Part shown: in pieces, positions 1 to 25,514 of the stretch
Layout of the letters: each line of letters opens with the position of its first letter
How positions within the stretch are numbered: position 1 is the first letter of the stretch
From: a virus
DNA: 25,514 bases
Virus record (IMG/VR): IMGVR_UViG_3300043540_000161
Coordinates: 1-25,514 of that record
Reading direction: 5' to 3' (one strand)
Program-made: the position numbers and the translations under genes
The notes under the pieces: generated by a model
Database searches by the model: none
Seen by the model: the letters and a program-made list of their open reading frames with translations, nothing else
What the model was told of the DNA's origin: nothing

Positions 1-90
1 TATAAAGCCCCTGTGTCCGGTGATTACACTGTGAGTGTGCAGTCATATATTGGCACGGGTGGTTTCTTCTTCGACACAAGTATTGGATAA
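1..90 (+). CDS. C-terminal end of an unidentified protein (partial)
   Basis: Frame 1 is open from the window edge to TAA at 88-90 and gives 29 residues ending FFFDTSIG. The Gly/Ser/aromatic pattern with alternating beta-strand residues (GDYTVSVQSY) resembles the last strands of a beta-sandwich such as the pre-peptidase C-terminal domain of secreted Bacillus proteases, but 29 residues are too few to assign a family. The start lies outside the window. It converges with the leftward module beyond it, separated by the hairpin at 96-118. Confidence 0.5.
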   Translation, partial: YKAPVSGDYTVSVQSYIGTGGFFFDTSIG

Positions 91-91
91 C

Positions 92-118
92 AAAAACTCA
101 GGGGCGTTTCCCCTGAGT
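92..118 (-). terminator. Rho-independent terminator of the leftward 129-814 module
   Basis: A perfect 9-bp stem (ACTCAGGGG at 96-104 with CCCCTGAGT at 110-118) encloses a 5-nt loop. Read leftwards the stem is followed by a T run (96 to 92). It lies 10 bp beyond the stop of the small HTH gene. The rightward side lacks a T run, so it is best suited to the minus strand, although it could also end the gene at 1-90. Confidence 0.8.
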
Positions 119-128
119 ATACATACGG

Positions 129-308
129 TTAAACATCTTCTTTCCTTTTGTACTTTGGTTTTGGTTGATCCCTTTCAATGAACCAAGCATTCCTTATCCT
201 TATCGCTTTCAATTCACCCTCCCTACATAGTCTTCTTACCCAGCTAGACGATACATCCCATAGCTCTCCAGCTTCCAATGAAGACATATATTTATCGTTA
301 TCAAACAT
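129..308 (-). CDS. Small helix-turn-helix (excisionase/MerR-like) DNA-binding protein
   Basis: 59 residues. The segment SSLEAGELWDVSSSWVRRLC followed by a short Gly-Glu wing and WFIERDQ matches the pattern of the short HTH_17/excisionase-like winged helix: an Ala-Glu-Leu helix, a Ser-containing turn, an Arg-rich recognition helix and a conserved Trp-Phe/Leu-Ile end. The tail is basic (KPKYKRKEDV). The start at 308 is chosen because AAGGGGG lies 7 nt upstream; an in-frame ATG at 362 overlaps the upstream stop as ATGA but has no good ribosome site and would run through a promoter and operator. Its own promoter-like TATAAT is at 331-336 with an operator just behind it. It is likely the regulator of its own module; excisionase or antitoxin roles are possible. 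Confidence 0.7.
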   Translation of the reverse strand: MFDNDKYMSSLEAGELWDVSSSWVRRLCREGELKAIRIRNAWFIERDQPKPKYKRKEDV

Positions 309-314
309 TTGAAA

Positions 315-330
315 GCCCCCTTCAGGGGCT
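315..330 (-). promoter_or_regulatory. Hairpin that would mask the ribosome site of the HTH gene
   Basis: Read leftwards, AGCCCC (330-325) can pair with GGGGCT (320-315), closing a 5-nt loop and burying most of the AAGGGGG ribosome site of the gene at 129-308. A transcript starting from the TATAAT at 331-336 would begin near 322-324 and lack the upstream arm, so only read-through mRNA from the 359-814 gene should fold this way. The pairing is seen; the regulatory effect is inferred. Confidence 0.45.
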
Positions 331-351
331 ATTATAGCACTTCCGAAAGTG
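331..351 (-). promoter_or_regulatory. Promoter -10 with operator copy 2 upstream of the HTH gene
   Basis: CACTTCCGAAAGTG at 338-351 is an imperfect inverted repeat differing by one base from the perfect palindrome at 844-857. One base further downstream in the leftward direction is a consensus -10, TATAAT (336-331). The operator therefore sits in the -35/-10 spacer, where a bound dimer would block polymerase. No good -35 is visible (TTACTG at a spacing of 16 is the closest). Confidence 0.6.
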
Positions 352-358
352 GCAGTAA

Positions 359-814
359 TCATATTATTACCAAGTCTTCTAGTTGCAACTTGAATTTATT
401 TTTTCTTACAAACAAAACTCCTTTTTTATCTATTTCTACTACCTGAGCATTTTCAAATACAATCGGAGAATCTTTTCTAAAATTTCCATTCTTTTCATCC
501 CAAAATTTAGTGTAATCCCCAGGTACGTTTACAATACCTCCATAATCTTTTATGGAACTAATTTTGTATAATGATTCGCTCTCGAAAAATGTAATTTCCG
601 TATCTTTTCTTAGCTTTCTTAACGCCAATTTTTCCGCACATTCTACGATTAAATCGAACTCCTCTTCATCCATATTTTCATACATAAAATCGTAAGCTAC
701 ATCTTCAGTTCTCTTTGAAAATTCTCTGGGTGAAATTTCTAAAACAAGATTATTTTTTGCATCTTCAATCAGTTCTTTTACAAGATCATCGCATATCCTT
801 TTTTCTAATTTCAC
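359..814 (-). CDS. Conserved-looking hypothetical protein, first gene of the leftward module
   Basis: 151 residues, not recognised. The N-terminal half is acidic and helical (residues 1-75, many Glu/Asp/Lys); the C-terminal half (about 80-151) alternates hydrophobic residues and ends in a short beta-rich block (VLFVRKNKFKLQLEDLVII) that looks like a small barrel. There is no signal peptide or membrane segment. The start is GTG at 814, with AAGGGGG 9 nt upstream; the ATG at 822 is out of frame and stops at once. It is followed by the HTH gene and preceded by a perfect 18-bp palindrome. Pairing with a small DNA-binding protein suggests an autoregulated two-gene cassette such as a toxin-antitoxin or immunity pair, but nothing in the sequence proves this. 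Confidence 0.65.
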   Translation of the reverse strand: MKLEKRICDDLVKELIEDAKNNLVLEISPREFSKRTEDVAYDFMYENMDEEEFDLIVECAEKLALRKLRKDTEITFFESESLYKISSIKDYGGIVNVPGDYTKFWDEKNGNFRKDSPIVFENAQVVEIDKKGVLFVRKNKFKLQLEDLVII

Positions 815-841
815 TTAATCATACCCCCTTAATTATATCGT

Positions 842-859
842 ATCACTTCCGGAAGTGAT
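842..859. promoter_or_regulatory. Operator copy 1: perfect 18-bp palindrome
   Basis: ATCACTTCCGGAAGTGAT is a perfect palindrome 28 bp upstream of the ribosome-site/start region of the 151-aa gene. A TATAAT on the minus strand (837-832) lies 4 bp downstream, the same order as at 331-351. With the second copy it defines a two-site operator system, probably bound by the HTH protein of the module or another plasmid regulator. Confidence 0.65.
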
Positions 860-962
860 TTAGAATATAGAAAATTTGTTCTCTCCCCCGGTTTCTAATG
901 AATACTTTTATAGGAATGCTTTAACAGTGCATGTTTACCCCCTCTCCCCTCTTTAATGAATG

Positions 963-1019
963 AAAAAAAGACCCCCAAAATCGTTACATTTTGGAGGTAT
1001 ATTCTAAATAGGGGGGTCT
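963..1019 (-). terminator. Large terminator at the end of the partition operon
   Basis: Read leftwards, AGACCCCC (1019-1012) pairs with GGGGGTCT (976-969) and is followed by seven T (969 to 963 side). Inside is a second perfect stem, CCAAAAT (994-988) with ATTTTGG (981-975), around a 6-nt loop. The two stems share bases, so the folded form is either a long arm or alternative hairpins. It lies 16 bp past the stop of the remnant ORF at 1035-1190. The rest of 860-960 shows only C/T-rich runs and no supportable gene. Confidence 0.75.
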
Positions 1020-1034
1020 ATTTTATTAGCATCT

Positions 1035-1190
1035 TTAGCAACTTCCAGAAACTAATTGTTGTTCTATTGTATACCTTGTTGTAAACATACCGTTTGGGAT
1101 TCCTAAACCATCCGTACCCTCTCGGCATTTTAAAACATAATGAATGAGCAATGTACCTTCGTATACTTGTGCGATCCGAGATACTTTTCT
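1035..1190 (-). pseudogene. Remnant of an unidentified gene (51 codons open, no proper start)
   Basis: The minus strand is open from 1190 to TAA at 1037-1035 with protein-like composition (residues such as YEGTLLIHYVLKC, DGLGIPNGMFTTRY and the end EQQLVSGSC). It begins directly after a stop and has no ATG or GTG with a ribosome site before an internal TTG. The downstream terminator sits exactly where a gene end would need it. I read it as the 3' end of a decayed gene once cotranscribed with parA, or a short gene with a non-standard start. No family was recognised. Confidence 0.35.
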
Positions 1191-1256
1191 TTATACTAGG
1201 TTTCCTTATTCCCCATTTTATGATACATCACCCACCATTTTATATTGTAATTAATA

Positions 1257-1490
1257 TTAATTTGATACAAACTTTGTTAACTCGTTTTTAATCGCCTCAT
1301 TAATAAACACTTTTTTAAATCCATGTCCTTGTTTTGTTGAAATCTTTTTTAATAATTTGGCAAGTTGCGGATCAATATCAAATGTCATACGAACAGGAGG
1401 TTGTTTTTTCTTTAATGCATCATATGTATACTCCTCCTCTATTTTTATCTCTTCAACGTCTGGGAACACATTCATTTCTTGACGACTCAT
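1257..1490 (-). CDS. Ribbon-helix-helix partner of ParA (ParB/ParG-type partition protein)
   Basis: 77 residues. Residues from about 33 carry the RHH pattern: a beta strand VRMTFDIDP, helix QLAKLLKKISTKQG, then helix KKVFINEAIKNELTKFV. The N-terminal 30 residues are acidic and probably flexible, as in ParG/Omega-type partition proteins where the arm stimulates the ParA ATPase. ATG at 1490 is preferred because AGAGGTG lies 7 nt upstream; the TTG at 1496 sits on top of that site. The gene overlaps the parA end by 38 bp in another frame, so the two are translationally coupled. It should bind the centromere/operator, probably the AT-rich palindromes at 2282-2332, and repress the operon. It could instead be only a copy-number regulator. 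Confidence 0.75.
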   Translation of the reverse strand: MSRQEMNVFPDVEEIKIEEEYTYDALKKKQPPVRMTFDIDPQLAKLLKKISTKQGHGFKKVFINEAIKNELTKFVSN

Positions 1491-2250
1491 TTTCAAGCAC
1501 CTCTTTCAGTAGATTCCAATATATTTTTGAATACCGTGATTCTGGATTAGATAAAATAACTGGTTTCTTAAACGTTGCAATGTACTCAGCGTATTTAACC
1601 GAGTGTGGTACATAAGTTTCCATAACTCGTATGGAGTCTTTGCAGATTGATTTGACTTGCTCCAATACATTCTTGTGTAAATTTGTGTTATCCCTAACTT
1701 TCATCGGGATAATCCCCTTTATCTTCGCTGTTATTCCCTTTTCTTTTTTGTACTTGTTAATCTTGTTTATTAGATTTAAAAGTCCATGTGCGTTAAAAGA
1801 GTCCGGCTCAAATGGTATGTATATCTCATCTGTAGTTATCATCAAGTTAGCGAAGATAATTTTTAGTTCTGGCGGTGAGTCGAAGAAAATGTAATCATAC
1901 TCATGTTCAATCTTATCGATTGCTTTTTTTAGCTTGGTAAAGTCTTGTAAGCTGTCTATTGTATCTAGTTCAAAGTAGTTCATGTCGTCGTTGGCTGGTA
2001 ACAAGTGTAAGTTATCTGTAATTTTTATTATTGCGTCTTCGGGGTGAAGTTGGCATACAAGAACGTCATAAATTGTATTCTCTAACTTGCTAGGCGTGTA
2101 TCCAAATGTGATAGCCTGATTACCTTGACCATCTAAATCAACAATCAATATTTTTTTATTTGGATATGCAAGAGATAGAGCAGAAGACAAATTACTGGTT
2201 ACTGTACTTTTACCAACACCACCCTTATTTTGTATAATGCTTACTTTCAT
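1453..2250 (-). CDS. parA: ParA-family partition ATPase
   Basis: 265 residues, a usual length for a small type Ib ParA without an N-terminal HTH. The deviant Walker A KGGVGKS is at residues 9-15 with its signature Lys, the A' motif VDLDGQGNQ is near 37-45, and the Walker B-like IFFDSPPEL has Asp at about 124. It segregates plasmid copies on the nucleoid together with a centromere-bound partner, here the RHH protein encoded by the overlapping next gene. The start at 2250 is chosen for GGGAGGTG 7 nt upstream; the upstream in-frame ATG at 2295 has no site. Upstream palindromes suggest autorepression. Its presence beside rep shows the element is kept as a low-copy plasmid. Confidence 0.93.
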   Translation of the reverse strand: MKVSIIQNKGGVGKSTVTSNLSSALSLAYPNKKILIVDLDGQGNQAITFGYTPSKLENTIYDVLVCQLHPEDAIIKITDNLHLLPANDDMNYFELDTIDSLQDFTKLKKAIDKIEHEYDYIFFDSPPELKIIFANLMITTDEIYIPFEPDSFNAHGLLNLINKINKYKKEKGITAKIKGIIPMKVRDNTNLHKNVLEQVKSICKDSIRVMETYVPHSVKYAEYIATFKKPVILSNPESRYSKIYWNLLKEVLENESSRNECVPRR

Positions 2251-2281
2251 TTCACACCTCCCATTATTAATATATTTCAAC

Positions 2282-2332
2282 AAACGTTTAAACAATACCT
2301 TTATATTTTTTTTAATATTGTTTTTAAAACAA
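2282..2332. promoter_or_regulatory. Palindromes upstream of parA (candidate partition operator/centromere)
   Basis: TTGTTTTTAAAACAA at 2318-2332 is a perfect 15-bp palindrome. At 2282-2295 AAACGTTT and GTTTAAAC overlap and the complement reads TTGTTTAAACGTTTG, sharing the TTGTTT half site. Minus-strand promoter elements also fall here (TATAAA near 2298-2303; TTGTTT with TATTAA at spacing 17 nearer the gene). The layout fits an RHH-bound operator that may double as parS. Confidence 0.45.
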
Positions 2333-2334
2333 AC

Positions 2335-2361
2335 AAAAAGACGCTATTTACATGCGTCTTT
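2335..2361 (-). terminator. Terminator insulating parA from the rep control region
   Basis: AAAGACGC (2337-2344) and GCGTCTTT (2354-2361) form a perfect 8-bp stem with a 9-nt loop. Leftward it runs into TTTTTGTTTG. It would stop any leftward transcript escaping the antisense RNA terminator before it reaches parA. It lies just upstream of the rep promoter. Confidence 0.7.
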
Positions 2362-2370
2362 AAAAATGTA

Positions 2371-2399
2371 TTGTAAAATTTTTGAACATAAGTTATGAT
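2371..2399 (+). promoter_or_regulatory. Promoter of rep
   Basis: TTGTAA (2371-2376), a 17-bp spacer and TATGAT (2394-2399) give a good sigma-A promoter. The start would be near 2406, leaving a leader of about 150 nt that covers the antisense RNA target and the attenuator before the rep start at 2559. Confidence 0.7.
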
Positions 2400-2419
2400 T
2401 AAAAAAAGAGCAAGAAAAT

Positions 2420-2469
2420 ACATAAAAACAAAAGCGACTAAACGGTTTGCACGCCACCAGTCGCTTCTT
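2420..2469 (-). ncRNA. Antisense RNA against the rep leader
   Basis: A strong leftward promoter (2504-2476) should start an RNA near 2469. The transcript folds at once into one hairpin: AAGCGACT (2466-2459) pairs with AGTCGCTT (2439-2432) around a 19-nt loop, followed by TTTTGTTTTT (about 2433-2424), a Rho-independent terminator. The product would be about 45-50 nt and fully complementary to the rep mRNA leader. By analogy with pT181/pIP501-type control it is expected to lower rep expression. No open frame of note lies in it. Confidence 0.7.
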
Positions 2470-2475
2470 GAATAA

Positions 2476-2504
2476 AGTATACACTATTATATTTAAATTA
2501 ACAA
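2476..2504 (-). promoter_or_regulatory. Promoter of the antisense RNA
   Basis: On the minus strand TTGTTA (2504-2499), exactly 17 bp, then TATACT (2481-2476) preceded by TG. This is closer to consensus than the rep promoter, as expected for a countertranscript made in excess. It faces the rep promoter at 2371-2399. Confidence 0.7.
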
Positions 2505-2524
2505 GTGTAAAAATATCAAGGAGC

Positions 2525-2556
2525 AACTTCCCGGGCAGTCGCTAGGGAGGTTTTTT
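2525..2556 (+). promoter_or_regulatory. Attenuator hairpin containing the rep ribosome site
   Basis: AACTTCCC (2525-2532) pairs with GGGAGGTT (2545-2552) through 8 pairs with one U-G, followed by a run of T (2551-2556): an intrinsic terminator shape. Its descending arm is the rep Shine-Dalgarno (AGGGAGG, 2544-2550), so folding would stop both transcription and translation. The loop holds AGTCGCT (2537-2543), a copy of the 3' arm of the upstream hairpin (2459-2465) and complementary to its 5' arm (2433-2439), which gives a switch between structures. Confidence 0.7.
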
Positions 2557-2558
2557 AT

Positions 2559-3413
2559 ATGCAAAAAGTTAACAAAGGTTGGAACAAAGGGTATTTTGAT
2601 TCTCCAAATGTAATTTTTGATCATGATAACCTCACTACATACGAAAAGCTTTGTTATCTTTACATGTGTAGGTGTGCAGATGACCAATTACAATCATTTC
2701 CTAGTTACGCTACAGTAGCAAAAAAGATAGGAGCAAAATCTAGAACAACTGCAATCAACACAGTAAAATCTTTAGAAAAAAAAGGATACTTAAAAGTTAA
2801 AAGGCGTAAGTTATCTAAGAAAGAGAATACTTCAAACCTGTACACACTTGTACACCCAAGCGAAGTAATACCTAGTACAGGAGATGTACCACCTAGTACA
2901 CCAGATGTACTACCCCCTAGTACAGGAGATGTACCACCTAGTACACCAGATGTACCCAATAAATACTCACTTATAAACCCTAACTATTTTATAAATACCC
3001 AACAACAACAAGAAAATGAAAATCGTGTTGTTGTGGTTCAGGAAAAATATGAATCTCTCTTTCAAAAAAAGCTAACAAGGAAACAGGCAATTGATCTAGT
3101 CACCTTGTCAGACGAAAACGAAGTAGATGTAATACATAAAATCGAGAACACGTATGAAATGCACAAAGTAGAACCGCGAAAGAGTATAATTGCTTCTGTA
3201 AAGCGTGCTATAACTCATGGAGATTGGGAGATTACTAGAGTAGAAAATAAGACGTACAAACCGCTTCCAAAGGCTGTTCAGGCTCAACTTGACCGCAAGA
3301 AAGGTATCGCTACCTACAAACCAAAGTACACACCTGAAGAGATTGCACGCAAGAAAGCGGAAATCGAACGAAAAATTGCTTTACTACATTCAGACAATCA
3401 AGATGCTTTTTAA
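2559..3413 (+). CDS. rep: Plasmid replication initiator with internal iterons
   Basis: 284 residues. Residues 25-85 form a winged helix-turn-helix of the HTH_36/DnaD-N kind (TTYEKLCYLYMCRCAD, then SYATVAKKIG and a recognition helix before KKGYLKVKRRK). Residues about 106-132 are a Pro-Ser-Thr-Asp repeat (four PST[GP]DV units) encoded by the 21-bp iterons. Residues 160-230 are a second helical domain (KLTRKQAIDLVTL, PRKSIIASVKRAI), and the tail is a basic coiled coil. It likely binds the iterons and recruits host replication proteins. A two-domain initiator with its origin inside its own gene is known for RepA_N plasmids and RepN of B. subtilis pLS32/pBS32. The start is fixed by AGGGAGG 8 nt upstream. 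Expression is controlled by the antisense/attenuator leader. Confidence 0.82.
   Translation: MQKVNKGWNKGYFDSPNVIFDHDNLTTYEKLCYLYMCRCADDQLQSFPSYATVAKKIGAKSRTTAINTVKSLEKKGYLKVKRRKLSKKENTSNLYTLVHPSEVIPSTGDVPPSTPDVLPPSTGDVPPSTPDVPNKYSLINPNYFINTQQQQENENRVVVVQEKYESLFQKKLTRKQAIDLVTLSDENEVDVIHKIENTYEMHKVEPRKSIIASVKRAITHGDWEITRVENKTYKPLPKAVQAQLDRKKGIATYKPKYTPEEIARKKAEIERKIALLHSDNQDAF
2871..2957 (+). repeat. Four 21-bp iterons in rep: candidate plasmid origin
   Basis: Units at 2871-2891, 2892-2912, 2916-2936 and 2937-2957 share CCTAGTAC-A-(GG or CC)-AGATGTAC, each with GTAC at both ends. Units 1 and 3 are identical; 2 and 4 carry CC in place of GG, so the block is also two 42-bp copies 45 bp apart, separated by three extra C (2913-2915). 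Related GTACA pairs occur just before (2840-2855). They encode the linker between the two Rep domains, the place where oriV lies in RepA_N/RepN plasmids. Confidence 0.75.
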
Positions 3414-3640
3414 ATGGGTCATAGCCCAAGGTAATACCCCCTAGAAACGTTAGAAAATCAAAAGTAGAGTAATAGAGTATACCGCTTAAAAAAGTATACA
3501 AACTTATATTCCCACAGGGGTTCCCGTTCCAGTATTTGTCTAACTTTATCGAACCATTGTATAGCGACACAAGCAAAAGGGCGGATGTTAAAATGACAGA
3601 AGAATTTAAGCAATACACGATAAAAAGGGAGGTAACACCC
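3414..3640 (+). other. Intergenic leader after rep with a weak promoter candidate
   Basis: This 227-bp stretch holds two GTATAC hexamers (about 3478 and 3495) and TTGTCT (about 3537) with TATAGC 18 bp downstream, a possible promoter for the next genes. It also contains an in-frame N-terminal extension of the next ORF back to 3536. No terminator with a T run and no convincing gene are seen. Confidence 0.3.
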
Positions 3641-3970
3641 ATGGAAAGAGAGATTAAAACACTACAAAATTTGCTGGAAACATTCATTGTGTCGCTTGAT
3701 TTAAGAAAGGGCGAGCAGATTGAAATTGATGAGGAATATGTTATCGTTCAGGGAAATAATTGCATTGGGGTATTAAAAAATGGTGACTTTATCGCATCTA
3801 TTCTAGAAGATAAGCCATTTTTAAGAAGAGAAGCTTATACATGGTTTATTGACAATATGGACTTGATAGCGGAAAAAGTAAAGGTAGAGCAGGATAAAAA
3901 CGAAAGGTTTATTCATAGCTTGCTAGACAAACTAGAAGAACGTATCATAAAACAAAAGGCATCCCTGTAG
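3641..3970 (+). CDS. Hypothetical protein downstream of rep
   Basis: 109 residues, unrecognised, charged and mostly helical. The N-terminal helix is EREIKTLQNLLETF; a short strand-rich part follows (VIVQGNNCIGVLKNGDFIAS); the C-terminus is a Lys/Glu helix suited to a coiled coil. ATG at 3641 has AGGGAGG 8 nt upstream; an alternative ATG at 3593 with GGGCGG would add 16 residues. It may be cotranscribed with rep or driven from the preceding leader, and is followed after 24 bp by the TM2 gene. A role in replication or partition control is only suggested by position. Confidence 0.65.
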   Translation: MEREIKTLQNLLETFIVSLDLRKGEQIEIDEEYVIVQGNNCIGVLKNGDFIASILEDKPFLRREAYTWFIDNMDLIAEKVKVEQDKNERFIHSLLDKLEERIIKQKASL

Positions 3971-3994
3971 AGCCTTGTAGAGAGGAATAGAAAA

Positions 3995-4285
3995 ATGTTG
4001 AACTTACTGTTGAAAAAAGATATGAAGCCCGAACAATTAGCAATGATTGAACAAGAGATCGAAACAAACAAAAAAAATATCCTCGTTGGATATCTGCTTT
4101 TATTATTTGGATTTCACCGTTTTTATTATCGAAAGATAGGATCAGGTATTCTTTATTTATTTACAGGTGGGGGATTTGTAATTTGGTTCTTGATTGATTT
4201 ATTGATTTTGCCGTCCATACATAGAACATATATGCAAAATTTGGAACTGGAAGTAGTTCAGAGAGTTAAACTTATGACATCGTAG
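3995..4285 (+). CDS. TM2-domain membrane protein
   Basis: 96 residues. A cytoplasmic-looking charged N-terminus (about 1-28) precedes two hydrophobic segments: residues 29-45, ending in the signature FGFHRFYYRKIGSG, and about 50-73, with FVIWFLIDLLIL carrying the conserved Asp. Aromatic/His residues between the helices and the buried Asp define the TM2 family, common on plasmids and phages of Firmicutes but without a settled function. AGAGG lies 9 nt before the ATG. Being next to the replication block rather than the lysis region argues for a lysogenic or plasmid-state role such as host interaction or exclusion, which is inference. Confidence 0.8.
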   Translation: MLNLLLKKDMKPEQLAMIEQEIETNKKNILVGYLLLLFGFHRFYYRKIGSGILYLFTGGGFVIWFLIDLLILPSIHRTYMQNLELEVVQRVKLMTS

Positions 4286-4289
4286 ATCA

Positions 4290-4317
4290 TTTGATATATC
4301 AGAAAATTAAGTATAAT
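4290..4317 (+). promoter_or_regulatory. Promoter for the 35-aa ORF
   Basis: TATAAT at 4312-4317 is preceded by TTTGAT/TTGATA (4290-4296) at a spacing of 15-16. TGATATATCA (4292-4301), a 10-bp palindrome, overlaps the -35, so it may be regulated. Confidence 0.45.
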
Positions 4318-4360
4318 ATTTATTTAAATGAACAAATCTTATCAATAAAGGGGGGGGAAA

Positions 4361-4468
4361 GTGAAAAATGACATAGATATATTGATAAACTTAGTTTTTT
4401 ATCAGATTAAAAAGCAAGGTTTAGACATACTTAATCAGTTTTTTTTTATCATCAAGAAACTTTTGTGA
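4361..4468 (+). CDS. Small hydrophobic protein (35 aa), antisense to the repressor end
   Basis: GTG at 4361 has a run of eight G (4350-4357) as a strong ribosome site and a promoter at 4290-4317. The 35-residue product has two hydrophobic blocks (DILINLVFYQI and LNQFFFIIKKLL) and basic ends, like a small membrane peptide. Its last 48 bases run antisense to the 3' end of the Xre repressor gene, so the genes converge without a terminator and each could affect the other. The function is unknown. A small immunity or toxin-like peptide is possible; the strong initiation signals are the main reason to call it. Confidence 0.5.
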   Translation: MKNDIDILINLVFYQIKKQGLDILNQFFFIIKKLL

Positions 4469-4774
4469 AAATAATATGATTGCATTTAATAATTTATCCA
4501 TATCCGTTTTAGAAATCGTTTCCGGTAACTTAAATTTAATAAATTCATCTCTTCTTTTTGAGTCTTCTAAGCCCAGAAGATAGTCTAAAGAAACATTGAA
4601 TAGCTTTGAAATTTTAACAAGAACGTCTGGGCGAGGAAGATTTTTTCCTGCTTCATATCCACCTATAGATGTTTGTAATATCCCCAATTTCTTTGCTAAA
4701 TCATCTTGTTTCATTCCGCGTTCAACCCTCAAAATTTTAAGTCTCTTTGAAAATACTTTTTCTATTTCATCCAT
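4421..4774 (-). CDS. Xre-family repressor (CI-like)
   Basis: 117 residues. The N-terminal HTH_3 domain (about 8-65) has RLKILRVERGMKQDDLAKKL, the turn GILQTSIGGYEAGKNLP and the family ending LFNVSLDYLLGL. The C-terminal 45 residues are a short helical dimerisation region without peptidase residues, so it is not LexA/CI-cleaved by itself; induction would need another route, such as an antirepressor or a metalloprotease encoded elsewhere. GGAGG lies 10 nt before ATG 4774. It is divergent from the Cro-like gene with the operator between them, the standard arrangement of a Firmicute phage lysogeny switch. Confidence 0.88.
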   Translation of the reverse strand: MDEIEKVFSKRLKILRVERGMKQDDLAKKLGILQTSIGGYEAGKNLPRPDVLVKISKLFNVSLDYLLGLEDSKRRDEFIKFKLPETISKTDMDKLLNAIILFSQKFLDDKKKLIKYV

Positions 4775-4853
4775 ATTTTTAATACCTCCAATTATTTATA
4801 TTGATAATAACACAAAAATATGAAAAATAACGAATAATATATAAAAAAAACTG

Positions 4854-4882
4854 TTGACATAACAATTAAATTGTTATATTAT
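4854..4882 (+). promoter_or_regulatory. Rightward early promoter with a 19-bp operator in the spacer
   Basis: TTGACA (4854-4859), 17 bp, TATTAT (4877-4882): a near-perfect promoter. The spacer and its edges are the perfect inverted repeat ATAACAATTAAATTGTTAT (4859-4877, one central base). A repressor bound here would exclude polymerase. Weaker related half sites (ATAATAAC, AATAACG near 4804-4832) lie toward the repressor gene and may be the second operator for autoregulation. Confidence 0.85.
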
Positions 4883-4930
4883 TAATTTAGAAGGTAACAC
4901 AAGCTACATTATAGCAGAAAGGAGGACACA

Positions 4931-5116
4931 ATGAGCAGAAAAAAATTAAAAAAGAGAAGAGAAGAAATGGGATACTCTCAGTACAAAATAGCAGATGAAC
5001 TGGGAATGACACGAGGAGGATACTCAAGCATAGAGCAATGGAATTGTAATCCGAGCATAAATACAGCCAAGAAGATAGCAAAGATACTAAAGGTAAAAAT
5101 CGAAGACATTTTTTAA
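4931..5116 (+). CDS. Cro-like Xre regulator
   Basis: 61 residues, almost all HTH_3: KLKKRREEMGYSQYKIADEL, turn, recognition helix MTRGGYSSIEQWNCNPS, and the end LKVKIEDIF typical of short Xre proteins. AAAGGAGG lies 6 nt before the ATG. It is the first gene behind the operator-controlled rightward promoter, opposite the repressor, so it probably plays the Cro role of turning down repressor transcription and later the early promoter. It could instead be a small activator as in some Bacillus phages. Confidence 0.85.
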   Translation: MSRKKLKKRREEMGYSQYKIADELGMTRGGYSSIEQWNCNPSINTAKKIAKILKVKIEDIF

Positions 5117-5132
5117 AAAGGTGAAATTAGAA

Positions 5133-5402
5133 ATGATGCACAGACTAAAAATCACTTGGGTAATGAAAGCGGCACACATGAGAGCATCTGAAAAAAGAAA
5201 TCAGTTCAATACATATAAAGACGCTTTATCAAATCAACTTAGAAAAATGTGGGCAGTTGCTAACGGTAAGTCTTCAGACGAGTTTCTGGATAATTCATTT
5301 GCATCATTCATGTTTGACGAAATTGTACTAGAAGTTGATGAAAATGGTGAGATACATGGCGGTGAAGTTTTCTTAACACAAGAATTAAAAAATGCCTCCT
5401 GA
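5133..5402 (+). CDS. Hypothetical early protein
   Basis: 89 residues, no family recognised. The N-terminal half is basic and helical (LKITWVMKAAHMRASEKRNQ) with an aromatic MWAVANG; the C-terminal third is acidic and beta-like (DEIVLEVDENGEIHGGEVF). ATG 5133 is preferred because AAAGGTG (5117-5123) lies 9 nt upstream, while the in-frame GTG at 5121 is part of that site. Second gene of the early operon, between the Cro-like gene and the recombinase, where phages keep small host-takeover or recombination accessory genes. Confidence 0.65.
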   Translation: MMHRLKITWVMKAAHMRASEKRNQFNTYKDALSNQLRKMWAVANGKSSDEFLDNSFASFMFDEIVLEVDENGEIHGGEVFLTQELKNAS

Positions 5403-5457
5403 TTGGCAGATCAGAAGACATTTAGGAAAGTAACTATTCGACAAGGGAGATTATAAC

Positions 5458-6189
5458 ATGATTACATCACAAAGTACAAAAAACATTTCTAAAGCCCTCT
5501 TCAAATTCCAAGGAATTATGCCAAGAATCAAACGAAATTCAAAAAATGACTACACAAAATCAAATTACGTGTCTTGGGATGACCTTGTAGACGCAGCAAT
5601 ACCATACCTCCAAAAATGCGGACTCTATTTCGAGCAAGAAGAAATTGAAAAAGACGGTTATGTAACTGTATCAACAAGAATTGTACACGCTGAAACAGAC
5701 GAATTTAAACATTTTGAACCAGTGCGAATTAAAGAGTCTACCCAAGGTAACTTGAATCATAACACTGGATCGTCACTTACATATGCGAAAAGATATTCCC
5801 TCACCTTGGCTCTAGCTCTACGTGGAACAGACCAAGACTTGGACGGAAACTATCCAGAGAATACGAACAAAAAAATAAATAATAATGATAATTCTAACAA
5901 GAATGGGGTTAAAACCAGTACGAACAGCAAACAAACTACTTATTCACCTTGGGCAGAGAAAAAAGTTGAACAAGACAATGTAATGGACTTGAAAGAAGAA
6001 GAACATAAGAAAAAAGGGATACAAAAGTTAGTTGCACTATGTAAAACGAATGGAATAAGCGATGATATGCGATACAAGATTACTACAGTTCATACAGGAA
6101 AGAAATCGAGCAAAGAACTTACACTTGATGAGCTTAGACATGTTTACAAAGTAATTTTGAATGATGTGAGAATCAATGAAGCGTTATAA
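5458..6189 (+). CDS. erf: ERF-family single-strand annealing protein
   Basis: 243 residues. The N-terminal half carries the ERF core: KALFKFQGIMPRIKRN at about 13-28, SNYVSWDDLVDAAIPYL at 35-51, then beta strands with Tyr/Val/Thr, and the family signature GSSLTYAKRYSLTLALAL at 104-121. The region after about 130 is Asn/Lys-rich and flexible, followed by a small C-terminal helical part. ERF proteins coat ssDNA and anneal complementary strands in phage recombination and genome circularisation. AGGGAG lies about 10 nt before the ATG. It is followed by SSB, its usual partner. Confidence 0.9.
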   Translation: MITSQSTKNISKALFKFQGIMPRIKRNSKNDYTKSNYVSWDDLVDAAIPYLQKCGLYFEQEEIEKDGYVTVSTRIVHAETDEFKHFEPVRIKESTQGNLNHNTGSSLTYAKRYSLTLALALRGTDQDLDGNYPENTNKKINNNDNSNKNGVKTSTNSKQTTYSPWAEKKVEQDNVMDLKEEEHKKKGIQKLVALCKTNGISDDMRYKITTVHTGKKSSKELTLDELRHVYKVILNDVRINEAL

Positions 6190-6343
6190 ATATCTGATTC
6201 TTATGATTGTGCTCATGATTCTAAACATTTATCAGGCTAATTGCGTAGTAAAAAGTGTAAGTTATGCTAACAAATTCTTTGCCTACCAACAAGGAGTGAT
6301 GGTAATTGAACGTATGCCAATTTATAGGGATAGTGACGGGTAA
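6176..6343 (+). CDS. Small protein (55 aa) bridging the erf and ssb genes
   Basis: An ATG inside the erf end opens a 55-codon frame that overlaps erf by 14 bp and the ssb start by 38 bp. The N-terminus MKRYKYLILMIVLMILNIY is a basic start plus a strongly hydrophobic segment, like a signal anchor; the rest is mixed (NKFFAYQQGVMVIERMPIY). The only ribosome-site candidate is a weak GTGAGA, so it may depend on coupling to erf. It also fills the otherwise empty 116 bp between erf and ssb. No function can be assigned. Confidence 0.45.
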   Translation: MKRYKYLILMIVLMILNIYQANCVVKSVSYANKFFAYQQGVMVIERMPIYRDSDG

Positions 6344-6590
6344 TAGTTTTAGAACTCTACCAAGTGGTACAAAGGTTATGCGTTTGAATTTAAAGGTTGG
6401 TAATGATAAGGGATTTACCTTTGTGGACGTTGACTTGTGGGACGAGCTAGCCATAAAAAACCAAAATATAACAGAGGGACAAGAAGTAATGACGATTGCG
6501 AAGTATGAAAAGAGGTCGTATGAAAGAGATGGTAAACGAATTCATGTACACTACTTCAAGGCAAGTTTCCTATTCAATATTACGGGGTGA
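6306..6590 (+). CDS. ssb: Single-stranded DNA-binding protein (short OB-fold)
   Basis: 94 residues from a TTG start with AAGGAG 9 nt upstream. The OB-fold pattern of phage SSBs is clear: FIGIVTGNSFRTLPSGTKVM, LNLKVGNDKGFTFVDVDLWDE, then EGQEVMTIAKYEKRSYERDGK and the closing strand VHYFKASFLF. It lacks the acidic C-terminal tail of host SSB, as in many phage and ERF-linked SSBs. It protects ssDNA and works with the upstream annealing protein. Confidence 0.85.
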   Translation: MNVCQFIGIVTGNSFRTLPSGTKVMRLNLKVGNDKGFTFVDVDLWDELAIKNQNITEGQEVMTIAKYEKRSYERDGKRIHVHYFKASFLFNITG

Positions 6591-6596
6591 AGATAA

Positions 6597-6896
6597 GTGG
6601 AGTTAACACAATATTTAAGAGTCAGCAGAAAATTGTTAGAAGATGAAAGCTATATGTATTTAAGACCAATTGATTGTTCTGTTCTAATATACTCACTTTT
6701 CCACGTTGATAAAAACACAATGGTGTTAAGAAGCAATTCACTTAATCAAGTAGCGAGCGGAACAAATTGCACAATTGGTCAATTACATTCTTCTCTTAAG
6801 AGGCTAAGTGAAAAAGGATTCTATAAATGTGAAAAATTAAACGGAACACTGAGCGACTGGAAATTCTTAAGAACAGATATTTTTATGTTTTGTTAG
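6597..6896 (+). CDS. Small winged-helix-like early protein
   Basis: 99 residues from GTG 6597; the ACGGGGTGA upstream spans the ssb stop and serves as ribosome site. The middle part (about 40-80) looks like a winged helix: LRSNSLNQVASGTNCTIGQL followed by a helix HSSLKRLSEKGFYKCEKLNG, similar in pattern to the N-terminal domain of DnaD-like proteins. The N-terminus (DESYMYLRPIDCSVLIYSLF) is aromatic-rich. Placed just before the replication initiator, it probably helps DNA binding or loading; family membership is inferred from pattern only. Confidence 0.65.
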   Translation: MELTQYLRVSRKLLEDESYMYLRPIDCSVLIYSLFHVDKNTMVLRSNSLNQVASGTNCTIGQLHSSLKRLSEKGFYKCEKLNGTLSDWKFLRTDIFMFC

Positions 6897-6910
6897 AGGA
6901 AGGTGTAAAT

Positions 6911-7861
6911 ATGGACTCCGGTTGGATCAAAGTCTATCGGAAGATTGTAGAAAGCGAGATTTGGAATAAACCACCCCACTATCTAAAAATATGGATGTAC
7001 TTATTAGTGAAAGCCCAACACAAAGACTATAAGGGTCTAAAAAGGGGTCATATTCGTACATCAATAAAAGAGATACAAGAAAACACATCTTGGAAAAGTG
7101 GTTTTAGAACAGAGAAAATCAGCACTGACCAAATAAAAAAGGTTTTTCAATGGATGCGAACACTAAACAACGGTGATGAAATGGGAGTACCTATGGGAGC
7201 ACCAACGGGCGCACCAATGATTAGCACCAAAAAAGGTACACATGGAATGGTTGTAACTATAGAAAACTACTGCGCTTATCAGGATAAAGATGAGAAAGAA
7301 AATGAAGGAAAAAGTAACATGGGAGCACCAACGGAAGTATCACGGGAGCACCGAACAGGCTCCAATATAAATAAAGAATGTAAAGAACTAAAGAAAAAAG
7401 ATATATTACCTCTTTCAAAAACCGAAAGAGGAAAAAGATACAGCTATCCAGAGGAGTTCAATGAGTTCTTTAAAGCATATCCAAAATCTGTTGAAAAGCG
7501 TAATACATTTCTGTCTTGGCAGAAAGCAGTAAATAACAAAAAAAAAGAACTGCGTGTAACGCCGAGCGAATTAGTAAGATCGGCAGAGAACTACAGAAAG
7601 TTTTGTGATAAGGAAGATAGAGAAAAGAAATACATTAAGAGTTCTACAACATTCTTGGGTGTAAAAGCACATTACCTTGATTACCTTGAATCTGAGGAAG
7701 TACAAGAAAACCACTTGGAAAGCAAAAAAAGAGACATTTTTGATAACGTCTGGAAAATTTACGCAAAGAAAGAAGAAGCATATGACAAAGAAAAATTCGA
7801 AGAGTGGTATAAAAATGGGGCTGATGAAGATGAATTACGAAGAACGCACTTTGGAAGCTGA
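6911..7861 (+). CDS. DnaD-like phage replication initiator/helicase loader
   Basis: 316 residues. Residues 1-100 match the N-terminal winged helix of phage replisome organisers (SGWIKVYRKIVESEIWNKPP, then a helix, then ISTDQIKKVFQWMRTL). A Gly/Pro/Met-rich linker (about 90-160) is encoded by repeated GGGAGCACC blocks. The C-terminal part (about 175-316) has EEFNEFFKAYPKSVEKRNTF and further helices like the conserved C-terminal domain of phage DnaD/replication proteins. It likely melts the phage origin and loads the DnaB helicase encoded next, whose start it overlaps by 32 bp. The ATG at 6911 has AGGAAGGTG upstream. Confidence 0.82.
   Translation: MDSGWIKVYRKIVESEIWNKPPHYLKIWMYLLVKAQHKDYKGLKRGHIRTSIKEIQENTSWKSGFRTEKISTDQIKKVFQWMRTLNNGDEMGVPMGAPTGAPMISTKKGTHGMVVTIENYCAYQDKDEKENEGKSNMGAPTEVSREHRTGSNINKECKELKKKDILPLSKTERGKRYSYPEEFNEFFKAYPKSVEKRNTFLSWQKAVNNKKKELRVTPSELVRSAENYRKFCDKEDREKKYIKSSTTFLGVKAHYLDYLESEEVQENHLESKKRDIFDNVWKIYAKKEEAYDKEKFEEWYKNGADEDELRRTHFGS
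7181..7359 (+). repeat. Repeats in the DnaD-like gene: candidate lytic origin
   Basis: ATGGGAGTACCT (7181), ATGGGAGCACCAACGG (7193), CGGGCGCACCAATG (7206), ATGGGAGCACCAACGG (7319) and CACGGGAGCACCGAACAGG (7341) share yGGGmGyACC. The third overlaps the second by a few bases. They lie in the interdomain linker of an initiator gene, the place of the lambda origin in gene O and of several Firmicute phage origins. Confidence 0.55.
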
Positions 7862-9050
7862 ACAATACATTCTGGGAGCTGTCTTTATAGACAACAACGT
7901 GATGTTGGAACTCATTCTAAAACTTAGTCCGGAAGATTTCTTATATGATTTTCACAAAAGAGTTTTCAAGAAGATGTGTGTTTTGTTTTCAAATGATCAA
8001 GTGATAAATCCGCTTTCGATAAAGGAAGATGTAACTCATTTAATATCCACTGTAACAACCCTACACACCATTAACTTTTATATAGACATTGTAAAAAAGA
8101 GTTCAATACGAAAAAGAGCAAGGGAAATAGGACATAGAATACAAATGTTCGCAGAAAACAAAGAGGTGGAAGATGAAGATAAGTTTTATCAAGAGATTGA
8201 GGAGATAATGGATCATTTGAGGTCTGAAAAAAGAAGTGGTTTGATCACAACGCAAGAAATGAAATCAAAGTATCTAAACTATCTTGATGAGCCAATTGAA
8301 AAGATTACTACTGGATTTAAACGATTTGATGAATGGTGTGGAGGACTTGGTCGTGAGTGGTTGTATATCCTCTCTGCAAGGCCATCAACTGGGAAGACTG
8401 CAAAAATGTTACAGATGGCCCTACATATGTCCGTACATGGACAAGTTCTCTTATTCTCTCAAGAGATGAAAGACATTTCACTTTACAACCGCATGTTATC
8501 CCACCTAACACAAATACCCCTCAAACGAGTAAAAGCAAAAGAATTAAATAAACAAGAGAGAAAAGAAATAAGCGACTATTTGAATGTAATAGGTGAACTA
8601 TATCTACACATTGGAGATAAAGGGAGCTACAGTGCGGAAGAAGTAAGAGCAGAAGCACGAAAGATAAAAAAAGAACATGGTAAATTAAAAGCCATATTTG
8701 TGGATTATCTTGGGATCATGGATATACCACACAAATCGAATAAGACATATGCTCAAGCAGTTGGAGAAGTTAGTAAAAAAATGAAATCCCTTGCCATGGA
8801 ATTATATTGTCCCGTTATTTTGCTCTGTCAGCTAAACCGCGAAAGTGAAAAATCAGATAAGCCATCTCTAAGCCATCTGCGTGACTCTGGTAATATAGAG
8901 CAAGATGCAGACATTGTTGAGATACTTTGGAAGGAAGATTCTAATTCAGATATTGTTAATTCGAGCATAGTAAAAGGTCGTGACATTGGTACAAAAGATT
9001 TCAAGTATCAGTTTCAAGCATCAGTACAAAAATTTGTTGAAATGGGTTGA
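7830..9050 (+). CDS. DnaB-type replicative helicase
   Basis: 406 residues, slightly short for DnaB (about 450). The N-terminal domain starts as in the family (TLEAEQYILGAVFID). Walker A ARPSTGKT is at 183-190, Walker B AIFVDYLG has Asp at about 292, motif H4 is VILLCQLNRE near 330-339, DSGNIEQDADIVEILW near 352-367 and the arginine-finger region is VKGRDIG. It is the hexameric 5'-3' helicase at the phage fork. ATG 7830 is chosen because GGGG lies 9 nt upstream and it gives the standard N-terminus; 7815 and 7824 are alternatives. Confidence 0.92.
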   Translation: MNYEERTLEAEQYILGAVFIDNNVMLELILKLSPEDFLYDFHKRVFKKMCVLFSNDQVINPLSIKEDVTHLISTVTTLHTINFYIDIVKKSSIRKRAREIGHRIQMFAENKEVEDEDKFYQEIEEIMDHLRSEKRSGLITTQEMKSKYLNYLDEPIEKITTGFKRFDEWCGGLGREWLYILSARPSTGKTAKMLQMALHMSVHGQVLLFSQEMKDISLYNRMLSHLTQIPLKRVKAKELNKQERKEISDYLNVIGELYLHIGDKGSYSAEEVRAEARKIKKEHGKLKAIFVDYLGIMDIPHKSNKTYAQAVGEVSKKMKSLAMELYCPVILLCQLNRESEKSDKPSLSHLRDSGNIEQDADIVEILWKEDSNSDIVNSSIVKGRDIGTKDFKYQFQASVQKFVEMG

Positions 9051-9054
9051 TAAA

Positions 9055-9720
9055 ATGATCTATGAAATAACAAACAAGAGAAAGATAAATTCGTTCATAC
9101 TAAACATTACAGGAGATCATAAAATATATGATATTTCCAAAATAAGAATGAAAGATACTTATGTTAAAAACATATTTGAAACAAATGTTTTACCAGAGGA
9201 AGAAATAACATTTTTTTATGATAAATATTATGTTGGTGTACAAAAGATTGAATCATTATCACGTATTCATAGGTGTGTTCTTTCAAAAGATTTTTTTGAT
9301 AAGATGACCAAGAAGCAATTAGAAAAATATAAACAAAGAAGCATGGAATACACAAAAAGAGAAAATAGAAAGGGTCTTATAGCAGGTTTAACATTAGATG
9401 ATTTTAAAACAAATCGCTGGATAGAAAAGACATTGGAGAGTGTACCCAGGTTAGACATACGTATATGGACACCGTTTAACATTGTTGAAAAAAGAATGCA
9501 AGAAGATATTATAGCAAATGTTTATCTTAACGAAGAAGGAAAGATAAACAAGCATAGATACCCTGAACTATCTCATTCAAGAACATTATCGGAACTAGCT
9601 AAAAGTTCAGATATAACCGAAAAGGATTTACAGAAAGAAAATATAAAAGAGGTCAAAAGAGTAGTATCAATGATTCCGATAATGAAGGGGGAAAATGTAC
9701 TGTGCAACACGACGAACTAA
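9055..9720 (+). CDS. Hypothetical protein after the helicase
   Basis: 221 residues, basic, no family recognised. The beginning is beta-rich (IYEITNKRKINSFILNITGD), the middle is helical and Lys/Arg-dense (KMTKKQLEKYKQRSMEY), and a later part (SHSRTLSELAKSSDITEKDL) could be a small helix-turn-helix. It begins 5 bp after the helicase stop; GGGTTGA is a weak ribosome site, so coupling to the helicase is likely. Its end overlaps the following HTH gene by 19 bp. Position suggests a replication accessory or DNA-binding role. Confidence 0.65.
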   Translation: MIYEITNKRKINSFILNITGDHKIYDISKIRMKDTYVKNIFETNVLPEEEITFFYDKYYVGVQKIESLSRIHRCVLSKDFFDKMTKKQLEKYKQRSMEYTKRENRKGLIAGLTLDDFKTNRWIEKTLESVPRLDIRIWTPFNIVEKRMQEDIIANVYLNEEGKINKHRYPELSHSRTLSELAKSSDITEKDLQKENIKEVKRVVSMIPIMKGENVLCNTTN

Positions 9721-9893
9721 GAGAAAAACTACTTATAACAAGAAGAGAACTAAATTTAACTACGCAACAGTTAGCTAAGTATTTGGGAGTTACTGAAAGC
9801 TATATACGTTCAATCGAAAGATATGCAAGGTTTCCCACTACAGCAAAAAAAGCATATGAAAAGGTAGTCAATTTTGTTAAGAAGGTGGATTAA
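9702..9893 (+). CDS. Small Xre-type HTH protein
   Basis: 63 residues from GTG 9702 with AGGGGG about 11 nt upstream. HTH_3 core: LREKLLITRRELNLTTQQLA, turn KYLGVTESYIRSIERYARFP, then a closing helix KKAYEKVVNFVKKVD. A short single-domain DNA-binding regulator, one of four Xre-type proteins in the window. It lies between replication and recombination genes and may modulate early-to-late timing. Confidence 0.75.
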   Translation: MQHDELREKLLITRRELNLTTQQLAKYLGVTESYIRSIERYARFPTTAKKAYEKVVNFVKKVD

Positions 9894-10169
9894 GTGAACA
9901 GTGCAAAACGAAAAGGCTCAAGAGTAGAACTTGAGTTCTCAAAAAGGATCAACGGTAAAAAGATGCCCCTTTCCGGTGCCCTAGGAGGTGAATACAAGGG
10001 CGATGTGCACGGAATGGGGTTAATATGGGAAGTTAAATCAAGAAAAAAGGCATGGGGACAACTATACGATTGGATTGAAAAAGCCGACGCACTTGCTATA
10101 AGAGCAGATAGGAAGAAATTTTTAGTTGTAATGACATTGGAAAAGTTTGAGGAGGGATGGAAATGGTAA
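9894..10169 (+). CDS. PDDEXK nuclease, Holliday-junction-resolvase-like
   Basis: 91 residues. The PDDEXK core is visible: Glu12/Glu14 in the first helix (SRVELEFSKRI), Asp37 in YKGDVHGMG, and Glu46-x-Lys48 in IWEVKSRKK, followed by a helix WGQLYDWIEKADALAIRAD and the strand KKFLVVMTL. The size and order resemble the small archaeal Hjc/VRR-like resolvases carried by phages, which cleave branched DNA before packaging. GTG start with AAGGTGG 6 nt upstream, abutting the previous gene. A non-resolvase endonuclease role cannot be excluded. Confidence 0.75.
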   Translation: MNSAKRKGSRVELEFSKRINGKKMPLSGALGGEYKGDVHGMGLIWEVKSRKKAWGQLYDWIEKADALAIRADRKKFLVVMTLEKFEEGWKW

Positions 10170-10366
10170 AGATGTCGATACATCTAACTGATGGAAATAG
10201 ACACGTACAATATATTTCAGAAAATACAATGCGAGACATTATAGATCACATACAGATACAAGAATATTTAACTTTCCATGATGCACAATCAAAGTCACTT
10301 TATAATATGTCCCATGTAACAAAGATTCAATTCGATGAACAAGTTAGGGTGGACAATCATGCATAA
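10163..10366 (+). CDS. Hypothetical small early protein
   Basis: 67 residues; overlaps the nuclease end by 7 bp. The start at 10163 is preferred over 10157 because GAGGAGGG ends directly before the latter. Composition is soluble, with strands at the start (MSIHLTDGNRHVQYI) and a helical centre (MRDIIDHIQIQEYL), then VTKIQFDEQVRVDNHA. No family recognised. Tight packing with both neighbours supports expression. Confidence 0.6.
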   Translation: MVKMSIHLTDGNRHVQYISENTMRDIIDHIQIQEYLTFHDAQSKSLYNMSHVTKIQFDEQVRVDNHA

Positions 10367-10655
10367 TGAAATACTTACTAAAAGACAGTTAATTGATGTT
10401 GAAGAGTCTATTGTTCGCGAAAAAAAGAAATATGAAAGAACATATTTGGGGATGTATATTCGTTTTAATAGACGTAGAAAAAAACTTTCTATTGAGGAAT
10501 TAGCGAGAAGGTCAAAAACAGTAAGTGCCCATATATCATCTATAGAACGTGGTAGAATCAAAAACCCAAACATAAATACAATCTATAAAATTTGTAATGC
10601 CCTAGAAATATCGGGGGATCACATATTTAAAATTATCTCTGATGACATGGGGTAG
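10359..10655 (+). CDS. Xre-family regulator
   Basis: 98 residues. An N-terminal helical lead (LTKRQLIDVEESIVREKKKY) precedes a full HTH_3: GMYIRFNRRRKKLSIEELAR, turn RSKTVSAHISSIERGRIKNP, and the usual tail INTIYKICNALEISGDHIFK. AGGGTGG lies 7 nt before the ATG at 10359, which overlaps the preceding stop by 8 bp. It is just upstream of the ArpU-type activator, so it may gate late gene expression; its operator is not identified. Confidence 0.78.
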   Translation: MHNEILTKRQLIDVEESIVREKKKYERTYLGMYIRFNRRRKKLSIEELARRSKTVSAHISSIERGRIKNPNINTIYKICNALEISGDHIFKIISDDMG

Positions 10656-10797
10656 GAAAAAACAATGTTTCACCCGAGTTATATTGAACAGTTGTTTAAA
10701 CTGTTTAAAAAATAAAATAAAAAATGTAAGGAAAGATGTAGAAGAAATAAGGAGTAATGTACAAGATATACACGATTTATTTAATATAAGGTCGTGA
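10642..10797 (+). CDS. Small basic/coiled protein (51 aa), uncertain frame
   Basis: A frame opening with ATG inside the end of the Xre gene (14-bp overlap) gives 51 residues, the last 27 of which look truly coding (VRKDVEEIRSNVQDIHDLFN, an amphipathic coiled helix). The first half is Cys-rich and less natural. A second frame starting at ATG 10665 (MFHPSYIEQLFKLFKK) has a better start, ends at TAA at an A-rich run (about 10707-10733), and would join the coiled part if one or two bases were shifted. Either a small overlapping gene or a frameshifted small gene. No other gene fits this 149-bp gap. Confidence 0.35.
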   Translation: MTWGRKKQCFTRVILNSCLNCLKNKIKNVRKDVEEIRSNVQDIHDLFNIRS

Positions 10798-10804
10798 TAA
10801 GGAG

Positions 10805-11209
10805 ATGTTAGACAGAGCTACATTTAAGTACATTGAAAAAGAGATTTATGCATTTGAGAAAACAAAAAAACGCATAGAAGAAATCCGCACGGAAATAATC
10901 CTCTCCACATCTTACCCCCAAGAAATCCGCACACCTGACCCCAAAGACCCTACAGGGATAATTACCACGCGCCTCATGCTTGACATCCGCCTACAACGAT
11001 TACAGTTTATAACAGATGCTATTGAAGAAAGTATAACAATTATGCTACCGGAAGTTTTGGACGTACTGTCATACAAATATTGGAAGTATCCAAAGATACA
11101 ATGGGCAGAAGTAGCACATAGATTTAGGTTTGATGAGAAAACTGTATATAATTGGAGGCGTGAATTTATCGAGGATATCGCTAAAGAATTAGGTGGCATT
11201 GATGTTTAA
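10805..11209 (+). CDS. ArpU/RinA-type late transcription regulator
   Basis: 134 residues. Helical N-terminal half (IEKEIYAFEKTKKRIEEIRT), then a C-terminal sigma region 4-like HTH: LSYKYWKYPKIQWAEVAHRF followed by DEKTVYNWRREFIEDIAKEL. Size, order and position directly before the terminases match the ArpU/RinA family that switches on packaging and structural genes in Firmicute phages. The start is unusual: AAGGAG (10799-10804) directly abuts the ATG with no spacer, and no upstream start is possible because TAA precedes it in frame; the weaker AAGGTCG at 10789 may serve instead. This suggests weak or coupled translation. Confidence 0.78.
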   Translation: MLDRATFKYIEKEIYAFEKTKKRIEEIRTEIILSTSYPQEIRTPDPKDPTGIITTRLMLDIRLQRLQFITDAIEESITIMLPEVLDVLSYKYWKYPKIQWAEVAHRFRFDEKTVYNWRREFIEDIAKELGGIDV

Positions 11210-11264
11210 ATATATGACTGTTAAAGAAGCATCCAACGATTTCAATAAATAAATATAACCCCAA

Positions 11265-11283
11265 ATTCCCGAAAGATTCCCGA
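11265..11283 (+). promoter_or_regulatory. Direct repeat ATTCCCGA x2, candidate late activator site
   Basis: ATTCCCGA occurs at 11265-11272 and 11276-11283, 11 bp start to start, so both copies face the same side of the helix. They precede TTGAAC (11286) and TATTAT/TATGTT (about 11304-11312), a poor promoter of the kind that needs an activator. The gene just upstream encodes an ArpU/RinA-type activator. Confidence 0.45.
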
Positions 11284-11365
11284 TTTGAACCCTAAAAACG
11301 TGCTATTATGTTAGTGTGCGTATGTGATGCGTTTGCATGCAACTAACTCCAACCCATTTATCCAT

Positions 11366-11387
11366 GAGCCAGTAGGCTCTTTTTTTT
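11366..11387 (+). terminator. Short terminator ahead of terS
   Basis: GAGCC (11366-11370) and GGCTC (11375-11379) form a 5-bp GC-rich stem with loop AGTA, followed by eight T (11380-11387). It ends 21 bp before the terS start. It probably ends the early operon; if the late promoter lies at about 11286-11312 this terminator would sit in the late leader and act as an attenuator. The preceding 11210-11365 holds the activator-site repeats, a palindrome TTGCATGCAA (11333-11342) and no gene. Confidence 0.7.
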
Positions 11388-11408
11388 ATGTAAGCGAGGT
11401 GATACAAA

Positions 11409-11861
11409 GTGAAGTTAACTCCAAAACAAAGAATGTTCGCAGATAATTATCTAATAAGTATGAATGCAACGGACGCTTATCTGAAAAGTGGATATGTAGT
11501 CAAAAATAATCAAACGGCGTGCTCAAATGGACATAGACTGCTTAGGAAAGCTGATATACAATCATATATTGCGCAAAAAATGGCCGAAAAAGATAATGAG
11601 CGAGTAATGAGCCAAGATGAATTATTAGAAAGATACACCGCGATAGCACGAGGAGAATTAACCGAAGAGCAGTTACTTGTTTATAACAATCGTCATGAGC
11701 GCGTGCGCAAAGAACCCTCCTTTAAAGATCAAATTAGCGCGATGAAAGAATTAGCTAAAAGATATCCGGCGTTTTCAGAAAAGAAAGAAGTTATTGGAGA
11801 TTTTTCCCTTTCTGTAGATTATGGGGAGGCGGATGATGATACATCTGAAGATGAAAGCTAA
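11409..11861 (+). CDS. terS: Terminase small subunit
   Basis: 150 residues. It starts like the Terminase_2 family (LTPKQRMFADNYLISMNATD AYLKSGY in two blocks), with the HTH helix HRLLRKADIQSYIAQKMAE, a central oligomerisation region (SQDELLERYTAIARGELTEE) and an acidic C-terminal tail (GEADDDTSEDES) that may contact TerL. It binds the packaging start site on concatemeric DNA. GTG start with GAGGTGA 7 nt upstream. Overlaps terL by 26 bp. The PBSX/SPP1-like family makes headful packaging likely, which is inference. Confidence 0.9.
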   Translation: MKLTPKQRMFADNYLISMNATDAYLKSGYVVKNNQTACSNGHRLLRKADIQSYIAQKMAEKDNERVMSQDELLERYTAIARGELTEEQLLVYNNRHERVRKEPSFKDQISAMKELAKRYPAFSEKKEVIGDFSLSVDYGEADDDTSEDES

Positions 11862-13083
11862 TCCGATATTTAAAAAAGCAAATCATACGAAGAGGCGTTA
11901 TCGTGTCCTAAAAGGGTCTGCTGGTTCTGGAAAGTCGGTTAATATAGCCCAAGATTTTATTTTTAAGCTCTCAGATCCAAAATTTCAAGGGCTAAATTTG
12001 TTAGTTGTTCGAAAAAGTGACGTGACAAATAAAAATTCTACGTTTGCGGAGCTAAAAGGTGCCATATTTCGTATTTTTGGTGATCATTGGGAGAAGTTTT
12101 GGAGCATTCGTTTAAGCCCTCTCGAATTAAGATGTAAGCTAACAGGAAACTGTATTATATTTCGTGGGTGCAATGATGATAAGGAACGTGAGAAGTTAAA
12201 ATCAATTAACTTTGATCGTGGCAAGCTATGCTTCATTTGGATTGAAGAAGCTACGGAGCTAATGGAAGCAGATATAGACATTCTGGACGATAGACTAAGA
12301 GGAATGTTGCCTTCTCCTGATTTGTACTACCAGATGACATTTACATTTAACCCCATCGATGATGGTCATTGGATTAAGCGTAAGTATTTCGATACTCCAC
12401 ATGATGATGTATTTACACACCATTCTACATACAAGGATAACAAGTTTATTGACAAGGCATATTATAAGCGCATGGAAAGAAGAAAGATTGAAGACCCCGA
12501 CGGATACCGTGTATATGGATTAGGTGAATGGGGTTCTGTTGGTGGTCTAATTCTATCAAACTATCATATACGTGAGTTTCCTACTACATTTGAATCATTT
12601 GATAGTATTGTGCACGGGATGGATTTTGGCTTCAATCATGCGAACGCTATTTTGACGGTTGGATTTAAGGACAATGAGTTATATATTTGTGATGAGATAT
12701 ATGTACACGAAATGGACACAGCAGAGATTATAGACCTTGCTAATCGTAAAAATCTATCTAAAAATTATAGGATGTTTTGTGATAGCTCAGAACCTGACCG
12801 TATACAAATGTGGCGTAAAGCTGGCTACATGGCTCAAGCAGTTGTTAAGAATCCGGGTAGTGTGAAAGCACAAATAGACATACTAAAGAAAATGAAGATA
12901 AATATACATCCCCAGTGCGTAAATACAATCAAGGAAATAAAGCAATGGAAATGGAAGAAAGATCAACGTAGCAATACGTATCTTGATGAGCCAGTTAATT
13001 TTAATGACGATGCCATGGCCGCGCTACGATACGCAATTGAGCCACTACGTCAACATGTAACTCCAAGGCTGAGAATACTATGA
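11836..13083 (+). CDS. terL: Terminase large subunit
   Basis: 415 residues, PBSX/Terminase_3-like. ATPase: Walker A GSAGSGKS at 27-34, Walker B LCFIWIEEA at 131-139, coupling motif TFNPI near 170-174. RNase H-like nuclease: Asp263 in HGMDFGF, Asp316 in FCDSSEPDRI, and Asp391/392 in FNDDAMAALRYAI. All key residues are present, so it should be active. It drives DNA into the prohead at the portal vertex and cuts genome ends. ATG 11836 is preferred because GGGGAGG lies 6 nt upstream; 11833 is the alternative. Confidence 0.95.
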   Translation: MIHLKMKANPIFKKANHTKRRYRVLKGSAGSGKSVNIAQDFIFKLSDPKFQGLNLLVVRKSDVTNKNSTFAELKGAIFRIFGDHWEKFWSIRLSPLELRCKLTGNCIIFRGCNDDKEREKLKSINFDRGKLCFIWIEEATELMEADIDILDDRLRGMLPSPDLYYQMTFTFNPIDDGHWIKRKYFDTPHDDVFTHHSTYKDNKFIDKAYYKRMERRKIEDPDGYRVYGLGEWGSVGGLILSNYHIREFPTTFESFDSIVHGMDFGFNHANAILTVGFKDNELYICDEIYVHEMDTAEIIDLANRKNLSKNYRMFCDSSEPDRIQMWRKAGYMAQAVVKNPGSVKAQIDILKKMKINIHPQCVNTIKEIKQWKWKKDQRSNTYLDEPVNFNDDAMAALRYAIEPLRQHVTPRLRIL

Positions 13084-13175
13084 TTGTCGCAGTGTTATCC
13101 ATCTCTATTTTTTGTTTTATTACGGGGATGCCAATAGTGTTTGATGTGATTGATGAAATTTTTGATAGGGGTTAA
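13080..13175 (+). CDS. Very small single-pass membrane protein (31 aa)
   Basis: The ATG overlaps the terL stop as ATGA and opens 31 codons: a hydrophobic N-terminal segment (MIVAVLSISIFCFITGMPIV) then an acidic end (FDVIDEIFDRG). AAGGCTGAG upstream could serve as ribosome site. Composition and coupling support expression; the function is unknown. It opens the run of small genes between terminase and portal. Confidence 0.5.
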   Translation: MIVAVLSISIFCFITGMPIVFDVIDEIFDRG

Positions 13176-13179
13176 ACAA

Positions 13180-13341
13180 ATGAAAACAGATGAAAATATA
13201 GAATATACAGAGCATAAAAATAAACTGGCTTTTGAATTATGTATGAGTTTCTTCGATCAGCCTTTTAAATCTGGTGAAGTACACATTGGTACAATGAACG
13301 GGAAAATAAGTAAGAATGAGCTACAAAAAGTTAACTGGTGA
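13180..13341 (+). CDS. Hypothetical small protein (53 aa)
   Basis: ATG 13180 follows AGGGG about 10 nt upstream, 4 bp after the preceding small gene. Soluble, charged: MKTDENIEYTEHKNKLAFEL, then CMSFFDQPFKSGEVHIGTMN and a short basic end KNELQKVNW. The in-frame upstream ATG at 13150 has no ribosome site and would overlap the previous gene. No family recognised. Confidence 0.55.
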   Translation: MKTDENIEYTEHKNKLAFELCMSFFDQPFKSGEVHIGTMNGKISKNELQKVNW

Positions 13342-13375
13342 TATAAGGAAGATATACTATGGGAGAAGTTGACAT

Positions 13376-13744
13376 ATGAACTTATTTGAGGCTTTCACAA
13401 TGTTAGAGCGTTACGGCGGTAAAGTAGAGATTGAACTTTATCCAGATGAAAACAATCAAAAGATAATGTATAAGCGTATGGTTCGATGTGGTGATACTGC
13501 ATGGGGTTCTAAGGGTGAATTAACAAATGACTCATTCAATAACTTCAAAGATGAGATTGAAGGCGACATAAAATTAATGGTTGAAACAAAAATAGATGAT
13601 GAGTACAAAAATAATGTAGTTAAAGAGTTGGAAGAAGTCATAGAGCATATAAAGAACAATGATGTTAAGATAACCCATTTTGGAAGGCCATTAGTTTTGC
13701 ATCGTGAAAAGTGTTCTATCCAATTAGAGTTTAGAAATGAGTGA
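13376..13744 (+). CDS. Hypothetical protein in the terminase-portal insert
   Basis: 122 residues. It opens with FEAFTMLERYGGKVEIELYP, a helix-strand arrangement, and has RMVRCGDTAWGSKGELTNDS in the middle, a long acidic helical region (NVVKELEEVIEHIKNND) and a C-terminal strand. No signal or membrane segment. A six-codon frame (ATG 13360) with AAGGAAG ends by overlapping its start (ATATGA), which may couple translation. Unrecognised; an accessory (moron-type) gene by position. Confidence 0.6.
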   Translation: MNLFEAFTMLERYGGKVEIELYPDENNQKIMYKRMVRCGDTAWGSKGELTNDSFNNFKDEIEGDIKLMVETKIDDEYKNNVVKELEEVIEHIKNNDVKITHFGRPLVLHREKCSIQLEFRNE

Positions 13745-13820
13745 TATGATGGAATCATTAATAGGTGGACTTGCCCTAATCGGATTGAATGAAGTGATAT
13801 GTTTATTTTTTAATACGTGA
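13737..13820 (+). CDS. Very small hydrophobic peptide (27 aa)
   Basis: ATG 13737 overlaps the previous gene by 8 bp. The 27 residues include LIGGLALIGLNEVICLFFNT, one membrane-spanning stretch. The ribosome site is weak (TTAGAG). Only composition and coupling support it. No terminator is seen between it and the convergent resolvase gene that ends 44 bp further on. Confidence 0.35.
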   Translation: MSDMMESLIGGLALIGLNEVICLFFNT

Positions 13821-13863
13821 AATTAGGTATATGTTTAATCACAGATAAAAGTCCTTCAAGCTC

Positions 13864-14448
13864 TCATAAATCTCTTCCTGAGTGAGCAAGAGCACGGTAA
13901 AGAGACGCACGACTAACATTAGTGATCTTGCATATCTCATTTACTGTCTTATTTGTAGTCTTACGCAATTCAATAGCATGGAGCATACCCGCATGTTTTG
14001 CGTGGTATTTTTTTATGCGTCCAACATATTTACCTGCTCGTCTTGCTCGTTCAATTCCAACACGTTGACGCTCTAACATTAACTGACGCTCGAATTCAGC
14101 GAATGCGGCGAATTGAGTAAATGTAAGTTTACCTGTGGCCGTAGTGATGTCTAATGGTTGCCCTCCAAAGTCCAAGATGACCATTCCTACGCCTCGATTA
14201 TGTAAGTCGGTTGCAATGTTAAGAGCATCAAGAGTTGATCGGGCGAAACGATCAAGTTTAGTAAATACAATCTTGTCTCCTTTTTTGACGGTGGATAGCA
14301 AATCACGAAGCTCGGGTCGATCATCCAAATTCTTACCGCTCGCGTGTTCATAATAGATAAAGTTACATCCATAACGTTCTAACTGGTTAACTTGGTCTTC
14401 CATGTTTTGGAACTCAGTAGATACTCGAGCATAACCAAATATGTACAT
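13864..14448 (-). CDS. Serine recombinase of the resolvase/invertase family
   Basis: 194 residues, the usual length of a small resolvase. The catalytic domain is intact: YARVSTEFQN with Arg8 and the nucleophile Ser10, then FTKLDRFARSTLDALN (Asp/Arg active-site motif) and the long E helix FAEFERQLMLERQRVGIERA. The C-terminal HTH is TVNEICKITNVSRASLYRAL (about 166-185). It lies opposite to the late operon, between terL and portal, with its own promoter and palindromic sites upstream. Likely roles: resolving plasmid/phage multimers or moving the surrounding cassette. AGGCAGG is the ribosome site. Confidence 0.92.
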   Translation of the reverse strand: MYIFGYARVSTEFQNMEDQVNQLERYGCNFIYYEHASGKNLDDRPELRDLLSTVKKGDKIVFTKLDRFARSTLDALNIATDLHNRGVGMVILDFGGQPLDITTATGKLTFTQFAAFAEFERQLMLERQRVGIERARRAGKYVGRIKKYHAKHAGMLHAIELRKTTNKTVNEICKITNVSRASLYRALAHSGRDL

Positions 14449-14474
14449 TTTTTTGACCTGCCTTTTGAGATATA

Positions 14475-14526
14475 TAAATGAGACATTGTTAATTAAATTA
14501 TAACATTACGATACATTGTATCTCAA
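14475..14526. other. Candidate res site overlapping the resolvase promoter
   Basis: GATACATTGTATC (14510-14522) is a perfect 13-bp palindrome. ACATTGT recurs at 14483-14489 and 14513-14519, 30 bp apart and in the same orientation, the second within the palindrome. The minus-strand promoter TTGAGA (14526-14521), 18 bp, TATAAT (14502-14497) lies between and across them, so resolvase binding would repress its own gene, as usual for this family. Confidence 0.5.
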
Positions 14527-14561
14527 TAGGAGGATTTTTTGAGACACTTAAGGAGATGTTT

Positions 14562-14732
14562 ATGAGCACATTAGAAGTCATCGCACTAATACTTATATTC
14601 CTAATCGTATTGGCAAACTCTGAGCTAATATTTGTTTCGTTATACTTTTGCTTTGCTATATTAGTTTTTATGCTCTGTTTGCCATTCCTTGGAATACGAA
14701 TGCTTATTAAGGAGTTTAGAGGTAAAACATAG
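14562..14732 (+). CDS. Small two-pass membrane protein (56 aa)
   Basis: ATG 14562 with AAGGAG 7-12 nt upstream. Two hydrophobic segments, about residues 5-20 (EVIALILIFLIVLANS) and 22-46 (LIFVSLYFCFAILVFMLCLP), then a basic tail (RMLIKEFRGKT), giving a hairpin with both ends inside. First gene on the rightward side after the resolvase; its stop lies in the ribosome site of the next gene. Holin-like in shape, but far from where lysis genes are expected, so only a membrane role is claimed. Confidence 0.65.
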   Translation: MSTLEVIALILIFLIVLANSELIFVSLYFCFAILVFMLCLPFLGIRMLIKEFRGKT

Positions 14733-14744
14733 GAGGATGATGTC

Positions 14745-14804
14745 ATGCCCGATTGGCTACATAATTTAATAGACATCATTTACATTATTATCATTGGAGT
14801 TTAA
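14745..14804 (+). CDS. Tiny hydrophobic peptide (19 aa)
   Basis: AGGAGG at 14731-14736 lies 8 nt before ATG 14745; 19 codons end in a membrane-like run (LIDIIYIIIIGV). The next gene follows with AAGGAGGTGA across the stop. The strong ribosome sites on both sides are the reason to call it; alternative starts at 14737/14740 give an 11-residue frame. Confidence 0.4.
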   Translation: MPDWLHNLIDIIYIIIIGV

Positions 14805-14819
14805 GGAGGTGATGACCAC

Positions 14820-14939
14820 ATGCAAAATATCGACTGGGGCAAAGTCATTGAAACACTTATCACAATCTTAACTGTTGTTGGTGGTATTATTGGTTCTCAT
14901 AAGTCCTTATCTAAGAAAATAGATAACTTAAAAAAATAG
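14820..14939 (+). CDS. Small membrane protein (39 aa)
   Basis: ATG 14820 with AAGGAGGTGA (14803-14812) upstream. The sequence is an amphipathic start (MQNIDWGKVIETL), one transmembrane segment (ITILTVVGGIIG), then a basic tail (SHKSLSKKIDNLKK). The shape resembles small phage holin-like or anchor proteins. It is followed directly by a GGGGG ribosome site for the next small gene. Confidence 0.6.
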   Translation: MQNIDWGKVIETLITILTVVGGIIGSHKSLSKKIDNLKK

Positions 14940-14948
14940 GGGGAAAAT

Positions 14949-15080
14949 ATGTTTAAAAAATTATTTGGTGAATTACTCACAACACTTAAGAATATTGAAA
15001 CACACCTTGAAACACTGGTTAATATATCGCTGATTAATACACCAAAAAAAGATAATAAAAACCCTTCTGCACCTGAGTAG
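14949..15080 (+). CDS. Small helical protein (43 aa)
   Basis: AGGGGG (14938-14943) lies 5 nt before the ATG. MFKKLFGELLTTLKNIETHL and ETLVNISL form an amphipathic helix; the end is polar (TPKKDNKNPSAPE). Not a membrane span; may associate with a membrane or with the adjacent small proteins. Unknown function. Confidence 0.55.
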   Translation: MFKKLFGELLTTLKNIETHLETLVNISLINTPKKDNKNPSAPE

Positions 15081-15099
15081 GTAAATTCCCTACTCTTTA
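15076..15099 (+). terminator. Hairpin after the small-gene run
   Basis: GAGTAGG (15076-15082) and CCTACTC (15090-15096) pair with a 7-nt loop, then only TTT. The stem overlaps the stop codon of the 43-aa gene. A weak terminator or mRNA processing/stability element. Confidence 0.4.
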
Positions 15100-15120
15100 T
15101 ACATAAGGGGGGGATAACAT

Positions 15121-15267
15121 ATGAAACATTTTTTAACATGTCTCGAAGGCGTATTTACTATAGAACATTTGTGCATGATTATAATCTCTTCACTGGTTTC
15201 AATAGGAAGTTTTTTTTCCTATATGAATAAGAACTTCCATAAGAAGGATAAGGAAGGGGGTAAGTAA
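15121..15267 (+). CDS. Small membrane protein (48 aa) before portal
   Basis: ATG 15121 has a run of G (AGGGGGGG, about 15107-15114) 6 nt upstream. An N-terminal segment (MKHFLTCLEGVFTIEHL) leads into one transmembrane stretch (CMIIISSLVSIGSFFSY) and a basic end (KNFHKKDKEGGK). Its stop TAA is immediately followed by the TTG start of the portal gene, and its last codons (GAAGGGGG) are the portal ribosome site, so the two are coupled. Confidence 0.6.
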   Translation: MKHFLTCLEGVFTIEHLCMIIISSLVSIGSFFSYMNKNFHKKDKEGGK

Positions 15268-16533
15268 TTGCTAAATCGAATAATGAATCGAATTCGTTCT
15301 ACTAAGATATATCAAACTGTTACAAGCATTTCACCAAATGCCCCCATATATCCCGATGTGAATTATAGAAATCTAAGTATGATTGGGTATAAACAAAATG
15401 TTTATGTATATCGTTGTGTGAATTTGATTGCTAATACAGCTTCTTCCATTCCAATACGTTTATATAAAAAGGATTCTGATAACAGAGATATACAAGTTGA
15501 ATCGCATCCAGCATTAGACCTACTAAAGAAACCAAATGAGTTTCAAGGACAAACAGACTTTATAAAAGGCCTTTTTTCTTACTTAGAAATAAGTGGTAAT
15601 ACCTATGTGCAAGGTGTTACATCATCTAGAAGCTCTCAGCCCAGGGAGCTTTTTTTAATACGACCAGACATGATGAAGATCGTAAAAGGTTCTACAGCAG
15701 TTAAGCCAATAGCTGGATATGAGTATACTTACAAGGGATTAAACGACTTTATTCCATATGAAAATACATTCCATGGGAAATTATTTAACCCTCTTGATGA
15801 TCCAATTATAGGATATGGCCAAGCTCCATTAGAAACGGCTTTACGATCAATTGTAAGTGTAAATAAGTCAATCGATTGGAATAACTCATTACTTAAAAAT
15901 TATGCTCGTCCAAGCGGTCTAATGATTTTTAAGCAAGGTTTAACTAAAGATCAACGTGACGAGATGGAAAACGAAATAGAAACAAAACATCAAGGTTCTG
16001 GAAAAGTTGGTAAACCTTGGATTATGGAAGGCGATGTCGATTGGAAGCAAATCGGACTTAATAATAAAGAACTTATGATTTTAGATATCCTGCAAACTGG
16101 ATCAAGACAAATTTGTGTGACGTATGGAATTGATTCAAGTCTAATATCAGACCCAACAAATAAAACGTATTCTAATTTTAAAGAGAGTCGCGCCGCACTT
16201 TATGAAGATGTAATATTGCCTCTTCTTGATTGGTTCCGCGATGACTTTCTAAACGGTTGGCTTTTACCAAAGTTTCCTAACACGGAAAATTATTACTTTG
16301 ATTATTCTACAGATGACATAGAAGCTTTAAACGAAGAAAGAACTATTGTTTATGAGAGAAATATAAGGGCATTTAAAGAAGGTGTTATAACACTAAATGA
16401 AGCCCGTGAGGCCCTAGGATACAGTGAATTAATTCAAGATGAGCAGATAGAAGAAGATGGTGAAGAACAAACAGAAGATGGTGAAAATAAGGAGGTGGAA
16501 CAAGATGAGGGAAACCAGAATGATGAAGTTTGA
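15268..16533 (+). CDS. Portal protein (HK97/SPP1-like)
   Basis: 421 residues from TTG 15268 with AAGGAAGGGGG upstream. HK97-type features: VYVYRCVNLIANTASSIPIR near 47-66, SHPALDLLKKPNEFQ, YLEISGNTYVQG, GYGQAPLETALRSI near 183-196, and NSLLKNYARPSGLM. The C-terminal 40 residues are very acidic (EDGEEQTEDGENKEVEQDEG), often seen where the portal clip or scaffold contact lies. It forms the dodecameric DNA channel and docks TerL and the connectors. It overlaps the protease gene by 29 bp. Confidence 0.93.
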   Translation: MLNRIMNRIRSTKIYQTVTSISPNAPIYPDVNYRNLSMIGYKQNVYVYRCVNLIANTASSIPIRLYKKDSDNRDIQVESHPALDLLKKPNEFQGQTDFIKGLFSYLEISGNTYVQGVTSSRSSQPRELFLIRPDMMKIVKGSTAVKPIAGYEYTYKGLNDFIPYENTFHGKLFNPLDDPIIGYGQAPLETALRSIVSVNKSIDWNNSLLKNYARPSGLMIFKQGLTKDQRDEMENEIETKHQGSGKVGKPWIMEGDVDWKQIGLNNKELMILDILQTGSRQICVTYGIDSSLISDPTNKTYSNFKESRAALYEDVILPLLDWFRDDFLNGWLLPKFPNTENYYFDYSTDDIEALNEERTIVYERNIRAFKEGVITLNEAREALGYSELIQDEQIEEDGEEQTEDGENKEVEQDEGNQNDEV

Positions 16534-17512
16534 GTTTCGCGATATGGATTCTAAGACAGGAAGATTTACGGGTTTCGCTTCTACAACAACAAAAGATAGC
16601 TATGGAACAATTTTTGAACCGCGTGCATTTAAAAAGACAATTAAAGAAACTAGGGGACAAGTACCCATTTTGTTCATGCACGACCCAAGATTTCCAGTAG
16701 GTTTATCAGATACTTTAGAAGCTCAAGAAGATGGATTATATACCGAGGGTACTATAGATACAGATACAGAATTAGGACAACGTGTTTTCTCTGGAATGCT
16801 TAAGCGATATATAAGTCAACTTTCGATTGGGTTTGAACGCCTCAAAGAGAAATTTGATCGTGCTAGAAATGCCACCATCATAACGGAGGTGCGATTGTTG
16901 GAATACAGCGTAATAACCAAGGGGTTTGCTTCTAATCCCGATGCAAATATAACCAGTGTTCGCTCTTTGATAGATGGATTAGACGTACAAGAGGTAAGAA
17001 GAGCAATCAATACAATGTATACTCTAGAAAATTTGATTGAAAAGTATGAAGCAGAAGAAAGAGCAGTTTCAGGGTCAACAAGTCTCCCTATTGCAGATAA
17101 AGGTCATTCTTGGGACGCTGGAGAGGCAGAAAAAAGGATATTCTCATGGGCCGGAGGTGATAACTTCAGTCCATCCAAGGCCAAAGAGGCCTTTTTTTAT
17201 TACGATCCTGCAAACCCTCAAAATAAAACAGCTTACAAATTGCCTTTTGCTGATGTTATTTCGGGTCGTCTAACTGCTATACCGAAGGCAATTAGTGCCG
17301 TAAAAGGTGCCTTAAATGGTGCTCGTGGTGGTGTAGATATACCAGAATCAGACAAGAAAGCAATCATGAAAAAAGTTGAAATGTATGAAAACAAGATAAA
17401 TGCACGTTCTGTTGAGCCGGCCCAGACCACTCAACAACGTATAGAGCCGGCTTTGTCCACTCAACACGTAACACTTCTTGCAGAACAACTAAAAAAATAC
17501 ATGAAAGGGTGA
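16505..17512 (+). CDS. Prohead protease (HK97 family) with C-terminal extension
   Basis: 335 residues, longer than the usual 180-230. Residues 1-190 are the U35 protease: GRFTGFASTTTKDSYGTIFE, catalytic His59 in LFMHDPRFPVG, Ser107 in SQLSIGFE and LLEYSVITKGFASNPDA. From about 203 a second domain begins (SLPIADKGHSWDAGEAEKRI, later FADVISGRLTAIPKAISAVK), an alpha-beta unit found attached to some phage proteases, followed by a helical tail. It cleaves the capsid delta domain during maturation; the extension may act as scaffold. ATG 16505 is chosen because AAGGAGGTGG lies 7 nt upstream; earlier in-frame ATGs lack sites. Confidence 0.9.
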   Translation: MRETRMMKFEFRDMDSKTGRFTGFASTTTKDSYGTIFEPRAFKKTIKETRGQVPILFMHDPRFPVGLSDTLEAQEDGLYTEGTIDTDTELGQRVFSGMLKRYISQLSIGFERLKEKFDRARNATIITEVRLLEYSVITKGFASNPDANITSVRSLIDGLDVQEVRRAINTMYTLENLIEKYEAEERAVSGSTSLPIADKGHSWDAGEAEKRIFSWAGGDNFSPSKAKEAFFYYDPANPQNKTAYKLPFADVISGRLTAIPKAISAVKGALNGARGGVDIPESDKKAIMKKVEMYENKINARSVEPAQTTQQRIEPALSTQHVTLLAEQLKKYMKG

Positions 17513-17517
17513 ATTAT

Positions 17518-18741
17518 ATGAGTTATGTAGAAGAAAGAAAAATACACGAAGAGGCAAATAATCTTTTCGAATCCATTTTCAAACCATCGGTTGAAGAAAT
17601 TAAAACGGAACAACGCAAATTTGGAGATGCTACCAAAGAACTTGAAAACAAAATCAATAAGGTTCAAGATACTTTTGACAAGTTAGAAGCAAGAATGAAC
17701 CGCCCAGTAATGGGATCAAGTGAAGAGCAAATAACAGATATCGAATATCGTAAAGCATTTGAACAATATTGCCGTACTGGATCTAAAATAGAAACACGTT
17801 TAACGGAAACATACAATGAAGATAATCTGCCTGGAGATCAAGGTGGATTTTTAGTTATACCTGAATGGGCAAATAAGGTATATCAACAAGTTACAGAGTT
17901 TACACCCATGGAACAGGTTGCAGAAGTAATAAATGTCTCTAGTAACTTATTTAAAATACCAACAACAACAAGTGAAAACATGGTCGCTAACTGGGTTGGA
18001 GAATTACAAGCAAGACCACAAACAAACTCCCCAAATTTCAATTTGGTAAACATTGAAATAAAAGAGCTTTACGCTGAACCTTCTGCATCGTATAACATCC
18101 TTGAAGACAATGAATATGACCTTGAAAACTGGATGGTTATGGAACTTGCTGAAAGATTTTCACAGAAGAAAGGTTACTCCTATATTTGGGGTGATGGTGT
18201 TCTTCAGCCTGTAGGAACTCTTTTCGTTGGTGGTGGTAATACAGTTGCGAATCCGTTATACACTGCTGTCCAGATGGGAGAAACTTGGGGAGACGGTTCT
18301 GAACTTTCCGCTGATGATTTAGCCGATTTATTCTATTCTCCAAAAACAAGATATTCGGATAATGCTTCTTGGTTTATGAATCGTCAGTTTGTACGTCAGA
18401 TTCGTAAAATTCAGGATCAAAATGGTATCTGGATGTGGCAACCTGGATTACAAGCTGGGCAACCACCTTTAATCATGGAAAGACCTTTTTATGAGGCACC
18501 AGATATGTATAGCGTTGACGATATAAATAGTTTTGCTGATGGTGCCGCAAAAGATAATCAACCAATCATTATGTTTGGTGACTGGCGTAGAGCTTACACC
18601 ATCGCAAACAGAAGAGGAATTAGAACATTGAGAGATGAGTTAACAGTTAAAGGACAAGTATTGTTCTATACTACAATTCGCGCAGGTGCAAATGTAAAAG
18701 ACTACAATGCTTATGCCGTATTAACTGTAAAAGGAACCTAA
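17518..18741 (+). CDS. Major capsid protein (HK97 fold)
   Basis: 407 residues. Residues 1-65 are a charged coiled coil (EIKTEQRKFGDATKELENKI and on), the delta/scaffold domain removed by the protease. The capsid core follows, with YRKAFEQYCRTG, GDQGGFLVIPEWANKVYQ, LYAEPSASYNILEDNEYDLE, KKGYSYIWGDGVLQPVG, ASWFMNRQFVRQIRKI and GDWRRAYTIANRRG, all in the order of HK97 gp5. ATG 17518 has AAAGGGTGA upstream that also spans the protease stop; GTG 17509 is less likely. It is the most abundant structural protein and has many well-spaced codons without rare runs. Confidence 0.95.
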   Translation: MSYVEERKIHEEANNLFESIFKPSVEEIKTEQRKFGDATKELENKINKVQDTFDKLEARMNRPVMGSSEEQITDIEYRKAFEQYCRTGSKIETRLTETYNEDNLPGDQGGFLVIPEWANKVYQQVTEFTPMEQVAEVINVSSNLFKIPTTTSENMVANWVGELQARPQTNSPNFNLVNIEIKELYAEPSASYNILEDNEYDLENWMVMELAERFSQKKGYSYIWGDGVLQPVGTLFVGGGNTVANPLYTAVQMGETWGDGSELSADDLADLFYSPKTRYSDNASWFMNRQFVRQIRKIQDQNGIWMWQPGLQAGQPPLIMERPFYEAPDMYSVDDINSFADGAAKDNQPIIMFGDWRRAYTIANRRGIRTLRDELTVKGQVLFYTTIRAGANVKDYNAYAVLTVKGT

Positions 18742-18760
18742 TATTAAGGAGGTATAAAAT

Positions 18761-19159
18761 ATGTGTGATTTCGCAGTTAGAAAAGGTATCTTACCTGCTG
18801 TTTATGATACTGATGGTAATGTAGATAGCGGAACATTGGATATAGCAGGATTCAAAAAAGCAACTCTTGTCATAGAGGCAGGTGTAATCACGGATGGAAC
18901 ACACCAATTTATTCTAAGAGAATCTGACGATGATGCAACATATACAGACGTTGCGGCGGCAGATTTAGCAGGTGATACTTTACCTACGCTCGCGTATGGT
19001 GGCGGAGGTGGAGGGAGTGCAGTTTATAAGACATACTACAATGGAACAAAAAGATATCTACAATGTCGTTCTGTTGTTGATAGTGCCACCGCGACAAATG
19101 GCGGAATATATAGTTCATGCTTTATCTTAACAACTGCTAATCAAGAACCTGCTACATGA
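18761..19159 (+). CDS. Head decoration-like protein
   Basis: 132 residues, right after the capsid gene with AAGGAGG about 9 nt upstream. Beta-rich (KKATLVIEAGVITDGTHQFI LRESDDDATY in two blocks), with a glycine hinge (AYGGGGGGSAVY, near 78-89) and a C-terminal strand pair. The pattern and place fit a small beta-sandwich capsid decoration or stabilising protein, but no family signature is decisive. A minor head protein is the main alternative. Confidence 0.6.
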   Translation: MCDFAVRKGILPAVYDTDGNVDSGTLDIAGFKKATLVIEAGVITDGTHQFILRESDDDATYTDVAAADLAGDTLPTLAYGGGGGGSAVYKTYYNGTKRYLQCRSVVDSATATNGGIYSSCFILTTANQEPAT

Positions 19160-19314
19160 TGAAAAGAGTACGAATCATTAAAAAGAACCAATTGGGGTCT
19201 TTTTTTTATGAAGTCGGGGGGATTTATTTCCTCCCTGATTTCATAGCTCGTGAATGGATTAAAAAAGGGTACGCAATAGAAGACAGGACAATAGATGTTC
19301 CGGAGGTGAGATAA
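19156..19314 (+). CDS. Small conserved-type head-module protein (52 aa)
   Basis: The ATG overlaps the preceding stop (ATGA at 19156). 52 residues: a basic start (MMKRVRIIKKNQLGSFFYEV), then GGIYFLPDFIAREWIKKGYA and an acidic end. The form (short beta hairpin, then helix ending KKGYA) matches small proteins often found between capsid and connector in Firmicute phages. No good ribosome site; coupling likely. Its end (CGGAGGTGAG) is the ribosome site of the connector gene. Confidence 0.65.
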   Translation: MMKRVRIIKKNQLGSFFYEVGGIYFLPDFIAREWIKKGYAIEDRTIDVPEVR

Positions 19315-19875
19315 ATGTCTGCAACAAGGACGCAAAACTCAGCAATACTACCAATTACACTTGATGATGCAAAGATACACGAAAGAGAAGATTTAGACGA
19401 AGCAGATAACAATGATTATATAACTGCACAGTTAAGTGCATGTGTAGATATAGCCGAAAATTTCACCAGAAGGGCATTTATTACACAAGAATGGCAATTC
19501 CAATCAAACATTATTTATCCATTTATGAAGCTCCCTTATCCACCGTTGCAAACAATTGACTCCGTATATACATTAGATTCAGATGGTACAGCGACACTAG
19601 TAGATGCGGATAACTACATGATGGACAATGTAAGCCAACCTGGGAGGATTATTTTTAAGTCCAGTTTCTCTAGTTCCTATGGTGTGAAATATTATTACCC
19701 AGTGTTGAGAGTTAATTTCACTGCTGGTTATGGTGATTTAGCCGATGATGTGCCTTGGGAAATAAAAGAGGGCATTTTACAAGCATTCGGCCACCTATAC
19801 GAAAATAGGGAATCCCAAATGATGCCACCAGAAGCCATGAACTTACTATTTCCCTACAAGGTGTTGTATCTATGA
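19315..19875 (+). CDS. Head-tail connector (gp6/SPP1 gp15-like)
   Basis: 186 residues. Helical start (LDDAKIHEREDLDEADNNDYI TAQLSACVDIAENFT in two blocks) then FTRRAFITQEWQFQ, the proline-rich PYPPLQTIDSVYTLDSDG, strands with Tyr, FTAGYGDLADDVPWEIKEGI and a closing helix ILQAFGHLYENRE. This is the standard pattern of the gp6-like connector that sits under the portal. GGAGGTGA lies 5 nt upstream. Overlaps the next gene by 4 bp. Confidence 0.88.
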   Translation: MSATRTQNSAILPITLDDAKIHEREDLDEADNNDYITAQLSACVDIAENFTRRAFITQEWQFQSNIIYPFMKLPYPPLQTIDSVYTLDSDGTATLVDADNYMMDNVSQPGRIIFKSSFSSSYGVKYYYPVLRVNFTAGYGDLADDVPWEIKEGILQAFGHLYENRESQMMPPEAMNLLFPYKVLYL

Positions 19876-20219
19876 AGGCTGGAAAAATGCGTGATCGCTT
19901 AACAATCCAGAGTCCAGAGTATCAAGGTGATGGACAAGGCGGAAGGGTTAGAGAATGGGAAAATGTAGACACTATATGGGCAAGAATTCAAACAGTCAGC
20001 GCGTCAAGCTTTGCCGATGTTGAACGATTTCAAGAAAATCAGTATAGAACAGTGAATCACTATATAGTTACTGTGCGTTATGGTGTGGGCCAACAAATTA
20101 CTACAGACATGAGATTTATTTACAATGCTAGTCGTATTCTTGAAATTGAATCAGTAGTAAACAAAGATGAATACAATTGGGAAATGTCCCTCTACTGCCG
20201 AGAGGAGGGGGAAATTTGA
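19872..20219 (+). CDS. Head closure / head-tail joining protein (SPP1 gp16-like)
   Basis: 115 residues. Family features: MRDRLTIQSPEYQGDGQGGR, VREWENVDTIWARIQTVSAS, then FQENQYRTVNHYIVTVRYGV and DMRFIYNASRILEIESVVNK. This is the Phage_H_T_join pattern, a stopper that closes the portal channel after packaging. ATGA overlap with the connector; its end overlaps the next TTG start. Confidence 0.88.
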   Translation: MKAGKMRDRLTIQSPEYQGDGQGGRVREWENVDTIWARIQTVSASSFADVERFQENQYRTVNHYIVTVRYGVGQQITTDMRFIYNASRILEIESVVNKDEYNWEMSLYCREEGEI

Positions 20220-20659
20220 TTATCAAGGTAATTGGTAAAGTGAAAGCACTGGATAACTTGAAGCAGTATGAAATGAGTAAGAAAAAAAAATTAGCTGTTG
20301 TCATGCAATACTCTGCTGAGAAAATACGAGATGACGCAAAAAAGAGAGCACCTGTTGATCTTGGATTACTTAAGGGTGGCATTCATGCTACTACCAAGTA
20401 TCGAAAAAATTCAATTTGGTCAAATATTATATCTCAAGCACCTTGGTCATCTGTATCAGAGTTTGGATCACGACCACATACTCCCCCTTTTATGTATATA
20501 AAGGATTGGGCGGAAAGACATGGTTTAGACGCTGGTGCTATATGGAATTCAATACGCGAAAAAGGAACAAAAGAGCATCCATTTATGGGGCCTTCTTACC
20601 AGAAAAACTATAAAAAAGTGATACGCGATGTAAAGAGGGTGTTTAAAGATGGCAGGTGA
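20216..20659 (+). CDS. HK97 gp10-like tail joining protein
   Basis: 147 residues from TTG 20216 (TTGA overlapping the previous stop), with a GAGGAGGGGG ribosome site. KVIGKVKALDNLKQYEMSKK is the typical lead, AEKIRDDAKKRAPVDLGLLK the conserved helix with APVDxGxLK, and EFGSRPHTPPFMYIKDW the strand with the Gly-Ser-Arg-Pro-His motif. It builds the tail-side ring of the neck. The in-frame ATG at 20177 would lie inside the upstream gene. Confidence 0.88.
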   Translation: MIIKVIGKVKALDNLKQYEMSKKKKLAVVMQYSAEKIRDDAKKRAPVDLGLLKGGIHATTKYRKNSIWSNIISQAPWSSVSEFGSRPHTPPFMYIKDWAERHGLDAGAIWNSIREKGTKEHPFMGPSYQKNYKKVIRDVKRVFKDGR

Positions 20660-21062
20660 TCCATCAAGCCCCCTGCAAAAAGCAGTAATAGACATATTAG
20701 AAAATGATGCTACATTATTCCCTAAGATTACGGGTGTATTTAGTAATGTTCCAGACAATGAAGATTATCCCTACATCTACTATGGTGAAGCACCTGGAAA
20801 CGACTGGGGTACATTTACAACATATGGAGAAGATATATTGTTTAATCTTCATATTTATAGTAACTATGATACGAATAAACAAACTCAGGATATTATGAAT
20901 GATATTAAGCGTTTGTTTTGTAATACTGATTTTGCTATAGATGGTTGGGCCAATGTTGGTTGTTGGTTTGATTACTCAAATATCATGGAAGAAAAGTCGT
21001 CAATTGGATCAATAATTTATCATGGTATTGTGCGTTTTAAAATAGAAGTACAAGAACTCTAA
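20649..21062 (+). CDS. Tail completion protein (DUF3168 / SPP1 gp17-like)
   Basis: 137 residues. SPLQKAVIDILENDATLFPK, then ITGVFSNVPDNEDYPYIYYG, the acidic loop before FNLHIYSNYDTNKQTQDI and the closing strand IIYHGIVRFKIEVQEL follow the DUF3168 order. It caps the tail tube where it meets the neck. The start overlaps the previous gene by 11 bp; AGAGGG lies upstream. Confidence 0.85.
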   Translation: MAGDPSSPLQKAVIDILENDATLFPKITGVFSNVPDNEDYPYIYYGEAPGNDWGTFTTYGEDILFNLHIYSNYDTNKQTQDIMNDIKRLFCNTDFAIDGWANVGCWFDYSNIMEEKSSIGSIIYHGIVRFKIEVQEL

Positions 21063-21075
21063 AGGAGGTTTTTTT

Positions 21076-21447
21076 TTGCCTAGAACAGATGTCACTTTGC
21101 AAGCAACAAATTTCCAAAGTTATAATCAACTTTTTTCCGATGCAACCGCATTTGATGATGTTAATGGAATGATGTTCGCAAATAACGGGAACACAACTGT
21201 GTATATAAATAATACAACCGGAGGAACCATAAATATTACGGTAACATCTGTACAAGACGAGGCCCTACGAACGGGTAATTTAACAATTGCAATAGATACA
21301 ACTCAAATAGTACGTATTAACAATTTACGTCCTGCATGGTGGAATCAAAAAAGTGGCACAGATGCAGGAAAAGTTTATATTGATTCAGACACAGGAGCAG
21401 GAGTTTATATTTATGCAATAAATGAATATTTAACAACCACTGCCTAA
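21076..21447 (+). CDS. Hypothetical beta-rich structural protein
   Basis: 123 residues from TTG 21076, with AAAGGAGG (21061-21068) and a run of T before the start. Thr/Asn-rich beta strands (TVYINNTTGGTINITVTSVQ, TGNLTIAIDTTQIVRINNLR) and GKVYIDSDTGAGVYIYAINE. Typical of small Ig-like or decoration proteins set between tail completion and tail tube genes. No family assigned. A head fibre or tail decoration role is plausible. Confidence 0.6.
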   Translation: MPRTDVTLQATNFQSYNQLFSDATAFDDVNGMMFANNGNTTVYINNTTGGTINITVTSVQDEALRTGNLTIAIDTTQIVRINNLRPAWWNQKSGTDAGKVYIDSDTGAGVYIYAINEYLTTTA

Positions 21448-21460
21448 AGGGGGTTTTTTT

Positions 21461-21934
21461 ATGTCCAATGCAGTTGCTGGATTTCGTTGTGATGTATATA
21501 TAAGTCTTGACGGAACAAATGGTTCATTTCAAATACTAGGAGAAATGAGAAATTCAAATGTAACGATCAATCAAGAGCCTATTGATGTTACAAGTTATAG
21601 TACGAACGGATGGTTAGAGTACATTATAGGTTTACGCTCTTGGGAAGCTTCTACCGATGGATTATATGTATACAATGATGCTGGACTAGTTTTAGTACAA
21701 AACTGGTTACTTGATGCGGCCACCTATCAAGATCAAAATTTCCCAACATTCCTTTTTGTTCCTAAGCGCGGTGTTCAAGGAAGAGATTACTTTAAAGGAA
21801 CTGCCTCAATAAATAACTTTGATATAGGTATTGCTTACACTGATTCAATACAGACCAGTATTTCATTAACAGGAAGTGGAGAAATAATAAAAGAATCTCT
21901 TGGGGTAGCTGGAGCAATAAACGAAGCCGCCTAA
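21461..21934 (+). CDS. Major tail (tube) protein, TP901-1 type
   Basis: 157 residues. MSNAVAGFRCDVYISLDGTN, LGEMRNSNVTINQEPIDVTS, WLEYIIGLRSWEASTDGLYV and DYFKGTASINNFDIGIAYTD follow the TP901-1 family tail tube pattern (paired beta sheets with a long loop). AGGGGG is followed by seven T and the ATG. It stacks as hexamers to form the non-contractile tail. Confidence 0.9.
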   Translation: MSNAVAGFRCDVYISLDGTNGSFQILGEMRNSNVTINQEPIDVTSYSTNGWLEYIIGLRSWEASTDGLYVYNDAGLVLVQNWLLDAATYQDQNFPTFLFVPKRGVQGRDYFKGTASINNFDIGIAYTDSIQTSISLTGSGEIIKESLGVAGAINEAA

Positions 21935-21956
21935 CACACTGGAAGGGTGTTTTTTT
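21935..21956 (+). promoter_or_regulatory. Terminator-like hairpin overlapping the ribosome site of the tail chaperone gene
   Basis: ACACT (21936-21940) pairs with GGTGT (21946-21950, one G-U) around GGAAG, then six T up to the ATG at 21957. The ribosome site GGAAGGGTG lies in the loop and arm. A weak intrinsic terminator between the abundant tube gene and the sparse chaperone gene would set their ratio. Confidence 0.45.
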
Positions 21957-22310
21957 ATGTCTAATATTCACCGTGGTGAAGTAGAAATTGTACTGGATAA
22001 GCCAAGAAAAATTAAATTTACAACGAATTCACTAGCCGAGCTGGAAAATAAGCTCGGCTTTTCTATTTCTGAGATTGGGGATAAAAACACTTTATTTATT
22101 CAATCTCTTATCAAATGTCTTTGGGCGGGGCTAATTGAATATACCCCAGATTTAACACTTAAAGATGTAGCAAATTTAATGGATCATGCTGAGGGATATG
22201 ACTATATAGCGGAAAAAGTAAAACATGCCTTGGAGATTAAGTTTAGTTCAAAAAAAAATTATCAAAAGAAGAATCACCAGAGACAGAGAAATTCGAATGG
22301 GAACGCCTAA
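21957..22310 (+). CDS. Tail assembly chaperone G
   Basis: 117 residues. HRGEVEIVLDKPRKIKFTTN, then SLAELENKLGFSISEIGDKN and LKDVANLMDHAEGYDYIAEK are the pattern of the gpG-like chaperone placed between tail tube and tape measure. The C-terminal 20 residues are Lys/Asn/Gln-rich, coming after the slippery A run at 22250-22258. It coats the tape measure during tail assembly and is not in the virion. Confidence 0.88.
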   Translation: MSNIHRGEVEIVLDKPRKIKFTTNSLAELENKLGFSISEIGDKNTLFIQSLIKCLWAGLIEYTPDLTLKDVANLMDHAEGYDYIAEKVKHALEIKFSSKKNYQKKNHQRQRNSNGNA

Positions 22311-22681
22311 AAAGTATTGCCTTTGGTGTGCTTAACCTTACCCCTGATCAGTTTTGGAGATACAGTTTAACCGAAATTTATGACCTAATTCTTGGGTACA
22401 ACGAGAGATACAAAGAACAAAGAAAGCTCATTGCTTGGCACATGGCTAATACCATGAATGTACATTTAAAGAAAAAAGATCAAGTCACAATTAACCAGCT
22501 TCTTGGAATTTCTAGAACGATGTCAAAAGGTGAAATATCTACAAACGTAGCAACGGCCATAGAAATGTTACAAAAAATGAAAAAGGAGCGGAAGGAGGTT
22601 AAAAGTGACAGCAACGAATACAATAGCGAAACTAATGATTCAAATTGGTTTGGAATTCAAGGAAATGAGTCATGGGTTTAA
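21957..22681 (+). CDS. Tail assembly chaperone GT, made by -1 frameshift
   Basis: Nine A at 22250-22258 form the slippery heptamer A-AAA-AAA in the zero frame (TCA AAA AAA AAT). Slipping one base back continues in an open frame from 22256 (KLSKEESPETEKFEWERLKS and on) to the stop at 22681, giving about 241 residues. The frame called alone would have to start at GTG 22328, which has no ribosome site, while the 70 bp before it are open and coding-like. This is the classic G/GT arrangement of long-tailed phages. The T part is helical and basic (DQFWRYSLTEIYDLILGYNE). Overlaps the tape measure gene by 77 bp. Confidence 0.85.
22250..22258 (+). promoter_or_regulatory. Programmed -1 frameshift site
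   Basis: A run of nine A placed so that A-AAA-AAA is in register with the G frame. The -1 frame is open immediately downstream. No clear stimulating stem is seen right after it. Confidence 0.8.
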
Positions 22682-24638
22682 AAAGGTTGAATCAAAGATT
22701 AAAGGTTTCGAAAAAATGACTATGAGTATGTCAAAAGTGGTATTTGGGGCATTTGCCTCTATTGGTTTAGCCGCCGTTACGGGTCTTGGGGTAGCAGTAA
22801 AAAAGGCGGCAGAATTTGAACAAGAAATGAAACGCGTGAAGGCTATAACAAATGCCACTGATGAAGAATTTAAGCAACTTCAACAAACAATTATAGGTCT
22901 ATCAAACAAAACTGGTATTTCCACTTCAGAAATAGCCCACGGTATGCAAGAAATGGCTAAGTTTGGATTTGATGCACAAAAGATTATGAAGGTAATGCCA
23001 GATGTTTTAAACGCCACAATTGCAACTGGAAAAGACTTTGCCACTGTACTTAAAGTTGTCGAGGGTGCTCTATCAGAATTTGGATTGAAGGCAGAAGATA
23101 CAACAAAAGTAGTAGATGTACTTACAAAGGTTTCTTTTCGTACAAGAGCAGACATAACAAAAATGGGTGAAGCGTTTAAATACGCCGCCCCACTCGCTAA
23201 ACAGCTAGGTGTATCTATGGAAGATACCGCCGCTATGACGGGACTTATGGTAAATGCAGGTTTTGAGGGAGGTATTGTAGGTAGAACATTACGGGCGGCC
23301 TTTACACGCCTAGCAGGGCCAACAGATAAAGCCGCCTCACTTATGTCTCAACTCCGTATTCAAACAAAAAAAGCCAATGGCGATATGCTACCCATGATAC
23401 AAATATTGGAAAACATTAGACAATCTACTCAAAATATGGGTAATGCTCAAAAGGTTGCTACACTTAAAACTATATTCGGTATGGAAGCTCAATCCGGTAT
23501 GATTGCCGTCATGGAAAGAGGCGGAGATGCTATTCAGAAAATGTCAGAGGAGCTTCAAAAATCTGGGGGCATAACCGAAGAAGTAGCTAGAGAAATGAAT
23601 GACACATTTATTGGAGCACTAAATAGGGCAAATGCTCGAATTTCTAACTTACTTACGCTAATTGGTGCACCATTTGCGGATGCACTAAAAGGACTATTAA
23701 ATGATTTTAATGATACCTTTGATAAGATATTTGGGGAAAATTTAGAAAAACTACCAGACATGTTACAAGGAATAAAGGACAAGGTTATCCAGTTTGGTAA
23801 AGATTTAATTGATGGAATGGCGGCCAATGATTTTATAGAAGAAGTTAAAAGAAGAATGGAAGATGCAAAAAATTTCATTGTAGAAAAATGGGACGCATTG
23901 GTTACAAAGTTTGATGAAGTAATGAAGAAAATAAAAGATTTCTGGGATAAACACGGTGGTTCTATTAAATTAGCTATCAACGCGGTTTTGATGGAAATAT
24001 CTAGTATTTGGGATACTACCTGGGAATTATTAAAAGACACTTTTAACACAGTGTGGATATTTATAAGTGATGCATTTGACTTTGGATTAGATTTAATTTT
24101 AGATGCTCTTGCTGTATTCGCGGATATCATTAATGGTGATTGGGATAAGCTTTGGAAAGACTTAGGTAAAATGTTAAATAATGCATGGAATAATATTACA
24201 AAGTTACTTGGTAATACACTTGGTAACTTAGCTAAATTGGCGTTTAAATGGGGCGGAAAATTAATATCTATGCTCATCGATGGAATAAAAAGTAAATTTA
24301 AGGATTTGGCAGAGGCGGCCGCATCAGCCGCGAAAACAATAGCAAAGTTTTTAGGCATAAACTCACCTTCTGAAGCAGGCCCTTTACATTTCTCTGATAA
24401 ATGGATGCCGAATTTTATGGAAATGCTATCTAATGGTATCGAAATGGGAATACCAAAAGTAGAGGATTCTGTAGTAGATGTATCAAAAGTGATATCTCAA
24501 ATTGGTAATGATAAACCAAACCAGAGTAATGTAAGTAATGTAAACAATGTAAATGTATATCCGCAACAATCAAACATAAATTCTAGACAGTTAATACGTG
24601 AACTTAACCGCATCTCCATATTAGGGGGTGCATTTTAA
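22605..24638 (+). CDS. Tape measure protein
   Basis: 677 residues from GTG 22605 with GGAGGTT upstream. Features: helical N-terminal lead (HGFKKVESKIKGFEKMTMSM), hydrophobic VVFGAFASIGLAAVTGLGVA, the conserved PhageMin_Tail part (FEQEMKRVKAITNATDEEFK, AHGMQEMAKFGFDAQKIM), MTGLMVNAGFEGG, and hydrophobic repeats about 430-560. Near 575-600 is FLGINSPSEAGPLHFSDKW, a common TMP C-terminal segment, then an Asn/Val-rich tail. Length sets the tail near 100 nm by the usual rule of about 0.15 nm per residue. Confidence 0.95.
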   Translation: MTATNTIAKLMIQIGLEFKEMSHGFKKVESKIKGFEKMTMSMSKVVFGAFASIGLAAVTGLGVAVKKAAEFEQEMKRVKAITNATDEEFKQLQQTIIGLSNKTGISTSEIAHGMQEMAKFGFDAQKIMKVMPDVLNATIATGKDFATVLKVVEGALSEFGLKAEDTTKVVDVLTKVSFRTRADITKMGEAFKYAAPLAKQLGVSMEDTAAMTGLMVNAGFEGGIVGRTLRAAFTRLAGPTDKAASLMSQLRIQTKKANGDMLPMIQILENIRQSTQNMGNAQKVATLKTIFGMEAQSGMIAVMERGGDAIQKMSEELQKSGGITEEVAREMNDTFIGALNRANARISNLLTLIGAPFADALKGLLNDFNDTFDKIFGENLEKLPDMLQGIKDKVIQFGKDLIDGMAANDFIEEVKRRMEDAKNFIVEKWDALVTKFDEVMKKIKDFWDKHGGSIKLAINAVLMEISSIWDTTWELLKDTFNTVWIFISDAFDFGLDLILDALAVFADIINGDWDKLWKDLGKMLNNAWNNITKLLGNTLGNLAKLAFKWGGKLISMLIDGIKSKFKDLAEAAASAAKTIAKFLGINSPSEAGPLHFSDKWMPNFMEMLSNGIEMGIPKVEDSVVDVSKVISQIGNDKPNQSNVSNVNNVNVYPQQSNINSRQLIRELNRISILGGAF

Positions 24639-24640
24639 TT

Positions 24641-25498
24641 ATGAATTGGGAATTTTATTGGTATAACCGTGTGGGAACAGATGGAAATGAAGTTAAAGGA
24701 GTAGAAGAGTATACAAAGATATTAAATCTAATGTATCCTCCATTCCGCGTTTTTTTCCGTAGTTTTGCTGGAGGTGATTCCCCTCCATTCGAGAGCATTG
24801 ATGAACAAACACCATTGCAACCAGGTTCAATTTTGAAATTTGTAGATACACAAGAGAATGAAATTGATATGACTCTTATAATATCTGGTAGCTCAAAACT
24901 GGTAATGTATCAATTAATCAATACGTTAAATTTAGAGAACTTATTTAGTCCTGCCTTTAATGATAGAGAGGTAAAGCTTGTTTCTCCTCCAGCTCAAGCA
25001 AATTCAAAAGCAATACTAACAGGTGATGGGAAATTACGTGTAAGATCACCTGGACTTGGTAGCTATGTAGATGAAAACGGAAATGTAAAATTATACTATA
25101 GGGATTTAATTTGTCGCTGTTTAAGTGGATTTAAAATAGATGAAGCAAAATTAAGCTATTCTCATATGTTTGTAAATCTATATTTACGAGCAAATTACCC
25201 TTATTGGAGAAGTTCAAGACAATTATCATTGCTTTTAGGTACAAAGAATACTAATCCCATTCCTGATGAAGGGCCTCCTAGTTGGGTAGGGAATTTGAAT
25301 TTACAACCAGGAGGTAATCAGAATTACCAAAAGTTATTCTACTTAGTAAACAATGGTACCGTTCCTACCTACCCGATTTGGACATTTCATGGTCCAGGAA
25401 GAGCACCATACTTATCTAACCTAAGCACTGGTAAAACACTGTCTTTCAATCAAAATTGTTTTATTGATAAAAAACAAGACCTTATTATAGACGTTTAA
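24641..25498 (+). CDS. Distal tail protein (Dit / phage tail family)
   Basis: 285 residues, following the tape measure by 2 bp. It begins MNWEFYWYNRVGTDGNEVKG and has FVDTQENEIDMTLIISGSSK, RVRSPGLGSYVDENGNVKLY and, in the second half, FVNLYLRANYPYWRSSRQLS and TFHGPGRAPYLSNLSTGKTL, a beta-rich C-terminal unit like the galectin-like domain of SPP1 gp19.1-type Dit. It forms the hub joining tube and tail tip. AGGGGGTG lies rather far (13 nt) before the ATG, so coupling to the tape measure stop is likely. Confidence 0.78.
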   Translation: MNWEFYWYNRVGTDGNEVKGVEEYTKILNLMYPPFRVFFRSFAGGDSPPFESIDEQTPLQPGSILKFVDTQENEIDMTLIISGSSKLVMYQLINTLNLENLFSPAFNDREVKLVSPPAQANSKAILTGDGKLRVRSPGLGSYVDENGNVKLYYRDLICRCLSGFKIDEAKLSYSHMFVNLYLRANYPYWRSSRQLSLLLGTKNTNPIPDEGPPSWVGNLNLQPGGNQNYQKLFYLVNNGTVPTYPIWTFHGPGRAPYLSNLSTGKTLSFNQNCFIDKKQDLIIDV

Positions 25499-25514
25499 AA
25501 TAAAAAAGTATATA

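Follow-up and report, generated by a model that had tools for sequence, protein, structure and literature searches.

A putative pT181-type antisense attenuator in the rep leader of a phage-plasmid-like element

The leader of the rep gene in a viral DNA record has the features of a countertranscript-driven transcriptional attenuator of the pT181 kind, a reading that we hold at a probability of roughly 70%. The window analysed here is the entire IMG/VR virus record IMGVR_UViG_3300043540_000161, which has 25,514 bases and is possibly a fragment. Its rep gene (2559-3413, plus strand, ATG at 2559) encodes a 284 amino acid replication initiator of the HTH_36 / phrog_270 type. As in other countertranscript-driven transcriptional attenuators, the leader has an antiterminator: segment b, which lies inside the predicted antisense target, pairs with a segment, c, that overlaps the terminator arm by four bases. 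Antisense-driven attenuation of rep, which the first-pass annotation of this DNA had proposed with no antiterminator in its description, is the best-supported reading of the leader, and it is strengthened by comparison with the real pT181 sequence.

Alongside the HTH_36 initiator, the window encodes ParA, from a divergent gene upstream of the rep leader, and a small Arc-like protein. A resolvase, an ERF recombinase and a DnaB-like helicase are also encoded, together with the terminase, portal, protease, capsid and tape measure genes. This combination of plasmid-type and phage genes fits a phage-plasmid. The terminase shares 67-68% identity with its counterparts in C. difficile phages, and the host is therefore likely to belong to the Bacillota. 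Searches of phages and plasmids gave no DNA kin of positions 1-8000, scans with Rep or ParA as single proteins were equally without relatives, and the exact letters of the attenuator were absent from the viral contigs searched; a close relative of the window's own rep leader was found by none of these three kinds of scan. A 25.5-kb faecal phage, MT835606, has the terminase in common, and no such rep was present among the ORFs of more than 120 amino acids in its first 12.5 kb. Two other features concern replication. About five tandem, iteron-like repeats of about 21 nt (CCTAGTACAGGAGATGTAC / CCTAGTACACCAGATGTAC) are found within rep at 2850-2976 and are a candidate origin inside the rep gene, as in pSK41. 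The ORF at 6890-7861, located before the gene of the DnaB-like helicase, has no Pfam match and, judged by eye, is similar to a phage replication organiser; one initiator for lytic growth and another for the plasmid state may exist in this element.

The leader carries two opposing promoter-like sites. The plus-strand site (2371-2399) consists of TTGTAA (2371-2376) and TATGAT (2394-2399), separated by 17 bases, and the rep transcript is expected to begin near 2406. The minus-strand site (2476-2504) consists of TTGTTA (2504-2499) and TATACT (2481-2476), with the same spacing, and the antisense transcript is expected to begin near 2469. The opposing promoter had been described as the stronger one, but both are weak matches with a score of 9/12. 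This AT-rich stretch contains 10 promoter-like sites where 3.9 are expected, and since such matches are frequent, each site is weak evidence. Their frequency is also a point in favour of an alternative that we consider quite improbable, in which there is no antisense switch: the hairpin would simply be read on both strands, the promoter match would be due to chance, and a constitutive leaky terminator would keep Rep low.

The predicted antisense RNA (2418-2469, minus strand) has about 45-52 nt and could be described as a hairpin followed by a U-rich tail, with a fold of -16.2 kcal/mol. A second, back-up terminator on the minus strand, overlooked by the first-pass annotation, is located at 2330-2361, where 2361-2354 forms a stem with 2344-2337 (fold -9.6, z -2.9). 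Leak through the first minus-strand terminator would yield an RNA of about 130 nt ending at the second.

The letters and positions given earlier for the elements of the leader are correct, and every named element is present. The sensing hairpin (2432-2466, plus strand), which was obtained by folding and is the predicted target of the antisense RNA, is composed of arms a and b. Segment a, AGCGACT (2433-2439), is complementary to AGTCGCT, which is seen in the sequence both at 2459-2465 and at 2537-2543. The latter copy, segment e, lies inside the attenuator loop. Pairing of arm a with its neighbour b or with loop e, as had been suggested, was computed in both cases. Segment b, AGTCGCTTCTTGA (2459-2471), is the antiterminator, and its partner is either a or segment c, TCAAGGAGCAACT (2516-2528), which runs into the ascending arm of the terminator by four bases. 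Folding of the leader first gave the helix 2463-2471 : 2516-2524; the extended helix, 2459-2471 : 2516-2528, has 12 of 13 possible pairs and reaches the AACT that starts the ascending arm. Helix a:e (2433-2439 : 2537-2543) encloses b:c without a knot, and both make one ON fold. The repeated AGTCGCT, first taken for a second antisense target, therefore makes better sense as the outer helix of the antiterminator fold.

The attenuator (2525-2556, plus strand) comprises an 8-bp stem, made of AACTTCCC (2525-2532) and GGGAGGTT (2545-2552), a 12-nt loop and a T-run (2551-2556), and it folds at z = -3.2. By sequence and fold alone, this 8-bp stem with T6 is an intrinsic terminator located just before rep. 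Its descending arm contains the Shine-Dalgarno GGGAGG (2545-2550), as the earlier description of a terminator-shaped hairpin holding the ribosome site had it, and this site is computed as closed once the terminator forms.

Such a location of the Shine-Dalgarno is also compatible with mainly translational control as in pSK41, in which case antisense binding would bring about a hairpin that masks the rep Shine-Dalgarno, and termination would be slight or absent. The control region of pSK41 and pPR9 resembles the window in having an antisense RNA (RNAI) against the rep leader and a ribosome site in a hairpin; it differs in that its control is described as translational rather than by termination. 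Furthermore, pPR9, which has the pSK41 control region, has an HTH_36 domain in its Rep (PMC5703833). We nevertheless regard mainly translational control as unlikely in the window. Six T are found directly 3' of the stem, a layout of intrinsic terminators that also occurs in pT181, whose control acts mainly through termination (PMC5703833). The Shine-Dalgarno, which the calculation closes in the full leader, is closed at equilibrium with or without the antisense RNA.

Folding of the 165-nt leader gave z = -3.7, and no shuffle out of 200 folded as well. The strength of b:c was matched by 2 of 5000 shuffles and that of the a:e duplex by 27 of 5000. A 7-mer with two complementary copies was found in 2 of 1000 shuffled leaders and in 13 of 539 equal-length, overlapping stretches sampled along the contig. 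These short segments were compared with shuffles in place of the duplex energies of long segments, own against swapped, which were unspecific because the segments are long and overlap in the window; B segments of other leaders also bind the C segment of the window. The b:c complementarity thus exceeds chance, which argues against a leader that lacks an antisense switch.

Stepwise folding was used to follow the nascent RNA, and blocking of 2418-2469 served as a stand-in for pairing with the antisense RNA. The a:b hairpin is dominant up to 2520. At 2543 the nested fold is dominant, with computed probabilities of 0.97 for b:c, 0.93 for its extension into the terminator arm and 0.95 for a:e. In unblocked RNA the terminator takes over from 2550. 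When 2418-2469 is blocked, b:c and a:e are abolished and the terminator reaches 0.98. In these calculations, antisense binding favours the attenuator, as claimed earlier, in nascent RNA up to about 2547, but not in the complete leader, where the terminator has an advantage of about 5 kcal/mol whether or not the antisense RNA is present (0.94-0.95 in free RNA). This dominance at equilibrium is what a constitutive leaky terminator without a switch would also give, and it means that any switching must be kinetic. In addition, CCC (2530-2532) is unpaired in the ON fold and offers a foothold for rapid refolding, which counts against attenuation. A kinetic switch operated by the antisense RNA is plausible from these computed folds. 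When the same calculation was applied to pT181 as a control, the terminator had 0.08 in free RNA and 0.99 in blocked RNA, which reproduces the known pT181 switch and argues against the absence of a switch in the window.

The attenuator would work as follows, if, as we infer, both RNAs are made, the transcript terminates and copy number responds. Without the antisense RNA, arm b would exchange partner a for c during synthesis of the leader, and the freed a would pair with loop e of the attenuator. The resulting nested fold would mask the loop of the terminator and the start of its ascending arm and delay the terminator, which would let the polymerase pass into rep. A minus-strand RNA on 2418-2469 would occupy both a and b and leave c and e free. 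The terminator would then form, and the transcript would end directly before the start codon with its Shine-Dalgarno hidden. A rise in antisense RNA would in this way lower the supply of Rep and, with it, the copy number.

The closest likeness is to repC/RNAI of pT181. There too, an antisense hairpin lies over the leader, an antiterminator arm is complementary to the start of the terminator, and a Shine-Dalgarno in the descending arm is followed by a U-run and the ATG. In the pT181 sequence, GGAGTCGCTCAC is able to pair with GTGAGCGATTCC; GATTCCTTAA/TTAAGGAGTC form the terminator, which contains the Shine-Dalgarno and is followed by GATTTTTT and ATG. A terminator merged with the ribosome site, which had been called unusual, is classical, since stem-loop IV of pT181 has it (PMC5703833). 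A SHAPE-seq study of pT181 reported the same order of events, in which antisense binding sequesters the antiterminator (PMC4878617). The two systems also differ. The pT181 initiator is a RepC of the Rep_trans type, whereas HTH_36 is the only Pfam family matched by the Rep of the window; the antisense RNA of pT181 has 87 nt against the predicted 50 nt or so; its antiterminator is the 5' arm of the hairpin, while b is the 3' arm; and, unlike that of pT181, the ON fold of the window loses at equilibrium. The Rfam model ctRNA_pT181 (RF00242) has no match in the window, while it scores 105.6 bits on the pT181 record itself. The Inc18 plasmids pIP501 and pAMbeta1 resemble the window in that their antisense RNAIII induces premature termination of the rep mRNA (PMC4981023). 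They differ in their initiator, RepR/RepE, and in the length of RNAIII (136 nt), and in pAMbeta1 the terminator is apart from the ribosome site. By the ORF list, no small Cop repressor gene of the Inc18 kind adjoins rep in the window.

Relatives of the Rep protein, at 28-46% identity, were found in Alicyclobacillus, Paenibacillus and other records. In their leaders, an antisense hairpin occupies the position and strand of the one predicted for the window, and an antiterminator pairing is present. This hairpin has an outer stem of 7-9 bp, a short inner stem, a bulge on the 3' side, a U-rich tail and a loop of mostly eight bases that is CGNCCAAA-like and ends in CAAA. Its pairs covary, in an alignment that was fitted to the model and includes the window and some secondary hits; a covarying antisense hairpin ahead of related rep genes counts against a leader that has no antisense switch. 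A covariance model, R1, was built from the hairpins of six relatives, with the window left out. Its best match in the whole window is 2427-2468 on the minus strand (16.5 bits, E 0.013, against a background of about 14 bits), which suggests kinship with the antisense hairpins of the relatives. R1 had no match on a phage of the same size and gave unrelated matches of up to 14 bits on pAMbeta1; its whole-genome matches of 31-36 bits include plain terminators with no rep nearby. No Rfam family matches the leaders of the relatives at its cut-off. Rfam matches in the leader of the window (BSnc120 and others) were rejected, as they were far below the cut-offs.

In Alicyclobacillus, the antiterminator pairing is kept despite sequence change (CGTCCCAT : ATGGGACG in L002, GTCCCAG : CTGGGAC in L004). 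In L010, L021, L055 and L080, the same calculation pairs the arm upstream and places the antiterminator outside the hairpin covered by the antisense RNA, and therefore the relatives need not all work alike. The Shine-Dalgarno is within a terminator-like arm in these four leaders and in L049. The leaders of the relatives differ from that of the window in sequence and in their greater length, and in several of them the ribosome site is separate; nor is the a:e pairing a general feature of these leaders. A copy of the sensing-hairpin arm is also located at the attenuator loop in L049, and the duplicated loop sequence, presented earlier as unusual, is thus not unique to the window. C. difficile phage-plasmids have Rep relatives; the two leaders inspected (L006 and L007) do not have the arrangement of the window.

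Two observations concern the hairpin itself. Its loop seems inverted in the A. acidocaldarius plasmid (L002, 2297-2336) when compared with L004 (2292-2333) and L024 (2794-2835), and the R1 motif is on the mRNA strand in this plasmid and on the opposite strand in the other two. Such a flip could change incompatibility. The same antisense hairpin is also found in two further genomes ahead of ORFs of types other than HTH_36 Rep (L080, 1002-1042; L091, 1501-1540), and the antisense control module may move between replicons.

In the window, an attenuator of the pT181 type would thus control the gene of a different initiator, and would do so in a phage-plasmid, which is ordinary in kind and new as a case. 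In the largely open-access literature searched, antisense control of copy number was nowhere described for a phage-plasmid. From the comparison, HTH_36 rep genes seem to be preceded by a family of antisense RNAs that is absent from Rfam. More tentatively, and with less than even confidence, we propose that a family undetected by Rfam controls HTH_36 and other initiators of plasmids and phage-plasmids of the Bacillota, and that in the window two nested helices, one of them formed with the terminator loop, make up the antiterminator. If the attenuator operates as modelled, this phage-plasmid would be equipped with a textbook plasmid copy-number brake.
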